A stretch of 64,000 nt of DNA from Agrococcus sp. ProA11 (GTDB taxonomy: Bacteria; Actinomycetota; Actinomycetes; Actinomycetales; Microbacteriaceae), in the NCBI RefSeq assembly GCF_039880525.1, contig NZ_CP156989.1, forward strand, positions 434,001 through 498,000. Direction: 5' to 3'. The notes beneath the pieces were generated by a model. That model ran no database searches and was not told the DNA's origin. It saw only the letters and a list, made by a program, of their open reading frames with translations. The position numbers were made by a program, and so were the translations under genes. Positions within the stretch are counted from its first letter, which is position 1. Every line of letters begins with the position of its first letter. This document shows positions 1 to 64,000 of this stretch, in pieces.

Positions 1-386
1 AGCTGCGCGTCGAACTCTCCCCAGACGACCCCCGTGACGGGGCCGACATGCGGCATCGAGGAGAGCTCGCGGTTGAGCTCCACGACGCCGGCGAGCCAGC
101 TGGGGCGGCCGGGGAAGGCCTCCGCGTCAGCGACCTCGAGCGTCGTCTCGCCGATGAGCTTCTGGATCGCCGCCATCTTGTTGCGGCGGCTCTTGGGCAG
201 GCGGTTGTTGCCGAGCAGGGCGAAGATGATCCAGCCCGCGATCGGCTGGATCATGATGATGAGCAGCCACGCGATCGCCGAGGCGGGCTTGCGGTTGTAC
301 GGCACCGTGACGATGGCCAGCAGCCGCAGGCCGACGTCGACCACCACGTACAGCCACGTGAGGGCCTGGGTGAGCGTCAGCTCCAC
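1..386 (-). CDS. Cardiolipin synthase-like phospholipase D family protein (N-terminal part, runs off the window)
   Basis: Reading from a GTG at 386 towards base 1 gives about 128 residues without a stop, so the C-terminal part lies outside the window. The N-terminus holds two hydrophobic stretches (about residues 8-25 and 39-56). The second contains WLLIIMIQPIAGWIIFALLG followed by basic residues (RLPKSRRNK), the pattern of the PLDc_N membrane anchor of cardiolipin synthases, which condense phosphatidylglycerol or transfer phosphatidyl groups at the membrane. The catalytic HKD motifs are not in view, so enzyme identity is inferred from the anchor alone. The nearby ATG at 395 reads into a stop after four codons, which is why I chose GTG. 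It lies 37 bases downstream of yajQ and may be co-transcribed with it. Confidence 0.7.
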   Translation of the reverse strand, partial: MELTLTQALTWLYVVVDVGLRLLAIVTVPYNRKPASAIAWLLIIMIQPIAGWIIFALLGNNRLPKSRRNKMAAIQKLIGETTLEVADAEAFPGRPSWLAGVVELNRELSSMPHVGPVTGVVWGEFDAQ

Positions 387-423
387 TGCATCTGCTTCAC
401 GCAGGTCACCGGCACTGCTCGGG

Positions 424-912
424 CTAGCGGAAGTTGAGGAACTGGAGGTCGATCTCGAAGTCGCCGCCCTTGAGCAGCTTGATCGCCGCCTGCAGGTCGT
501 CGCGGCTCTTGGAGCTCACGCGCACCTCGTCGCCCTGGATCTGCGCCTTGACCGACTTCGGCCCTTCCTCGCGGAGGAGCTTCGTGACCTTCTTCGCGTT
601 CTCGGTCGAGATGCCGTCCTTCAGGGCGATCTCGATGCGGAACTCCTTGCCGGAGGGGTACGGGTCGCCCTGTTCGAGCATCTTGAGCTCGATGCCGCGC
701 TTGATGAACTTCGACTGCACGACGTCGAGCACGGCCTTCACGCGCTCCTCGGAGGTCGCCTTCAGGAGCACCTTGTCGCCGCTCCAGGCGACGTCGGCGC
801 CGACGCCCTTGAAGTCGTAGCGCTGCTCGACCTCCTTGCGCGCCTGGTTGACGGCGTTCTCCGCCTCCATCTTGTCGACCTTGCTGACCACATCGAACGA
901 GGAATCTGCCAT
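424..912 (-). CDS. yajQ: YajQ family nucleotide-binding protein (DUF520)
   Basis: The 162-residue product is full length for YajQ (about 160 residues). It starts MADSSFDVVSKVDKME and ends DLQFLNFR, both hallmarks of this family of two ferredoxin-like domains. YajQ proteins bind nucleotides or RNA; a Xanthomonas homologue binds cyclic di-GMP. The role in actinobacteria is unsettled. The ATG lies exactly 6 bases after a TAGGAT hexamer, with no room for a ribosome binding site, so the mRNA is probably leaderless. The cardiolipin-synthase-like gene follows on the same strand. Confidence 0.93.
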   Translation of the reverse strand: MADSSFDVVSKVDKMEAENAVNQARKEVEQRYDFKGVGADVAWSGDKVLLKATSEERVKAVLDVVQSKFIKRGIELKMLEQGDPYPSGKEFRIEIALKDGISTENAKKVTKLLREEGPKSVKAQIQGDEVRVSSKSRDDLQAAIKLLKGGDFEIDLQFLNFR

Positions 913-918
913 GCCCCG

Positions 919-924
919 ATCCTA
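919..924 (-). promoter_or_regulatory. -10 element of leaderless yajQ
   Basis: TAGGAT on the minus strand, separated by 6 bases from the yajQ ATG. Transcription would start at or next to the start codon. Confidence 0.65.
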
Positions 925-1034
925 CGCATCGTTCCGCTCCGCGCAGCCGCACAACGCAAGCCCGAGGGTCGCCTTCCGCGAGGCAAAACGGCGATCCGGC
1001 CCGGGCAGCAACTCTCATGACTGAGGCCAACGAC

Positions 1035-1061
1035 GAAGCCCCGTCGCAAGGACGGGGCTTC
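1035..1061 (-). terminator. Intrinsic terminator of tRNA-Tyr
   Basis: A perfect 11-bp stem (GAAGCCCCGTC pairing with GACGGGGCTTC) with a 5-base loop lies 5 bases beyond the 3' end of tRNA-Tyr on the minus strand. Confidence 0.8.
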
Positions 1062-1066
1062 TGGAG

Positions 1067-1148
1067 TGGCGAGTGAGGGATTCGAACCCCCGAATGCTGA
1101 GCAGTCTGATTTACAGTCAGATCCCTTTGGCCGCTTGGGTAACTCGCC
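1067..1148 (-). tRNA. tRNA-Tyr (anticodon GTA)
   Basis: The minus strand folds into an 82-base class II tRNA with a 7-bp acceptor stem (GGCGAGT/ACTCGCC), the anticodon loop reading CTGTAAA (anticodon GTA), a long variable arm and a GGTTCGAATC T arm. CCA is not encoded. A strong hairpin terminator follows. Confidence 0.97.
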
Positions 1149-1227
1149 GTGGCCGATCACGGCCGCCGTCCAGCATACATGGCGACACCGCCGGGCGACG
1201 ACCTCGGCAGGCGCTCGCTGTGCCGGA

Positions 1228-1233
1228 TAGATT
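1228..1233 (+). promoter_or_regulatory. -10 element of the leaderless inositol-monophosphatase-family gene
   Basis: TAGATT followed by 6 bases (CGACGG) and then the ATG at 1240. Confidence 0.65.
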
Positions 1234-1239
1234 CGACGG

Positions 1240-2043
1240 ATGCACGAGCTCCATGACCTGCTGGTCGGCATCGCCGTCGAGGCCGCGACCCTGGCGCGGC
1301 AGCGCCGAGCCGAAGGCGTCACGATCGCCGCGAGCAAGTCGAGCCTCGAGGACATCGTGACGGACGCCGACCGCGAGGTGGAGCGGCTGATCGTCGATCG
1401 CATCCGCGCCGCCAGGCCCGAAGACGGGATCCTCGGCGAGGAGGGCACGAGCATCGTCGGCGCCTCCGGCCTCACGTGGGTCATCGACCCGATCGACGGC
1501 ACGGTCAACTACCTCTACGACATCCCCGCCTACGCGGTCTCGATCGCGCTCGTGGAGGGCGCGCCCGACCCGACGACCTGGCGTGCGCTCTCCGCCGCGG
1601 TCGTCAACGCGGCAACCGGCACCGTCTTCGAGGCGCAACGCGGCGGCGGAGCGCGGCGGGATGGCCGCCCGATCACGGTGGCGGATGCGGTGCCCGCCGA
1701 GATCGCGCTCGTCGGCACCGGCTTCGGGTACGACGGCGAGCGTCGGGTTCGGCAGGCCGCCGTGGTGCAGGGCCTGATCGGATCCGTACGCGACATCCGC
1801 CGCATCGGTGCGGCTTCCCTAGACCTCGCGTCGGTGGCGAGCGGCAGCCTCAACGCCTACTTCGAGCGCGGTCTGCAGCCCTGGGACATGGCCGCAGGCG
1901 CGCTGATCGTGGAGGAAGCAGGCGGCGTGGTGCGGGGGTGGGATGGTGCACCGGCGAGCAGCGACTTCCTGCTCGCCGCGTCACCGGCGCTGGCCGACGA
2001 GCTCATGGCGCTCCTGGCCCCACTGCGCCCAGCCGACGTGTGA
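1240..2043 (+). CDS. Inositol monophosphatase family protein
   Basis: The 267-residue product carries the metal-dependent phosphatase signatures: GEEG (66-69), DPIDGT (83-88, two of the metal-binding aspartates) and WDMAAGALIVEEAGG near residue 210. Family members hydrolyse inositol-1-phosphate, histidinol phosphate or 3'-phosphoadenosine nucleotides, and sequence alone does not decide which. In actinobacteria the candidates are SuhB-like enzymes of inositol or phosphatidylinositol synthesis and a HisN-like histidinol phosphatase. The gene stands alone and appears leaderless. It follows divergently from tRNA-Tyr. Confidence 0.9.
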   Translation: MHELHDLLVGIAVEAATLARQRRAEGVTIAASKSSLEDIVTDADREVERLIVDRIRAARPEDGILGEEGTSIVGASGLTWVIDPIDGTVNYLYDIPAYAVSIALVEGAPDPTTWRALSAAVVNAATGTVFEAQRGGGARRDGRPITVADAVPAEIALVGTGFGYDGERRVRQAAVVQGLIGSVRDIRRIGAASLDLASVASGSLNAYFERGLQPWDMAAGALIVEEAGGVVRGWDGAPASSDFLLAASPALADELMALLAPLRPADV

Positions 2044-2046
2044 CCC

Positions 2047-2075
2047 TTGCCACACCGTTATCGATCCGTTATATT
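2047..2075 (+). promoter_or_regulatory. Strong AT-rich promoter of the M23 peptidase gene
   Basis: TTGCCA (2047-2052), a 17-base spacer and TATATT (2070-2075) match the housekeeping sigma consensus far better than most promoters here. The hexamer sits in an AT-rich island unusual for this DNA. It implies a leader of roughly 140 bases before the GTG at 2220. Confidence 0.6.
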
Positions 2076-2219
2076 TGGTGGTTGGACAGGGCAATGCGCG
2101 TGCACTCGGCATGCCGTTGCACCCTTGCACCGGTCCATGCGACGATCGGTGCCGACAGGTCCCTGGATCTGCGCGCGAGCGCGATCCGACACTGACCCCG
2201 ACCTGAGGACGGCCCCAGC

Positions 2220-3401
2220 GTGACGTATCCCACCCGACGAGCTCTTCGCTCGTCTGCTGTGGACGCTGCGCGAGCCGAGGGGGAGCAGCCCACCCGACGT
2301 GCGCTGCGCGAGCAGGAGCGCGCCGCAGCGGCGATCGCGATGACCGCGAGCGAGGCGCGCGCGCTCGAGCGCGTGTTCGTCGCCGAGGGCGCGGCGCCGC
2401 TGTACACGAGCCGGCGAGCACTCCGCGAGGCCGCGACGCGCGTCGCGCAGGATCTCCCGGTCACGATCGCCGAGGCGACCTACACGGCTCCGATGATCAC
2501 CGTCGCTGCGCCGTCGCTCGGCAATGGCGGCGAGGCGCTCCCGGCCGTTCGGCCTCCGCGGCCACTCGCGCCGCGCGTGGTCCGACGCGCGCCGATCGCG
2601 CCGCCGCCGCAGCGCAAGGGCGAGCGCACCCGACGCATCGCGCAGAAGCTCTCCGCCGGCGGTGCGCTGCTGTTCATCGGCTCGCTCGTGGTCGTGACCT
2701 CCCTGCCGGCGCAGGCCGTGCAGCCCGCGGCCGGCATCGACCCGGAAGTGGCGCAGATCCACGACGACGTGCAGACGCTCGACAGTGTCTCTACCGAGAC
2801 CACTACCTACTTCGCGCGCGACGACGTGACGGTCAACGACCAGATGGCCGTCGCGCGGATGTCCGCTGGCGAGCGCGCCGCCTACCAGGCAGTCGCCGAC
2901 AGCGAGCCAGTCGGTCGCTCGTACACGGGCGACCCCGCGTTCCCGCAGGTCTGGAGCATGCTCGAGACCGGGTTCGTGCAGACACCCTTCCCCACCATGG
3001 ACCAGGTGCCGGTCTCGAGCCAGTTCGGCTACCGCGTCGGCGGCTACCACGGCGGCAGCGACCTGACGCCCGGCCTCGGCACCGAGATCCGCCCGATCGC
3101 GAACGGCGTCGTGTCGGCGGTCTGGCAGGGGAATAACCCGGGCGGCGGCGGCTACGCGGTCTTCATCGACCACAACATCGACGGCCAGTTCGTGCAGTCC
3201 TGGTACGCGCACATGATGCCGGGCACGATCAATGTGGAGGTCGGCCAGGTGGTCGACATCACCGACGTCGTCGGTCAGGTCGGCAACTCCGGCCGCTCGA
3301 CCGGTCCGCACCTGCACCTCGAGCTCAAGAACTCGGACTACGTCTCGTTCGACCCCATGCTCTGGCTGCAGACGCGCGAGATGAACCTGGAGTCCCGCTA
3401 G
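2220..3401 (+). CDS. M23 family metallopeptidase with a membrane anchor and RRALR-repeat cytoplasmic tail
   Basis: The 393-residue product has three parts. Residues 1-145 are a basic, presumably cytoplasmic tail holding three copies of a [T/S]RRALR motif (5-10, 25-30, 64-69). Residues about 147-163 form one membrane span. The outer C-terminal part is an M23 (LytM) peptidase domain with the zinc ligands H277 and D281 (HGGSD), H331 and the HLH motif (364-366), so it looks catalytically complete. Such enzymes cut peptidoglycan cross-bridges. GTG at 2220 is the start that keeps the first RRALR motif. The gene is single, with its own strong promoter and a long leader. Confidence 0.88.
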   Translation: MTYPTRRALRSSAVDAARAEGEQPTRRALREQERAAAAIAMTASEARALERVFVAEGAAPLYTSRRALREAATRVAQDLPVTIAEATYTAPMITVAAPSLGNGGEALPAVRPPRPLAPRVVRRAPIAPPPQRKGERTRRIAQKLSAGGALLFIGSLVVVTSLPAQAVQPAAGIDPEVAQIHDDVQTLDSVSTETTTYFARDDVTVNDQMAVARMSAGERAAYQAVADSEPVGRSYTGDPAFPQVWSMLETGFVQTPFPTMDQVPVSSQFGYRVGGYHGGSDLTPGLGTEIRPIANGVVSAVWQGNNPGGGGYAVFIDHNIDGQFVQSWYAHMMPGTINVEVGQVVDITDVVGQVGNSGRSTGPHLHLELKNSDYVSFDPMLWLQTREMNLESR

Positions 3402-3416
3402 GCACTCGCCGCAGCG

Positions 3417-3432
3417 CGGGCCGGTCGGCCCG
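3417..3432. terminator. Possible bidirectional hairpin between convergent genes
   Basis: CGGGCC-GGTC-GGCCCG (6-bp stem), with a second GC-rich hairpin just after it, lies in the 55-base gap between the M23 gene and the convergent GH13 gene. There is no T tract, so this is weak. Confidence 0.4.
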
Positions 3433-3456
3433 GCGCCGCACCACGGCGGCGCGCGA

Positions 3457-5112
3457 CTATGCGCCCGTCCGCACCCAGACGACCTCGTCCGCCGCGAGCG
3501 ATGCCGAGTCCAGCGGCGACGACGTCAGCAGGATCTCGCCGCGCGGCACATCGACCGCGTCATGCCCGAGATTGGCCACGACCGTGACAGCGCCGATCCT
3601 GAACGACAGCGCGGTCGGGCCCACGTCGATCCATTCGAGCGTGCCCGTGGCCAACGAGAACTCCCGGCGCAGCCGCAGCGCGCGGCGATACAGCTCGAGC
3701 GTCGAGCCCGCCACCCCGTTCTGCGCGTCGTGAGCGAGCGCCGCCCACTCCGGCGGCTGCGGCAGCCAGCTCTCGCCCGTGGCGTTGAAGCCGTAGGCGG
3801 GCGCGGCGGCCTCCCACGGGATCGGCACGCGGCATCCGTCGCGACCCCACAGCTCGCCCTGCGTGCGGGCGAAGGTCGGGTCCTGCCGCTGGTGCGGCTC
3901 GATCGCCGTGACCTCCGGCAGGCCGAGCTCTTCGCCCTGGTAGACGTATGCGCTGCCGGGGAGCGCGAGCATGAGCGCTGTCGCGGCACGGCCGCGGCGC
4001 AACGACACGGTCGGATCCGCCTTCGAGATCGAGGTCGGGCCGATCCCCGCGCCGTGGGGCGGCGGTGGGACGAGCGCGAGCCGCGTGCGGTGCCGGATGG
4101 TGTCGTGGTTCGACAGCACCCAGGTCGGGGGAGCGCCGACCGCGCCGAACGCCTTGATCGAGTCGTCGATCACCGTCCGGAGGCGCTGCGCGTCCCAGGG
4201 CGTCTCGAGGTAGACGAAGTTGAACGCCTGGTGCATCTCGTCGGGCCGCACGAAGCGGGCCATCTTCTCCAGCGGCTGCACCCAGGCCTCGGCGCAGAGC
4301 ACACGGTCGCCGTCGTACTCCTCCAGCACCCGGTGCCAGCGGCGGTAGATCTCGTGCACGTGCTCCTGGCCGAAGTAGGGCGACTCCATCGACCCGGCTG
4401 CCAGCAGCTCCTCGTCGACATCCGGCAGGCCCGGCGCCTTCGCGTTGCCGTGCGCCACGTCGACGCGGAAGCCGTCGACACCGCGGTCGAGCCAGAAGCG
4501 CAGCACGTCGACGAACATGTCGCCGACCTCCGGGTGATCCCAGTCGAAGTCGGGCTGCGAGGAGTCGAACAGGTGCAGGTACCACTGGCCGTCCGGCACG
4601 CGCGTCCATGCGGGGCCACCGAACACGCTCTGCCAGTTGTTCGGCGGCAGTGCGCCGTCCTCGCCCTTGCCATCGCGGAAGATGTAGCGGGAGCGCGCCT
4701 CGCTGCCGGGCCCGGCGGCAAGCGCCTCCTGGAACCACACGTGCTCGCTCGAGGAGTGGTTGGGCACCAGGTCGACGATCACTCGCAGCCCCAGGTCGTG
4801 CGCCGTCTCGAGCATCCGGTCGAAGTCGTCGAGCGTGCCGAAGATCGGGTCGACGTCGCGATAGTCGGCGACGTCGTAGCCGGCATCCTTCTGCGGCGAG
4901 CGGTAGAACGGGCTGAGCCAGATGGCGTCGACGCCGAGCTCCGCGACCTGCGGAAGCCGCGCGGCGATGCCCTGCAGATCACCGACGCCGTCGCCCGAGG
5001 CGTCCGCGAACGAACGCGGATAGATCTGGTAGATCACGGCGGATCGCCACCACTCGGCACCGGCAGTGCTGGAGTCCTGGGGGGCGACGGGCTGCGTCGA
5101 GAGATCAGTCAT
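3457..5112 (-). CDS. GH13 alpha-glucosidase / oligo-1,6-glucosidase type
   Basis: The 551-residue product is typical of GH13 alpha-glucosidases. It has YQIYPRSFADASGDGVGDL near the N-terminus, the beta-strand motif DLVPNH (114-119), nucleophile D218 in GFRVD, acid/base E275 in CAEAW, and SNHDT as the third acidic motif. There is no signal peptide, so it is cytoplasmic and should release glucose from imported maltose or isomaltose oligomers. It diverges from malEFG, as expected for one maltodextrin regulon. The ATG lies 6 bases after TAGCCT, so it is probably leaderless. The choice between alpha-1,4 and alpha-1,6 preference is open. Confidence 0.92.
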   Translation of the reverse strand: MTDLSTQPVAPQDSSTAGAEWWRSAVIYQIYPRSFADASGDGVGDLQGIAARLPQVAELGVDAIWLSPFYRSPQKDAGYDVADYRDVDPIFGTLDDFDRMLETAHDLGLRVIVDLVPNHSSSEHVWFQEALAAGPGSEARSRYIFRDGKGEDGALPPNNWQSVFGGPAWTRVPDGQWYLHLFDSSQPDFDWDHPEVGDMFVDVLRFWLDRGVDGFRVDVAHGNAKAPGLPDVDEELLAAGSMESPYFGQEHVHEIYRRWHRVLEEYDGDRVLCAEAWVQPLEKMARFVRPDEMHQAFNFVYLETPWDAQRLRTVIDDSIKAFGAVGAPPTWVLSNHDTIRHRTRLALVPPPPHGAGIGPTSISKADPTVSLRRGRAATALMLALPGSAYVYQGEELGLPEVTAIEPHQRQDPTFARTQGELWGRDGCRVPIPWEAAAPAYGFNATGESWLPQPPEWAALAHDAQNGVAGSTLELYRRALRLRREFSLATGTLEWIDVGPTALSFRIGAVTVVANLGHDAVDVPRGEILLTSSPLDSASLAADEVVWVRTGA

Positions 5113-5118
5113 GCGTCA

Positions 5119-5124
5119 AGGCTA
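5119..5124 (-). promoter_or_regulatory. -10 element of the leaderless GH13 glucosidase gene
   Basis: TAGCCT on the minus strand, 6 bases before the ATG at 5112. Confidence 0.6.
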
Positions 5125-5217
5125 TGCGGATGCGCGGTGTTGCGCATGATCGGCGGGCCGAGACGGCGGTGCCAACGCGCTCCGCAGGCACGATCGCGGC
5201 CGAATGGTCACGACTTG

Positions 5218-5228
5218 CCAACGATTGG
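5218..5228. promoter_or_regulatory. Small inverted repeat, possible operator in the glucosidase-malE divergent region
   Basis: CCAA-CGA-TTGG is a short perfect inverted repeat with a central CG, the general style of LacI-family operators that control maltose genes in actinobacteria. It lies in the 227-base gap shared by the two divergent transcripts. It is short, and no regulator gene is nearby. Confidence 0.3.
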
Positions 5229-5339
5229 TCACCGAGGGCCGCGTCGTGTTGCAGATCGGGGGACGTGCCGACAGCATTAGCCGGGCCCTGCCCCCGGCAC
5301 CCGTCGGGGGATGCGCCCTCACAGCTGAAGGAAGGCACC

Positions 5340-6593
5340 ATGAAGCAGAGCAGCCTCATGAAGGTGGCAGGAGCAGGCGCACTCGCGCTGACGCTCGCCG
5401 CCTGCTCGGGCGGCGGCACGCCCGCCCCGTCGAGCACCGACGCAAGCCCGGCCCCGGAAGGCGGCGGCGACCTCGTCATCTGGATGGACGAGAACCGCGC
5501 GACCGCACTCGAGGGCGTCATCGCGACCTTCGAGGAGGAGACCGGCACGACCGTCGAGGTGGTCGTGAAGGACTTCGGATCGATCCGTGACGACCTGACC
5601 ACGCAGGCACCCTCCGGTGAGGGCCCCGACGTGGTCGTCGGCGCGCACGACTGGATCGGCAAGCTCGTGCAGAACGGCGTCATCGCGCCGGTCGAGCTCG
5701 GCGATCTGGCCGGCGACTTCGAGGACGTCTCGATCCAGGCCATGACCTACGACGGCTCCGTCTACGGCGTTCCCGTCTCGATCGAGAACATCGCGCTCGT
5801 GCGCAACACGGCGCTCGCACCCGACGCGCCCGCCAGCTGGGACGAGCTCGTCTCGACCGGTCAGGCAGCGGTGGAGTCCGGCGAGGCGGAGTTCCCGCTG
5901 CTGGTCGGCATCGACCCGAACAACGCCGACCCGTACCACCTGTACCCGATGCAGGCCTCCTTCGGCGGCCCGGTCTTCGGCATGAACGAGGACGGCTCCT
6001 ACAACTCGGAGGACCTGCAGCTCGGCAACGAGGGCAACGTCGAGTTCGCGTCCGCGCTCGCGCAGTGGGGCGCCGACGGCATCGTCAACCTCAACATCTC
6101 GCAGGACATCGCCAAGGAGCAGTTCGCCAGCGGCGCCTCGCCGTACACGATCACGGGCCCCTGGAACCTCTCGACGTTCCAGGAAGCAGGCGTCGACTAC
6201 GCGATCAGCGAGATCCCGTCGGCCGGCGGCCAGGCCGCGACGCCGTTCGTGGGCGTGCAGGGCTTCATGGTGTCGCAGTACGCGAACAACCCGATCGTGG
6301 CGGCGCAGTTCCTGACCGACTACATCGCCGGTGACGCCGCGCAGACCGCCATCTTCGAGTCCGGCCAGCGCGCTCCCGCGCTGTCGTCGGCGTTCGAGGC
6401 CGCGCAGTCGAACGAGGACGTCGCCGCCTACGGCGCCGTCGGCGCCGAGGGCGTGCCGATGCCGAACATCCCCGAGATGGACGCGCTCTGGGCCGACTGG
6501 GGCACCACCGAGGCGCAGATCATCGCCGGCGACGGCGACCCGGCAGCGCTCTGGACGGCTATGGCCGACAAGATCCAGGGTTCGCTCGACTGA
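5340..6593 (+). CDS. malE: Maltose/maltodextrin ABC transporter substrate-binding lipoprotein
   Basis: The 417-residue protein starts with a lipoprotein signal ending LAAC (cysteine about residue 21) followed by a Gly/Ser/Pro linker. The mature part resembles MalE: GPDVVVGAHDWIGKL, YGVPVSIENIAL and FMVSQYANNP lie at the expected places. It should be anchored outside the membrane and hand maltodextrins to MalFG. I chose ATG 5340 rather than an upstream in-frame ATG because it follows GAAGGAAGG and gives a proper signal peptide. A strong hairpin separates it from malF, which would let the binding protein be made in excess. Confidence 0.9.
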   Translation: MKQSSLMKVAGAGALALTLAACSGGGTPAPSSTDASPAPEGGGDLVIWMDENRATALEGVIATFEEETGTTVEVVVKDFGSIRDDLTTQAPSGEGPDVVVGAHDWIGKLVQNGVIAPVELGDLAGDFEDVSIQAMTYDGSVYGVPVSIENIALVRNTALAPDAPASWDELVSTGQAAVESGEAEFPLLVGIDPNNADPYHLYPMQASFGGPVFGMNEDGSYNSEDLQLGNEGNVEFASALAQWGADGIVNLNISQDIAKEQFASGASPYTITGPWNLSTFQEAGVDYAISEIPSAGGQAATPFVGVQGFMVSQYANNPIVAAQFLTDYIAGDAAQTAIFESGQRAPALSSAFEAAQSNEDVAAYGAVGAEGVPMPNIPEMDALWADWGTTEAQIIAGDGDPAALWTAMADKIQGSLD

Positions 6594-6610
6594 TCCGCCT
6601 CGACGCTGCG

Positions 6611-6638
6611 GCGGCCGGCTCCTGCGGGGGCCGGCCGC
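6611..6638 (+). terminator. Intercistronic hairpin between malE and malF
   Basis: GCGGCCGGC and GCCGGCCGC form a perfect 9-bp stem with a 10-base loop. No T tract follows, so it probably causes partial termination or protects the malE mRNA. Confidence 0.65.
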
Positions 6639-6707
6639 TGTAGCCTCTGCATCGCACCACCGCTGTCCTGCACCGCAGGCAGCCATGCCCGTCGGCGAGG
6701 AGCCCGA

Positions 6708-8303
6708 GTGACGACGACGTCCGAATCCGCACGCACGAGTGCCCCGAAGCGGGGCATCATGCACCAGCCGCCCAGCCTGCGCACCATGATCGTGAAGATC
6801 GCGATGCTCGCGATCGTCGATGCGATCGCCGTGTTCGCGATGACGATCCTCTTCTTCCAGGAGAGCTGGACGGTGCTCGCGGTGCTCGTGCTCGCGACGC
6901 TGCTGGTCAACATCGTCTACCTCTCGCCCGGGCTGCTGCCGGCGAAGTACCTCACGCCGGGGCTCGTCTTCCTGGCCATCTTCCAGATCTTCGTCGTGCT
7001 GTACTCCTGCTACATCGCCTTCACGAACTACGGCGACGGGCACAACTCCACGAAAGAGGACGCGATCGCCGCGCTCGTGTCGCAGAACACGCAGCGCATC
7101 GAGGGGTCGCCCGTCTACCAGGTGCAGGTCGTCGAGAACCTCACCGGCCTGGGCCTGCTCGCCACGGCACCCGACGGCGCCGTGCTCGTCGGCACGGCAG
7201 ACGACGCGCTCGCCCCGGTCGACCCGGCCGCGGTGACGCTGGATGGTTCGCGCGCCACGGCGGTCGAGGGCTGGACCAGCCTGTCGATGCAGGACGTGCT
7301 GCAGCGCCAGCAGGAGATCACGAGCCTGCAGGTGCCGCTCGACGAGGAGCTCGAAGGCGGCTTCCTGCGCACCTCCAATGCCGTGCAGGCGTTCGTCTTC
7401 CAGTCGAACTTCGTCTACGACGCGGACGCCGACACCCTGACCGACTCCGCATCCGGCACCGTCTACCGCGATCTCGGCAACGGCCAGTTCGAGACCGAGG
7501 CGGGCGAGGTGCTCGGCACCGGCTGGCAGATCCTGGTCGGCTTCGAGAACTTCCTCTACCCGTTCCAGAACCAGAAGTACGGCGAGGCGCTGTTCTCCGT
7601 GACGGTCTGGACCTTCGGCTTCGCGCTGCTGTCAGTCGGGCTGACGTTCGTGCTCGGCCTGTTCCTGGCGCTGACGCTGAACGATCCGCGCATGCGCTCG
7701 CGCAAGGTCTACCGGGTGCTGTCGATCCTGCCGTACGCCTTCCCGTCGTTCCTGTCGGCCCTGGTCTGGCTCGGCCTGCTGAACACCGAGTTCGGCTTCA
7801 TCAACGAGGTGCTGTTCGGCTCCGCCAACATCCCCTGGCTCACCGATCCCTGGCTGGCGAAGTTCTCGGTGCTGCTGGTCAACATCTGGCTCGGCTTCCC
7901 CTACATGTTCCTCATCTGCATGGGCGCGCTGCAGTCCATCCCCGAGGAGCTCACCGAGGCGGCCACCGTCGACGGTGCGAGCCCCTGGCAGGTCTTCAGC
8001 AGCATCAAGTTCCCGCTGCTGCTCGTGTCGACGGCACCGCTGCTCATCTCGTCGTTCGCGTTCAACTTCAACAACTTCAACACCATCTACCTGCTGACGC
8101 GCGGCGGGCCGCGCATGGCGGGAGTGGATGAGAACGTCGGGCACACCGACCTGCTGATCACGCTGGTCTACAAGACCGCCTTCGAGGCCGGAACGCGCGA
8201 CTACGGCCTCGCATCCGCGCTGTCGATCATCATCTTCCTGATCGTCGCGACCATCTCGCTGATCGCGTTCTCGCGCACCAAGGCGCTGGAGGAGCTCAAC
8301 TGA
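6708..8303 (+). CDS. malF: Maltose ABC transporter permease, MalF type with large extracytoplasmic loop
   Basis: The 531-residue product has several N-terminal membrane spans, then a loop of about 170 residues beginning AFTNYGDGHNSTKEDAIAAL, then the core permease spans with an EAA motif (TEAATVDGA). That loop matches in position and style the P2 loop of enterobacterial MalF (AFTNYSST...), which reaches over the binding protein. Length is close to E. coli MalF (514). GTG 6708 follows a GGCGAGGAG ribosome binding site. Its stop overlaps the malG start by one base. Confidence 0.92.
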   Translation: MTTTSESARTSAPKRGIMHQPPSLRTMIVKIAMLAIVDAIAVFAMTILFFQESWTVLAVLVLATLLVNIVYLSPGLLPAKYLTPGLVFLAIFQIFVVLYSCYIAFTNYGDGHNSTKEDAIAALVSQNTQRIEGSPVYQVQVVENLTGLGLLATAPDGAVLVGTADDALAPVDPAAVTLDGSRATAVEGWTSLSMQDVLQRQQEITSLQVPLDEELEGGFLRTSNAVQAFVFQSNFVYDADADTLTDSASGTVYRDLGNGQFETEAGEVLGTGWQILVGFENFLYPFQNQKYGEALFSVTVWTFGFALLSVGLTFVLGLFLALTLNDPRMRSRKVYRVLSILPYAFPSFLSALVWLGLLNTEFGFINEVLFGSANIPWLTDPWLAKFSVLLVNIWLGFPYMFLICMGALQSIPEELTEAATVDGASPWQVFSSIKFPLLLVSTAPLLISSFAFNFNNFNTIYLLTRGGPRMAGVDENVGHTDLLITLVYKTAFEAGTRDYGLASALSIIIFLIVATISLIAFSRTKALEELN

Positions 8304-9223
8304 TGAGCACAGAACTCGACCCCGGCGCCGCCCAGACGGCGCGCCCCCGCCCCGTGGCCCGACCGCGGATGTCGGCAGGCAAGTGGCTCCGCACCCTCGG
8401 CTGGCGCCACCTGGTCGGCATCGCGATCGTGATCTTCGCCACGTTCCCGCTCGTCTACGTGCTGAGCGCCTCGTTCAACCCGAGCGGCACGCTGACCGGC
8501 TCGAACCAGCTCTTCCGCTCGCTGTCGGTCGACAACTACGTGCAGCTGCTGACCGACACCCGGCGTCCCTACGCGATCTGGTTCACGAACACGCTCATCG
8601 TCGGCATCGTCACATCGCTCGGCACCGTGCTGCTGGGTGCGCTCGCCGCCTACGCGTTCTCACGGATGCGCTTCACCGGCAGGCGCCAGGGGCTGTTCGG
8701 GCTGATCCTCGTGCAGATGTTCCCGCAGCTGCTCGCGGTGGTCGCGATCTACGCGCTCATGCGCGGCATCAGCCAGGTCTTCCCCGCCATCGGCCTCGAC
8801 ACCCTGGTCGGCCTCATCATGATCTACCTGGGCGGCGCGCTGGGCGTGAACACGTACCTGATGTACGGATTCTTCAACACCGTGCCCGCATCGATCGACG
8901 AGGCGGCGAAGATCGACGGCGCGGGTCACGCGCGCATCTTCTTCACGATCATCCTGCCGCTGGTGGCACCCATCCTCGCCGTCATCGGGCTGCTGTCGTT
9001 CATCGGCACCACGAACGACTTCCTGATCGCCTCCGTGATCCTGAACAGCCCCGACAAGCTCACGCTGGCGGTGGGCCTGTTCCGCTACGTGTCCGAGGAG
9101 ACGAACACCAACTACCCCGTCTTCGCCGCCGGCGCGGTGCTCGCCGCGATCCCCGTCATGGCCCTGTTCCTCTGGCTGCAGAAGTACATCGTGAGCGGTC
9201 TCACGGCGGGCGCGGTGAAGTAG
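8303..9223 (+). CDS. malG: Maltose ABC transporter permease, MalG type
   Basis: The 306-residue integral membrane protein has about six spans and the EAA loop EAAKIDGAG (200-208), which docks onto the ATPase subunit. It forms the translocation pore with MalF, and the TGATG overlap couples their translation. No ATPase gene follows. Actinobacterial sugar importers of this class commonly share one MsmK/MalK-type ATPase encoded elsewhere, so that subunit is expected outside the window. Confidence 0.92.
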   Translation: MSTELDPGAAQTARPRPVARPRMSAGKWLRTLGWRHLVGIAIVIFATFPLVYVLSASFNPSGTLTGSNQLFRSLSVDNYVQLLTDTRRPYAIWFTNTLIVGIVTSLGTVLLGALAAYAFSRMRFTGRRQGLFGLILVQMFPQLLAVVAIYALMRGISQVFPAIGLDTLVGLIMIYLGGALGVNTYLMYGFFNTVPASIDEAAKIDGAGHARIFFTIILPLVAPILAVIGLLSFIGTTNDFLIASVILNSPDKLTLAVGLFRYVSEETNTNYPVFAAGAVLAAIPVMALFLWLQKYIVSGLTAGAVK

Positions 9224-9299
9224 CCGATTCCCGCCGTCGCCCCGGCTGTGGCAAGGTGAGGCCGTCACCGTCTGCACCGCCGCCCGGGAGGAAGCCGCC

Positions 9300-10832
9300 A
9301 TGCCCGTCACCAAGGCCCCCATCGACCGCGGTCGGTTCTCCAACAAGACCGTCTTCATCCTGGCCGCCATCGGCTCGGCAGTCGGCCTCGGCAACATCTG
9401 GCGCTTCCCCTACGTCGCCTACGAGGGCGGCGGCGGCGCGTTCATCCTGCCGTACCTCATCGCGTTGCTGGTGGCCGGCATCCCGCTGCTGCTGCTCGAC
9501 TACGCGATCGGCCACTCGCAGCGCGGCTCCGCGCCGCTGGCCTTCGCCCGGCTGTCCCGCAGGCTCGAGTTCATCGGCTGGTGGCAGGTGGCGATCTGCG
9601 TCGTCATCGCCGTGTACTACGCAGCGATCCTCGCCTGGTCGGCGCAGTACGTCGGCTTCTCGTTCACCCAGGCGTGGGGCGACGACCCAGAGGGATTCCT
9701 GTTCGGCGACTTCCTGCAGGCGGCCGACAACGAGGTGACCCTGCAGTTCGTGCCGGCCGTGCTGATCCCGATGGTGGTCATCTGGGCGCTCACGATCATC
9801 ATCATGGCGCTCGGCGTGCAGAAGGGCATCGGAGCCACCGCAGTGCTGTTCATCCCGGTGCTGCTGATCACCTTCGGCGCGCTGGTGGTGCAGGCGCTGT
9901 CGCTGCCCGGTGCGTTCGACGGGCTGCAGACCCTCTTCGCGCCCAACTGGGCGGCGCTGCTCCAACCGGCCGTGTGGGCGAGCGCCTTCGGCCAGATCTT
10001 CTTCTCGCTGTCCGTCGGCTTCGGCATCATGATCACCTACTCGTCCTACGTCGGCAGGAAGACCGACATGACCGGATCCGGCTTCGTCGTCGGCTTCGCC
10101 AACTCGGGCTTCGAGCTGCTCGCCGGCATCGGCGTGTTCAGCGCGCTCGGCTTCCTGGCGCAGTCGTCCGGCCTCGCCGTCTCCGAGGTCGTGACCGCAG
10201 GTATCGGACTCGCCTTCGTCGCCTTCCCGGCGATCATCTCCCAGGCGCCCCTGGGAGCGCTGCTCGGCGTGCTGTTCTTCACCTCGCTGGTGCTGGCGGG
10301 CTTCACGTCACTCATCAGCGTCCTCGAGGTCGTCATCTCTGCGGTCCGCGACAAGCTCGAGCTCGGCCGCGTGCAGGCAGCGCTCATCGTCACGGTGCCC
10401 ATGGCGGCCGTGAGCATCGTGCTGTTCTCGACCACGAGCGGCGTGCTCGTGCTCGACATCGCCGACTACTTCATCAACCGCTTCGGCATCCTGCTCGTCG
10501 CGCTCATCGCGATGCTGTCCATCGCGTGGGGCGTGCGCCGCGTGCCATCGCTCGCGCAGCACATGAACCGCTATGGGTCGGTGAAGCTCGGGCGCTGGTG
10601 GGTCGCGCTCGTGATGGTCATCACCCCGATCGCGATCGCGATCATGCTCGTGCTCGAGGTCGGCGCCGCGATCGCGGAGCCCTACGGCGGCTATCCGGCC
10701 TGGATGCTCGGCGTGTTCGGCTGGGGCGCCGCGGGCGCCGCGCTCGTCGCGGCGATCCTGCTCTCGATCCCGAAGTGGAAGTCCGCGACGCCGCTCGAGG
10801 CGCCGGAGCATGACGAGGAGGTGATCCGATGA
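9300..10832 (+). CDS. Sodium-dependent (NSS family) amino-acid transporter, large subunit
   Basis: The 510-residue protein opens with the NSS signature in TM1 (GSAVGLGNIWRFPYVAYEGGGG), which lines the sodium and substrate sites. It continues with about twelve hydrophobic segments and a short charged tail, and it couples sodium entry to amino-acid uptake. GGGAGGAAG lies 5 bases before the ATG. The next gene overlaps its stop codon and encodes a MetS-like small subunit, so the best match is the MetPS-type methionine/alanine importer known from Corynebacterium. The exact amino acid is not readable from sequence. Confidence 0.93.
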   Translation: MPVTKAPIDRGRFSNKTVFILAAIGSAVGLGNIWRFPYVAYEGGGGAFILPYLIALLVAGIPLLLLDYAIGHSQRGSAPLAFARLSRRLEFIGWWQVAICVVIAVYYAAILAWSAQYVGFSFTQAWGDDPEGFLFGDFLQAADNEVTLQFVPAVLIPMVVIWALTIIIMALGVQKGIGATAVLFIPVLLITFGALVVQALSLPGAFDGLQTLFAPNWAALLQPAVWASAFGQIFFSLSVGFGIMITYSSYVGRKTDMTGSGFVVGFANSGFELLAGIGVFSALGFLAQSSGLAVSEVVTAGIGLAFVAFPAIISQAPLGALLGVLFFTSLVLAGFTSLISVLEVVISAVRDKLELGRVQAALIVTVPMAAVSIVLFSTTSGVLVLDIADYFINRFGILLVALIAMLSIAWGVRRVPSLAQHMNRYGSVKLGRWWVALVMVITPIAIAIMLVLEVGAAIAEPYGGYPAWMLGVFGWGAAGAALVAAILLSIPKWKSATPLEAPEHDEEVIR

Positions 10833-10957
10833 CCATCGGAGCCATCGTGATGATGACGATCAGCATCGTCGTCCTGTGGGGCGGCCTCACCGCCGCGATC
10901 GTGAACATCATCCGTTTCAAGGGCCCTGAGCCCGGGGACTCGATGCGAGACCTGTGA
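10829..10957 (+). CDS. MetS family NSS transporter small subunit (42 residues)
   Basis: This short gene begins with an ATG overlapping the stop of the NSS transporter (ATGA) and encodes 42 residues: one membrane span (VMMTISIVVLWGGLTAAIV) followed by a short polar tail ending GDSMRDL. The WGGL motif and single-span layout are those of the MetS small subunits that are required with MetP for methionine uptake in Corynebacterium glutamicum. Translational coupling supports equal production of the two proteins. Confidence 0.85.
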   Translation: MTIGAIVMMTISIVVLWGGLTAAIVNIIRFKGPEPGDSMRDL

Positions 10958-10968
10958 CCAGGATGACC

Positions 10969-10974
10969 TAGCGT
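10969..10974 (+). promoter_or_regulatory. -10 element of the leaderless GH13 neopullulanase-like gene
   Basis: TAGCGT, then GGTCGA, then GTG at 10981. Confidence 0.6.
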
Positions 10975-10980
10975 GGTCGA

Positions 10981-12948
10981 GTGCTCCAGCCTCACCACGA
11001 CGGTTCATCCCTCCACGTCTCGACGCTGACGCCCACCATGGGCGAGATCGTCCGGGTGCGCCTGCGCGTGCCCGTCTCGCACGACACCCCGCTCGAGGTG
11101 CTCGTGCGCTCCAACCCTGATCGCGAGCCCTTCTTCAACAAGGCCCTGCACGTCGGCACCGCCGGCGCCTACGACTGGTGGGAAGCCGAGATCCGGGTGG
11201 TGAATCCCGTGCACCGCTACCGATGGCTCGTGCACTACGCCTCTGGTCACACCGAGTGGATCAACCAGGAGGGCGTGCACCCGATCGAGACCCGCGACGA
11301 CGCGGACTTCGCGCTGGTGGCATACCCGTCGCCGCCGTCCTGGGCGACGGATGCGGTGCTCTACCAGGTGTTCCCCGACCGGTTCGCGCGCTCGCAGCAG
11401 GCCGAGCAGCACGCGACCCCGGAGTGGGCGCAGGCGGCGTCATGGGACGAGCCGGTGATCGGCACGGGCCCCGGAGTCTCCACCCAGCTCTACGGCGGCG
11501 ACCTGCCCGGCGTCGAGGAGCACCTCGATCACCTGGTCGAGCTGGGAGCCACGGTGCTGTACCTGACTCCAGTCTTCCCCGGCGACTCGAACCACCGCTA
11601 CAACGCCTCCACCTTCGACGTCGTCGATCCGCTGCTCGGCGGCGACGAGGCGCTCGTCTCGCTCGTCGAGGCGGCGCACGCGCGCGGTCTCAAGGTGATG
11701 GGGGATCTGACGAGCAACCACACGGGCGACACGCATGCCTGGTTCCAGGCCGCCCAGGCCGACGAGGATGCCCCGGAGCGCGCGTTCTACTACTTCCACG
11801 ACGGCGGCACCTACGCCTCGTGGCTGGGGCACGGGTCGCTGCCCAAGCTGAACTGGAACTCGCAGGAGCTGCGCGACCGGTTCATCGAGGGCCCCGACTC
11901 GGTGGTCGGCAAGTGGCTGCGGCCGCCGTACTCGTTCGACGGCTGGCGCATCGACGTCGCCAACATGACCGGCCGCTACGAGTCGGACGACCTGAACGCC
12001 GAGGTGCGGCAGATCATCCGCAAGACCATGATCGACATCAACCCGGACACGCTGCTGCTGGGGGAGTCGACCAACGACGCGACGGATGATTTCCAGGGCG
12101 ATGCCTGGCATGGCGCGATGACCTACGCGAACTTCACGCGCCCCGTGTGGGGCTGGCTGTCGGTGCCGGGCTCGGCGGCGTTCGGCGGCCTCGGCATGGC
12201 GCGGTCGGTCATCCCCTCCTACTCCGGTGTCGACGTGCACGCGCAGCACCAGCGCTTCGTCGCGGGCATCCCGTGGCGCACGAGGCTCCACAACATGAAC
12301 GCGCTCGACACGCACGACACCCCGCGCTTCGCCACCAACGCGCTGCCCGGCGCCGTGCCCGTCGCGCTCGGCATGGCCGTGGCGCTGCCGGGCATCCCGG
12401 TGGTCTGGTCGGGCGACGAGCTGGGGCTCACGGGCGCCAACGGCGAGGATTCCCGCACGCCCATGCCGTGGGACACCATCGATGAGCATGCCGAATCCAT
12501 CGACCTCTACCGGGCGCTGCTCGCGCTTCGCAGCCAGCAGCCCGCGCTCCGCGGGGGCGGGATGCGGTGGCTGCACGTGGGTGAGGAGGCACTCGTGTGG
12601 ATCCGCGAGACGCGCGACTCCAGCGTGCTGTGCGTTGCCGCTCGAGGCTTCTATGACGTGGTCATCGACGAGGGCGACGTGGGCCTCGCCGGGGAGCCGA
12701 CGCGGCTGTTCGGCGACGGCGGCGTCAGCATCTTCGGCGACGGCGGCGTGCGCCTGACCGGCTCCGGTCCCGCGTTCGCGGCCTGGGGGCTGCCGGGCGT
12801 CGTGCTGCCGCATACCGACGGTGACGACGAGCAGGCGCAGCGAGACATGCTGGACGAGAATGCGGCGCAGGACGCCGCGCTCGCCCACGGCGAGGCTGCC
12901 GCGCCGACGCTCACCGCCGCCTGGAGCAAGGACACCCTCGACGAGTAG
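10981..12948 (+). CDS. GH13 neopullulanase / cyclomaltodextrinase-like glycosidase
   Basis: The 655-residue protein has an N-terminal beta-sandwich (about 1-115, CBM34-like) and a GH13 barrel with YQVFPDRFA (128-136), DLTSNH (242-247), nucleophile D325 in GWRIDVAN, acid/base E362 in LLGEST and LDTHDTPRF. A C-terminal beta domain and an acidic, Ala-rich tail follow. Without a signal peptide it is cytoplasmic and should cut cyclodextrins, pullulan or maltodextrins. Its place just beyond malEFG and the NSS pair fits maltodextrin use. GTG 10981 lies 6 bases after TAGCGT. Confidence 0.9.
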   Translation: MLQPHHDGSSLHVSTLTPTMGEIVRVRLRVPVSHDTPLEVLVRSNPDREPFFNKALHVGTAGAYDWWEAEIRVVNPVHRYRWLVHYASGHTEWINQEGVHPIETRDDADFALVAYPSPPSWATDAVLYQVFPDRFARSQQAEQHATPEWAQAASWDEPVIGTGPGVSTQLYGGDLPGVEEHLDHLVELGATVLYLTPVFPGDSNHRYNASTFDVVDPLLGGDEALVSLVEAAHARGLKVMGDLTSNHTGDTHAWFQAAQADEDAPERAFYYFHDGGTYASWLGHGSLPKLNWNSQELRDRFIEGPDSVVGKWLRPPYSFDGWRIDVANMTGRYESDDLNAEVRQIIRKTMIDINPDTLLLGESTNDATDDFQGDAWHGAMTYANFTRPVWGWLSVPGSAAFGGLGMARSVIPSYSGVDVHAQHQRFVAGIPWRTRLHNMNALDTHDTPRFATNALPGAVPVALGMAVALPGIPVVWSGDELGLTGANGEDSRTPMPWDTIDEHAESIDLYRALLALRSQQPALRGGGMRWLHVGEEALVWIRETRDSSVLCVAARGFYDVVIDEGDVGLAGEPTRLFGDGGVSIFGDGGVRLTGSGPAFAAWGLPGVVLPHTDGDDEQAQRDMLDENAAQDAALAHGEAAAPTLTAAWSKDTLDE

Positions 12949-13045
12949 CGCCGCCCTGCGCCGCCTTCCGCGAATCGAGGAGGGGCCGGCGGCCCCGTCA
13001 CGAGACCCCGCCGCCGCGAGTGTGCGAGCACGCTTCCGCCGATGC

Positions 13046-13051
13046 TATGAT
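13046..13051 (+). promoter_or_regulatory. -10 element of the tRNA-Thr/tRNA-Met transcript
   Basis: TATGAT, one of the best -10 hexamers in the window, lies 24 bases before tRNA-Thr. No clear -35 is visible. Confidence 0.6.
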
Positions 13052-13074
13052 CGTTCGGTTGCCTGCACGGCAGC

Positions 13075-13146
<72 letters not shown>

Positions 13147-13184
13147 CGCGTTCGCTTGATGCTTCGTGCTTGGGTGGGCGTTCT

Positions 13185-13258
13185 GGCGGGGTAGCTCAGT
13201 TGGTGAGAGCGCACGACTCATAATCGTGAGGTCGCGGGTTCGAACCCCGCCCTCGCTA
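13185..13258 (+). tRNA. tRNA-Met (anticodon CAT, elongator type)
   Basis: A 74-base cloverleaf with anticodon stem CACGA/TCGTG and loop CTCATAA. The acceptor stem GGCGGGG/CCTCGCT pairs fully with two G-U pairs; it lacks the unpaired first base of initiator tRNA, so it is read as elongator Met. CCA is not encoded. Confidence 0.93.
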
Positions 13259-13265
13259 CCGCCAG

Positions 13266-13294
13266 GAAGGGCTCGGCCGCAGGCCGGGCCCTTC
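13266..13294 (+). terminator. Intrinsic terminator after tRNA-Met
   Basis: A 13-bp stem (GAAGGGCTCGGCC with GGCCGGGCCCTTC, one G-T pair) and a 3-base loop, followed by TTCGTCTC. Confidence 0.85.
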
Positions 13295-13315
13295 TTCGTC
13301 TCTGGTGACGTGCGC

Positions 13316-13375
13316 GCCCGTCGCTACGCTGCCCGTCACTGGACCGCCCGTCGCTACGCTGCCCGTCGCTAGGCT
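13316..13375 (+). repeat. 15-bp minisatellite, four copies, overlapping a promoter
   Basis: Four head-to-tail 15-base units: copies 1 and 3 are identical (GCCCGTCGCTACGCT), copy 4 differs by one base (GCCCGTCGCTAGGCT), and copy 2 is diverged (GCCCGTCACTGGACC). The last unit supplies the -10 hexamer TAGGCT of the next gene, and copies 1 and 3 contain TACGCT at the same place. Confidence 0.9.
13370..13375 (+). promoter_or_regulatory. -10 element of the leaderless UPF0336/hadA-like gene
   Basis: TAGGCT, then GGGCGA, then GTG at 13382. It is the end of the fourth minisatellite unit. Confidence 0.65.
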
Positions 13376-13381
13376 GGGCGA

Positions 13382-13828
13382 GTGGCAGTGAACCCCGAAA
13401 TCCAGGGCAGGCAGTACCCGCCCACGGCCCCCTATCTGGTCGGGCGCGAGAAGGTGCGCGAGTTCGCCCGCGCGGTGCTCGCGACGCACCCCCAGCACCA
13501 CGACGTCGACGCCGCACGCGCGGCCGGGCACCCCGATGTCGTCGCGCCCCCGACGTTCCCGATCGTCATCCAGCAGCTCACCTGGAACCAGCTCCTCGAC
13601 GACCCCGCCGCGGGCATCGTGCTCGAGCGCATCGTCCACGGCGACCAGCGCTTCACCGCTACGCGACCGATCGTCGCCGGTGATGAGCTCACGGCGCAGC
13701 TGACGGTCACGCGCGTGCGATCGCTGGGCGGCAACGACATGGTGACCTGCGAGACCGAGGTCACGGATGCGGCCGGCAGCCACGTGGTGACGGCGACGTC
13801 GTCGCTCGTGGTGGCGGGGGCGGCGTGA
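13382..13828 (+). CDS. FAS1-like dehydratase domain protein (UPF0336 / HadA-like)
   Basis: The 148-residue hot-dog-fold protein matches the N-terminal MaoC-like (FAS1 dehydratase) family: IQGRQYPPTAPYLVGREKVREFA at the start and DVVAPPTFPIV in the middle. In mycobacteria HadA pairs with a catalytic HadB to form the 3-hydroxyacyl-ACP dehydratase of long-chain fatty-acid synthesis. Relatives in other actinobacteria have unclear substrates. The next gene overlaps it by 4 bases and is the HadB-like partner, so they likely form a heterodimer. Leaderless start. Confidence 0.85.
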   Translation: MAVNPEIQGRQYPPTAPYLVGREKVREFARAVLATHPQHHDVDAARAAGHPDVVAPPTFPIVIQQLTWNQLLDDPAAGIVLERIVHGDQRFTATRPIVAGDELTAQLTVTRVRSLGGNDMVTCETEVTDAAGSHVVTATSSLVVAGAA

Positions 13829-14253
13829 TGGGCGCGACGTCGAACGAGCTCGGACAGCTCGAGGTCGGCCAGGTGGTGGCCGAGCGCGAGCTGCTGCTGA
13901 CGCGCGAGACCCTGGTGCGCTACGCCGGTGCCTCCGGCGACTTCAACGCGATCCACTACCGCGATGACGTCGCCGTCGCCGTCGGGCTGCCGGGCGTGCT
14001 CGCCCACGGCATGCTCACGATGGGTGCAGCCGTGCAGCCGGTCGTCGACTGGGCCGGCCCCGCGCGCATCCTCGACTACCAGGTGCGCTTCACGCGTCCG
14101 GTGGTCGTCGATGCGGATGCCGGTGCGCGCCTCTTCGTGGTCGCGACCGTCGCGCAGCTCGGCGAGGGCACCGCACGCATCGACCTGATCGTCACCTTCG
14201 ACGAGAAGACCGTGCTCGGCAAGGCACAGGTCGTCGTCGCCACGGATCGATGA
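13825..14253 (+). CDS. MaoC family dehydratase (HadB-like catalytic subunit)
   Basis: The 142-residue protein carries the hydratase-2 motif YAGASGDFNAIHY with the catalytic pair D39 and H44, then the LPGVLAHGMLTMG loop. It should hydrate or dehydrate an acyl thioester together with the preceding subunit. GTG 13825 overlaps the upstream stop; ATG 13828 is an equally possible start one codon later. Its own end overlaps the murB ATG, so the three genes are translated as one coupled unit. Confidence 0.87.
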   Translation: MMGATSNELGQLEVGQVVAERELLLTRETLVRYAGASGDFNAIHYRDDVAVAVGLPGVLAHGMLTMGAAVQPVVDWAGPARILDYQVRFTRPVVVDADAGARLFVVATVAQLGEGTARIDLIVTFDEKTVLGKAQVVVATDR

Positions 14254-15446
14254 CGGACCCCATGAGCGCTCCGACTCCCGAGACCGCGCCCGTCTCTCGC
14301 AAGCTCGCGGACGCCACCACCATGCGCGTCGGCGGCGAGGTCGAGGACTGGGTGGTGGCGACCACGCGCGAGGCCATCGCAGCCGCGTACGCCGACGCAC
14401 TGGACGACGATGCGACGCCGCTGCTGGTGCTCGGCGGCGGCTCCAACACGGTGGCGGCGTCGGAGCACTTCGACGGCACCGTGCTGCAGGTCGCGACCCG
14501 CGGCATCCGCACGCAGGCCGCCGCGGAACCGCCCCATCGCCCGACGGGCGAGGAGCCGCCCGACGATGACTCCGTGGTGCTGCGCGTCGAAGCGGGGGAG
14601 TCGTGGGAGGGACTGGTCGCGCACACGGTCGCCGATGGTCTCGCTGGCCTGGAAGCGCTGAGCGGCATTCCCGGCTCTGTCGGTGCGGCACCCATCCAGA
14701 ACATTGGTGCCTACGGGCAGGAGGTCGCCTCGACCCTGGTGAGCATCGAGCTGCTGGAGCGCGAGACGCTGGAGGTCCGGCACGTGCCCGCGTCGGAGCT
14801 GCGACTGGGCTATCGCGACTCGGCCATGAAGCAGGGGCTGCTCTCCGGCATCGTGCTGTCGGTCGACCTGCGCCTGCACCGCGCGCCGGACGGTCGCAGC
14901 CAGCCGGTGGCCTACCAGCAGTTGGCGACCGCCCTGGGCGTCGACCTCGGCACCCGCGTGCCACTGGAGGACGTGCGGACGACGGTGCTGGAGCTGCGGC
15001 GGTCGAAGGGCATGGTGCTCTCCGACGACCCGGATTCGGTGAGCGCGGGCTCGTTCTTCACCAACCCCATCGTCTCCGCCAGGTTCGCCAACGAGCTGCC
15101 TTCCGACGCGCCCCGCTGGTCGGTCGCGCCGCGCCCCTCAGCGACGGTGCTGCCGCTGGACGCCGACACGCCGGCGATCGACGCGCTGCCGTCGCTCGAC
15201 CGGCCCGTGCCGCAGGTGAAGCTCTCGGCGGCATGGCTGATCGAGCACGCCGGCATCGAGCGCGGCTTCGCGCTGCCGGGTTCCCGCGCAGCGATCTCGT
15301 CGAAGCACACGCTCGCGCTCACGAACCGCGGGGGAGCGACGGGCGAGCAGGTGGCAGAGCTGGCCCGCTTCGTGCAGGCGCGCGTCGAGAACCAGTTCGG
15401 CGTGCACCTCGTGCCAGAACCGGTGCTCGTGAACCTGCCGCTGTAG
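14250..15446 (+). CDS. murB: UDP-N-acetylenolpyruvoylglucosamine reductase
   Basis: The 398-residue protein has the FAD-binding PCMH fold: TTMRVGG near the N-terminus, VLGGGSNT, GLEALSGIPGSVGAAPIQNIGAYGQE, the catalytic-serine motif SAGSFFTNP and the C-terminal KLSAAWLIE with SSKHTLALTNR. MurB reduces the enolpyruvyl group to make UDP-N-acetylmuramic acid for peptidoglycan in the cytoplasm. A 20-residue acidic, Pro-rich insert (about 91-110) interrupts the FAD domain. The ATGA overlap links it to the dehydratase pair, an arrangement common in actinobacteria. Confidence 0.95.
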   Translation: MTDPMSAPTPETAPVSRKLADATTMRVGGEVEDWVVATTREAIAAAYADALDDDATPLLVLGGGSNTVAASEHFDGTVLQVATRGIRTQAAAEPPHRPTGEEPPDDDSVVLRVEAGESWEGLVAHTVADGLAGLEALSGIPGSVGAAPIQNIGAYGQEVASTLVSIELLERETLEVRHVPASELRLGYRDSAMKQGLLSGIVLSVDLRLHRAPDGRSQPVAYQQLATALGVDLGTRVPLEDVRTTVLELRRSKGMVLSDDPDSVSAGSFFTNPIVSARFANELPSDAPRWSVAPRPSATVLPLDADTPAIDALPSLDRPVPQVKLSAAWLIEHAGIERGFALPGSRAAISSKHTLALTNRGGATGEQVAELARFVQARVENQFGVHLVPEPVLVNLPL

Positions 15447-15452
15447 GTCGGC

Positions 15453-15893
15453 ATGGCACAGGCACCGAAGCAGCTGCGGCTCGTCGTCGAGGTCGACGAC
15501 ATCGACGCGGCCCTCGCGTTCTACCGAGACGCGCTCGGGCTGCCGGAAGTCGCGGCGTTCCAGGGTGACGGCGACGCCAGAGTCGCGATCCTCGACGCGG
15601 GGCGCGCAACCCTCGAGCTCGCGAACCCGGCGCAGAAGCGCATGATCGATCGGGTGGAGGCGGGCGGCCAGCCGAGCCCGCGCATCCGCGTCGCCTTCGA
15701 GGTGGAGGATGCCGCAGGCGTCACGCGGCGGCTGGAGGGCGCGGGCGCGACGCTCGTGGCAGCGCCGATCGAGACGCCCTGGCGGTCGCTGAATGCGCGC
15801 CTGGACGCTCCGGCGCAGCTGCAGCTCACGATCTTCCAGGAACTCGACGGCCAGGAGACGTTCGTCGGGGGCGCGGCCGCCGCGGACGGTTGA
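15453..15893 (+). CDS. VOC family (glyoxalase/bleomycin-resistance fold) protein
   Basis: The 146-residue protein begins KQLRLVVEVDDIDAALAFYRDALGLPE, the first beta-alpha-beta module of the vicinal-oxygen-chelate fold, and has a second module around DDAAGVTRRLEGAGATLVA. The metal-binding His of glyoxalase I is not at the usual first position, so a lyase activity is doubtful. Family members include dioxygenases, isomerases and simple ligand-binding proteins. It starts 6 bases after murB and is probably in the same transcript. Specific function unknown. Confidence 0.8.
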   Translation: MAQAPKQLRLVVEVDDIDAALAFYRDALGLPEVAAFQGDGDARVAILDAGRATLELANPAQKRMIDRVEAGGQPSPRIRVAFEVEDAAGVTRRLEGAGATLVAAPIETPWRSLNARLDAPAQLQLTIFQELDGQETFVGGAAAADG

Positions 15894-15935
15894 TCCACAG
15901 CGACGCGCGTGGGAGAGTCGAGGCTTGGGGGTGTG

Positions 15936-16403
15936 ATGGATCAGCACGAAGTTGACCAGCCGGAAGGCGATGATCTGACGTCGCCGATCGAGAGCTCGAT
16001 CGTCGTCGCCGTCAGCAGTGACCGGGCGTGGGACGCCTACGTGCACGGCATGACCGAGTGGTGGCGTCCCGGGCTCACGGGCTACAGCGCCAGGCTCGAG
16101 CACATCGAGGTCGAGCCGCATGAGGGCGGCCGCATCGTCGAGCATGCGCGCGACGGACGCGAGCGCGTCTGGGGCGAGGTGCTGGAGGCAACGCCGGGCG
16201 AGCGCTTCGCGCACACGTTCCAGCTCACCGAGCACGGCGACCCGACCACCATCGCCATCGAGCTCGAGGATCTGCCGCACGGCGGCACCGAGGTGCGCCT
16301 GTCGCACAGCGGCTGGAACGACTCGAACCGCGAGGCGCGCGGCAAGCACGCCGACTGGCCGATGCTGCTCGCGCGCTTCAAGGCATACGCGCAGCACATC
16401 TAG
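15936..16403 (+). CDS. SRPBCC (START/Bet v1-like) family protein
   Basis: The 155-residue protein has the AHSA1/SRPBCC pattern: IESSIVVAVSSDRAWDAYVHGMTEWW at the start, ERVWGEVLEATPGERFAHTFQL and GGTEVRLSHSGW further on. This helix-grip fold binds a hydrophobic ligand or acts as a chaperone-like module; no catalytic residue is diagnostic. I chose ATG 15936, which follows a G-rich stretch, although an in-frame GTG at 15909 would add nine residues. It converges on aspC with 45 bases between the two stops. Confidence 0.75.
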   Translation: MDQHEVDQPEGDDLTSPIESSIVVAVSSDRAWDAYVHGMTEWWRPGLTGYSARLEHIEVEPHEGGRIVEHARDGRERVWGEVLEATPGERFAHTFQLTEHGDPTTIAIELEDLPHGGTEVRLSHSGWNDSNREARGKHADWPMLLARFKAYAQHI

Positions 16404-16448
16404 CGCGCCGCGCCTCAGCGGGTTCCGGGCGCGCGCCCTGCGGCGCGC

Positions 16449-17645
16449 CTAGGACGCGCCGAACAGCCGCTGCAGCCGCTGCACGCCCTCGAGCAGCGCC
16501 TCGTCGCCCAGCGCGTACGAGAAGCGCAGGTAGCCAGAGGGTCCGAATGCCTCGCCGGGCACCGCGGCCACGTCGGCCTGCTCGAGCATGAGGTCGGCCA
16601 GCTCGAGGCTCGAGGTCGGTGTGACCCCGCCCCACTCCTGGCCGAGCAGCCCTGACACATCCGCGTAGACGTAGAACGCTCCCTTGGGCGTCGGCACCGA
16701 GAAGCCGGGAATCCGCGACAGCTCGTCGACGATCGTGTGGCGCCGACGGTCGAAGGCCTGGAGCATCTCGGCGACGGCGTCCTGCGGGCCGTTCAGCGCC
16801 TCGACCGCTCCCAGCTGGGCGACGTTGTTCACGTTGCTCGTCAGGTGCGACTGCAGGTTCGCGGCGGCCTTGATGACGTCGGCCGGCCCGACCATCCAGC
16901 CCACGCGCCACCCGGTCATCGCGTAGGTCTTGGCGACGCCGTTGACCAGGATCGCGCGGTCGGCGAGCGCCGGCAGCGCCTCGACGATCGACACGGCCCG
17001 CACGCCGTCGTACGTGAGGTTCTGGTAGATCTCGTCGCTGATCACCCAGAGGCCGTTGGCCTCCGCCCACTCCGCGATCGCGCGCACCTGCTCGGCCGTG
17101 TACACCGCGCCCGTCGGGTTCGAGGGGCTCACCATGAGCAGCGCCTTGGTGCGGTCGGTGCGCGCGGCTTCGAGCTGCTCGACCGTGACGAGGTAGTCCT
17201 GGTCGGCGCCGGCGAAGACGTCGACCTGGGTCGCGCCGGTCAGCGCGATCGCCTCGGGGTAGGTGGTCCAGTACGGCGTCGGCACGAGCACCTCGTCGCC
17301 CGGGTCGAGGATCGTCTGGAACGCCTGGTAGACCGACTGCTTGCCGCCATTGGTGACGAGCACCTGGCTGGCCTCGACCTGCAGGCCGGAGTCGCGCAGC
17401 GTCTTCGCGACGACCGCCTCCCGGAGTGCGGGCAGGCCGGCCGCCGGCGTGTAGCGGTAGTTCTTCGGATCGGCGAGCGCGCGCTCGGCGGCCTCCACGA
17501 TGTTGGGCGGCGTGGCGAAGTCGGGCTCGCCCGCGGCGTAGGAGATCACGTCGCGGCCGGCGGCCTTCAGGGCCTTGGCCTTGGCGTCGACCTTGAGGGT
17601 TGCGGACTCGTTGATGGCGGCGATGCGCGCGGCGATGCGGTTCAC
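16449..17645 (-). CDS. aspC: Pyridoxal phosphate-dependent aspartate aminotransferase
   Basis: The 398-residue class I aminotransferase has GEPDF (39-43), the substrate loop [12 protein letters not shown] (173-180), SDEIYQNL with the PLP-phenol contact, the Schiff-base lysine K239 in [13 protein letters not shown], and a C-terminal RFSYA holding the carboxylate-binding arginine. It transfers the amino group between aspartate and 2-oxoglutarate in the cytoplasm. Members of this subgroup may also act on prephenate. GTG 17645 lies 6 bases after TAGGCT, so translation is probably leaderless. Confidence 0.92.
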
Positions 17646-17651
17646 GCCAAC

Positions 17652-17657
17652 AGCCTA
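17652..17657 (-). promoter_or_regulatory. -10 element of leaderless aspC
   Basis: TAGGCT on the minus strand, 6 bases (GTTGGC) before GTG 17645. Confidence 0.65.
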
Positions 17658-17714
17658 GAGCGCGGCGCGTGCGTGGCACAGGACCGCCGTCCCGACCGGC
17701 GACGCGCGGTGAAG

Positions 17715-17744
17715 TGGACAGGCGCGTGCGACTCGAAGTATGCT
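17715..17744 (+). promoter_or_regulatory. Promoter of tRNA-Trp-secE-nusG
   Basis: TGGACA (17715-17720), an 18-base spacer and TATGCT (17739-17744) form a good housekeeping promoter about 75 bases before tRNA-Trp. Confidence 0.6.
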
Positions 17745-17819
17745 GTTCCCTTGGTGGTTGACGACTGCCATGCTGTCGCGTGCCCAGGGGTGCACGAGAG
17801 CATGGAATGCCACCAGCCC

Positions 17820-17892
17820 AGGGCGGTGGCTCAATTGGTAGAGCAGCGGTCTCCAAAACCGCAGGTTGCAGGTTCGAGTCCTGTCCGCCCTG
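17820..17892 (+). tRNA. tRNA-Trp (anticodon CCA)
   Basis: A 73-base cloverleaf with acceptor AGGGCGG/CCGCCCT, anticodon stem GCGGT/ACCGC and loop CTCCAAA. It sits directly before secE-nusG, the conserved bacterial arrangement. The 3' CCA is not encoded. Confidence 0.97.
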
Positions 17893-17960
17893 CTCGAGGC
17901 TCCAGCAAGGGAGCCTGACGGGCTCCGGCACTCGCCGGGCCGAACAGACGAAGGGTCACT

Positions 17961-18227
17961 GTGGCTGAGAACGCGATCGAGGAAGCACCCCGCTCACGCG
18001 AGGCTGCCTCTCGCAACCCGTTCGCACGCCTCGTCGCCTTCCTCAAGGAAGTGCTGATCGAGCTTCGCAAGGTCGTCACGCCGACGCGCAGGGAGCTGAT
18101 CCGCTACACGCTCGTCGTGCTCGTGTTCGTGGTCTTCATGATGCTCATCGTGTCCGGTCTCGACCTGGTGTTCGGTGCGTTCGTCGGCTGGATGTTCGGC
18201 GACCTGCCGCTGTTCGGCCTGGCCTGA
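17961..18227 (+). CDS. secE: Preprotein translocase subunit SecE
   Basis: The 88-residue protein has a charged N-terminus, the SecE signature [24 protein letters not shown] (amphipathic helix plus hinge) and one membrane span (about 52-75). SecE clamps SecY in the SecYEG channel. GTG 17961 follows GAAGGG. Its length is normal for the single-span actinobacterial form. nusG follows after 34 bases. Confidence 0.95.
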
Positions 18228-18261
18228 GCCCGATTCGAGACGTGAAGGAGAAGGTGGATAC

Positions 18262-18954
18262 GTGTCTGACGTCAACGACCTCGACATCGAGCTGAACAAG
18301 GCTCTGGACGACCTCGTCCCCGCTGACGAGCAGTCGGCAGAGCCGGCGACCGACCCCTACGAGGACTTCAAGCGCGAGCTGCGCATGAAGCCGGGTCGCT
18401 GGTACGTGATCCACTCGTACGCGGGCTACGAGAAGAAGGTCAAGGCGAACATCGCCTCGCGTGCCGAGAACATGCAGATCGACGGCGTCTACGAGATCCA
18501 GGTTCCGACCGAGGACGTGCTGGAGACGAAGAACGGTCAGGCCAAGCGCGTCAACCGCGTGCGGATCCCCGGCTACGTGCTCGTGCGCATGGACCTCAAC
18601 GAGGACACCTGGTCGATCGTCCGCCACACCCCCGGAGTCACCGGCTTCGTGGGCAACGCCCACAACCCGGCGCCGCTGCGCTTCGACGAGGCCTTCACGA
18701 TGCTGAAGCCCATCGCCGACGAGGAGCTCGCCGAGCAGCAGAAGTCGACGCCGGACCACAAGCCCGCACAGCTCACGGTCGAGGTCGACTTCGAGGTCGG
18801 CGAGACCATCACGATCACCGAGGGCTCGTTCGCGGGCTTCCCGGGCACGATCTCCGAGATCCAGCCGGCGAGCCGCAAGCTCACCGTGCTCGTCAGCCTG
18901 TTCGAGCGCGAGACTCCTGTCGAGCTCGGTTTCGGCCAGGTCAGCAAGCTCTAG
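18262..18954 (+). CDS. nusG: Transcription termination/antitermination protein NusG
   Basis: The 230-residue protein has an acidic N-terminal extension of about 45 residues typical of actinobacteria, then the NGN domain ([18 protein letters not shown] ... [12 protein letters not shown] ... [10 protein letters not shown]) and a C-terminal KOW domain ([22 protein letters not shown]). It binds RNA polymerase and couples it to Rho or ribosomes. GTG 18262 follows GAAGGAGAAGG, the best ribosome binding site in this operon. Confidence 0.96.
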
Positions 18955-19029
18955 CCCCCGAGTGGGCTGGATGCGGTCCAGTGCTCCACAGGCGAGCCCG
19001 CGTCCGCAACACACCAAGAAGGAAGAGAC

Positions 19030-19461
19030 ATGGCACCCAAGAAGAAGGTCACGGGTCTGATCAAGCTGCAGATCCAGGCCGGCGCCGCGAACCCCGCACC
19101 GCCCGTCGGTCCGGCGCTCGGTCAGCACGGCGTCAACATCATGGAGTTCTGCAAGGCGTACAACGCTGCGACTGAGAACCAGCGCGGCAACGTCATCCCG
19201 GTCGAGATCACTGTCTACGAGGACCGCTCGTTCGACTTCGTGCTCAAGACCCCGCCGGCTGCAGAGCTCATCAAGAAGGCCGCAGGCGTCAAGAAGGGCT
19301 CCGGCGTTCCGCACACCACGAAGGTCGGCAAGCTGACGCAGGCGCAGGTCGAGGAGATCGCGCAGCAGAAGATGCCCGACCTCAACGCGAACGACATCGA
19401 AGGCGCGAAGAAGATCGTCGCCGGCACCGCTCGTTCCATGGGCATCACCGTCGAGGGCTGA
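19030..19461 (+). CDS. rplK: 50S ribosomal protein L11
   Basis: The 143-residue protein shows the L11 signature: [48 protein letters not shown] and the C-terminal rRNA-binding [15 protein letters not shown]. It forms the GTPase-associated stalk base with 23S rRNA. GAAGGAAGAGAC precedes the ATG. A 75-base gap separates it from nusG, and rplA follows. Confidence 0.97.
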
Positions 19462-19543
19462 CCCCTCGACATCCGAGCCGCACGGCTCATCCAGTGGGAG
19501 CGCCGGCCAGGCGCGCACCGCGAACTCTGAACAGGAGCATCAC

Positions 19544-20233
19544 ATGGCACAGAAGTCCAAGGCCTACAAGGCCGCAGCGGCGAAGATCGACGCTGACAAG
19601 TCCTACACGGCCGCCGACGCCGTCACGCTGGCTCGCGAGACGGGTTCGGCCAAGACCGACTCGACCGTCGAGGTTGCGCTGAAGCTCGGCGTCGACCCCC
19701 GCAAGGCTGACCAGATGGTCCGCGGTACCGTTTCTCTTCCTCACGGCACCGGCAAGACCGCTCGCGTCATCGTCTTCGCGCAGGGCCCGGCCGCTGAGGC
19801 CGCCATCGCCGCCGGCGCCGACGAGGTCGGCTCCGACGAGCTGATCGAGAAGGTCGCAGCCGGCTGGACCAACTTCGACGCAGCCGTCGCGAGCCCCGAG
19901 CTCATGGGCAAGGTCGGTCGTCTCGGCAAGGTGCTCGGCCCGCGCGGCCTGATGCCGAACCCGAAGACGGGCACCGTCACCCCGAACGTCGCGCAGGCCG
20001 TGACGGACATCAAGGGCGGCCGCATCGAGTTCCGCGTCGACAAGCACTCGAACGTGCACTTCATCGTCGGCAAGGCCTCGTTCACGGCCGAGCAGCTCAC
20101 CGACAACATCCAGGCAGCGCTCGAGGAGATCGTGCGCCTCAAGCCGTCGTCGTCGAAGGGCCGCTACGTCACCAAGGCCACGGTCTCGACGACCTTCGGC
20201 CCGGGCATCCCGGTGGACGTCACCACCATCTGA
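19544..20233 (+). CDS. rplA: 50S ribosomal protein L1
   Basis: The 229-residue protein contains the L1 motifs [55 protein letters not shown] and the C-terminal IPVDVTTI. It makes the mobile L1 stalk of the large subunit and, in many bacteria, represses its own operon by binding its mRNA. A strong terminator closes the operon 13 bases after the stop. Confidence 0.97.
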
Positions 20234-20246
20234 GACCCGTCTCGCA

Positions 20247-20274
20247 CGAAGGCCCCGCTCCGGCGGGGCCTTCG
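20247..20274 (+). terminator. Terminator of the secE-nusG-rplK-rplA operon
   Basis: A perfect 12-bp stem (CGAAGGCCCCGC with GCGGGGCCTTCG) and a TCCG loop, followed by TCGTCT. Confidence 0.9.
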
Positions 20275-20533
20275 TCGTCTCACGCGGGCCCTGCCGTGCA
20301 ACGGACCCGCCCAGTGATCTCGACCCCTTCCACCGCAGCCGACCTGGCGCACCGGGTCGCGTTCGGCGGAAAGGGTCCGGCAAACGCCGCAATCGTGCGG
20401 GGGGAGAGCGTTGCGCGATTGTGACGGTCGACGCACGGTGCTTGCGCGATCCGAAGAGTAGGTTGGAGCCAACGCACGCTCGCCGCGGAGCCGCGGTGCG
20501 CGCGAACGGTCCCACAAGGAAAGGTCCAGCACC

Positions 20534-22207
20534 GTGATCTCACCCGTACAGCGGCGTCTGCTCGCAGGCATCGCCGGAGGCGCAGCCATGACGCTCGTGC
20601 TCACCGGCTGCGTGCAGAGCCAGCGCGACGACGACAGCGACGGCGGCGGCAGCGCCACTGACAGCGACGTCAACTCCACCTTCATCTTCGCCGGCTCGTC
20701 GGACCCCTCGGGGCTGGACCCGGCCTTCGCCAACGACGGCGAGTCGTTCCGCATCTCGCGCAACATCTTCGAGGGCCTCATCGGCGTCACGCCCGGCACG
20801 GCCGACCCCGAGCCGCTGCTCGCCGAGGACTGGACGACGTCGGATGACGGCCTGTCGACGACCTTCAACCTGAAGTCCGACGTGCTGTTCCACGACGGCA
20901 CCGAGTTCAACGCCGAGGCTGTCTGCACGAACTTCGAGCGCTGGTACAACTGGACCGGCATCGCCGCGACCGAGAGCCTCTCCTACTACTACGGCTCGCT
21001 CTTCGGCGGGTTCGCCGGTGACGAGAACGCGCTCTACGAGTCGTGCTCCGCCGACGACGAGCTCACGGCGACCGTGAACCTCACGCGCCCCTTCTCCGGC
21101 TTCATCCCCGCGCTGTCGCTGCCGTCGTTCGCGATGCAGAGCCCCACGGCCATGGAGGAGTACGGCGCCGACGACGTCGGCGGCTCGGCAGAGGCGCCGG
21201 AGTACAGCGAGTACGCCGAGGCGCACCCGACCGGCACGGGCCCGTTCGTGTTCGACTCCTGGAACCCCGGTTCCGAGGTCGTGCTGCAGGCGTTCCCCGA
21301 CTACTGGGGCGAGCAGGGTCAGGTGCAGGAGATCATCTTCCGCGTGATCGACGACCCGACGGCACGCCGACAGGCGCTCGAGGCAGGTGACGTGGACGGC
21401 TACGACCTGGTCGCGCCCTCCGACACCGCCGCGCTCGAGGAGGCCGGCTTCAACGTCATGCAGCGTGACCCGTTCACGATCCTCTACCTCGCCTTCAACC
21501 AGCAGGTCGAGGAGCTGCAGGACCCGCTCGTGCGCGAGGCGATCGCCCACGCGATCGACCGCGATGCACTGGTCACGCAGGTGCTCCCGGAGGGCACCGA
21601 GCCGGCGACGCAGTTCATCCCGCCGGTCGTGAACGGCTACAACGAGGACGTGACGATCTACGAGTACGACCCGGCGCGCGCCGAGGAGCTGCTCGCAGAG
21701 GCGGGCTACGAGGACGGCCTCGAGCTCATGTTCAACTACCCGGTGAACATCTCGCGCCCCTACATGCCGAACCCGGAGGAGATCTTCGTGGCGCTGTCGG
21801 GCCAGCTCGAGCAGGTCGGCATCACGGTCACCCCCGTCGCCGATGAGTGGGTCGACTACCTCGACAAGATCCAGGGCACCGACGATCACGGCATCCACCT
21901 GCTCGGCTGGACGGGCGACTACAACGACACCGACAACTTCGTCGGCGTCTTCTTCGGCAAGCAGGGCAACGAGTGGGGCTTCGACAACCCCGAGCTGTTC
22001 CAGGCGCTCGAAGAGGCACGGCAGATCCCCGACCTCGACGAGGCCGGTGCCCGCTACCAGGAGATCAACGAGCAGATCGCGCAGTTCCAGCCCGGCGTGC
22101 CGCTCGCGCACCCGGCGCCGTCGCTGGCGTTCAACCCGCGCGTGACCTCCTACCCCGCAAGCCCCGTCAACGACGAGGTGTACAACATGATCGAGCTGAG
22201 CGAGTAG
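20534..22207 (+). CDS. Peptide ABC transporter substrate-binding lipoprotein (SBP family 5)
   Basis: The 557-residue protein has a lipobox LTGC (cysteine about residue 26) and an Asp/Gly-rich linker, then the family 5 fold: DPSGLDPAFANDGESFRISRNIFEGL near the N-terminus, DVLFHDGTEFNAEAV, and THPTGTGPF-like AHPTGTGPFVFDSW. It is length-typical for DppA/OppA-type oligopeptide binders. GTG 20534 follows AAAGG. A 300-base gap separates it from the ribosomal operon terminator; besides the promoter region I see no gene there. Two permeases and a fused ATPase follow, giving a complete importer. Confidence 0.92.
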   Translation: MISPVQRRLLAGIAGGAAMTLVLTGCVQSQRDDDSDGGGSATDSDVNSTFIFAGSSDPSGLDPAFANDGESFRISRNIFEGLIGVTPGTADPEPLLAEDWTTSDDGLSTTFNLKSDVLFHDGTEFNAEAVCTNFERWYNWTGIAATESLSYYYGSLFGGFAGDENALYESCSADDELTATVNLTRPFSGFIPALSLPSFAMQSPTAMEEYGADDVGGSAEAPEYSEYAEAHPTGTGPFVFDSWNPGSEVVLQAFPDYWGEQGQVQEIIFRVIDDPTARRQALEAGDVDGYDLVAPSDTAALEEAGFNVMQRDPFTILYLAFNQQVEELQDPLVREAIAHAIDRDALVTQVLPEGTEPATQFIPPVVNGYNEDVTIYEYDPARAEELLAEAGYEDGLELMFNYPVNISRPYMPNPEEIFVALSGQLEQVGITVTPVADEWVDYLDKIQGTDDHGIHLLGWTGDYNDTDNFVGVFFGKQGNEWGFDNPELFQALEEARQIPDLDEAGARYQEINEQIAQFQPGVPLAHPAPSLAFNPRVTSYPASPVNDEVYNMIELSE

Positions 22208-22221
22208 TCTCGATCGGTCAT

Positions 22222-22258
22222 GCGGATGCCGTGGGGCGACCCGTCCCACGGCATCCGC
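22222..22258 (+). terminator. Intercistronic hairpin after the peptide-binding protein
   Basis: A perfect 14-bp stem (GCGGATGCCGTGGG with CCCACGGCATCCGC) and a 9-base loop, with no T tract. It probably limits read-through into the permeases or stabilises the binding-protein mRNA. Confidence 0.7.
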
Positions 22259-22308
22259 TGCGACCGGCCCCGGCCGGTCACCCCCGAACCCACTGACGGA
22301 GAGACGAC

Positions 22309-23313
22309 GTGCTGCGAACCATCGGCAGACGCCTGCTGCTGCTGATCCCTACCCTGTTCGGTCTGACCGTCCTGCTGTTCTTCTGGGTGCGGGCACTGCC
22401 GGGCGGGCCCGCAGCCGCCCTGCTCGGTGAGCGCGCGACGCCCGAGGCGATCGAGCGGATCAACGAGGCCTACGGCTTCAACCGACCGCTGCCTGAGCAG
22501 TACCTCACCTGGCTCGGCCGACTCGTGCAGGGCGACTTCGGCAACTCCATCGAGACGCGTCGGCCGGTGCTCGACGAGTTCGCGAACCGCTTCCCCGCCA
22601 CCCTCGAGCTGTCGGTGCTCGCGCTCATCCTCGCGGTCGGCATCGGCATCCCGCTCGGCTACTGGGCGGCGCGCCACCACGGCCGTCTCTTCGACCACCT
22701 CTCCGTCGGCCTGAGCCTGCTCGGCATCACCATCCCGGTCTTCTTCCTCGCATTCATGCTCAAGTGGCTGTTCGCGGTGCAGCTCGGCTGGCTCCCGACC
22801 ACCGGCCGTCAGGATCGGGGCGTCGATGCCACGCATGTGACCGGCTTCTACGTGCTCGACGGCTTCCTGACCGGAGAGTTCGACGCCAGCTGGAACGCCT
22901 TCATCCACCTGCTGCTGCCCGCGCTCGCGCTCGCCACCATCCCGCTCGCGATCATCGTGCGCATCACCCGCGCCTCCGTGCTCGAGGTAGTGAACGCCGA
23001 CTACGTGCGCACCGGGCGCGCGAAGGGCGTCTCGCAGCCGCTCATCCGCAATCGCTTCGTGCTGCGGAACGCGATGCTGCCGGTGGTCACCACCATCGGC
23101 CTGCAGGCGGGCCTGCTCATCTCGGGGGCGGTGCTGACCGAGACGGTGTTCGCCTTCCCGGGGATCGGCGCGTTCCTCGCGAATGCGATCTTCGCGCGCG
23201 ACTTCCCCGTGCTGCAGGGCTTCGTGCTGTTCATCGCCATCGCCTACGCGCTCATCAACCTGCTCGTCGACATCTCCTACAGCTTCATCGACCCGAGAGT
23301 GAGGATCCAGTGA
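22309..23313 (+). CDS. Peptide ABC transporter permease, DppB/OppB type
   Basis: The 334-residue protein opens with MLRTIGRRLLLLIPTLFGLTVLLFFWVRALPGGP, the typical first span and following motif of DppB/OppB, and has about six spans. The cytoplasmic loop VNADYVRTGRAKGVSQPLIRNRFVLRNAMLPVVT is the binding site for the ATPase. GTG 22309 follows GGAGAGAC. It overlaps the next permease gene by 4 bases. Confidence 0.93.
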   Translation: MLRTIGRRLLLLIPTLFGLTVLLFFWVRALPGGPAAALLGERATPEAIERINEAYGFNRPLPEQYLTWLGRLVQGDFGNSIETRRPVLDEFANRFPATLELSVLALILAVGIGIPLGYWAARHHGRLFDHLSVGLSLLGITIPVFFLAFMLKWLFAVQLGWLPTTGRQDRGVDATHVTGFYVLDGFLTGEFDASWNAFIHLLLPALALATIPLAIIVRITRASVLEVVNADYVRTGRAKGVSQPLIRNRFVLRNAMLPVVTTIGLQAGLLISGAVLTETVFAFPGIGAFLANAIFARDFPVLQGFVLFIAIAYALINLLVDISYSFIDPRVRIQ

Positions 23314-24245
23314 GCGCCGCAGACGTCCTCCCGCCGGCATCCGAGCCCAATGCCGATGCGGGCGCACCGCGCCGCAGCGGCAGCTTCTGGGGCGACGTGT
23401 TGCGGCGCGTGCGCCGCAACCCCGCGGCCTGGGTCGGCGCCGTCATCGTGCTGCTGTTCATCCTCGTCTCGATCCTCGCGCCGCTGCTCGCGCCCTATCC
23501 GGAGCTCGCGACGCCCGGCCGCGAGTACCTGCGGCCGACCTCGCTGCCCGGCATCGGGGACGTCCCGGACTTCCCGCTCGGCATCGACCGCTTCGGCGGC
23601 GACGTGCTGTCGAAGCTGATCTGGGGCGCGCAGGCATCGCTCATCATCGGCGTGGTCTCGACGTTCTTCGGGCTGCTCGGCGGCATGGTGCTCGGCGCCC
23701 TCGCCGGCGCCTTCGGCGGCTGGGTCGACAGCGTCATCATGCGACTGGTCGACATCCTGCTCTCGGTGCCGCACCTGCTGCTCGCCGTCTCGATCGCCGC
23801 GGTCCTCGGTCGCACGCCACTCGCGATCATGATCGCCATCGGCGTCGCGCAGGTGCCGATCTTCGCCCGCCTGCTGCGGTCGTCGATGCTCGGCCAGCGA
23901 GGCGCCGACTACGTGCTCGCCGCGCGCACGCTCGGGCTCGGCACCGGTCGCATCACGATGACGCACCTGCTGCCCAACTCGGTCGGACCGGTGATCGTCC
24001 AGGCAACCCTCACGCTCGCGACCGCCGTCATCGACGCCGCAGCGCTCTCGTTCCTCGGCCTCGGCGGCGGGCGGCCGGAGACGGCGGAGTGGGGCCGGAT
24101 GCTCACCTACGCGCAGAACGAGCTGGCGATCGCGCCCTCGCTCGCGTTCCTGCCCGGTATCTGCATCATGATCACCGCGCTCGGCTTCACCCTGCTGGGG
24201 GAGTCGCTGCGCGAGGCGATGGACCCGCGCACCCGCAAGCGCTAG
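23310..24245 (+). CDS. Peptide ABC transporter permease, DppC/OppC type
   Basis: The 311-residue protein has the N-terminal NPAAWVGAVIVLLFILVSILAPLLAPY span and HPLGTD-like DFPLGIDRFGGDVLSKLIWGAQASL, the DppC/OppC signature. The ATPase-docking loop GADYVLAARTLGLGTGRITMTHLLPN follows. GTG 23310 overlaps the upstream stop (GTGA). It pairs with the DppB-type subunit. The ATPase gene is convergent on the other strand, so the importer is split into two transcripts. Confidence 0.93.
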   Translation: MSAADVLPPASEPNADAGAPRRSGSFWGDVLRRVRRNPAAWVGAVIVLLFILVSILAPLLAPYPELATPGREYLRPTSLPGIGDVPDFPLGIDRFGGDVLSKLIWGAQASLIIGVVSTFFGLLGGMVLGALAGAFGGWVDSVIMRLVDILLSVPHLLLAVSIAAVLGRTPLAIMIAIGVAQVPIFARLLRSSMLGQRGADYVLAARTLGLGTGRITMTHLLPNSVGPVIVQATLTLATAVIDAAALSFLGLGGGRPETAEWGRMLTYAQNELAIAPSLAFLPGICIMITALGFTLLGESLREAMDPRTRKR

Positions 24246-24259
24246 CTCTCGAACGGCGG

Positions 24260-24311
24260 CACCGACAGTCCCGTCGGTCGAACCGACGTCACCGACAGCC
24301 CCGTCGGTCGA
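24260..24311 (+). repeat. Two 22-base direct repeats with internal dyads in the permease/ATPase gap
   Basis: CACCGACAG[T/C]CCCGTCGGTCGA occurs at 24260-24281 and 24290-24311 (30-base period). Each copy holds ACCGAC...GTCGGT, able to fold into a 6-bp hairpin. The place, between two convergent genes, suits a bidirectional terminator. Confidence 0.7.
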
Positions 24312-24370
24312 GGAGCACGCGTGCGCAGCACTCGCGCGTCACGAGACGCCGCGCCCCGCGCCCCAGCCGC

Positions 24371-26035
<1,665 letters not shown>

Positions 26036-26073
26036 GGCGACCATCCTGCCCTGTCGCTGGCGTTTCTGCTGAC

Positions 26074-27027
26074 TCAGCGCACCGAGAGCACGAGCTTGCC
26101 GCGCACGTGCCCGCCCTGCAGCGCGGCGAATGCCTCCCGCACCTGGTCGAGCGGATAGATCCGCTGCACCTCCACCTGCACGTCGCCGGCATCGATGAGG
26201 CGACCGATGATGCCGAGGTTCGAGCCGTCGGACTCCACCTTCACCGACGATGCGCGCATGCCGCGCGCGGCGGTCGCGGCGGCGTAGTCCGGCCACGAGC
26301 CGGTCGGCACGTTGAGGTAGAGCCCGCCGTTCTTCAGCACGTCGAGCGACCGCGAGCCGGTGTCGTCGCTCACGTTCCCGACCAGGTCGACGACCACATC
26401 GACCTTCTGCAGCACATCCTCGAAGCGATCCTTACGGTAGTCGACGACCTCATCGGCGCCCAGGCCGCGAACGAAGTCGATGTTGCGCTCCGAGACGGTC
26501 GTGGCGACGTGCGCACCGAAGTACTTCGCGAACTGCACCGCGAAGTGCCCGACGCCTCCCGCGCCGGCGTGGATGAGGATGCGCTGCCCCGCCCGCGCCT
26601 TCGCGACGCGCACCACGGCGTCCCAGGCGGTGAGCGCTGCGCACGGCACCGCTGCGGCCTCCGCGAACGAGAGCGACTCCGGCTTCGGGGCGAGCGCGAG
26701 GCTGGGCACCACCGCCTGCTCGGCGTAGCCACCGCGCGTGCGCCAGTGGTTGACCGCGCCGAAGACGGCGTCGCCAGGCTGCACGTCGTGCGCCTCGTAG
26801 GGGGCCTCCGCCACGATCCCTGCGACGTCGCCGCCGGGGATCCACGGCAGCAGCGGCTCGACCGCCTTCGCCGCGCCCTTCCCGATCACGGTCTTGTAGT
26901 CGATCGGGTTCATGCCGGCCGCGTGGACGTCGACGATCACCTCGGTGCCGAGCTTGATGGGAGCCTCGATCTCCCCGATCTCCACCTGGTCGGTCGGGCC
27001 GAATGTCCTCACCAGCACTGCTCGCAT
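26074..27027 (-). CDS. NADP-dependent oxidoreductase, zinc-free MDR/quinone reductase family
   Basis: The 317-residue protein starts MRAVLVRTFGPTDQVEIGEIEAP and has AAGMNPIDYKT, PGGDVAGIV, the nucleotide-binding GAGGVGHFAVQFAKYFGAHVATTVSERN and VDLVGN. The catalytic zinc ligands of alcohol dehydrogenases are absent, so a quinone-oxidoreductase or enoyl-reductase-like activity is expected. The substrate is unknown. GCAGGAGGAGACGCG gives a good ribosome binding site. It lies 38 bases upstream of the ABC ATPase gene on the same strand, so the two may be co-transcribed. Confidence 0.88.
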   Translation of the reverse strand: MRAVLVRTFGPTDQVEIGEIEAPIKLGTEVIVDVHAAGMNPIDYKTVIGKGAAKAVEPLLPWIPGGDVAGIVAEAPYEAHDVQPGDAVFGAVNHWRTRGGYAEQAVVPSLALAPKPESLSFAEAAAVPCAALTAWDAVVRVAKARAGQRILIHAGAGGVGHFAVQFAKYFGAHVATTVSERNIDFVRGLGADEVVDYRKDRFEDVLQKVDVVVDLVGNVSDDTGSRSLDVLKNGGLYLNVPTGSWPDYAAATAARGMRASSVKVESDGSNLGIIGRLIDAGDVQVEVQRIYPLDQVREAFAALQGGHVRGKLVLSVR

Positions 27028-27118
27028 CGCGTCTCCTCCTGCGTCGGTTCGACGCTATCGCAACCCCCCGACGGGCCGTCGGGCGTGTGACGGCCTATGA
27101 CGCCACGGCGCTCGCGGC

Positions 27119-27124
27119 TACAGT
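27119..27124 (+). promoter_or_regulatory. -10 element of the leaderless DUF998-like gene
   Basis: TACAGT, then GCTGAT, then GTG at 27131. Confidence 0.6.
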
Positions 27125-27130
27125 GCTGAT

Positions 27131-27838
27131 GTGCTCCAGCGCCCCCACCAGGTCGACGCGCTCCTCGCGGTGCTCGCGACCGCATCGCTCATCGCCGGTG
27201 CTGTCGTGATCGGCGGCGCCCGAGCAGCGGCGGGGCGCTTCCTCTACATCTCCGAGCTGGGTGCGCTCACGATGCCGACGGCCGCGCGCTTTCAGATCGG
27301 CTTCCTCCTCGTGATCGCGGGCATCCTGCTCGTCGCCGTCGTGCTGCGCGACGTCCGCACCCGCCTGCCGGTGCTGCGCCGATGGGCGCCGGCTGGCGCG
27401 CTCGTGGCCGCCGGCGGGCTCTTCCTCATCGCGGCCGCCGTGCCCTGCTCCTTGGGCTGCCCGTCGCTGCTCACCGACGGCGCGCAGTGGCGCGACTGGG
27501 TGCACATCGCCGCCGCGGTGCTCGGCTTCGCGGCGGGCTGCCTCGCGATGCTGCAGTTCGCCACGGCGAGCGATCGATGGGTGGCCCGCCTCTCCATCGT
27601 CGGAGGCGTCGCGGTCGGCAGCATCGCCGCCACCGGCGGCATCATCTCGCTCGCTCGCGGCAACACCGACATCGGCTCGACGCTCGAGTACATCGCGGCG
27701 GGCATCGGGATCGTGTGGCTGCTCGCCATGGCCATCGTGCATGCGCTGCCTCAGCGAGCCGCCCCCGCCCCTGCTCCCCGGCCGTCGGAAGCGGCGCTCG
27801 CGACCGACGTGCGATCCGGAGCGCCGCGGCTCGGCTAG
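27131..27838 (+). CDS. DUF998-like multi-span membrane protein
   Basis: The 235-residue protein has about six hydrophobic segments and the YISELGALTMPTAARFQIGF stretch after the first span, which resembles DUF998 membrane proteins of unknown function. Two cysteines (PCSLGC) lie in the presumed outer loop after the third span and might form a disulphide. The C-terminal 30 residues are Pro/Ala-rich and cytoplasmic. The gene is single, leaderless, and its stop shares a CTAG with the convergent hydrolase gene. Confidence 0.75.
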   Translation: MLQRPHQVDALLAVLATASLIAGAVVIGGARAAAGRFLYISELGALTMPTAARFQIGFLLVIAGILLVAVVLRDVRTRLPVLRRWAPAGALVAAGGLFLIAAAVPCSLGCPSLLTDGAQWRDWVHIAAAVLGFAAGCLAMLQFATASDRWVARLSIVGGVAVGSIAATGGIISLARGNTDIGSTLEYIAAGIGIVWLLAMAIVHALPQRAAPAPAPRPSEAALATDVRSGAPRLG

Positions 27839-28578
27839 CGGATCCCCGTCAGGAAGCTCCCCAGCTGCTGCTGGAACCACCGCATCATCGCGTCCTCGCC
27901 ATCGTCCCGCGCGGGTGAGACGAGCATCCGCGCACCCAGCTCGTCGGCCCAGTGCTGGGCGACGTGCAGCGGATGCACCGGGTCGCGCGGGCTCGCGAGC
28001 ACGACCGTCGGGGCCGGGATGCGCGGCTCGATCGATGGTGCGAGCGCGTTCCGCGGGATCTCGGTGAGGCGGATGCGGCGCGCGGCCGCGCCCGGCTGCG
28101 TGACCTGGGTCTCGAGATACCGAGCGTGCGCGAGCGACTCGTGCGCGATCGCGCGCCACGCGCCGGAGGATCGCAGGTGGGCGAGGGCGCGCTGCGGCTT
28201 GTGCTCGCCCAGCAGGCGACCGATGAGCGGGAAGACCGCGAGGTTGGGCGGCAGCGACTCATGCGTGAACGCGGGTCGCACGAGCGCGACGCGATCGAGC
28301 GGGAATCGACCCGATCGGGCGATGATGGTTGCGAGCGCGGCGCCGAGCGAGACGCCCACGATCGAGACCGGCGAGCCGTCGCCGACCCGGATCAACGCAC
28401 CCGCGACGTCATCGGCCATCGCCTCCAGCGCGAAGTCCTCCGGTCCGCCGAGCCGCTCGTCAGCGCCGTGCGCGCGCAGGTCAGGGGCGAAGACCCGCAC
28501 CCCGGCCGGCACCGCCCCGGCGAGGTAGTCGCGCAGCGCGCTCGAGTCGGAGCCGAGCCCGTGGAGCGCCAGCAGCAT
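27835..28578 (-). CDS. Alpha/beta hydrolase fold protein, apparently lacking the catalytic histidine
   Basis: The 247-residue protein has LLALHGLGSDSSAL (oxyanion loop), PDLRAHG, the nucleophile elbow GVSLG and the acid-bearing strand VVLASPRDPVHPLHVA. In active relatives a histidine follows about 25-30 residues later. Here that segment reads LVSPARDDGEDAMMRWF and contains no histidine, so the protein may be inactive or use H in PVHPLH. The ATG overlaps the stop of the upstream nuclease gene, so the two are translationally coupled. It may be a cytoplasmic esterase-like or binding protein. Confidence 0.78.
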   Translation of the reverse strand: MLLALHGLGSDSSALRDYLAGAVPAGVRVFAPDLRAHGADERLGGPEDFALEAMADDVAGALIRVGDGSPVSIVGVSLGAALATIIARSGRFPLDRVALVRPAFTHESLPPNLAVFPLIGRLLGEHKPQRALAHLRSSGAWRAIAHESLAHARYLETQVTQPGAAARRIRLTEIPRNALAPSIEPRIPAPTVVLASPRDPVHPLHVAQHWADELGARMLVSPARDDGEDAMMRWFQQQLGSFLTGIR

Positions 28579-29276
28579 CAGCGGCGCAGGAGCTCGAGCA
28601 GCAGGTCGGCGCGGTTGACGAGCGCGGCGATCTCATCCTCGTCGCGCTCCACCCACTGGTGCTTGGGTCGGCCGACCGGCACGAACTCGAAGTGCTCCTC
28701 CCAGACGAAGAGCGTGCGCTCGGCGCCCAGCACGTACTGCTGCCACCAGATCTGGCGCAGGTAGGACTTCGGGATGCGGTCGAAGGGCTTGCAGGTGGTC
28801 TTGATCTCGGCGAGCACCGTGCCGTCGTCGCTGATGCAGTCGGGCGTGGCGAGATGACGGCGATCCGGCACCGAGTGGAAGAGCGCGTCGGACGGCGAGA
28901 GGGAGAAGTGATCGTGCACCCAGTTCGCGATGTGCGGCTCGCGCGCGCGGCCGTGCTCGGTGAACGCGTTGCCGGTGAAGCCGCGCAGGCTGAACTTGTC
29001 GCGCGCGACGTTCTCGATCGACCGCATCGAGCTGAGCTTCGCGGCGTCGGTCGCCGTCACGCCCTGCGACCGGGCGCGCAGCCAGGCGATGCGGTCGCTC
29101 GACCGCGCGACGATGCGCTGCACGTGGCCGGAGATGACGACGCGGGGAGCGGTCGAGGACGCGACCGCCGCAGCCGCCGGGGCGGGCGCGGGAGCGGCGA
29201 CGAGCAGCGTCTCGCTCGCGGCTGCCGGCTCGCACGTCTCGGCGAGATCGCCGAAGATGTCGAGCTGCAGGTCCAT
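28578..29276 (-). CDS. YqaJ-type (lambda exonuclease family) PD-(D/E)XK nuclease
   Basis: The 232-residue protein begins with an Ala/Pro-rich segment (about 15-45), then a YqaJ-like domain: VTATDAAKLSS, FTEHGRAREPHIANWV (first acidic motif), the catalytic core LATPDCISDDGTVLAEIKTTCKP (D...EIK) and YLRQIWWQQYVLGAER. These are the residues of phage recombination exonucleases and their chromosomal relatives. No phage gene is nearby, so this is a resident, possibly domesticated nuclease. ATG 29276 follows GAGGGG, and a GACGAT hexamer lies 6 bases upstream of it. Its stop overlaps the hydrolase start. Confidence 0.82.
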   Translation of the reverse strand: MDLQLDIFGDLAETCEPAAASETLLVAAPAPAPAAAAVASSTAPRVVISGHVQRIVARSSDRIAWLRARSQGVTATDAAKLSSMRSIENVARDKFSLRGFTGNAFTEHGRAREPHIANWVHDHFSLSPSDALFHSVPDRRHLATPDCISDDGTVLAEIKTTCKPFDRIPKSYLRQIWWQQYVLGAERTLFVWEEHFEFVPVGRPKHQWVERDEDEIAALVNRADLLLELLRR

Positions 29277-29383
29277 CCCCTCATCGTCCCACGGCGAGGC
29301 GTGGCCGCGGACCCGGCTCGCCACCGCGGAGGCGTCCACGCACCGCGGAGGCCGGCGCGAAAAGGATACGCACAGGAGGGGCA

Positions 29384-29389
29384 TAGAAT
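29384..29389 (+). promoter_or_regulatory. -10 element of the two-component operon
   Basis: TAGAAT in the divergent gap between the nuclease gene and the response-regulator gene, about 35 bases before the ATG. No convincing -35 is seen. Confidence 0.5.
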
Positions 29390-29423
29390 AGGCGCACATC
29401 GATCCATAGGAGGCTCTGGCGAA

Positions 29424-30176
29424 ATGGAACGCATGACCGATACCGCTCAGCAGCAGCTGCGTGCCCAGCCCCGCCTCACCCGCCAGGACGGCTCGCCCAT
29501 CCGCGTCGTCGTCGTCGATGACGAGCAGAGCCTCGCCGACCTGGTCGCCATGGGCCTCAAGTACGAGGGGTGGGAGGTGAAGACCGCCGCCAACGGCCAG
29601 CAGGCGCTGCAGGCCGTGCGCGAGTTCCGCCCCGACGCCGTCGTGCTCGACATCATGCTTCCCGACATCGACGGGCTCACCGTGCTGCAGCGCCTGCGCT
29701 CGGCCGGCTTCGACGTGCCCGTGCTGTTCCTGACCGCGAAGGACTCGCTCGACGATCGCGTCGCGGGACTCACCGCCGGCGGCGACGACTACGTCACGAA
29801 GCCGTTCGGGCTCGAGGAGGTCGTGGCGAGGCTGCGCGGCCTGATCCGCCGCACGGCCGCCGCCGCCGAGGAGTCGAGCGTGCTCTGGGTGGGCGACCTG
29901 ATGATGGACGAGGACTCCTACGAGGTGCGCCGCGGAGGCCAGCAGGTCGACCTCACCGCGACCGAGTTCGAGCTGCTGCGCTACCTCATGCGCAACCCGC
30001 GTCGTGTGCTCTCGAAGGCGCAGATCCTCGACCGCGTGTGGTCCTACGACTTCGGCGGGCGCGCGAGCGTCGTCGAGCTCTACATCTCCTACCTGCGCAA
30101 GAAGATCGACACGCTCGGCCCGCCCATGATCCACACGGTTCGCGGCGTCGGCTACCAGCTGCGCGCAGCCGAGTGA
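29424..30176 (+). CDS. OmpR-family DNA-binding response regulator
   Basis: The 250-residue protein has a receiver domain with the acidic pair in VVVVDDEQ, phospho-acceptor D76 in VVLDIMLPD, the threonine in FLTAKD and lysine in VTKPF. A winged-helix effector follows with LTATEFELLRYLMRNPRRVLSKAQILDRVW and VVELYISYLRKKID. It acts as a transcription factor after phosphorylation by the kinase encoded 20 bases downstream. AGGAGG at 29408 supports ATG 29424; ATG 29433 is an alternative. It resembles the TcrX/TrcR group of actinobacteria, but its regulon cannot be read here. Confidence 0.93.
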   Translation: MERMTDTAQQQLRAQPRLTRQDGSPIRVVVVDDEQSLADLVAMGLKYEGWEVKTAANGQQALQAVREFRPDAVVLDIMLPDIDGLTVLQRLRSAGFDVPVLFLTAKDSLDDRVAGLTAGGDDYVTKPFGLEEVVARLRGLIRRTAAAAEESSVLWVGDLMMDEDSYEVRRGGQQVDLTATEFELLRYLMRNPRRVLSKAQILDRVWSYDFGGRASVVELYISYLRKKIDTLGPPMIHTVRGVGYQLRAAE

Positions 30177-30195
30177 TCGGCGGGAGCCCCGCAGC

Positions 30196-31707
30196 GTGAC
30201 CCAGGCCGCGGCATCCGCAGCCCAGTTGGGCAGGCGCATCCAGAACCCGTCGTCGTGGTCGCTGCGGCGACGGCTGCTCGTGGTGGTCGCGCTGCTGTTC
30301 GCGGTGCTCACCGCGGCGGTCGCGATCGCCAGCGTCATGACGATGCGTGTGGTGCTGGAGTCACGCGTCGACGAGCAGCTGAGCGACCTCTCCGACCGCA
30401 CCTCGGTGGCGGTGGAGCGGGCGCTCGCGACCGGCGTGACGCAGCCGCTCGACCCGCGCATGTCCGGTGCGCTCGTGGTGGTCGAGCACGACGGCGACCT
30501 GCTCGACAACTTCATCTTCACGCGCACGGGCACCCGACAGGCACTCTCCACCGCAGACGTCGAAGCCGTGGTCGATGCGCCGGTTGGCGTGCCGGTCAAC
30601 GCCGTACTCCCGGGCTACGGCACGTACCGCGTGCTGGCGATCGACGTTGGCGAGGCGCGGGTAGTCGTCGGCATGTCGCTCTCCGACACGAACCAGACGC
30701 TTGCCGCGCTCGCGTTCGTGATCGCGGTCGCCGCGATCGCGGCCGTCACGATCGTGCTGCTGATGGGTGATCTGATCATCCGCCGCGCCCTGCGCCCGCT
30801 CACGTCGGTCATCGCGACCACGGAGCGCATCTCGCAGCTGCCGCTGGCATCCGGCGACGCGCAGCTGACGAACCGCGTGCGCATCGAGGAGCCCGCGAGC
30901 GAGGTGGGGCGCGTGCAGGAGTCGATGAATCGCATGCTGACGCACATCGAGGAGGCGTTCGAGGCCCGTGCCGTCAGTGAGCGGCGCGTGCGGCAGTTCG
31001 TCGCGGATGCCTCGCACGAGCTGCGCACACCGCTCGCCGCGGTGCGCGGCTACGCCGAGATCACGCAGAAGCACGAGGCGAACCTGAGCGACGACTCGCG
31101 CGCATCGCTCGAGCGCATCGAGGCCGCCGCGCACCGCATGCAGGCGCTCGTCGACGACCTCCTGCTGCTCGCCCGGCTCGACGAGGGGCGCGAGATCGAG
31201 CGGGGTGAGGTCGACCTGTCGCTGCTGGTCGTCGAGGCGGTCGCCGACGCGCAGGCGGCGGGGGACGGGCATCCGATCTCCCTGGAGCTGCCCGAGGAGC
31301 CGGTGGTGGTCGGCGGCGATCCGCTGCGCCTGCAGCAGGTGGTCGCCAACCTGCTCGCCAACGCCCGTGTGCACACGCCCGCCGGCACCGCGATCGATGT
31401 GCACCTGCGCGCCGACGCGGGCGATGCCGTCATAGACGTCATCGACGCCGGCCCGGGCATCCCGGAGCCGCTGCAGCAGACCGTGTTCCAGCGCTTCGCC
31501 CGGGGCGACACGAGCCGCTCGCGCGCGACGGGCTCGTCGGGCCTCGGCCTCGCGATCGTGCAGGCCCTGGTCGATGCCCACCACGGCTCGATCAGGCTCG
31601 AGAGTGCACCCGGTCGCACCGCGTTCAGCGTGCGGCTGCCGCTCTGGCGGTCGGCGTCGCCCGAGGACGCGCCCGTCGGCACGGATGCCGCTTCGGCCCG
31701 CGAGTAG
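30196..31707 (+). CDS. Membrane sensor histidine kinase
   Basis: The 503-residue protein has a first span (about 27-48), an extracytoplasmic domain of about 120 residues, a second span (about 170-190) and a HAMP linker. The phospho-acceptor H274 lies in DASHELRTPLAAVRGYAEI, and the ATP-binding motifs follow: NLLANARVHTP (N box), DAGPGIP and SGLGLAIV. It should sense an envelope signal and phosphorylate the regulator encoded upstream. GTG 30196 follows GCGGGAGCC. The short C-terminal tail is acidic. Confidence 0.93.
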   Translation: MTQAAASAAQLGRRIQNPSSWSLRRRLLVVVALLFAVLTAAVAIASVMTMRVVLESRVDEQLSDLSDRTSVAVERALATGVTQPLDPRMSGALVVVEHDGDLLDNFIFTRTGTRQALSTADVEAVVDAPVGVPVNAVLPGYGTYRVLAIDVGEARVVVGMSLSDTNQTLAALAFVIAVAAIAAVTIVLLMGDLIIRRALRPLTSVIATTERISQLPLASGDAQLTNRVRIEEPASEVGRVQESMNRMLTHIEEAFEARAVSERRVRQFVADASHELRTPLAAVRGYAEITQKHEANLSDDSRASLERIEAAAHRMQALVDDLLLLARLDEGREIERGEVDLSLLVVEAVADAQAAGDGHPISLELPEEPVVVGGDPLRLQQVVANLLANARVHTPAGTAIDVHLRADAGDAVIDVIDAGPGIPEPLQQTVFQRFARGDTSRSRATGSSGLGLAIVQALVDAHHGSIRLESAPGRTAFSVRLPLWRSASPEDAPVGTDAASARE

Positions 31708-31732
31708 TCGCCACCCCGGCGCCCAGCCCGGC

Positions 31733-31762
31733 TTGCGCCACGCATCCGTCGTGCCGTAGAGT
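31733..31762 (+). promoter_or_regulatory. Promoter of rplJ-rplL
   Basis: TTGCGC (31733-31738), an 18-base spacer and TAGAGT (31757-31762). Transcription would begin near 31769, right before the L10 leader. Confidence 0.65.
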
Positions 31763-31768
31763 CATTCC

Positions 31769-31945
31769 ATACCCAAGACCGCTGGTCGTTGGCGTGTGCT
31801 CGAAAGGCGTACGACAACCGAAGGCTTGCTCATGAGAGCGTCGGCCCGCGCAGGTGCGAATGTCCCGTCGAGGACCGAGCTCCGTGCGCTGCTGCCGGAG
31901 CTCATTTTCATGTGTGAGCCAGGGAAGCCAGCAACGAAGCTAGGA
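31769..31945 (+). ncRNA. L10 leader: ribosomal-protein binding mRNA leader of rplJL
   Basis: The transcript begins ACCCAAGACCGCTGGTCGT and continues for about 180 bases to the AGCTAGGAGCACC ribosome binding site. Actinobacterial L10 leaders share this opening helix, which the L10-L12 complex binds to repress its own synthesis. The position between promoter and rplJ is diagnostic. A terminator-like hairpin lies within it. The precise boundaries are my estimate. Confidence 0.75.
31877..31903 (+). terminator. Attenuator-like hairpin within the L10 leader
   Basis: GAGCTCCG and CGGAGCTC form an 8-bp stem around an 11-base loop and are followed by ATTTTCA, the most T-rich tail in the region. It could set the level of rplJL read-through. 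Confidence 0.55.
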
Positions 31946-31950
31946 GCACC

Positions 31951-32469
31951 ATGGCGAACAAGGAAGCTGCGGTCGCCGAGCTCTCGAATCTCTTCGAGAC
32001 CTCGAACGCCGTTCTGCTGACCGAGTACCGCGGTCTCACCGTCGGCCAGCTGAAGACGCTGCGCCGTGCGATCAGTGAGCACGCGACGTACGCCGTGGTG
32101 AAGAACACGCTCACCAAGATCGCAGCCAACAACGCCGGCATCACGGCGTTCGACGAGTCGCTTGTCGGCCCGTCTGCGATCGCATTCGTGCACGGCGACC
32201 CTGTCGCCGTCGCGAAGGAGATGCGTGCCTTCGCCAAGGCGAACCCGGCGCTGGTGGTCAAGAACGGTTTCTTCGACGGGAACCCGCTCACGGCCGACGA
32301 CGTCAACAAGCTCGCGGACCTCGAGTCTCGGGAGGTGCTGCTGGGCAAGCTCGCAGGCGCCTTCAAGGCCTCGCTGTTCGGAGCTGCATACATGTTCAAC
32401 GCACCGCTCGCGCAGGCCGTTCGCACGGTCGACGCGCTGCGTGCGAAGCAGGAGTCCGCGGCCGAGTAA
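31951..32469 (+). CDS. rplJ: 50S ribosomal protein L10
   Basis: The 172-residue protein shows the L10 motifs [53 protein letters not shown] and [20 protein letters not shown]10 anchors the L7/L12 dimers to the stalk base. AGGAGC precedes the ATG. The feature upstream is its autoregulatory leader, and rplL follows after 33 bases. Confidence 0.97.
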
Positions 32470-32502
32470 GGCGCGGTCGGTACCAGAAACAAGGAGAAGA
32501 CG

Positions 32503-32889
32503 ATGGCAAAGCTGTCGACTGACGAGCTGCTCGAGCAGTTCAAGGAGCTCACGCTCATCGAGCTCAGCGAGTTCGTGAAGGCATTCGAGGAGACCTTCGA
32601 GGTCACCGCCGCGGCCCCGGTCGCCGCTGCTGCAGCCCCGGCTGCTGGTGGCGCTGCTGCTGAGGAGGCTGAGGAGCAGACGGAGTTCGACGTCGTCCTC
32701 GAGGCTGCCGGCTCGGCGAAGATCCAGGTCATCAAGGTCGTGCGTTCGCTCACGTCGCTTGGTCTCGGCGAGGCGAAGGCACTCGTCGATGGCGCTCCCG
32801 CCAACGTGCTCGAGGGCGCGAAGAAGGAAGACGCTGACAAGGCAAAGGCTGACCTCGAAGAGGCCGGCGCGACGGTGACCGTCAAGTAG
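32503..32889 (+). CDS. rplL: 50S ribosomal protein L7/L12
   Basis: The 128-residue protein has the N-terminal dimerisation helices, an Ala-rich hinge (about 33-51) and the C-terminal factor-binding domain [21 protein letters not shown] ... [14 protein letters not shown]. It recruits translation factors to the ribosome. AAGGAGAAG precedes the ATG. A 15-bp terminator follows 16 bases after the stop. Confidence 0.97.
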
Positions 32890-32905
32890 TCACCCCGCAA
32901 CACCT

Positions 32906-32940
32906 CGAAGGGCCGCATCCATCTCGGGTGCGGCCCTTCG
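32906..32940 (+). terminator. Terminator of rplJ-rplL
   Basis: A 15-bp stem (CGAAGGGCCGCATCC with GGGTGCGGCCCTTCG, one G-T pair) and a 5-base loop. Confidence 0.9.
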
Positions 32941-32941
32941 T

Positions 32942-33060
32942 CATGCGCAGGCTGCGACGGTCGGAGGCTGCCGCGGATTCGTGCCGCTCAGGCCACGTGA
33001 CCGGATAATCCAGCTGTACCAGCTGAGCAGCCCGGATACTGCAGGATCGTCAGCACCCGT
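32942..33060 (+). repeat. Imperfect direct repeat, copy A (upstream of the HhH gene)
   Basis: The core GTGCCGCTCAGGCCACGT (32981-32998) is identical to 33473-33490. Similarity continues downstream (CGGATARTCCAGCTGWACC) and more weakly on both sides for about 120 bases in all. The copy begins just beyond the rplL terminator. Confidence 0.75.
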
Positions 33061-33075
33061 GGCAGGCCGGCTGGC

Positions 33076-33288
33076 ATGTCGAGGCGAGAGACCGCGGATC
33101 AGATCGGCGACCTGCCCACGATCGGCCGCCCGGCGACCCAGGCGCTGCTGGCTATCGGCGTCACGACGCTCGTTCAGGTCGCAGCGATGACTGAGGCTGA
33201 GCTGCTCGCGCTGCACGGGGTGGGCCCGCGCGCGATTCGCATCCTGCGTGGGGCGCTTGAGCAGCAGGGCAAGGACCTCGCTCCGTGA
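33076..33288 (+). CDS. Small helix-hairpin-helix / RNA polymerase alpha C-terminal-like protein
   Basis: The 70-residue protein reads DLPTIGRPATQALLAIGVTTLVQVA followed by ALHGVGPRAIRILRGAL. These are two helix-hairpin-helix-like turns (GRPA and GVGPRA) arranged as in the RNA polymerase alpha C-terminal domain and related small DNA-binding proteins. It probably binds DNA non-specifically, but the role is unknown. The gene lies alone between the two copies of a direct repeat. ATG 33076 has no obvious ribosome binding site, and no -10 sits 6 bases upstream. Confidence 0.7.
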   Translation: MSRRETADQIGDLPTIGRPATQALLAIGVTTLVQVAAMTEAELLALHGVGPRAIRILRGALEQQGKDLAP

Positions 33289-33431
33289 AGTGCGGTGCAC
33301 GCCGGAGCGGAGGCCCTCCCGGCCGCGGGACGTGGCCACGAGCATGGTGCCTCACCGTGCGCTGGTCGAGGCAGGCAGGCAGGCAGGTCAGGTTGGGTGA
33401 CTCGCGAGGCGGCTTCGCCCGGAGACCCCGC

Positions 33432-33550
33432 CATGTGCGGGCTGCCGGTGGCCGGAGACCACCGGCAGATCCGTGCCGCTCAGGCCACGTAGGCGGATAG
33501 TCCAGCTGAACCGGCGGAGCGCCCCGAATCTGCCGGGCGCGGGCTCACCC
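33432..33550 (+). repeat. Imperfect direct repeat, copy B (downstream of the HhH gene)
   Basis: This is the second copy, 492 bases after copy A, with the same 18-base core at 33473-33490 and similar flanks. The CACGTG palindrome of copy A is changed to CACGTA here. Confidence 0.75.
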
Positions 33551-33619
33551 ATGCACTCGAGCACCGGGCGATGGAAGGCTGCGAGCCCGGGGTGGCGGAG
33601 TGCGACCGGTGCGCGGCGC

Positions 33620-33625
33620 TACGGT
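33620..33625 (+). promoter_or_regulatory. -10 element of the leaderless ABC transporter gene
   Basis: TACGGT, then TGGCAC, then GTG at 33632. This spacing decides the start among several in-frame GTG/ATG codons. Confidence 0.6.
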
Positions 33626-33631
33626 TGGCAC

Positions 33632-35479
33632 GTGAGCATGGGCATGGGCGGACGCGGTCGAGTAGCGATGCGAGACGAGTCGGCGCAGCGGCAGGCGAAC
33701 GCCACCGCGCCCCGTGTGCCCGATCTCGGCAAGCGCATCCTCGGCCTGTTCGCGCCGCACCGCGGCCCGATCATCCTCACAATGGTGCTGGTGCTGGTGG
33801 TCGCGACGATCGCGGTCTTCCCGCCGCTCCTGACCAAGCGTGTCTTCGACGAGGCGCTCTTCCCTCCCGACGGTCGCACCGACCTGAGCCTGCTGTGGAC
33901 GCTCGTCGGCACCATGGTGGCGCTCTGGGTCGCGGCCAGCCTGCTCGGGATCTGGCAGACCTGGCTCACGTCGCGGGTCGGCAACCGGGTCATGGGCGAA
34001 CTGCGCAACAGCCTCTTCGACCGGCTGCAGGGCATGGAGCTGGCGTTCTTCACCCGCACCAAGACCGGCGTCATCCAGTCGCGGCTGCAGAACGACGTCG
34101 GCGGCGTCGCCAACGTGCTCTCGAACACCATCTCCTCGGTGGTCGGCAACACCGTCACCGTGCTGGCCAGCCTCGTGACGATGCTGATCCTGTCGTGGCA
34201 GCTCACCATCGCGGCGGTGCTGCTGACGCCGCTGCTCATCGTGCTGCAGCGCAGGGTCGGCCAGGTGCGCGCGCGCATCGCCACGCAGACCCAGGAGTCG
34301 CTCAGTGAGATGACCGCCATCACGCAGGAGTCACTGTCGGTCTCCGGCATCCTGCTGGCGAAGGCCTTCGGTCGCCAGACCGACGAGTCGCGCCGCTACC
34401 GCGCCGAGAACGATCGCCAGATCGGCCTGCAGGTGCGGCTGACGATGAGCGGCCAGACCTTCTTCGCGATCGTCTCGATCTTCATCTCCATCCTGCCCGC
34501 GGTGATCTACGTCATCGCCGGCTACTTGATCACGGGCGGGGATGTCGGGGTCACCGCGGGCACGCTCGTCGCATTCACCACCGTGCAGTCGCGACTGCTC
34601 ATGCCGCTCATGGGCCTGCTGCGCGTCGCGCTCGACCTGCAGACCTCCTCCGCACTGTTCGCCCGCATCTTCGAGTACCTCGACCTCACCCCCACGATCG
34701 TGCCCGCGGCCGACCCCGTGCCGCCGGTCATGGATCGTCTCGGAGAGGTGGAGTTCGACGATGTCGAATTCCGCTACCCGGATGCGCGCGAGAGCGAGGC
34801 GAACACGCTCGATGGCGTCTCGTTCACGCTCGAGCCCGGCACCTTCGCCGCGTTCGTCGGACCCTCCGGCGCCGGCAAGACGACGATCGGCTATCTGCTC
34901 CCGCGCCTCCACGAGGTGACCGGGGGAGCGGTGCGGTTCGCCGGCGTCGACGTGCGGGAGATCGACCCGTCGGCGCTGACCGACCACATCGGCATCGTGA
35001 GCCAGGAGCCCTACCTCTTCCACGCGACGATCGCCGAGAACCTGCGCTACGCCAAGCCGGATGCGACCGACGCTGAGCTCGACGCGGCGACGCGCGCGGC
35101 GAGCATCTACGACACCATCCATCGCTTCCCAGACGGCTACGACACCGTCGTCGGTGAGCGCGGCTACCGGCTCTCCGGCGGCGAGAAGCAGCGCATCGCC
35201 ATCGCGCGCGTGCTACTCAAGGATCCCGCGGTGCTCGTGCTCGACGAGGCGACCAGCGCCCTGGACACGGTCTCGGAGCGGGTCGTGCAGGGCGCGCTCG
35301 ACGAAGCCGCGCGCGGTCGCACGACGCTCGCAATCGCGCACCGACTCTCGACGATCCGCGACGCGGACGTGATCTTCGTCATCGACGCCGGGTGCATCGT
35401 CGAGCGCGGCACGCACCACGAACTGCTCGCCCGTGGTGGCACGTACGCGGCGCTCTTCGCGCAGCAGGCTGCGCGCTGA
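33632..35479 (+). CDS. ABC transporter, fused permease-ATPase half transporter (type IV exporter)
   Basis: The 615-residue protein has an N-terminal domain of six spans (about 45-345) and a C-terminal ATPase with Walker A GPSGAGKTT, signature LSGGEKQR, Walker B VLVLDEATSALD and the switch histidine in AIAHRLST. It should work as a homodimer exporting lipids, drugs or peptides. No partner half-transporter or substrate gene is adjacent, so the cargo is unknown. GTG 33632 is chosen because of the upstream -10. An in-frame start 53 codons further up would overlap the repeat. Confidence 0.92.
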   Translation: MSMGMGGRGRVAMRDESAQRQANATAPRVPDLGKRILGLFAPHRGPIILTMVLVLVVATIAVFPPLLTKRVFDEALFPPDGRTDLSLLWTLVGTMVALWVAASLLGIWQTWLTSRVGNRVMGELRNSLFDRLQGMELAFFTRTKTGVIQSRLQNDVGGVANVLSNTISSVVGNTVTVLASLVTMLILSWQLTIAAVLLTPLLIVLQRRVGQVRARIATQTQESLSEMTAITQESLSVSGILLAKAFGRQTDESRRYRAENDRQIGLQVRLTMSGQTFFAIVSIFISILPAVIYVIAGYLITGGDVGVTAGTLVAFTTVQSRLLMPLMGLLRVALDLQTSSALFARIFEYLDLTPTIVPAADPVPPVMDRLGEVEFDDVEFRYPDARESEANTLDGVSFTLEPGTFAAFVGPSGAGKTTIGYLLPRLHEVTGGAVRFAGVDVREIDPSALTDHIGIVSQEPYLFHATIAENLRYAKPDATDAELDAATRAASIYDTIHRFPDGYDTVVGERGYRLSGGEKQRIAIARVLLKDPAVLVLDEATSALDTVSERVVQGALDEAARGRTTLAIAHRLSTIRDADVIFVIDAGCIVERGTHHELLARGGTYAALFAQQAAR

Positions 35480-35492
35480 CTGCGGCGGCACT

Positions 35493-35513
35493 GTGCCTCG
35501 CCTGACGAGGCAC
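35493..35513 (+). terminator. Hairpin after the ABC transporter gene
   Basis: GTGCCTCG and CGAGGCAC form a perfect 8-bp stem with a 5-base loop 14 bases after the stop. There is no T tract. Confidence 0.55.
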
Positions 35514-35525
35514 GGCAACACACGG

Positions 35526-35538
35526 CAAGGTCGCCTTG
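35526..35538. promoter_or_regulatory. Inverted repeat before the ROK gene promoter, operator candidate
   Basis: CAAGG-TCG-CCTTG lies 10 bases upstream of the -35 hexamer of the ROK gene. ROK repressors often control their own promoters, but no second copy is seen before the importer operon. Confidence 0.35.
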
Positions 35539-35548
35539 TCTTCATTTC

Positions 35549-35577
35549 TTGACAACAACTCGGCGGCTGGACATCAT
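35549..35577 (+). promoter_or_regulatory. Promoter of the ROK regulator gene
   Basis: A consensus TTGACA (35549-35554), a 17-base spacer and CATCAT (35572-35577), then 6 bases to the ATG at 35584, so the transcript is probably leaderless. Confidence 0.7.
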
Positions 35578-35583
35578 TGCCGG

Positions 35584-36753
35584 ATGGCACAGCGACGCAG
35601 CCCCGGATCGCAGGCAGCGCTGCGTGCCGCCAATCGGGCTCGCGTCGTCCAGGCGCTGCGCGGGTCGCCCGTCACGCAGTCGGAGCTCGCCGAGCGCACG
35701 GGGCTCGCGCACGCGACTGTCTCGAACATCGTGCGTGAGCTCCGCGAGCGCGGCGCGGTCTCGACGGCACCGACCGTGCATCAGGGCCGCCGCGCGAGCC
35801 TCGTCACGCTCGAGCGTGCCGAGGGTCCCACGGTGGTCGGCGTCGACTTCGGCCGACAGCACGTGCGCATCGCCGTCGCGGCCGACGACCCCGTGGTGCT
35901 GATCGAGGACGAGGTGGTGCTGCCCGTGGGGCACCAGGCCGATGACAGCCTCGCGATCGCGGCCGCGCGGCTCGATGGGCTGCTGCAGGGGGCCGGGCTG
36001 GGGCGCGACGACGTCGCTGCGATCTGCGTCGGCGTGCCGTGCCCTGTCGACCTGCGGACCGGAGCCATCCTCGGGCACACGATCCTGCCCGAGTGGGACG
36101 GGGTGACCCGCGACCGCATCGGGGAGGCGTTCGGCATGCCCGTGGAGGTCGCCAATGACGCCGACCTCGGCGCGATCGCGGAGCGGACGTTCGGGCCCTA
36201 CGCCGATGTGGACGACCTCGTCTTCGTGAAGATCGGCACCGGCATCGGATGCGGCCTGGTGCTGGGCGGGCGGCTGCACCGCGGCGCGTTCGGCATCGCG
36301 GGCGAACTCGGGCACGTGCAGGTCGAGCCCGGCGGCACCCTCTGCATCTGCGGCAGCAGGGGCTGCCTGGAGACGCTCGCCTCGGTGCGCGTGATGGCGC
36401 AGTCGCTGTCGGAGGCGTTCGGCCGACCGATCGCGACGGGCGACATCGTGCGGCAGGCGCTCGCCGGCGACCTGGCCACCCGGCGCGTCGTCGCCGAGTC
36501 GGGCGGCGCGATCGGCCACTCGATCGCGAACCTCTCGAACCTGCTGGCACCCGCCGTCATCGTCGTGGGAGGGCCGCTGGCCGAGGTCGGCGAGCTGCTC
36601 CTGGAGCCCGTGCGCGACGGCTTCAGCCGCTTCGCGCTGCATGCCCTCGTGACATCGACGAAGATCGTCGGCTCATCGCTCGGCGCGCGGGCCGAGGTGC
36701 TCGGAGCGGTGACGCTCGCGCGGCAGACGGCGCTCGCCAACGCGTTCATCTGA
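35584..36753 (+). CDS. ROK family transcriptional regulator
   Basis: The 389-residue protein has an N-terminal winged helix (VVQALRGSPVTQSELAERTGLAHATVSNIVRELRERGAVS) and a ROK sugar-kinase-like domain. The zinc motif CICGSRGCLE (C-x-C-G-x-x-G-C-x-E) and GIGCGLVLGGRLHRGAFGIAGELGHVQVEPGG are intact. It most likely represses the sugar importer operon that follows and is released by a monosaccharide or its phosphate. ATG 35584 is fixed by the -35/-10 pair. Confidence 0.9.
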   Translation: MAQRRSPGSQAALRAANRARVVQALRGSPVTQSELAERTGLAHATVSNIVRELRERGAVSTAPTVHQGRRASLVTLERAEGPTVVGVDFGRQHVRIAVAADDPVVLIEDEVVLPVGHQADDSLAIAAARLDGLLQGAGLGRDDVAAICVGVPCPVDLRTGAILGHTILPEWDGVTRDRIGEAFGMPVEVANDADLGAIAERTFGPYADVDDLVFVKIGTGIGCGLVLGGRLHRGAFGIAGELGHVQVEPGGTLCICGSRGCLETLASVRVMAQSLSEAFGRPIATGDIVRQALAGDLATRRVVAESGGAIGHSIANLSNLLAPAVIVVGGPLAEVGELLLEPVRDGFSRFALHALVTSTKIVGSSLGARAEVLGAVTLARQTALANAFI

Positions 36754-36784
36754 CGATCGCGCTCACGGGTTCTGCGTTCATCGC

Positions 36785-36813
36785 TTGACGTGAAGGTTTC
36801 GCGCGCGTAGGTT
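36785..36813 (+). promoter_or_regulatory. Promoter of the sugar importer operon
   Basis: TTGACG (36785-36790), a 17-base spacer and TAGGTT (36808-36813), about 45 bases before the GTG at 36858. Confidence 0.7.
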
Positions 36814-36857
36814 GATCGGCGATCCGTCGATGCCGACGGTGGTGAAGGGAGCCAAGG

Positions 36858-38399
36858 GTGGCTGAGCCGGTGATCCTGTCGATGCAGGGCATCACGAAGG
36901 AGTTCCCCGGCGTGCGCGCCCTCGACGACGTGAGCATCCACGTGCGCAAGGGCACCATCCACGCCATCTGCGGCGAGAACGGCGCCGGCAAGTCGACGCT
37001 GATGAAAGTGCTCTCGGGTGTCTATCCTCACGGCACCTTCGACGGTCAGATCGTGTACCAGAACCAGCCGGTCGCCTTCTCGAGCATCAACGAATCCGAG
37101 CGCGCGGGCATCGTGATCATCCACCAGGAGCTCGCACTGGTGCCCGAGCTCTCGATCGCCGAGAACATCTTCCTCGGCAACGAGCCCCGCCACGGGCTCG
37201 CGATCGACTGGGACACGGTCCGCATCCGCGCCACGGAGCTGCTCGCACGCGTCGGCCTCTCGGAGGATCCAGACACGCCCATCAAGCACCTCGGCGTCGG
37301 CAAGCAGCAGCTGGTCGAGATCGCCAAGGCGCTCGAGAAGGACGTCAAGCTGCTCATCCTCGACGAGCCGACCGCCGCGCTCAACGAGTCGGACTCGCAG
37401 CACCTGCTCGACCTCATCCGGGGGCTCAAGGGCAAGGGCGTGACGTCGATCATGATCTCCCACAAGCTCAACGAGATCGAGCAGATCTCCGACGCCATCA
37501 CGATCATCCGCGACGGCAAGATGATCGAGACGCTCGACATCGCCGAGGGCGCCGTCGACGAGGACCGCATCATCCGCGGCATGGTGGGCCGCACACTGGG
37601 CCAGCGCTTCCCCGAGCGATCCCACCAGACCGGGGAGACCTTCTTCGAGGTGCGCGACTGGACGGTGCAGCATCCGCTCTCGGCCGAGCGCCTGGTCGCG
37701 AAAGGGTCGAGCTTCACCGTGCGCCGCGGCGAGATCGTCGGCTTCGCCGGCCTCATGGGAGCGGGCCGCACAGAGCTCGCCATGAGCATCTTCGGCCGCC
37801 AGTACGGCACGTGGCTCGGCGGCACGATCCTCAAGGAGGGCAAGGAGATCAAGGTGCGCTCCGTGCCGGAGGCGATCGCGCACGGCATCGCCTACGTGAG
37901 CGAGGACCGCAAGGCGCTCGGCCTCAACCTGCTCGACACCATCAAGCGCTCGATCGTCTCCGCCAAGCTCTCGAAGATCGCGCCGGCGGGCGTGGTCGAC
38001 GCGCTGCAGGAGACGAGCGTCTCGGAGGAGTTCCGGCAGTCGCTGCGCATCAAGGCGCCGAGCGTCGAGCAGGGCGTTGACACCCTTTCGGGCGGCAACC
38101 AGCAGAAGGTCGTGCTGGCGAAGTGGATGTTCACCGACCCCGATCTGCTGATCCTCGACGAGCCCACGAGAGGCATCGACGTGGGCGCCAAGAGCGAGAT
38201 CTATCAGATCGTGCGCGAGCTGGCCGACGCCGGCAAGGGCGTCATCCTCATCTCCTCCGAGCTGCCGGAGCTGCTGGGACTGGCCGACCGGATCTACACC
38301 ATCTTCGAGGGACGCATCACGGGCGAGCTGCGAGCCGCCGATGCCGACCAGGAGATGCTCATGCGCCGCATGGCGCCGACGAAGGGTGATGACGCATGA
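36858..38399 (+). CDS. Multiple-sugar ABC transporter ATPase (GguA/MmsA/XylG type)
   Basis: The 513-residue protein holds two ATPase domains. The first has Walker [10 protein letters not shown], the LGVGKQQ signature variant and [11 protein letters not shown]. The second has a degenerate Walker A position (GAGRTELA), [14 protein letters not shown] and [12 protein letters not shown]. This asymmetry is normal for monosaccharide importers of the RbsA/XylG class. The opening [18 protein letters not shown] and overall layout fit GguA/MmsA, which import xylose, arabinose, glucose or galactose. GAAGGGAGCC precedes the GTG, and the permease gene overlaps by 4 bases. Confidence 0.93.
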
Positions 38400-39676
38400 C
38401 CGAACGAGTGGCCCAGCGCCGCGGCTTCATGGCGGAGTTCAGCATGCTCTTCGGGAAGAAGGGGTCGCTCAAGGAGTTCGGCATCCTCGGGGCGCTCATC
38501 GTCATCGTGCTGGCCTTCCAGGTCGCCACGAGCGGCACAACGCTGGCGCCGGGCAACGTCATCAACCTGGTGCAGTCGCAGTCCTACATCCTGATCCTCG
38601 CGATCGGCATGGTGATGGTGATCATCGCCGGGCACATCGACCTCTCGGTCGGCTCGGTCGCCGCCTTCACCAGTGTGGTCGTGGCGATCTCCATGAACGA
38701 CTGGGGGCTGCCCTGGGGCGTGAGCATCCTGATCGGACTCGGGCTGGGCCTGCTGATCGGTGCCTGGCAGGGATTCTGGGTGGCCTTCGTCGGCGTTCCT
38801 GCCTTCATCGTCACGCTCGCGGGCATGCTCATGTTCCGCGGCCTCAACCAGCTCGTCGGTCAGTCGCGCGGCATCGGCGTCGATCGTGGCTTCGTCGACG
38901 TGCTCGCGGGCTACCTGCCGGAGGTGGGGCCGAACACCGGATACAACAACCTCACGCTGCTGCTGGGCCTCGCCGCGATCGTCGCGGTCGTGGTCTTCGA
39001 GCTGCGCGGCCGCGCCCGCCGTGCGCGCATGGGCGCCGAGATCCCGCCGATCTGGGTGCTGGTCACGAGGCTCGTGCTGGTCTCGGCCGTCATCGTCGCC
39101 ACCGCGCTGCTGTTCGCGAGTGGCCGCCCGGGCACGAGCTTCCCGCTCTCCGGCATGCTGCTGGTGGTCTTCGTGCTCGCCTATGGCTTCCTCACCCAGC
39201 GCACGACGCTCGGACGGCACGTATATGCCGTCGGCGGCAACCGTCGGGCGGCGCAGCTCTCGGGGGTGCGCTCTCGCTGGATCGACTTCTTCGTCATGGC
39301 CAACATGTCGGTGCTCGCCTCGGTCGCCGGCATGATGTGGATCGCTCGCTCGCAGGCCGCCGGCCCCGCCGACGGCACCGGCTGGGAGCTCGATGCGATC
39401 GCCGCCGTCTTCATCGGCGGCGCTGCCGTCGCAGGCGGCATCGGCACCGTCGCCGGCAGCATCATCGGCGGTCTGGTCATGGCGGTGCTCTCCAACGGCC
39501 TCTTCGCTGTCGGCACCGGCTCCGACTGGATCCAGGTGATCAAGGGCCTCGTGCTGCTGATCGCCGTCGCGATCGACGTGCTCAACAAGCGCCAGGGGCG
39601 CTTCTCGATCATCGCGCTGCTGCAGCGCGGTCTCACTCGTGGTCGCGACCGCGATGGCGTCACCGCTTCGTCCTGA
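38396..39676 (+). CDS. Multiple-sugar ABC transporter permease (GguB/XylH type)
   Basis: The 426-residue protein has about ten to twelve spans and the family motif [17 protein letters not shown], then the ATPase-contact region [24 protein letters not shown]. It is longer than RbsC-type permeases and matches the XylH/GguB group. It starts with ATG 38396 overlapping the ATPase stop (ATGA) and is followed by the binding-protein gene after 42 bases. Confidence 0.93.
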
Positions 39677-39718
39677 TCACTCCATCCACCAACCCACCAT
39701 CGAACACCAGGAGCATTG

Positions 39719-40831
39719 ATGAAGAAGACCACGATCGTGGCGCTGGCAGGCATCGCTGCCGTCAGCATCGCACTGACCGGTTGCGGCCGCGGCGACACGG
39801 GCGCCGAGCCCGGAGCCAGCGCGGGGACCGACGGCGAGACGTCCGGTGGCTTCGCCGCTGACGCCGTCATCGGCGTCGCCCTGCCCGACCGCACGAGCGA
39901 GAACTGGGTGCTCGCCGGTGACCTGTTCACGGACGGCCTCGAAGAGGCCGGCTTCACCGGCAACGTGCAGTACGCCGGCTCGTCGAACTCGGTCGGCGAC
40001 CAGCAGCAGCAGATCCAGAGCATGATCGCGGCCGGTGCCGAGGTCATCATCGTCGGCGCCGCCGACACCAACCAGCTCGCGACGCAGCTCGAGACCGCCG
40101 AGGCCGCGGGCATCACCGTCATCGCCTACGACCGCCTGATCCAGAACAGCGAGCTCGTCGACTACTACGTCGCCTTCGACAACTACCACGTCGGCGAACT
40201 GCAGGCGCAGTCGCTGCTCGACGGCCTCGAGGAGCGCAAGGGCGACCTCGACGCCTGGAACATCGAGCTCTTCTCGGGCTCGGCGGACGACTCCAACTCG
40301 GCGGTCTTCTTCGACGGCGCCATGAGCGTGCTGCAGCCGAAGATCGATGACGGCACGCTGACGGTCGTCTCCGGCCAGACCACGGTGCAGCAGACGGCCA
40401 CCGAGGACTGGGCGGCGGAGAACGCGCAGAACCGCATGGACACGATCCTGCAGAGCTCCTACCAGGGTGAGGACCTGCACGGCGTGCTGGCCCCGAACGA
40501 CAACCTCGCACGGGCCATCCTCACCTCCGTGCAGAACGATGGGCGCGATGTGCCGGTCGTGACGGGTCAGGACTCGGAGGTCGAGTCGGTGCAGTCGATC
40601 GTCGCCGGCGACCAGTACTCCACCATCTACAAGGACACGCGGGCGCTCGTCGCCGCGTCGATCGAGATGGCGCAGGCGCTGCAGGCAGGCGAGGAGCCCA
40701 CGACGACGGGAACCTCCGACAACGGCGCCATCGAGGTGCCCGCGAACCTGCTCGAGCCGGTCATCGTGACGCAGGCGAACGCCGCCGAGGCGTACGCCGA
40801 CAACGAGAACCTCGCGCCGCTCACCGAGTAG
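39719..40831 (+). CDS. chvE: Multiple-sugar ABC transporter binding lipoprotein (ChvE/XylF type)
   Basis: The 370-residue protein has a signal peptide with lipobox LTGC (cysteine about residue 22) and a Gly/Asp linker. A periplasmic-binding fold follows: VIGVALPDRTSENWVLAGDLF, QQQQIQSMIAAGAEVIIVGA, VIAYDRLI and DNLARAILTSVQNDG. It fits ChvE, which binds several aldoses. ATG 39719 is preceded by AGGAGC. The order ATPase-permease-binding protein is unusual for chvE-gguAB (usually chvE first), but the content is the same. Confidence 0.9.
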   Translation: MKKTTIVALAGIAAVSIALTGCGRGDTGAEPGASAGTDGETSGGFAADAVIGVALPDRTSENWVLAGDLFTDGLEEAGFTGNVQYAGSSNSVGDQQQQIQSMIAAGAEVIIVGAADTNQLATQLETAEAAGITVIAYDRLIQNSELVDYYVAFDNYHVGELQAQSLLDGLEERKGDLDAWNIELFSGSADDSNSAVFFDGAMSVLQPKIDDGTLTVVSGQTTVQQTATEDWAAENAQNRMDTILQSSYQGEDLHGVLAPNDNLARAILTSVQNDGRDVPVVTGQDSEVESVQSIVAGDQYSTIYKDTRALVAASIEMAQALQAGEEPTTTGTSDNGAIEVPANLLEPVIVTQANAAEAYADNENLAPLTE

Positions 40832-40843
40832 CAGCGGGATCCG

Positions 40844-40879
40844 GGCGGACGGGCGGGCCAAGGAGGCCGCCCGTCCGCC
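40844..40879 (+). terminator. Terminator of the sugar importer operon
   Basis: A 13-bp perfect stem (GGCGGACGGGCGG with CCGCCCGTCCGCC), a 10-base loop, then TTTGG. Confidence 0.85.
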
Positions 40880-40901
40880 TTTGGCGTGCGGCCGCCGTCG
40901 G

Positions 40902-41279
40902 TCAGCCGGAGCCTTCGGAGCCGAGCGACTCCGGATCGGGCAGGTCGGCCACCGCTGCCTGCCAGTGTGCCGCCAGCTCGCCGACATCGACGGCGTAGTC
41001 GGCGTAGCGGCAGCCGAGCCCATTCGGCTTCACGGCGATGCCCTCGGCGCGCCAGTGCGGCAATGCCCGCTCCAGCACGTCGCCCGGGAAGTCGCCCGCG
41101 TGGCTCGTGATGCGCCACCAGGTGACGTCGCTGCCGTAGTGACGCAGGATCGAGCCGACCTGGCGCGGGCCGATGCCGCAGATGCCGGCGATCACGCCGT
41201 ACGCGGCGACGCGCCCCTCCGGCACCAGCTCGACGCAGCGCAGCACGCGCTCGATCACGAGCTCCCGGCGTGCATCCAC
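40902..41279 (-). CDS. Alkyltransferase-like protein (ATL, MGMT family without the catalytic cysteine)
   Basis: The 125-residue protein matches the MGMT DNA-binding domain: VLRCVELVPEGRVAAYGVIAGICG and GPRQVGSILRHYGSD. Where MGMT enzymes have the alkyl-accepting PCHR, this one reads TWWR. A tryptophan in place of the cysteine defines ATL proteins, which bind O6-alkylguanine and pass it to nucleotide-excision repair. I chose GTG 41279, which lies 6 bases after CAGGAT. An upstream ATG at 41429 would add 50 residues without family similarity. Confidence 0.85.
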   Translation of the reverse strand: MDARRELVIERVLRCVELVPEGRVAAYGVIAGICGIGPRQVGSILRHYGSDVTWWRITSHAGDFPGDVLERALPHWRAEGIAVKPNGLGCRYADYAVDVGELAAHWQAAVADLPDPESLGSEGSG

Positions 41280-41384
41280 GCCTCCATCCTGCACCCGAGC
41301 CCCGACCGTCGTGCACGGCGCAAGCCCGCCGGCCGTGCATCGCTGGGTGGGAGGCAGTGCGGGGCACGAGGCGCGAGCGGACAG

Positions 41385-41390
41385 TAGGCT
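41385..41390 (+). promoter_or_regulatory. -10 element of the cystathionine beta-synthase gene
   Basis: TAGGCT lies 8 bases before the ATG at 41399, so the transcript is leaderless or has only a base or two of leader. Confidence 0.5.
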
Positions 41391-41398
41391 CGGGCGGC

Positions 41399-42814
41399 AT
41401 GGCAGGTGGTCCCATGCACTACGCGGCATCGATCCTCGATGCGATCGGCAACACCCCGCTCGTGCGGCTGTCGAAGGTGACCGAGGGGATCGCGGCGACG
41501 GTGCTCGCCAAGGTCGAGTACATGAACCCGGGCGGCTCCGTGAAGGATCGCATCGCGGCCGCCATGATCGACGATGCCGAGGCGAGGGGGCTGCTCGCTC
41601 CCGGCGGCACCATCGTGGAGCCGACCAGCGGCAACACGGGCGTCGGCCTGGCGCTCGTGGCGCAGCAGCGAGGCTACCGCTGCGTCTTCGTCTGCCCCGA
41701 CAAGGTCGCCGAGGACAAGCTCGCGACGCTGCGCGCCTACGGCGCAGAGGTCGTGGTGACGCCGACCGCCGTCGCGCCCGACAGTCCCGAGAGCTACTAC
41801 GGGGTGGCGGACCGGCTCACGGATGAGATCGAGGGCGCCTACCAGCCCAATCAGTTCTTCAACCCGGCGGCGCCCGCGGCGCATGAGACCACGACCGGCC
41901 CGGAGCTGTGGCGCGACACCGACGGCCGCCTCACCCACTTCGTCGCCGGCATCGGCACCGGCGGCACGATCACGGGCACCGCTCGCTTCCTGCGGCGCGC
42001 CTCCGGCGGCGGCGTCACCGTCATCGGCGCCGACCCGGAGGGCTCGATCTACTCCGGCGGCACCGGCCGCCCGTATCTCGTCGAGGGGGTCGGCGAGGAC
42101 ATGTGGCCAGGCAACTACGACCCGAGCGTCGTCGACCGCGTCATCGCCGTCGACGATGCCGAGTCGTTCGCGATGGCCCGCAGGCTCGCGCGGGAAGAGG
42201 GACTCCTGGCGGGCGGGTCGAGCGGCATGGCCGTCGTCGCCGCACTGCGGGTGGCGCGCGAGCTGCCGGCAGGCGCCGTCATGGTGGTGCTGCTGCCGGA
42301 TTCCGGTCGAGGCTACCTGCAGAAGCTCTACTCCGACACCTGGATGCGCTCCTACGGCTTCATGGCCCCCGGCGAGCCGCCGGTCGGTGCGCCGACCGTG
42401 CGCGACGTGCTCACGAGCGCGGGCGGGCGAGCGCCCGCCGGCGACGACCCGACGCGACTCGCGCACGTGCGGCCGGCCCACACGGTGCGCGAAGCGATCA
42501 CCATCATGCGCGAGCACGGCGTCCGGCAGCTGCCCGTGCTCACCGCGGAGCCCCCGGTGGTGGTGGGCGAGGTCGCCGGGGCGGTCGACGAGCACACGCT
42601 GCTCGACGCGGTCGTTGCCGGACGAGCGGCACCGACCGACCCCATCGCCCGGCACCTGGGGGAGCGCCTGCCGCAGGTCGGCAGCCGAGACTCGGTCGAC
42701 GCGCTCGCTGCAGCGCTCGCCGTCCACGACGCGGTGCTCGTGCTCCAGGATGCCAAGCCGCTCGGCATGCTCACCCGCAACGACCTGCTGACCCACCTCT
42801 CGAAGGAGGCATGA
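41399..42814 (+). CDS. cbs: Cystathionine beta-synthase
   Basis: The 471-residue protein has the PLP-enzyme core with SILDAIGNTPLVRL, the Schiff-base lysine K49 in NPGGSVKDR, EPTSGNTGVGLA and GIGTGGTITG. Two CBS regulatory domains follow from about residue 335 (TVRDVLTSAGG, TVREAITIMREHGVRQLPV, LPQVGSRDSVDALAAAL). That combination separates it from cysteine synthase. It condenses homocysteine and serine into cystathionine. The gamma enzyme follows after one base, so the pair can convert homocysteine to cysteine. Confidence 0.92.
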   Translation: MAGGPMHYAASILDAIGNTPLVRLSKVTEGIAATVLAKVEYMNPGGSVKDRIAAAMIDDAEARGLLAPGGTIVEPTSGNTGVGLALVAQQRGYRCVFVCPDKVAEDKLATLRAYGAEVVVTPTAVAPDSPESYYGVADRLTDEIEGAYQPNQFFNPAAPAAHETTTGPELWRDTDGRLTHFVAGIGTGGTITGTARFLRRASGGGVTVIGADPEGSIYSGGTGRPYLVEGVGEDMWPGNYDPSVVDRVIAVDDAESFAMARRLAREEGLLAGGSSGMAVVAALRVARELPAGAVMVVLLPDSGRGYLQKLYSDTWMRSYGFMAPGEPPVGAPTVRDVLTSAGGRAPAGDDPTRLAHVRPAHTVREAITIMREHGVRQLPVLTAEPPVVVGEVAGAVDEHTLLDAVVAGRAAPTDPIARHLGERLPQVGSRDSVDALAAALAVHDAVLVLQDAKPLGMLTRNDLLTHLSKEA

Positions 42815-42815
42815 C

Positions 42816-43991
42816 GTGACCGATCCCACCCGCGCATCCGCGCACGACGACGCGACCAGGGGCTTCGCCACCCGCGCGATCCACGACGGGCAGTCCTTCG
42901 ACCCGCGCACCGGCGCGGTGATCCCCCCGATCTTCATGACGTCGACCTTCGTGCAGGACGGCGTCGGCGGCTTCCGCGACGGCTACGAGTACTCCCGCGG
43001 CGGCAACCCCAGCCGTGATGCCCTGCAGCAGCAGCTGGCCAGCCTCGAGCTCGGCACCCATGCCTTCACCTTCGGCTCCGGGCTGGCCGCGGAGGATGCG
43101 CTGCTGCGGGCAGTGCTGCGGCCCGGCGACCACGTGCTCATGGGCAACGACGTCTATGGCGGCACCCACCGGCTCGTCTCGCAGATCCACGGGCAGTGGG
43201 GGATCGAGATCTCCACCGCCGACGCCAGCGACCTCGACGCGGTGCGCGCAGCCCTGCGCCCGAACACCAAGGTGCTGTGGGTCGAGACGCCGTCGAACCC
43301 GCTCATGAAGGTCGCCGACATCGCAGGGCTGGTCGAGATCGGCCACGCCGCCGGCGCCATCGTGGTCGCCGACAACACCTTCGCCACACCGGCCCTGCAG
43401 CAGCCGCTCGCGCTCGGCGCCGATGCGGTCGTGCACTCGACGACGAAGTACATCGGCGGCCACTCCGACCTGGTCGGCGGCGCCGTCATCACGGCGGATG
43501 CGTCGCTCGCCGACCGCGTGGGCTTCCAGCAGTTCGCGGTGGGCGCCGTGAACAGCCCCTTCGACGCATGGCTCACGAGCCGATCGCTGAAGACGCTCGC
43601 GGTGCGCATCGATCGCCACTGCCGCAGCGCGCAGGCGGTGGCAGAGTCGCTCGTCGGGCACGCGGCGATCGCCGCGGTGCACTATCCGGGGCTCGCCGAG
43701 CACCCGCAGCACGAGCTGGCGCGGCGCCAGATGCGCGGCTTCGGCGGCATGGTCTCGATCCAGCTCGCGGGCGGCGCATCAGCGGTGCACGAGCTCGTCG
43801 GTCGTACACGGCTGTTCCAGCTGGCGGAGTCGCTCGGCGGCGTCGAGAGCCTCGTGTGCTACCCGACGGAGATGACCCACGCCTCGGTGCGGGGCACCGA
43901 GCTCGCCGTGCCGGATGACCTGGTGCGGCTCTCCGTGGGGCTCGAGGAGGCAACCGACCTGATAGAGGATCTCCAGCAGGCGCTCGGCTAG
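42816..43991 (+). CDS. Cystathionine gamma-lyase or gamma-synthase
   Basis: The 391-residue protein is a Cys/Met-metabolism PLP enzyme: FATRAIHDGQ at the start, YEYSRGGNPSRDALQQQLASLE, VETPSNPLMKVADI, DNTFATPALQQPL and the Schiff-base lysine K211 in HSTTKYIGGHSD. Sequence does not safely separate gamma-lyase (makes cysteine) from gamma-synthase (uses O-acetyl- or succinyl-homoserine). The neighbouring cbs favours reverse transsulfuration. GAAGGAGG precedes the GTG. Confidence 0.9.
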   Translation: MTDPTRASAHDDATRGFATRAIHDGQSFDPRTGAVIPPIFMTSTFVQDGVGGFRDGYEYSRGGNPSRDALQQQLASLELGTHAFTFGSGLAAEDALLRAVLRPGDHVLMGNDVYGGTHRLVSQIHGQWGIEISTADASDLDAVRAALRPNTKVLWVETPSNPLMKVADIAGLVEIGHAAGAIVVADNTFATPALQQPLALGADAVVHSTTKYIGGHSDLVGGAVITADASLADRVGFQQFAVGAVNSPFDAWLTSRSLKTLAVRIDRHCRSAQAVAESLVGHAAIAAVHYPGLAEHPQHELARRQMRGFGGMVSIQLAGGASAVHELVGRTRLFQLAESLGGVESLVCYPTEMTHASVRGTELAVPDDLVRLSVGLEEATDLIEDLQQALG

Positions 43992-44013
43992 GTCGTTGCG
44001 CGGCGCACGCGAA

Positions 44014-45354
44014 CTACAGCAGCGGCTTGCCGCGCTGCTCCGGGAGCGTCCAGGCGGCGGCGGCCGCGATCGCGAACGCCAGCGCGAATGCGCCGAACAG
44101 CACCAGCGGCCCTCCCGCGCCGAGCAGGAACGGCACGGCCAACGGCGCCAGGATCGACGCGATCCGCCCGAAGCCCGCCGCAGCACCCGTGCCCGTGCCG
44201 CGCACACTGGTCGGGTAGAGCTCCGGGCCGATGGCGTAGAGCGCGCCCCATGCGCCGAGGTTGAAGAACGACAGGGTGCATCCCGCGGCGATGATCATCG
44301 CCTCCGTCGACGCGGTGCCGTACCAAGCGGCGGCGCACGCCGAACCCACCAGGAACAATGTGAGCGTTGGCCTGCGGCCCCACTTCTCGATGAGGAACGC
44401 GGCCGCGGCGTAGCCCGGCAGCTGCGCGATCGTGATGATGAGCGTGAACTCGAACGATCGCACGAGCGAGAAGCCCTGATCGACGAGCAGCGAGGGGATC
44501 CAGATGAACGCGCCGTAGTAGGAGAAGTTGATGCAGAACCAGACGGTCCAGAGTGCGATCGTGCGACGCCGGAGGGCAGGCGACCAGATCGACGGGGTCG
44601 GCTCGGCGGCCGCGCTCGGTACCCGATCCGGTGTCTCGGGGTCCGCTCGCGTCGGCGCCGGCACGCCAGCGGCCTCCTCGAACGCCCGGACGGTGCGCTC
44701 CGCCTCCGAGACGCGGCCCTTCGACATCAGGAAGCGCACCGACTCCGGCATGCCCCAGCGCACCACGATCGAGAAGACCGCTGGCGCCATGCCGATCGCG
44801 AGGCCCCACCGCCAGCCGTCGTCCGAGGTGCCGACGACGAAGGTGCCGATGGTCGCCGCGGCGATCCACCCCACCGCCCAGAAGGCCTCGAGCCAGACGA
44901 CGACGCGGCCGCGGATCTTCTTCGGGGCGAACTCGCTGATGAGCGTCGACGCCACCGGCAGCTCGGCGCCGAGGCCGAGGCCGACCACGAAGCGCAGTGC
45001 CAGCAGGGCCGCGAGCGACCCGACGAGGGCGGAGGCGCCCGTGGCGATGCCGTAGACGAGCAGCGTCAGCGCGAACACGCTCCGGCGCCCGATGCGGTCG
45101 GCCAGCAGCCCGCCCACGGTCGCACCGATCGCCATGCCCACGAAGCCGATCGACGCGACCCAGCTGACCTCGACCCTGGTGAGCGCCCACTGCTGCGCGA
45201 GCGCCGCGATCACGAACGAGATCAGCCCCACGTCCATGGCGTCGAGCGCCCAGCCGATGCCCGCGGTGCCGAGCAGCCGTCCGTGCTTGCGGGTGAAGGG
45301 CAGGCGGTCGAGCCGCTCCGACCGGGACTGGTCGTGGGCGTGGGGAGCGGTCAT
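44014..45354 (-). CDS. MFS transporter of the sugar/aromatic-acid (SP-like) type
   Basis: The 446-residue protein has twelve predicted spans, GWALDAMDVGLISFV in TM1, the MFS motif GGLLADRIGRRSVF, R-rich cytoplasmic loops, and the second-half signature LIEKWGRRPTL. The PELYPTSVRGTGTG loop is typical of the SP/NiaP group that carries sugars, niacin or aromatic acids. The substrate is unknown. ATG 45354 is the start that puts TM1 at the usual distance. It diverges from the SRPBCC gene. Confidence 0.87.
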   Translation of the reverse strand: MTAPHAHDQSRSERLDRLPFTRKHGRLLGTAGIGWALDAMDVGLISFVIAALAQQWALTRVEVSWVASIGFVGMAIGATVGGLLADRIGRRSVFALTLLVYGIATGASALVGSLAALLALRFVVGLGLGAELPVASTLISEFAPKKIRGRVVVWLEAFWAVGWIAAATIGTFVVGTSDDGWRWGLAIGMAPAVFSIVVRWGMPESVRFLMSKGRVSEAERTVRAFEEAAGVPAPTRADPETPDRVPSAAAEPTPSIWSPALRRRTIALWTVWFCINFSYYGAFIWIPSLLVDQGFSLVRSFEFTLIITIAQLPGYAAAAFLIEKWGRRPTLTLFLVGSACAAAWYGTASTEAMIIAAGCTLSFFNLGAWGALYAIGPELYPTSVRGTGTGAAAGFGRIASILAPLAVPFLLGAGGPLVLFGAFALAFAIAAAAAWTLPEQRGKPLL

Positions 45355-45441
45355 GCGGAGGCCTCTCGTCGGGGGCGCCAGGGGCACGCTGCGCTGATCG
45401 CAGGACGGCACCACGATAGTGCGGCTGAGGGCTCGCACGGA

Positions 45442-45447
45442 TAGCGT
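45442..45447 (+). promoter_or_regulatory. -10 element of the leaderless SRPBCC gene
   Basis: TAGCGT, then TGCCGC, then ATG at 45454. Confidence 0.65.
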
Positions 45448-45453
45448 TGCCGC

Positions 45454-45897
45454 ATGAGCGAGCGCATCGAGGTTCCCGACGGCGTCGAGCGCATCGAGAT
45501 CGACGCGTTCGTCGCGGCCTCGGCGGATGCTGTCTGGGAGCTCTGGACCACCACGGAAGGGCTGGAGCGCTGGTGGTGGCCGATGTTCGACGACACCCGC
45601 TACGAGCTCGACGTGCAGGAGGGCGGCTGGTACCGATTCCGCACCGCCACCGGTGGCTTCGGCGTGCAGGGTCGCTACCTGCAGCTCGACGACACCAAGC
45701 GCATCGTGCAGAGCTGGGACTGGCTCGGCGGCGGCGAGGAGCTGCAGGGCGAGGAGCAGCTCGTGATCATCGACTTCACGGAGCTCGGCGACGGCACGAT
45801 GGTGCGCGTCACCCAGACCGCGCCCCTGGACGAGCTGGACGATCTGCGCGATGGCTGGCAGGACACCCTCACGCGGCTCGAGGAGCTGCTCGACTGA
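45454..45897 (+). CDS. SRPBCC (AHSA1-like) domain protein
   Basis: The 147-residue protein has the AHSA1-type core: IEIDAFVAASADAVWELWTTTEGLERWWWPMFDDTRYELDVQEGGWYRF and the C-terminal GWQDTLTRLEELL helix. It binds an unknown hydrophobic ligand or acts as a co-chaperone. It is shorter than the SRPBCC protein at 15.9 kb and only distantly similar to it. It lies between the divergent MFS gene and araB and is not obviously part of either. Confidence 0.8.
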   Translation: MSERIEVPDGVERIEIDAFVAASADAVWELWTTTEGLERWWWPMFDDTRYELDVQEGGWYRFRTATGGFGVQGRYLQLDDTKRIVQSWDWLGGGEELQGEEQLVIIDFTELGDGTMVRVTQTAPLDELDDLRDGWQDTLTRLEELLD

Positions 45898-45935
45898 CCA
45901 CAGCCGCGGGCGCGATCGGTCGGAATCCGCGCACG

Positions 45936-45949
45936 GGTACGGTCGTACC
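45936..45949. promoter_or_regulatory. Palindromic operator candidate upstream of araB
   Basis: GGTACG-GT-CGTACC is a perfect 14-base palindrome located 66 bases before the araB ATG. Its GTAC...GTAC core resembles the GTACGTAC centre of AraR boxes in Bacillus, though no regulator is encoded nearby. Confidence 0.5.
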
Positions 45950-46015
45950 AGTGTCACCACTGCCGCTCGGCGGACACCGCACGCCGAGCGCATCACCACG
46001 ATGATGGAGTCTCCG

Positions 46016-47710
46016 ATGAGTGCAGCGTCTAGCGCGACCGCCGATGCCGACCACGCGCAGCACGTGGTCGGAATCGACTTCGGCACCCTGAGCGGGCGGG
46101 CCATCGTTGTCCGGGTCGGCGACGGCGCGGAGCTCGGCGCGGCCGTGCACGAGTACGCCAACGCGGTGATCGACGAGCGGCTGCCGGCCTCCGGCGAGCG
46201 CCTCCCGCCCGAATGGGCCCTGCAGGAGCCGAACGATTGGCTCGAGGTGCTGCGACGGGCGGTCCCCGCGGCCGTCGCCGCCGCCGGCATCGATCCCGCG
46301 ACGATCATCGGCGTCGGCACCGACTTCACCGCCTCGACCCCGATGCCCGTGACGCATGACGGCACCCCGCTGTGCCGCGTCGATGGCCTGGCGCAGCGGC
46401 CGCACGCGTACCCGAAGCTCTGGAAGCACCATGCCGCACAGACGCAGGCCGACCGCATCACCGCGCTCGCGGCCGAGCGCGACGAGCCATGGCTGCCGCG
46501 CTACGGCGGCGCCATCTCCAGCGAGTGGGAGTTCGCGAAGGCGCTGCAGATCCTGGAGGAGGATGCCGAGATCTACGGGCGCATCGATCGCTGGGTCGAG
46601 GCGGCCGACTGGATCGTCTGGCAGCTCGCGGGCCGCTACGTGCGCAACGCGTGCACGGCCGGGTACAAGGGCATCCTGCAGGACGGCGCATACCCGTCCA
46701 AGGACTATCTCGCCGCGCTCAACCCCGACTTCGCCGACTTCGCCGACAAGCTCGACGCGGAGATCGGCGCGCTCGGGGCCAGCGCGGGACGGCTGACCGC
46801 CGAGGCCGCAGCCCTCACGGGGCTGCCCGTCGGCATCGCGGTCGCGGTGGGCAACATCGATGCGCACGTCACGGCACCGGCGGCGAAGGCCACCGCCCCT
46901 GGCAGCATGCTCGCGATCATGGGCACCAGCACCTGCCACGTCATGTCGAGCGAGACGCTCGCCGAGGTGCCGGGCATGTGCGGCGTGGTCGACGGCGGCA
47001 TCGTCGACGGCCTGTGGGGCTACGAGGCGGGGCAGTCCGGTGTCGGCGACATCCTCGGCTGGTATGTCGACAACCAGGTGCCGCCCGCGATCCAGGAGGC
47101 CGCGAGCGCGGCCGGCCGCAGCGTGCACGAGCACCTCACCGAGCTCGCATGGCAGGAGCCCGTCGGCGCCCACGGCCTCGTCGCGCTCGACTGGCACAGC
47201 GGCAACCGGTCGGTGCTCGTCGACACCAGCCTGTCCGGGCTCGTGCTGGGCACGACCCTCGCCACCCGTCCCGAACAGATCTACCGGGCGCTCGTCGAAG
47301 CGACCGCGTTCGGCACCCGCGTCATCGTCGAGGCGTTCAACGCCTCCGGCGTCCCGGTCGAGCGCTTCGTCGCCGCCGGAGGCCTGCTGCGCAATCGCCG
47401 CCTGATGCAGACCTATGCCGACGTGCTGCGCATGCCGATCTCCGTCATCGCGAGCGCCCAGGGCCCGGCGCTCGGTGCGGCGATCCACGCGGCGGTCGCC
47501 GCCGGCGCCTACGCCGACACGATCACCGCTGGCGACGCGATGGGCGCCGCGGACGAGGACGCCTACGTGCCCGACGCGGCGGCAGCGGACGCCTACGATG
47601 CGCTCTTCGCCGAGTACCGCGCGCTGCACGACCACTTCGGCCGCGACGGCAACGACGTGATGCGCCGGCTGAAGGCCATCAGGCGCGACGCGCTGCAGGC
47701 GACCGCATGA
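46016..47710 (+). CDS. araB: Ribulokinase
   Basis: The 564-residue protein is full length for AraB. It has the FGGY-kinase N-terminal motif VVGIDFGTLSGRAIVV, GVGTDFTASTPMPV, AGYKGILQDG and the C-terminal ATP-site RFVAAGGLLRNRRLMQTYADVLRMPI with ALGAAIHAAVAAG. It phosphorylates L-ribulose (and D-ribulose) in the cytoplasm. GATGGAGTC precedes ATG 46016; earlier in-frame ATGs add only unrelated residues. Its stop overlaps araD. No araA is in the window. Confidence 0.93.
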   Translation: MSAASSATADADHAQHVVGIDFGTLSGRAIVVRVGDGAELGAAVHEYANAVIDERLPASGERLPPEWALQEPNDWLEVLRRAVPAAVAAAGIDPATIIGVGTDFTASTPMPVTHDGTPLCRVDGLAQRPHAYPKLWKHHAAQTQADRITALAAERDEPWLPRYGGAISSEWEFAKALQILEEDAEIYGRIDRWVEAADWIVWQLAGRYVRNACTAGYKGILQDGAYPSKDYLAALNPDFADFADKLDAEIGALGASAGRLTAEAAALTGLPVGIAVAVGNIDAHVTAPAAKATAPGSMLAIMGTSTCHVMSSETLAEVPGMCGVVDGGIVDGLWGYEAGQSGVGDILGWYVDNQVPPAIQEAASAAGRSVHEHLTELAWQEPVGAHGLVALDWHSGNRSVLVDTSLSGLVLGTTLATRPEQIYRALVEATAFGTRVIVEAFNASGVPVERFVAAGGLLRNRRLMQTYADVLRMPISVIASAQGPALGAAIHAAVAAGAYADTITAGDAMGAADEDAYVPDAAAADAYDALFAEYRALHDHFGRDGNDVMRRLKAIRRDALQATA

Positions 47711-48399
47711 GCAGCGAGGCCGCGATTCGGAGCACGCGCGAGCAGGTCGCCGCGCTGCACGCCGAGCTCGTGCGGGCGGGGCTCGTCGTCTGGACCGGCG
47801 GGAACGTCTCCGGCCGGGTGCCGGGCCAGGAGCTGTTCGTCATCAAGCCGAGCGGCGTCTCCTACGACGAGCTCACGCCGGAGTCCATGATCGTCTGCGA
47901 CCTCGACGGCCAGCCGATCCCGGGGAGCGAAGGCTCGGAGCGCTCACCCTCGAGCGACACCGCAGCGCACGCCTACGTCTATCGCCACATGCCGCATGTC
48001 GGCGGCGTCGTGCACACGCACTCCACCTACGCCACCGCGTGGGCGGCCCGCGCCGAGCCGATCCCGTGCGTGATCACGGCGATGGCAGATGAGTTCGGCG
48101 GCGAGATCCCGGTCGGCCCGTTCGCCATCATCGGCGACGACTCGATCGGCCGCGGCATCGTGGCGACCCTGACCGGGCACCGCTCACGCGCGGTGCTGAT
48201 GCAGAACCACGGCCCGTTCACGATCGGCAGTGACGCGAGGGATGCCGTCAAGGCGGCCGTGATGTGCGAGGACGTCGCGCGCACGGTCCACATCGCACGC
48301 CAGCTGGGCGATCCCGTCGCCCTCGCACCCGAAGCGATCGATCGGCTCTTCCAGCGCTATCAGCACGTCTACGGCCAGTCTCCGCAGCTCCCGGGATAG
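47707..48399 (+). CDS. araD: L-ribulose-5-phosphate 4-epimerase
   Basis: The 230-residue class II aldolase/epimerase has GNVSGRV, KPSGVSYDELTPESM, SSDTAAHAYVYRHMP, the zinc-binding HTHSTYATAWA and NHGPFTIGSD, and DEFGGEIPV. It converts L-ribulose-5-phosphate into D-xylulose-5-phosphate for the pentose phosphate pathway. ATG 47707 overlaps the araB stop (ATGA), so the two enzymes are made together. Confidence 0.93.
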   Translation: MSSEAAIRSTREQVAALHAELVRAGLVVWTGGNVSGRVPGQELFVIKPSGVSYDELTPESMIVCDLDGQPIPGSEGSERSPSSDTAAHAYVYRHMPHVGGVVHTHSTYATAWAARAEPIPCVITAMADEFGGEIPVGPFAIIGDDSIGRGIVATLTGHRSRAVLMQNHGPFTIGSDARDAVKAAVMCEDVARTVHIARQLGDPVALAPEAIDRLFQRYQHVYGQSPQLPG

Positions 48400-48496
48400 T
48401 CGGCGTCCGGTCAGGCAGCGGATCACGACGACACGGTCGTTCGTCGGCCTAACGAGACGTAGGCTGGTACTCGCTATCTGACAGGAAGAGGGAAGC

Positions 48497-49714
48497 ATGC
48501 TGCTCGCGATCGTGAACGCTCGGGTCGTGCCCGTCGAAGGAGACGAGTTCCAGGGCACGATCCTGGTCGAGGATGGGCGCATCGGTGCGCTCGGGACCGA
48601 CATCGTCGTGCCTGACGGCGCGACCGTGCTGGACGTCGCGGGAGCGCAGGTGACGCCCGGGCTCGTCGACGCCCACGTGCACCTCGGTGTGCATCCCGAG
48701 GGCGACGGCAGCGCCGCCAGCGACACCAACGAGATGACCAACCCCAACACTGCGGGGGTGCGCACCGTCGATGCGATCGACCCCTTCGACGAGGGCTTCG
48801 ATCTCGCACTCGCGGGCGGGGTGACGACCGTCAACGTCAACCCCGGCTCCGGCAACCCCATCGGCGGGCAGGCGACCACGCTGCACACCCACGGACGCAT
48901 CGTCGATCACATGGTGCTGCGAGAGCCTGCGGGGGTGAAGAGCGCGCTGGGTGAGAACCCGAAGCGGGTGTACGGCGAGAAGAAGGTCACTCCCTCGACC
49001 CGACTCGGCACGGCGAAGATCATCCGCGACGCCTTCGTAGCGGCTCAGAACTACCAGCGCCGGCACGCCGATCCCGAGAACGACGAGCGCCATGATGTCG
49101 ACCTCACGATGGAGGCGCTCAGCAAGGTGCTGCGCCGTGAGATGCCGTGGCGCCAGCACGCGCACCGCGCCGACGACATCGTCACCGCGCTGCGGCTGCA
49201 GGCCGAGTTCGGCTACGACCTCGTGATCGACCACGGCACCGAGGCGCACGTGGTCGCCGATCTGCTGGCCGAGCGCGGCGTCCCGGTGCTCATCGGCCCG
49301 CTGTTCACCACCAAGTCGAAGATGGAGCTTCGCGGTCGCTCGATCGCGAACCCGGGCAAGCTCGCCGCAGCCGGCGTCGAGATCTCGATCATCACCGACC
49401 ACCCCGTGATCCCCATCTCCTTCCTCGTGCACCAGGCGTCGCTGGCCGTGCGCGAGGGCCTCGACCGCCAGACGGCGCTGCGGTCCATCACCATCAACCC
49501 CGCGAAGGTGCTCGGCGTCGCCGCAGAGGTCGGCTCGCTCGCGGTCGGCAAGCGCGCTGACATCGTGGTGTGGAGCGGCGACTGGATGGATCCGATGGCT
49601 CGTCCGCGCACCGTGCTGATCGATGGCCGTGTGGTCTTCGAGCACGACGCCAGCACCGGCGAGGAGCGCATCGCTTCCCGACACGAGGTGCCGCTCCGGC
49701 TGATGCAGGAGTGA
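48497..49714 (+). CDS. Amidohydrolase (imidazolonepropionase-like)
   Basis: The 405-residue protein has the small N-terminal beta domain (IVNARVVPVEGDEFQGTILVEDGRIGALG) and the metal centre DAHVHLG, further His in HAHRADD and VIDHGTEAH, and the Asp in ITDHPVIP. The C-terminal GVAAEVGSLAVGKRADIVVWSGD closes the fold. It hydrolyses an unknown amide, cyclic or dipeptide bond in the cytoplasm. ATG 48497 follows GAAGAGGGAAG. A Bcr/CflA transporter gene overlaps its stop, suggesting a linked substrate or product. Confidence 0.88.
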   Translation: MLLAIVNARVVPVEGDEFQGTILVEDGRIGALGTDIVVPDGATVLDVAGAQVTPGLVDAHVHLGVHPEGDGSAASDTNEMTNPNTAGVRTVDAIDPFDEGFDLALAGGVTTVNVNPGSGNPIGGQATTLHTHGRIVDHMVLREPAGVKSALGENPKRVYGEKKVTPSTRLGTAKIIRDAFVAAQNYQRRHADPENDERHDVDLTMEALSKVLRREMPWRQHAHRADDIVTALRLQAEFGYDLVIDHGTEAHVVADLLAERGVPVLIGPLFTTKSKMELRGRSIANPGKLAAAGVEISIITDHPVIPISFLVHQASLAVREGLDRQTALRSITINPAKVLGVAAEVGSLAVGKRADIVVWSGDWMDPMARPRTVLIDGRVVFEHDASTGEERIASRHEVPLRLMQE

Positions 49715-50931
49715 CGGTCGAGACCGGCGTCGCGTTCAGCAGGCGCCACCGCGTCATCACGCTCATCGTGCTCGGGCTGCTCGCCGGGCTCGGGCCGTTC
49801 ACGATCGACCTCTACCTGCCGGCGTTCCCGGCAGTGAAGGACGACTTCTCGACCACGGATGCGGCCGTGCAGCTGACGCTCTCGGCTACCACGCTCGGGT
49901 TCGCGTTCGGGCAGCTGGTGGTCGGACCGCTGTCCGACCGCATCGGGCGGCGCAAGCCGCTGCTGATCGCGACCAGTGTGCACGTGCTCGCGAGCGTCGC
50001 GGTCGCGATGGCGCCCGACCTCCTCACGCTCTCGCTCATGCGCATCGTGCAGGGCTTCGGCGCCGCCGCCGGCACGGTCGTGGCGATGGCGATGGTGCGC
50101 GACCTGTTCGGCGGCAAGCAGCTCACGACGGCGCTCTCGCGGCTCGCGCTGGTGATCGGCATCGCTCCGATCGCGGCTCCGGTGGTCGGCTCCTGGCTGG
50201 TCGGCATCATGCACTGGCGCGGACTGTTCTGGGTGCTCGCGGCGTACGCCGCGCTCGTGATCGTGCTGCAGCTGCTCTTCCTGCGCGAGACATTGCCTGC
50301 CTGGCTGCGGCACGCGCCCGGGCACTCCACGCTCCGGCAGCGCTACCGGGCGGTGCTCACCGATCGCGTCTTCATCGGCGTCGCCGTCATCGGCGCGAGC
50401 ATCTTCGGCGGCATGTTCGCCTACATCTCGACGTCGTCGCTGCTGCTGCAGGAGGTCTACGGCTTCTCTCCGGCCGAGTTCGGGACCGTCTTCGCGCTGT
50501 GCTCGATCGGTGTGCTCATCGGCACCCAGGTCGCGGGCCGAGCAGCGAACCGCTTCGGGCCGCAGTGGGTGCTCGCTGTCTCCACGGCGCTGCTGGTCGT
50601 GGCTGCGGCGCTGGTGGTGACGCTGGACGTCGCGGGGCTCGGCATCGTCGGGCTGGTGCCGCCGCTCGTGCTCTTCACCTTCGCGTTCGGACTCTCGATG
50701 CCGTGCGTGCAGACGCTCGCCCTCGCGGGCCACCAGAACGAGGCGGGCACCGCGGCGTCGCTGCTCGGCGCACTCAACATGTCGATCGCGGGCGCCGTCA
50801 GCCCGATCGTGGGTCTCTTCGAGATCGAGGACGCCATCCCCATGGGCGTCATCATGCTCCTCTGCGGTGTGCTCGCCACATGCTCGCTCTGGTTCATCGT
50901 GCGGCCGCGCAGCGTGCCCGCCATCGCCTGA
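49711..50931 (+). CDS. Bcr/CflA-type multidrug MFS transporter
   Basis: The 406-residue protein has twelve spans and the Bcr/CflA signatures GPFTIDLYLPAFPAVKDDF in TM1, LVVGPLSDRIGRRKPLL between TM2 and TM3, MRIVQGFGAAAGTVVAMAMVRD in TM4 and MHWRGLFWVLA. These proton-driven exporters pump drugs, sulfonamides or metabolites such as cysteine. GTG 49711 overlaps the amidohydrolase stop (GTGA), so the two genes are coupled. Confidence 0.9.
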   Translation: MTVETGVAFSRRHRVITLIVLGLLAGLGPFTIDLYLPAFPAVKDDFSTTDAAVQLTLSATTLGFAFGQLVVGPLSDRIGRRKPLLIATSVHVLASVAVAMAPDLLTLSLMRIVQGFGAAAGTVVAMAMVRDLFGGKQLTTALSRLALVIGIAPIAAPVVGSWLVGIMHWRGLFWVLAAYAALVIVLQLLFLRETLPAWLRHAPGHSTLRQRYRAVLTDRVFIGVAVIGASIFGGMFAYISTSSLLLQEVYGFSPAEFGTVFALCSIGVLIGTQVAGRAANRFGPQWVLAVSTALLVVAAALVVTLDVAGLGIVGLVPPLVLFTFAFGLSMPCVQTLALAGHQNEAGTAASLLGALNMSIAGAVSPIVGLFEIEDAIPMGVIMLLCGVLATCSLWFIVRPRSVPAIA

Positions 50932-50950
50932 GCGGGGTGCCGCGCGGCCA

Positions 50951-50956
50951 TAGGAT
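50951..50956 (+). promoter_or_regulatory. -10 element of the leaderless HerA-like ATPase gene
   Basis: TAGGAT, then GTCGTC, then ATG at 50963. Confidence 0.65.
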
Positions 50957-50962
50957 GTCGTC

Positions 50963-52711
50963 ATGACTGACGAGCTCGCGAGGGTCCAAGCAGAGATCGA
51001 GGCAGCCAGGCAGGCGCAGCGCGAGGCCGAGGCTCGGCTCGCGGAGCTGCAGCAGAGCGAGGAACGTGCGCGCGACGACACGTCTGCCACGCAGTCCCAG
51101 ACCGCGGCGCCCGCAGCGGCGCCGTCGGATGCGCAGCGCGAGGACGGCGGGCCGCTCGACGCGGAGGCCGTCGCCGAGATCCGCTCGGGCTACGCGTTCG
51201 CCGGTGCGGCGCTGGAGATGGGCGCGCTCGTCAATGGCGAAGCCGACGCCGAGACCCAGGTCCGCATCCCGCTGCAGATGGTCAACCGCCACGGGCTGAT
51301 CGCCGGTGCCACCGGCACCGGCAAGACCAAGACGCTGCAGGTGCTCACGGAGCAGCTCTCGGCTGCCGGCGTTCCGGTCTTCGCCGCCGACATCAAGGGT
51401 GACCTCTCCGGCATCGCCACACCCGGCACATCGAGCGACAAGCTGCTGGCCCGCACAGCCGGCATCGGCCAGACGTGGGTGCCGAAGGCCGCCCCCGTGG
51501 AGTACTTCGCGCTCGGCGGCGTCGGCCACGGCGTGCCCGTTCGCGCGACCGTGCTCGACTTCGGGCCGACTCTGCTGTCGAAGGTGCTGGGTTTGAACGA
51601 CACGCAGGAGTCCAGCCTCGGGCTCATCTTCGGCTACGCCGATCAGGCGAAGCTGCCGCTCATCGACCTGAAGGATCTGCGCGAGCTGCTGCTGTTCCTC
51701 ACCGGCGATGAGGGCAAGGAGGAGCTGCGGCAGCTGGGCGGCATCTCGTCGCAGACCGCCGGGGTGATCCTGCGAGAGCTCACCGCCTTCAGCGCGCAGG
51801 GTGCGGATGTCTTCTTCGGCGAGCCAGAGATCGACACGCGCGAGTTCCTGCGCGTGACCCCCGAGGGACGCGGCGTCGTGAGCCTGCTGGAGGTGCCCGG
51901 CGTTGCCGACCAGCCGGCGCTCTTCTCGACCTTCCTCATGTGGCTGCTGGCCGACCTCTTCGAGGATCTGCCGGAGGTCGGGGACATCGACCGACCGAAG
52001 CTCGTCTTCTTCTTCGACGAGGCGCATCTGCTGTTCAAGGACGCCTCCAAGGATTTCCTCGCGGCCATCGTGCAGACGGTGCGCCTCATCCGTTCGAAGG
52101 GCGTCGGCATCTTCTTCGTCACCCAGACTCCCAAGGATGTGCCGAGCGACGTGCTCGCCCAGCTCGGATCCCGGGTGCAGCACCAGCTGCGAGCCCATAC
52201 GCCGGACGCGGAGAAGGCGCTGCGCGCGACCGTGCGCACCTACCCGAAGAGCGCGTACGACCTCGAGGAGGTGCTCACGAGCCTCGGCATAGGCGAGGCG
52301 ATCGTGACCGTGATGAATGAGAAGGGCGCGCCGACGCCCGTGGCGTGGACGCGGCTGCGCGCTCCCGAGGGCTCGATGGATCCGACGCCCGAGGCCGACA
52401 TCGAGCGCGCCGTGCAGTCCTCCGCGCTGCTGTCGAAGTACGGCGAGGCCGTCGACCGGCAGTCGGCCTACGAGATCCTGCAGGCGAAGCTGCAGGCGGC
52501 GCAGAAGGCGGAGCAGGATGCGGCGGCGCGCGATGCCGCGGACGAGGAGGCCAAACGCCTGGAGGCGGAGGCCAAGCGCAACCGCCCGAAGCCCTCCTCC
52601 ACGTCGTCGTCGAGCGGCGGCAACGTGATCACCGACTTCCTCGGCTCGCGCTCTGGTCAGGCGATGATCCGCGACGTCGTGCGCGGCATCTTCGGCAACC
52701 GACGCCGGTGA
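50963..52711 (+). CDS. HerA-like ATPase (DUF853, YjgR family)
   Basis: The 582-residue protein has an N-terminal coiled-coil-like region (about 5-40), the ATPase core with Walker A GATGTGKT (115-122), Walker B KLVFFFDEAHLLF and the sensor-like FFVTQTPKDVPSDVLAQLGSRVQHQLRA, then a charged Ala/Glu-rich C-terminal tail. DUF853 proteins are FtsK/HerA-superfamily hexameric ATPases of unknown role (E. coli YjgR). No NurA or other HerA partner is adjacent. The stop overlaps the GTG of a histidine-kinase gene, an unexpected pairing. Confidence 0.9.
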   Translation: MTDELARVQAEIEAARQAQREAEARLAELQQSEERARDDTSATQSQTAAPAAAPSDAQREDGGPLDAEAVAEIRSGYAFAGAALEMGALVNGEADAETQVRIPLQMVNRHGLIAGATGTGKTKTLQVLTEQLSAAGVPVFAADIKGDLSGIATPGTSSDKLLARTAGIGQTWVPKAAPVEYFALGGVGHGVPVRATVLDFGPTLLSKVLGLNDTQESSLGLIFGYADQAKLPLIDLKDLRELLLFLTGDEGKEELRQLGGISSQTAGVILRELTAFSAQGADVFFGEPEIDTREFLRVTPEGRGVVSLLEVPGVADQPALFSTFLMWLLADLFEDLPEVGDIDRPKLVFFFDEAHLLFKDASKDFLAAIVQTVRLIRSKGVGIFFVTQTPKDVPSDVLAQLGSRVQHQLRAHTPDAEKALRATVRTYPKSAYDLEEVLTSLGIGEAIVTVMNEKGAPTPVAWTRLRAPEGSMDPTPEADIERAVQSSALLSKYGEAVDRQSAYEILQAKLQAAQKAEQDAAARDAADEEAKRLEAEAKRNRPKPSSTSSSSGGNVITDFLGSRSGQAMIRDVVRGIFGNRRR

Positions 52712-54357
52712 GCGCCACCGCCTACACGTCCCGGGACGTCCGCCCGCGCGTCATCGGCGCACTGCGCCTGAAGCGCGTGCAGCTGATCGTCGCGAGCATC
52801 CTCGCGATCGTGCTCATCGCGTTCTTCATCGTCAACCCCGGCAACTGGGCGCTCCCGTGGGTGTGGACCGCTGCGCTGCTCATGGCCATCGCGACCGTGC
52901 TGTCGCTGTTCGCCAAGCAGATCTCCGGCGCGACCATGGCGCTGGTCGTGCCCATGCTCGACCTGCTGGCGTTCGGCACGCTGTTCGCGGAGCCCGAGGT
53001 GCCGCGAAACGTCGCGATCATGATGGTGATGCCGGCGTTCTGGCTCGGCGTCACCGCCGGCAAGCGCGGCATCGCGATCGTCGCGGTCGCCAGCGCGCTG
53101 CTGGCGTCGGTGATGATCCTGCGGGCCTTCAATGCCACCGGGGTGTCGCTCACCGCCAACGTCGTGGGGGCGGTGCTCGTGCCGATCGCCCTCATCGCGA
53201 CGGCCTGGTTCGCATACAACTATTCCCGGACGATCGAGCGGCAGCAGCTGGCGATCATGCAGCGCGAGCGCGAGAAGACGGCGCTTGCGAAGGAGCGCGC
53301 CGCCGACGCCGGCCTGCTCGACGCGATCTTCGAGACGGCCCGGGTGGGCCTGCTGCTGCTGGACGCGGACGGCAACGTCAAGCGCCTCAACTCGACCCTC
53401 GCGCAGCACCCGCTGCTGGCCGGCAGCTCGATGTCCGACCTGCTGCGCCACGCGCGCATCCTCGAGCTCGAATCCCGCAAGGAGATCCCGCGGTACGCAT
53501 CGCCGTTCGTCCGAGCAGCCAGAGGCGAGGCCTTCGACAACGTCGCGTTCTGGGTCGCGCGCTCGGATCGCGGCGACGAGATGTCGGCCGTGACGGTATC
53601 GTCGCGCCCGATCACGATCGACGGGGAGTTCCGCGGCTCCATCGCCTCGATCGACGACGTCACGACCTACATGCGCATGCTGGAGGACCGCGACGACTTC
53701 GTCGCTCTCGTCTCCCACGAGCTGCGCACACCGCTGACCTCGATCGCCGGGTTCCTCGAACTGGTGCTCGACGAAGAGCTGCCGGAGTCGCTGCGGTCGT
53801 GGTTGATGATCGTGCAGCGCAACGGCGATCGCCTCCGCGCGCTGGTCGAGGATCTGCTGATCGTCGGGGAGATGAGCCGGGGCGAGGTGCGGCTGGAGCG
53901 CTCGCGCGTCGACCTGCGCGTGCTCGCTGCGGAGGCGGTGCACACGCTCAACCACCGCGCCCGCCGGCACGGGCTGCGGCTGCACCTCGAGGACGGCCCG
54001 CCGGCGGTGGTCGAGGCGGATCCGCGGCGCATCACGCAGGTGATCGAGAACCTGATCTCGAACGCCATCAAATACACGCCTGAGGGCGGCTCGGTCGACG
54101 TGCGGATCGACGGCGAAGGCGAGCAGTGGCGCGTGCGTGTCATCGACGACGGCCAGGGTGTGCCGCAGGCGGAGGCGCTGCGGGTGTTCGAGCGCTTCTA
54201 CCGCTCGACGAGCGCGCGCTCCTCGGGGGTGCCGGGAGCCGGACTGGGGCTGTGGATCTGTCGCATGATCATGGACGCGCACGACGGCTCGATCGCGTTC
54301 GAGAGCGAGCTGGGAGCCGGTTCAACCGCTTCGTTCCGCCTGCCCGCCAGCGCCTGA
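52708..54357 (+). CDS. Membrane histidine kinase with PAS domain
   Basis: The 549-residue protein has about six spans in residues 20-170 (no large outer domain), a coiled linker, a PAS-like domain (about 200-320, ARVGLLLLDADGNVKRLN), the phospho-acceptor H337 in LVSHELRTPLTSIAGFL, and the ATPase motifs NLISNAIKYTPEGG, DDGQGVP and GAGLGLWI. The six-span input region suggests sensing within the membrane. It has no adjacent regulator on its own strand. The nearest, a CheY-like protein, is encoded on the opposite strand beyond two further genes. Its 3' end overlaps the glycosyltransferase gene by 36 bases. GTG 52708 is coupled to the HerA-like gene. Confidence 0.9.
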   Translation: MSATAYTSRDVRPRVIGALRLKRVQLIVASILAIVLIAFFIVNPGNWALPWVWTAALLMAIATVLSLFAKQISGATMALVVPMLDLLAFGTLFAEPEVPRNVAIMMVMPAFWLGVTAGKRGIAIVAVASALLASVMILRAFNATGVSLTANVVGAVLVPIALIATAWFAYNYSRTIERQQLAIMQREREKTALAKERAADAGLLDAIFETARVGLLLLDADGNVKRLNSTLAQHPLLAGSSMSDLLRHARILELESRKEIPRYASPFVRAARGEAFDNVAFWVARSDRGDEMSAVTVSSRPITIDGEFRGSIASIDDVTTYMRMLEDRDDFVALVSHELRTPLTSIAGFLELVLDEELPESLRSWLMIVQRNGDRLRALVEDLLIVGEMSRGEVRLERSRVDLRVLAAEAVHTLNHRARRHGLRLHLEDGPPAVVEADPRRITQVIENLISNAIKYTPEGGSVDVRIDGEGEQWRVRVIDDGQGVPQAEALRVFERFYRSTSARSSGVPGAGLGLWICRMIMDAHDGSIAFESELGAGSTASFRLPASA

Positions 54358-55794
54358 CACATCGTCCGCGCCGGCGAATCCGGTGCGCGTCATCTCACCC
54401 CACACCTGCCGCTGTCCCGTCACGCCGGACCACCAGCCCTGGAGCCGCCACACGGCGGTCAGCTGGCGGTAACCCAGACTCTCGGCGACGATAGCGGTGA
54501 GGGTGGCGCCCAGGTCGCGCCAGCGCTCGTAGCGGTGGAAGCTCGCCTCTTCCACGATCACGGCGGCGAGCGTCACGAGCGTGCCATAGCCGTAGGAGGC
54601 CAGCAGCAGCAGGAGCGCCATTGTCGGGTCGACCGCGCCGACCGCCAATCCGAGCACCACGAGCACGAGGCCGACGAGCTCGAAGAGCGGCGCGAGCAGC
54701 TCGAACAGCCAGTAGTAGGGGAGGGCGAGCCACCCGATGCGGCCGTAGCGGGGATTGCAGAGCATGCTGCGGTACTTCCACAGCACCTCCCACAGGCCGC
54801 GATGCCAGCGTCGTCGCTGGCGCGCGAGCACGGCCAGGGTCGAAGGCGCCTCCGTCCAGCTGACGGGCTCGGCGACGAACGCCACGCGCGCATCGCGTCG
54901 ACCATCACGGATCCAGCGCTGGATGCGCATCACGAGCTCGAAGTCCTCGCCGATCGCGTCGGGGTCGAGTCCGCCGAGCTCGAGCAGCACATCGCGGCGG
55001 AACATCCCGAAGGCGCCGGAGATCAGCACGAGCGCGCGCAGATCCGACCAAGCGGTGCGGCCGAGCAGGAAAGCGCGCAGGTACTCGACGACCTGGATCC
55101 GGGCGATGAGCTGCTTCGGCATCCGCATCTCGACGATGCGGCCACCGGAGACGCGGCTGTTGTTGACGATGCGCACGACGCCGCCTGTGGCCACCACCCG
55201 GTCGGGGTCATCGGCGAAGGGCTTCGACACCGACAGCAGCGCATCCGGCTCGAGGATCGAATCGGCATCCACCATCACGACGAGATCCTTGCTCGCCACG
55301 TCGAGCCCAACGTTGATGGAGTCGGATCGACCGGAGTTCTCCTTGTCGACCACGACGAGCGGCACCACACCGCCGCGCGCGCGCCACACGCCGCGCACCG
55401 TGCCGCGGATCGGCAGTCGGCCGGGAAGGTCGCGATCGTCGGGCACCAGGTCGTAGGTCTCGCGCAGCACCCGCATGGTGTCGTCGGAGCTGCCGTCATT
55501 GATCACGATGACCTCGTGATCGGGGTAGCGCAGGTCGAGCACCGACCGCACGCTCGTCCCGATGACGGCTGCTTCGTTGTAGGCCGGCATGAGCACGGTC
55601 ACGCCCTGGCTCAGGGGCGATGCCGCCATCGCGTCGTCGCCTCGGTGATGCCGGGTGCGGAGGTAGCGGGCGAAATGCCGGGCGGCGAGCAGCACGAGCA
55701 GCAGCATCGCGGTGTTCGCGAGCAGGAAGTAGATCGCGGCGGGCCACGCGAGCACGGCGAAGATCGCCTCGAGGGTGTCGTGCAACCAGGTCAT
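54322..55794 (-). CDS. Processive GT2 family glycosyltransferase (membrane)
   Basis: The 490-residue protein has one N-terminal span pair (about 10-40), a GT2 catalytic domain with VLMPAYNEA (68-76), D100 in VIVINDGSSD, the DAD metal motif (176-178), GED (282-284) and QRRRW (326-330), then three or more C-terminal spans. The D,D,D,QxxRW set marks processive synthases such as those of hyaluronan, PNAG or cellulose-like polymers. The product is unknown. It is the last gene of a three-gene operon; each start overlaps the previous stop. Confidence 0.9.
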   Translation of the reverse strand: MTWLHDTLEAIFAVLAWPAAIYFLLANTAMLLLVLLAARHFARYLRTRHHRGDDAMAASPLSQGVTVLMPAYNEAAVIGTSVRSVLDLRYPDHEVIVINDGSSDDTMRVLRETYDLVPDDRDLPGRLPIRGTVRGVWRARGGVVPLVVVDKENSGRSDSINVGLDVASKDLVVMVDADSILEPDALLSVSKPFADDPDRVVATGGVVRIVNNSRVSGGRIVEMRMPKQLIARIQVVEYLRAFLLGRTAWSDLRALVLISGAFGMFRRDVLLELGGLDPDAIGEDFELVMRIQRWIRDGRRDARVAFVAEPVSWTEAPSTLAVLARQRRRWHRGLWEVLWKYRSMLCNPRYGRIGWLALPYYWLFELLAPLFELVGLVLVVLGLAVGAVDPTMALLLLLASYGYGTLVTLAAVIVEEASFHRYERWRDLGATLTAIVAESLGYRQLTAVWRLQGWWSGVTGQRQVWGEMTRTGFAGADDVSGAGGQAERSG

Positions 55795-56756
55795 GCTGTC
55801 GTCTCCCGTCGGGGGAGTTCTGCCGCGCGCCGCACCGCGGGCGAGCCGTCGCTGTCAAGCCGCGCCATAGCATCCGCGGTCCACGCCGCGGGCATTGCCG
55901 CCAGTGTGCGTGCCGCGGCCTCGCCTTCGCCCGCGTCGGCGAGCGCCAGCGACAGCAGCCCGGGAACCGCCGACCTGGCGGGCAGACGACGCAGGGAGCG
56001 GACGGCTGCAAGCCGGACCGAAGGGTGCGGGTCGTGGATGAGACGCGCGAGCGTGTCACTGGAGCCAGGCACCTGCAGCAGGCCGGCGACGCGCGCGGCA
56101 CCGTGGCGCACACCGGCGTCCTCGTCGGTGAGCGCCTCCCGCACGCGATCGCTCGCGGCGAGGCCCTGGTCCAGCAGGGCGGAGGCCGCGACGCTGTTCG
56201 GCACTTCGCTGCCGGCCGCGAGGGCGCTGACGGCGATGTCGACGGCGACGGTATCGGTGTACGCGCCGAGCGCTCGCACCGCCACGGTGCGCACGACCGG
56301 CGACCGGTCGCCCGCGAGCCGACACAGCAACTCGAGCGCACCCGGAGGCCGAAGCAGCCCGAGCCCCTCGGCGGCGTCGGCGCGCAGCGACACGCTGCGG
56401 TCGCGGCTCGCCGCGAACACTCGCTCGGTGATCCCGGCGGCGTCACCGATCAGCCGCAGGCGATCGGCCGCCTCGCCCGTGACATCGCGCAGCATGTGGA
56501 AGACCGTGCGGCGGACGTGGCGCTGCTCGTCGTCGCCGAGCGCCCGCACGCGCGCGAGCAAGGATTCGATCTCGTCGTCCTCCGCGACGGTTCCGAGCAG
56601 GACGAGCGGCCGGAGTCGCCGATCGAGCCGCTCGCGCCGACGCTGGCTTCGATGCCGCACGGCGCGCTGCACGAGCAGTGAGATCAGCATGCCGACGACC
56701 ACGGCCGCCGTGGTCAGTGCGATCGCCAGCATCACGGCGGGCGGCAGCGGCGTCAT
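55791..56756 (-). CDS. Membrane-anchored HEAT-repeat protein
   Basis: The 321-residue protein has one N-terminal span (about 8-30), a basic cytoplasmic linker and then repeated helical pairs of HEAT type: RDRSVSLRADAAEGLGLL, GDRSPVVRTVAVRALGAY, TDEDAGVRHGAARVAGLL, HDPHPSVRLAAVRSLRRL and DSDGSPAVRRAAEL. HEAT solenoids act as protein-binding scaffolds. Encoded between a response regulator and a polysaccharide synthase with 4-base overlaps on both sides, it may link the phosphorylated regulator to the synthase at the membrane. That link is inference. Confidence 0.85.
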   Translation of the reverse strand: MTPLPPAVMLAIALTTAAVVVGMLISLLVQRAVRHRSQRRRERLDRRLRPLVLLGTVAEDDEIESLLARVRALGDDEQRHVRRTVFHMLRDVTGEAADRLRLIGDAAGITERVFAASRDRSVSLRADAAEGLGLLRPPGALELLCRLAGDRSPVVRTVAVRALGAYTDTVAVDIAVSALAAGSEVPNSVAASALLDQGLAASDRVREALTDEDAGVRHGAARVAGLLQVPGSSDTLARLIHDPHPSVRLAAVRSLRRLPARSAVPGLLSLALADAGEGEAAARTLAAMPAAWTADAMARLDSDGSPAVRRAAELPRRETTA

Positions 56757-57112
56757 CCGACGGCGGCAGAGATGCGGGCCAGGAGCGCGCGGGGGCTGAA
56801 CGGCTTGGTGACGTAGTCGTCGGCGCCGGCTGCGAAGCCCGCCTCGATGTCCTTCTCCTGGCCCCGAGCGGTGAGCAGGATGACAGGGGTGCGGTCGCCG
56901 TCGTCCCGGATGACACGCAGCACATCCACGCCCGACATTCCGGGCATCATGACGTCGAGCACGATCACCGACCAGCCGCCTTCGCGGATCGCATCGAGCG
57001 CCTGCGCGCCGTCCGCGCGCGTGACTACCTCGAGGCCGGCGGCCTCCAATTTGATCGCGACGAGATCGCGGATGTCGCGGTCGTCGTCGACCACCAGAAC
57101 ACGGGCGCTCAC
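56753..57112 (-). CDS. Single-domain (CheY-like) response regulator
   Basis: The 119-residue protein is a bare receiver: acidic pair in VLVVDDDRD, phospho-acceptor D53 in VIVLDVMMPG, threonine in ILLTARG and K in YVTKPFSP. It has no output domain, so it should act by binding a protein partner. The HEAT protein encoded next (ATGA overlap) is the obvious candidate. I chose GTG 57112 because the -10 at 57199-57204 excludes the upstream ATG, and because this start begins the receiver fold exactly. Confidence 0.88.
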   Translation of the reverse strand: MSARVLVVDDDRDIRDLVAIKLEAAGLEVVTRADGAQALDAIREGGWSVIVLDVMMPGMSGVDVLRVIRDDGDRTPVILLTARGQEKDIEAGFAAGADDYVTKPFSPRALLARISAAVG

Positions 57113-57162
57113 GGCGTGGCCGTTGCACGCGCGGTGCGGGACGGCGGACGGCTTGGGCGCAT
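57109..57162 (-). CDS. Possible 17-codon upstream ORF coupled to the response-regulator gene
   Basis: An ATG at 57162 opens a 17-codon frame (MRPSRPPSRTARATATP) whose TGA overlaps the GTG of the response regulator (GTGA). As the GTG has no visible ribosome binding site, translation of this short frame could deliver ribosomes to it. Basic Arg/Pro/Thr content is what random GC-rich DNA also gives, so confidence is low. Confidence 0.3.
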   Translation of the reverse strand: MRPSRPPSRTARATATP

Positions 57163-57198
57163 GCGTGCTCCGACGTGACGAGTCTGCGGTGTGACGCC

Positions 57199-57204
57199 AG
57201 GCTA
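57199..57204 (-). promoter_or_regulatory. -10 element of the response regulator-HEAT-glycosyltransferase operon
   Basis: TAGCCT on the minus strand, implying a leader of about 80 bases before GTG 57112. Confidence 0.45.
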
Positions 57205-57229
57205 CACCGTGCATGGCCCATCTTGCCGC

Positions 57230-57317
57230 TGGCGGAGGATAGGGGATTCGAACCCCTGAGGGCTTGCACCCAACACGCTTTCCAAGCGTGCGCCATAGGC
57301 CACTAGGCGAATCCTCC
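57230..57317 (-). tRNA. tRNA-Ser (anticodon GGA), CCA encoded
   Basis: The minus strand gives an 85-base class II tRNA plus an encoded CCA (57230-57232). The acceptor GGAGGAT/ATCCTCC is perfect, the anticodon stem CACGC/GCGTG frames loop TTGGAAA (anticodon GGA), and a long variable arm is present. It is the only one of the five tRNAs in the window that encodes its CCA. Confidence 0.97.
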
Positions 57318-57363
57318 GTGCCGACCTCAAAAGGTCAACCCTGCGATTCTAGCCCTACGAAGA

Positions 57364-57395
57364 ACGGGGGCGGGAACCGAAGTCCCCGCCCCCGT
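57364..57395 (-). terminator. Terminator of the subtilase gene
   Basis: ACGGGGGCGGG and CCCGCCCCCGT form an 11-bp stem with a 10-base loop 15 bases beyond the subtilase stop. The minus-strand tail reads TCTTCG. Confidence 0.75.
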
Positions 57396-57409
57396 CATGC
57401 AGAGGTGAT

Positions 57410-60400
57410 TCAGCCGCAGATCTCGTACTCCGCAACCGAGGCCGACAGCGTCGCCTCGTCACCGAGCAGGAACACCGGCGGCTGGTCGAGCCGCAGGCTC
57501 TCCGACACGATGGACGAGTCGATGCAGGTCGGGCGCGTGAGGTACAGCGGCGATCCCTCGGCGGCTGCGAGCGCCGAGGCGCTCAGAGCATCCGGGAACT
57601 TGAGGCCGCTGGCGATGTACATCGCCGGCACGGGGCCGGAGAAGAACGCCTGGTTCACGAGCACGGCCGTCTGGAAACGGTTCGAGCCAGCGAAGCGGTG
57701 CACCGCAAGCCCCTCGTTGTCGAGATCCAGCTCGATGCCGTTCGACATCGAGTGCTGGTCTCCCTGGAGGTACGCGTTCATCGCTCCCAGGCGGTCGAGC
57801 TCTGCGAGCGTCGCGTCGTCCGCGCCGTCCGCGCGCCCGTCCACCAGCAGGATCGGCGCGCCGACCTTGCCCGCCGCAGCGCCCGCCGACAGTGCGTCGG
57901 GGAAGTTGCGGCCGGTTGCGAGGAATGCGCTGTCGGCACCCTCAGCGAACGCATACTGCGCGACCAGACGGCTGGTCTCGTAGCGGTTGGCGCCGCCGAG
58001 GCGGACCACGTCCCCTGCGATGTCCCCGAGGTCGGCAGCGACCGCGGCCGAGACCGAGGGCTCACCGCCCACGATCACGATGAGGTCGGGCGACAGGCGC
58101 TCGATCTCCTCCATCACCGAGGACGGCACGGCGTCCGGCATCGTGAGCAGCAGCGGAGCGTCGTCGCTCGCGGCAGCGGGAGCCGCCGTGAGCCCGTCCG
58201 GGAACGTGAGCCCGCTGGCGACGTAGACGACGTCAGCGCCGTCCGGGTAGCCCTGCTGCGAGATCGCGACCGAGGTCTCGAACCGGTTCCCGCCCGCGAG
58301 GCGGTCGGGAGCGGGCAGTGCGACCTCACCGGTCGTGACGTGGACGTAGGTCCGCTCGTCAGCGCCGCTGTAGCCCATGACGCCGAGGTACTCGGCGTCC
58401 AGGTCGAGGCCGCGCCACTCAGCTGCGAAGCTGAACGACTCGCCGATCGAACCCATCACGGATGCCGGGTCGGCAGCGAATGCGCCCTCCTGCTGGCCGT
58501 CGCCGACGCCCACCGTGTCGACGGCGAACTCCATCGGCTCGCCCGACTCTCCTGCGGCGTAGAGGTCCACGATGACTCGGTACTGACCGGCCGTCGGGTT
58601 CTCGAGCAGGATCGTCTCGTCAGCTGAACCGGTCGCACCGCTCCACTGCTGCACCGGGACGCCGCCCTGCAGTCGCTGCAGGTAGACGTCGAGGTCGGCG
58701 GTGTTGTCGGCTGCGTCGAGCGAGATGTAGCGAGCGAGCTCGCCGGCCGGGATGCTGAACGGGTAGATGAACACCTCGCCGGTGGCACCGGCGTCAGCCC
58801 CGAGCTCCACGAACGGAGCCAGGCCGTTGGCGTCGAAGGCGATGTTGCCCTCGATGCCCGAGACGCCCGAGATCGGCGTCTCGCCCGACGTGCCCATGCC
58901 CTCGACCCAGGTCGGCACCGCGATGGCCACCGGTCGGACCGCGAGCGGCGAGCGCACCGTGTGCTCGGCGCTCGTCCAGGTGAGCGAGCCCGTCGACCAC
59001 GAGCCCAGGGCCGCGTCGGTCGTCGTGAACGTCACCTCGTAGGTGGCCGTCTCTCCGGCGGCGCCGAACGAGAGCGTGGCAGGCGAGACCTCGACATCGA
59101 CGCCCGGCACGCCGGAGGTCGAGACGGAGTACGAGCCTGCTTCGAGCGCGGTCACGGTGCGGGTCACCGTCTGGGTGCCCGCGAGCGAGCCGACCGCGAT
59201 CGACGCGATGTTCACGTCGCTCGGGTCGATCGCGCTGCCGACCCACTCGTCCGGCAGACCGTAGCCGAGGCCGCGGAGGTAGCCGAACCAGTCAGTGGTG
59301 CCGTTCTGGTAGATCAGACCGGCGTCCAGCATCGACTGCGTGTTCACGTGGCCTGCGCCGTGCGCCCACACGTCGGTCGACGGCGAGCCGTCGGCGTTCA
59401 GCGTGTCGGTCGCGGTCGTCATCATGGCCGACTTGACCTCCGCGGGCGTGGCGTTGGGGTGCGCACCGAGGTAGATGGCTGCGAGGCCCGCGACATGCGG
59501 GGCGGCCATCGACGTGCCCGAGAGGAACCGGAAGGTCGGCTCGCCATCGGCCGGGTTGGGGCCGGCCGCGATGATGCCGACTCCGGGAGCCGCGACGTCG
59601 GGCTTGATGACGTCGGAGCCCTCAGCGAGGGCCGGGCCGCGCGACGAGAAGCCGGCGACGATCGGTGCGACGGTCTCGATGCCGGACGAGTTGCCGGACT
59701 CGAGCGTCACCTCAGCACCGGGCATCCGCGCGGCAGCGAGCAGCTGGTCGCGGTACTCCGCGTCCAGGTGCACGGTCGGGATGACGTGGTCGTCCAGGTC
59801 GAGCGACCCGGGCGTCACGTTCACGAGCACCGTGGCGATGCCGCCTGCGGCAGCGACCTCCGCGGACTTGTCGACGCGCGCGATGACACCGCGGTCGCAG
59901 AGCACGACCGCACCGTCGGCGAGCAGCGGGTTGAGCGTGTCCTCGAGGCAGAGCGCCGCGTCAGCGGGAGTTGCTCCGACGGCGGGGATGTCGCCTGCGT
60001 AGACGAACGGACCCGTGACCGGATCGGCGTCCTCACCCATGGGCACGGTCACCGAGGCGCCCGGCAGCTTGCTGCCGTCGTCGAGGATGACGGTCGCCTC
60101 GTAGTTCGGGATGCTCGACGCGGCGACGGTGGTGTACCAGGGAGCCGCGTGATCGAGCGTCGACGCGTCGGGACCGGAGTTGCCTGCCGAGGCCGACACG
60201 AACACGCCAGCAGCCGCAGCACCGAGGAACGAGATGTCCGTGGGCGTGGCGACGGAGGTGGCAGCGCCACCGCCGATCGAGTAGTTGATCACGTCGACGC
60301 CGTCGATCACTGCGTCGTCGATCGCCTGCACCAGGTCGCTGGTCGCGCAGCCGTCGTCATCCTGCGAGTCGGGGTCGGGGCCCGACCAGCAGACCTTGTA

Positions 60401-61354
60401 GGCCGCGATGCGGGCCTCGGGCGCGACACCAGACATGGTGCCGATGTCCTGGCCGCCAGCGGTCTCGATCGCCACCTCGGCGTTGCCGGCCGCAGTGGAT
60501 GCGGTGTGCGAGCCGTGGCCGTCGCCATCGCGCGGCGACTCGTACTCGCCCTCGGCAGCGCCGCCGATGCGGTCGGCGCCGAAGCCGTCGACGTAGTAGC
60601 GCGCGCCGATGATCTTCGTCGAGCAGTCGTCAGCGGTGAACTGGGGTCCGGTCTCGCAGAAGCCGACGAAGGTGTTTCCGTCGCCCTTCTCGAAGACGAT
60701 GCCCGCGCCGTCGCGGTAGGGCTCTGCGCCAGCGGTGGTGCCGAGCGGCTCGCCCGCGAACAGCGGGTTCTCGGGGGCGATGCCGGTGTCGAGCACACCG
60801 ACGACCACGCCGTCGCCGGCCTCGTCGACGCCGCCGACCTCGGCCCAGAGGCCCTCGAGGTCGAGGAACTCGTTGGCGGGGCTCGCCGTGATCTGGAGGA
60901 TCTCATCGGGGAAGATGTGGGAGACGCGAGCGTCGCGAGCGAGCTCGAGCGCCTGGTCGGCGGTGAGATCGGCGACGAAGCCGTTCATCGTCACCGTCAT
61001 GCTGGTCGCGATCTGCGCGCCGATCCCGTTCGCGACAGCCGACTGCTCGCTCTCGAGGTGCGCGGTGTAGGCCGCCGCCGCCGACGTGGAGACATCGATG
61101 TCTGCAGTGCCGGACGGTGCGGTGCGTGCCAGGTTCGGAAGCCCGCCGCGATACGTCGCGAGCGCGTCTCCGTCCAGCACGACGATGTAGCGGCCGTTGT
61201 CGAAGCCGCTGGTGTCGATCGAGAGCTGTTGCTCGATCGGCGCCGCGCTCGCCGAGGCTGCACCGAGCACCGAAGCCCCCGCGCTGAGCGCGAGGGCGGT
61301 GGTGAGTGCGAGGCCACGGCGAAGACGCACACGCCGAGGGGTGTGGGTGTTCAC
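57410..61354 (-). CDS. Secreted subtilase (S8) with three cell-wall-binding repeats
   Basis: The 1314-residue protein has a signal peptide (1-38, cut after ASASA), an inhibitor I9-like propeptide (about 55-155), and the S8 domain with catalytic D189 (VLDTG), H280 (GHGSHTA), N392 and S615 (GTSMAAPH). A PA domain (about 440-550) is inserted before the serine. Beta-sandwich domains follow. Residues 1011-1314 hold three CWB2 repeats (LAGGNRFETS, LGGANRYETS, FAGSNRFQTA), which bind the secondary wall polymer. It is thus a surface protease. GTG 61354 follows GAAGGATC. An earlier in-frame ATG would spoil the signal peptide. Confidence 0.93.
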   Translation of the reverse strand: MNTHTPRRVRLRRGLALTTALALSAGASVLGAASASAAPIEQQLSIDTSGFDNGRYIVVLDGDALATYRGGLPNLARTAPSGTADIDVSTSAAAAYTAHLESEQSAVANGIGAQIATSMTVTMNGFVADLTADQALELARDARVSHIFPDEILQITASPANEFLDLEGLWAEVGGVDEAGDGVVVGVLDTGIAPENPLFAGEPLGTTAGAEPYRDGAGIVFEKGDGNTFVGFCETGPQFTADDCSTKIIGARYYVDGFGADRIGGAAEGEYESPRDGDGHGSHTASTAAGNAEVAIETAGGQDIGTMSGVAPEARIAAYKVCWSGPDPDSQDDDGCATSDLVQAIDDAVIDGVDVINYSIGGGAATSVATPTDISFLGAAAAGVFVSASAGNSGPDASTLDHAAPWYTTVAASSIPNYEATVILDDGSKLPGASVTVPMGEDADPVTGPFVYAGDIPAVGATPADAALCLEDTLNPLLADGAVVLCDRGVIARVDKSAEVAAAGGIATVLVNVTPGSLDLDDHVIPTVHLDAEYRDQLLAAARMPGAEVTLESGNSSGIETVAPIVAGFSSRGPALAEGSDVIKPDVAAPGVGIIAAGPNPADGEPTFRFLSGTSMAAPHVAGLAAIYLGAHPNATPAEVKSAMMTTATDTLNADGSPSTDVWAHGAGHVNTQSMLDAGLIYQNGTTDWFGYLRGLGYGLPDEWVGSAIDPSDVNIASIAVGSLAGTQTVTRTVTALEAGSYSVSTSGVPGVDVEVSPATLSFGAAGETATYEVTFTTTDAALGSWSTGSLTWTSAEHTVRSPLAVRPVAIAVPTWVEGMGTSGETPISGVSGIEGNIAFDANGLAPFVELGADAGATGEVFIYPFSIPAGELARYISLDAADNTADLDVYLQRLQGGVPVQQWSGATGSADETILLENPTAGQYRVIVDLYAAGESGEPMEFAVDTVGVGDGQQEGAFAADPASVMGSIGESFSFAAEWRGLDLDAEYLGVMGYSGADERTYVHVTTGEVALPAPDRLAGGNRFETSVAISQQGYPDGADVVYVASGLTFPDGLTAAPAAASDDAPLLLTMPDAVPSSVMEEIERLSPDLIVIVGGEPSVSAAVAADLGDIAGDVVRLGGANRYETSRLVAQYAFAEGADSAFLATGRNFPDALSAGAAAGKVGAPILLVDGRADGADDATLAELDRLGAMNAYLQGDQHSMSNGIELDLDNEGLAVHRFAGSNRFQTAVLVNQAFFSGPVPAMYIASGLKFPDALSASALAAAEGSPLYLTRPTCIDSSIVSESLRLDQPPVFLLGDEATLSASVAEYEICG

Positions 61355-61410
61355 AGGTGATCCTTCGTTCGTGACGAAGCCCCACACAGAGTGAGGGGCG
61401 GATGGGCTCG

Positions 61411-61416
61411 AATCTA
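61411..61416 (-). promoter_or_regulatory. -10 element of the subtilase gene
   Basis: TAGATT on the minus strand about 57 bases before GTG 61354. It leaves room for the ribosome binding site seen. Confidence 0.45.
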
Positions 61417-61484
61417 TGGGCGCGCCCTGATGGGCGATACGGGCGGGGGACAAGCGTTACCGTTTCGTGACCTGCGACCCCCGC

Positions 61485-61490
61485 TAGCCT
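61485..61490 (+). promoter_or_regulatory. -10 element of leaderless pta
   Basis: TAGCCT, then GAGACG, then GTG at 61497. Confidence 0.65.
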
Positions 61491-61496
61491 GAGACG

Positions 61497-63605
61497 GTGC
61501 CGTCCAGAATCGTCATCGCGTCACCCGAAGGCCACGCCGGCAAGTCGATCGTCGCCCTGGGATTGGTGGAGGCGCTCAGCCGCCGGGTCGAGCGCGTCGG
61601 GGTCTTCCGGCCGATCGCTCGCTCCGAGCAGCAGCGCGACCGGGTGCTCGAGCTGCTGCTGGCGCACGAGGCCGTCGACCTGAGCTACGACGAGGCGATC
61701 GGCACCACCTACGCCGCGGTGCACGACGACGCGGATGCGGCGCTCGCAACCATCGTCGACCGCTACCACCGCATCGATGAGCGGTTCGACGCCATCGTCA
61801 TCGTCGGATCCGACTACACCGACGTCGGCAGCCCCACGGAGCTCGGCTTCAATGCTCGCGTCGCCGCGAACCTCGGTGCCTCGGTGCTGCTGGTGCTCGG
61901 CGGACGGGATCCCGAGACCGACGAGCCCCGCACGGCGGACGAGCTCCGACAGCTCGCCGAGGTGACCACCGCCGAGCTCTCCCACGCCCACACCTCCATC
62001 GCGGGCGTGGTCGTCAATCGGGCAGACCCGGACGCGATCGCGGCGATCCCGGGGGCGCTGGCGGACGCCGTGCCGAAGGGCGTGCCGATCTGGTCGATCC
62101 CGGAGGATGCGCTGCTGAGCGCGCCGAGCGTCGGATCGCTGTTCGCCGCCGCGGAGGCGACGCTGGTGCGCGGCGACGAGGAGCTGCTGGCGCGCGAGTC
62201 GCTCGGCACGGTGGTCGCCGGCATGTCGATGGAGCACGTGCTCGAGCGGCTCATCGAGGGCGGCATCCTCGTCACGCCGGGCGACCGCTCGGATGTGATC
62301 GTGGGCACGCTGCTGGCGCAGCAGTCCGACACGTTCCCGTTGATCGCGGGCATCATCCTCAACGGTGGCTTCGAGCTGCACCCGGCGGTGCAGCGGCTGC
62401 TCGGCGGCCTCGACCTCGGGGTGCCGATCGGGCTGAGTCCGCACGGCACCTACGAGACCGCGCGGCGGATCGCCACCACCCGCGGCTCGCTCATCGACGG
62501 CACGCAGCGCAAGCGCGACGCCGCGCTCGCGCTCTTCGAGGAGCACGTCGACGCGGACGCGTTGCTCGAGCGTCTGGAGGTCGCGACGACCGACGTCGTC
62601 ACGCCGCTGATCTTCGAGCACGGGCTCGTCGAGCGCGCTCGATCGGATGTGCGGCACATCGTGCTACCCGAGGGGGAGGACGATCGCATCCTGCAGGCGG
62701 CCTCCACGGTGCTGGCGCGGGGCATCGCCCGGCTCACGATCCTGGGTGATGCGGCCGCAATCCGACAGCGCGCGTCTGCGCTCGGCCTGGATCTGGCGGA
62801 CGCCCGAATCGTCGCCACCGACGATCCCGAGCTGCGGCCGAAGTACGCCGCCGAGTATCAGCGGCTCCGCGCGCACAAGGGCGTCACGATCGAGCAGGCG
62901 ATGGAGCGACTGCTCGACGTCAGCTACTTCGGCACGCTCATGGTCCACACCGGCGACGCCGACGGCATGGTCTCCGGCGCGGCGCACACCACCGCGCACA
63001 CGATCAAGCCGTCGTTCGAGACCATCAAGACGAAGCCGGGGGTCTCGGTCGTCTCGAGCGTGTTCCTGATGGCGTTGGCCGATCGCGTGCTCGTCTACGG
63101 GGACTGCGCCATCATCCCGGAGCCGACCGTCGAGGAGCTCGCCGACATCGCGATCTCCTCGGCCCAGACCGCCAGCGACTTCGGCATCGAACCGCGCGTC
63201 GCGATGCTCTCGTACTCGACGGGCGCATCCGGCACGGGCGCGGAGGTCGACCGGGTCCGAGCGGCCACCGAGCTCGTGCGCGAGCGAGCGCCTGAGCTGC
63301 TGGTGGAGGGCCCGCTGCAGTACGACGCGGCGGCAGATGCCGCGGTCGCCAAGCAGAAGATGCCCGACTCGGACGTCGCCGGTCGGGCCACTGTGTTCAT
63401 CTTCCCCGACCTCAACACGGGCAACAACACCTACAAGGCGGTGCAGCGCTCCGCCGGTGCGCTCGCGATCGGACCGGTGCTGCAGGGCCTCAACAAGCCC
63501 GTCAATGATCTCTCCCGCGGCGCGCTCGTGAACGACATCGTGAACACCATCGCGATCACCGCGATCCAGGCGCAGGACGCGGCCGCACCGCGAGGCGCCG
63601 CGTGA
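61497..63605 (+). CDS. pta: Phosphate acetyltransferase
   Basis: The 702-residue protein is the long form of Pta. It has an N-terminal P-loop-like domain (IVIASPEGHAGKSIVALGLVEAL), a DRTGG-like regulatory domain (about 210-320), and a C-terminal catalytic domain with VLPEGEDDRILQAASTVLARGIA, GDADGMVSGAAHTTAHTIKP and MLSYSTGASGTGAEVDRVRAATELV. It interconverts acetyl-CoA and acetyl phosphate. GTG 61497 is leaderless. ackA overlaps its stop, so the two enzymes form the acetate pathway together. Confidence 0.95.
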   Translation: MPSRIVIASPEGHAGKSIVALGLVEALSRRVERVGVFRPIARSEQQRDRVLELLLAHEAVDLSYDEAIGTTYAAVHDDADAALATIVDRYHRIDERFDAIVIVGSDYTDVGSPTELGFNARVAANLGASVLLVLGGRDPETDEPRTADELRQLAEVTTAELSHAHTSIAGVVVNRADPDAIAAIPGALADAVPKGVPIWSIPEDALLSAPSVGSLFAAAEATLVRGDEELLARESLGTVVAGMSMEHVLERLIEGGILVTPGDRSDVIVGTLLAQQSDTFPLIAGIILNGGFELHPAVQRLLGGLDLGVPIGLSPHGTYETARRIATTRGSLIDGTQRKRDAALALFEEHVDADALLERLEVATTDVVTPLIFEHGLVERARSDVRHIVLPEGEDDRILQAASTVLARGIARLTILGDAAAIRQRASALGLDLADARIVATDDPELRPKYAAEYQRLRAHKGVTIEQAMERLLDVSYFGTLMVHTGDADGMVSGAAHTTAHTIKPSFETIKTKPGVSVVSSVFLMALADRVLVYGDCAIIPEPTVEELADIAISSAQTASDFGIEPRVAMLSYSTGASGTGAEVDRVRAATELVRERAPELLVEGPLQYDAAADAAVAKQKMPDSDVAGRATVFIFPDLNTGNNTYKAVQRSAGALAIGPVLQGLNKPVNDLSRGALVNDIVNTIAITAIQAQDAAAPRGAA

Positions 63606-64000
63606 CCGGCTCGGTCTTCGTGATCAACGCGGGGTCGTCGAGCCTGAAGTACCAGCTTGTCGATGTCGACTCCGGCAGTGCGCTCGCGAGCGGCCTCATC
63701 GAGCGCATCGGCGAGACGACCGGCGTCGCAAAGCATCATGTGCCGGGCGCGGATGACGTCATCGAGCGGCGCATGATCACCGACCACGCGCATGCCTTCG
63801 GCTGGGTCCTGCAGCAGTTCGACGCGCACGGCCCCGACCTGCACGCCGCGGACCTGATCGGCATCGGGCACCGCGTCGTGCAGGGAGGCGCGCGCTTCGA
63901 CCGCGCCGCGCGCATCGACGGTGACGTCGCCCAGCAGATCGAGGAGCTGGCACCGCTCGCGCCGCTGCACAATCCCGCCAACCTGCAGGGCATCACGGCA
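63602..64000 (+). CDS. ackA: Acetate kinase (N-terminal part, runs off the window)
   Basis: Starting at GTG 63602, which overlaps the pta stop (GTGA), 133 codons are open to the window end. The N-terminus VFVINAGSSSLKYQLVDVDSG is the phosphate-1 motif of acetate kinases, and LIGIGHRVVQGGARF and APLAPLHNPANLQGI follow at the expected positions. It makes ATP from acetyl phosphate. About two thirds of the protein lies beyond the window. Confidence 0.95.
   Translation, partial: MTGSVFVINAGSSSLKYQLVDVDSGSALASGLIERIGETTGVAKHHVPGADDVIERRMITDHAHAFGWVLQQFDAHGPDLHAADLIGIGHRVVQGGARFDRAARIDGDVAQQIEELAPLAPLHNPANLQGITA

Follow-up and report, generated by a model that had tools for sequence, protein, structure and literature searches.

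Does a short tandem repeat lying directly on the promoter of a housekeeping operon act as a switch of expression, or is it a near-neutral by-product of an older promoter? This question is raised by the DNA upstream of a hadA-like gene (hadA below) in Agrococcus sp. ProA11, where we analysed a window of 64,000 nt (positions 434001-498000 of the 2.67-Mb single-contig genome); coordinates are positions in this window unless given as genome positions. Tandem Repeats Finder reports an array with a 15-bp period, 4.1 copies, 76% matches and a score of 80 at 13316-13376. It is imperfect and 61 bp long, and its four 15-bp units end 6 nt upstream of the GTG at 13382 (Table 1). As the preliminary description had held, four 15-base units precede this GTG, the last of them supplying a TAGGCT at a spacing of exactly 6 nt and the first and third carrying TACGCT at the same phase. 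Two points had been absent from that description: in unit 2 this phase is occupied by TGGACC, which does not qualify as a -10, and position 13388 holds another GTG in the same frame. The description had gone on to propose that slippage adds or removes -10-like units, changes the '-35 context' and thereby varies the expression of an envelope-synthesis unit. From this interpretation the leaderless-type promoter, the duplication of the -10 and the conserved run of genes survive, whereas the -35 context does not.

Table 1 Features of the hadA promoter region (window positions)
Feature	Position	Strand	Description
tRNA-Met (CAT)	13185..13260	+	Upstream neighbour
Terminator-like hairpin	13264..13300	+	Behind tRNA-Met, before the array; near-perfect stem, weak T tail
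Repeat unit 1	13316-13330	+	GCCCGTCGCTACGCT; -10-like TACGCT at 13325-13330
Repeat unit 2	13331-13345	+	GCCCGTCACTGGACC; diverged, TGGACC at the -10 phase, without a -10
Repeat unit 3	13346-13360	+	GCCCGTCGCTACGCT; TACGCT at 13355-13360
Repeat unit 4	13361-13375	+	GCCCGTCGCTAGGCT; conserved -10 TAGGCT at 13370-13375
hadA-like gene	13382..13828	+	GTG start, leaderless by prediction; PF13452, 1.4e-31
hadB-like gene (MaoC dehydratase)	13825..14253	+	Overlaps hadA stop; PF01575, 1.9e-19
murB	14250..15446	+	Overlaps hadB stop; NF010478

The four units are unequal in their preservation. Units 1 and 3 are identical over all 15 bases, and unit 4 differs from both by a single C to G change at position 12 (14/15). 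Unit 2 departs from units 1 and 3 at 5/15 bases and from unit 4 at four, all four being transitions; among adjoining units, near-identity is therefore confined to 3 and 4. When the intergenic sequence (13261-13381, 121 nt) was dinucleotide-shuffled 20,000 times, no shuffle reached a Tandem Repeats Finder score of 80 (maximum 78), and 16 reached 60. Arrays of such a score are not rare in the genome, since the best 40 rows from a 464-kb genome sample, several of them overlapping, all score at least 84. What is unusual about the hadA array is its position on a leaderless -10, not its score: only 2 of the 74 candidate leaderless -10s in the sample sit in an array scoring at least 40, namely hadA and a site with a 1.9-copy array scoring 46. 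The strongest array of the sample has a 93-bp unit in 5.6 copies at genome positions 204807-205328 (L132:4807-5328; score 748 at period 93 and 769 at period 185), and at L150:10766-10882 7.3 copies of a 16-bp unit, CGCTCAGCGACGCTCG (89% matches), form an array that is longer and cleaner than that of hadA.

The hairpin behind tRNA-Met has arms (13266-13278 and 13282-13294) that are 92% complementary in an inverted-repeat search, and the fold of 13262-13300 is calculated at -28.8 kcal/mol. An RNA family over the array was considered and rejected, two tRNAs being the only RNA-family matches in 13000-13500. Two minus-strand ORFs (13218-13517 and 13256-13783) cross the array antisense to hadA. Downstream, the ORFs of hadA, hadB and murB are tightly packed and overlap, and a longer N-terminus of HadA is ruled out by an in-frame TAG at 13370. 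MurB scores 418.7 bits against the NCBIfam equivalog NF010478 (cut-off 231), whereas HadA (128.8 bits against NF040624, cut-off 180) and HadB (101.2 bits against NF010246, cut-off 203) fall below the equivalog cut-offs for the HadA and HadB of mycobacterial FAS-II, and we therefore call their genes hadA-like and hadB-like. The term 'envelope-synthesis unit' is thus loose. Microbacteriaceae are not known to make mycolic acids, so the Had proteins here are more likely to be ordinary fatty-acid dehydratases.

To place the hadA promoter among others of the genome, we measured the distance from TANNNT to in-frame ATG or GTG codons close to the starts of 333 ORFs in the 464-kb sample, called with a simple codon-bias script, by which a single gene may supply more than one candidate start. 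The spacings peak at 6 nt (51 cases), with 13 at 7 nt and 10 at 8 nt, against 0-8 at each of the other spacings between 0 and 39 nt. At 6-7 nt no other hexamer is as frequent as TAGGCT (14 with hadA counted, 0.71 expected). TACGCT is among the next commonest at leaderless spacing (6 against 0.41 expected) and appears to be used for leaderless starts in this genome, which upholds the view that the units duplicate a -10-like hexamer. A leaderless-type -10, TAGCGT, likewise stands 6 nt before the GTG of the upstream gene (10981-12948), which is of the alpha-amylase family and maltodextrin-glucosidase-like. None of the Shine-Dalgarno words GGAG, GAGG, AGGA and AAGG occurs in 13301-13381. The first T of the hadA hexamer (13370) lies 12 nt before the start codon, and the leaderless signal described for Actinobacteria is a TANNNT positioned some 12 bp upstream of the start (PMC3160421; PMC3898074). 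As in the leaderless promoters covered there, hadA has its hexamer, TAGGCT, 6 nt before the GTG and no -35, and the CGN that precedes the hexamer is shared with many M. tuberculosis promoters (PMC3160421; PMC3898074). Against these accounts the core hadA promoter shows no difference; only the extra upstream copies set it apart.

The same comparison bears on the -35 context that slippage had been supposed to alter. Neither the 64 leaderless candidates of this genome spaced at 6-7 nt nor 69 non-Agrococcus hadA promoters yielded a -35 signal. Outside the -10 hexamer the former reach no more than 0.25 bit per column, and no more than 0.11 bit further than one base from it, and the latter no more than 0.10 bit in the expected -35 region; M. 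tuberculosis leaderless promoters are likewise described as having no -35 signal (PMC3898074). We therefore discarded the idea that the upstream units hold a -35 element, and this part of the earlier proposal falls with it. The 24 Agrococcus hadA rows do contain scattered higher columns, with peaks 38 nt (0.56 bit) and 20 nt (0.49 bit) upstream of the hexamer's end, and these tell against the rejection, although they may stem from relatedness and a shared upstream gene.

How old is the promoter on which the array sits? We compared 94 hadA loci, 24 from Agrococcus genomes (this one included) and 70 from the best 80 of 98 relatives, leaving out L031-L040 as repeats of Agrococcus loci already counted and L029 and L030 as weak second matches. 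Among the 70 further loci, 64 carry Microbacteriaceae names, whose genera we take to belong to that family, and the other 6 are actinobacterial MAGs with loose names or records with odd labels. Each species is represented by one genome. The 94 loci are related rather than independent, and the nearest of the 23 Agrococcus relatives has 89% identity in hadA DNA. In 93/94 loci (69/70 outside Agrococcus) the hadA start is preceded by a TANNNT at 4-9 nt, a count that includes L084, where it stands 4 nt from a non-start codon and the likely start is an ATG one codon on. The sole locus without it is that of Humibacter albus (L043). Within Agrococcus the hexamer, at the place matching unit 4, is TAGACT in 14 genomes and TAGGCT in 10, at 6 nt (18 genomes) or 7 nt (6 genomes) from a start codon that is GTG in 24/24. 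The promoter type that had been assigned to hadA is thereby well supported, as is the description of hadA-hadB-murB as one run, whose order is kept in 94/94 loci. A T four bases before the hexamer, which all four units carry, recurs in 16/24 Agrococcus and 47/69 other hadA promoters and is not frequent in leaderless genes at large.

The DNA further upstream is far less constant. An exact search for the tRNA-Met string within about 1.5 kb upstream found it in 14/23 relatives, at up to 157 bp in 4 and at 613-1168 bp in 10, and gave no match in the other 9. Across these 14 relatives tRNA-Met and the hadA -10 stand 65 to 1168 bp apart, frequently with a gene inserted between them, and the predicted hadA -10 is kept while its surroundings change. 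In eight Agrococcus loci (L007, L010, L013-L018) about 1.1 kb separates tRNA-Met from a -10 that is still kept; the one insert that was translated, in L007, presumably encodes a homocysteine S-methyltransferase-like protein, judging by a GGCCG motif. A region so tolerant of insertions would accommodate extra units that are inert, have no promoter activity and do no more than push tRNA-Met and the hadA promoter further apart. The enrichment of TACGCT at leaderless spacing speaks against such a pure spacer, since the polymerase probably recognises this hexamer, and we think it quite unlikely.

In contrast to the -10 itself, the array over it is found in 1/94 loci and 1/24 Agrococcus genomes, being absent from the 23 other Agrococcus and from 70/70 further loci, so its inheritance within the genus or family was rejected. 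Microbacterium ulmi (L072) has an 8-bp unit in 5.4 copies that lies 81 to 39 nt upstream of hadA and does not cover the -10. Because the -10 of unit 4 stands where the 23 other Agrococcus have theirs and units 1-3 are absent from the other 93 loci, unit 4 is most simply read as the ancestral promoter and units 1-3 as additions. The unit-4 end is present as a single copy at locus L006 (CTCGCTAGGCTGGGCGGGTG). From the end of tRNA-Met to the last -10 there are 110 bp here, which become 65 bp once three units are subtracted, and the four relatives with a close tRNA-Met have 65, 71, 91 and 157 bp; with comparators spanning 65-157 bp, this agreement is suggestive and fits an expansion without proving it. 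Units 1 and 2 together match units 3 and 4 at 26/30 positions, from which a duplication of a 30-bp unit pair was likely the last step. Two -10s 15 bp apart before an RTG gave 3 matches in the 24 Agrococcus genomes, two in this genome and one in another, against 5 with a reversed control; such pairs are thus not remarkable alone, and it is the near-perfect identity of units 1, 3 and 4 that is. Besides hadA, this genome has one further pair of TANNNT hexamers with the 15-bp offset, at genome positions 769870-769899 on the minus strand, where an ATG follows at leaderless spacing.

An operator array, in which each 15-bp unit would bind, cooperatively, a regulator of fatty-acid or wall synthesis, might likewise show even spacing and two identical units, as units 1 and 3 are here. 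No such array is present at the other 93 hadA starts, and the exact 15-mer unit occurs at three positions of the array and nowhere else in this genome. With up to 2 mismatches it has 51 matches, against 101 for the reversed-pattern control, and on the same grounds a dispersed repeat family was rejected. No inverted repeat was reported within a unit. Fifteen base pairs correspond to about 1.4 helical turns, so adjoining units face different sides of the DNA, which also counts against the operator; we regard it as highly improbable.

We consider it probable that the array is a tandem expansion, so far of one Agrococcus species, of an old and conserved leaderless -10 region, and that it is most likely near neutral. 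A single-unit ancestor would have gained units 1-3 through replication slippage or duplication of a 30-bp unit pair, and the TAGGCT of unit 4 would drive a leaderless hadA-hadB-murB mRNA from the GTG at 13382. With 63 other leaderless -10s as its training set, a hexamer score gives 10.38 for unit 4, 8.95 for units 1 and 3 and -6.29 for unit 2; 24 of the 63 sites score no higher than units 1 and 3 and 39 score higher, a ranking that reflects the middle three bases only, as the training sites were chosen for TANNNT. Given the apparent use of TACGCT in the genome, units 1 and 3 could fire. In M. tuberculosis, SNPs that create a TANNNT often yield new starts (PMC3898074). Here, the housekeeping polymerase may bind at units 1 and 3 and initiate minor transcripts near the purines at 13338 and 13368. 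These RNAs would have leaders of 44 and 14 nt, without a Shine-Dalgarno sequence, would be poor templates for HadA synthesis, and may exert mild competition on the main start. There is no start codon in 13338-13381; with neither a Shine-Dalgarno sequence nor another start codon in the leaders, extra copies need not raise HadA, and they would add noise or compete rather than boost. The array is most likely decaying, unit 2 having lost its -10, and no switch is required, although with one genome per species neutral decay and occasional switching would look alike. There is likewise no sign of a maintained switch at the loci compared, given the restriction of the array to one genome and the lost -10 of unit 2. 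Units 1 and 3, being identical and keeping the T and the CGN of many hadA -10s, could reflect either recent origin or selection. M. tuberculosis leaderless transcripts are described as depleted in active-growth genes (PMC3898074), which fits poorly with a leaderless housekeeping operon, whereas the conservation of the -10 argues for leaderless expression.

The closest parallels are the promoter tandem repeats of M. tuberculosis, described in one report (PMC12817950), with units of 57 bp (dop), 58 bp (lpdA(-glpD2)) and 54-56 bp (cysG(-efpA)). Their copy number differs among strains, with variation at 10^-2 to 10^-3 per chromosome, and within-culture variant reads are given for dop and lpdA and none for cysG (PMC12817950). 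Like them, the hadA array consists of promoter-proximal tandem copies directly upstream of a gene in a high-GC actinobacterium, and those of lpdA and cysG also lie beside leaderless promoters (PMC12817950). Since the repeat at 13316-13376 includes the predicted -10, the hadA array is by position a candidate member of this kind. It differs in unit size, 15 bp holding little beyond a -10 element against 54-58 bp, and the M. tuberculosis repeats are in addition reported to vary in copy number and, for lpdA, to affect expression (PMC12817950). The M. tuberculosis fpg1 repeat (VNTR3239) is likewise intergenic and upstream of a gene, and its variation is linked to downstream gene expression; it has composite units of 55/79 bp, the accessible part of the study describes no duplication of a -10, and its main text does not use the word 'promoter' (PMC2734929). 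A narrow literature search found no published case of a 15-bp promoter repeat, and nothing relevant on leaderless starts in Agrococcus or Microbacteriaceae.

These parallels lend the phase-variable reading, in which slippage of -10-bearing 15-bp units alters hadA-hadB-murB expression between cells or strains, its best arguments: the dop, lpdA and cysG repeats vary in copy number, the lpdA and cysG promoters are leaderless, and for lpdA a 12.5-fold rise in expression from one copy to four is reported (PMC12817950). Units 1 and 3, moreover, retain a usable -10. The rise of expression with copy number in the M. tuberculosis repeats (PMC12817950; PMC2734929) also runs against the competition that we suggest for the extra units. 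The hadA array is, however, short and imperfect, with a diverged unit 2 (5/15 bases against units 1 and 3) and a single pair of near-identical neighbours, is missing from all other loci compared, and would have its units 1 and 3 start transcripts without a Shine-Dalgarno sequence; the housekeeping genes downstream are, in addition, an unlikely target for switching. Altogether, phase variation seems unlikely to us. As leaderless promoters need little beyond CGN-TANNNT, a 15-bp minisatellite can add or remove whole -10s, and one may imagine a minimal promoter repeat whose copy number sets the ratio of productive leaderless to poorly translated leadered hadA mRNA, a slippage-tuned rheostat on a fatty-acid and peptidoglycan operon; this we hold to be very unlikely.

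The hadA array offers a clean natural case of a leaderless -10 region copied in tandem in an environmental actinomycete genus, with 93 array-free loci for comparison, and it could be used to ask if -10s stacked before a leaderless gene act additively or in competition. For now it remains a curiosity of one species, next to a promoter that is well conserved. Of wider reach is the finding that hadA-hadB-murB keeps a leaderless-type -10 at near-fixed spacing across the relatives examined.
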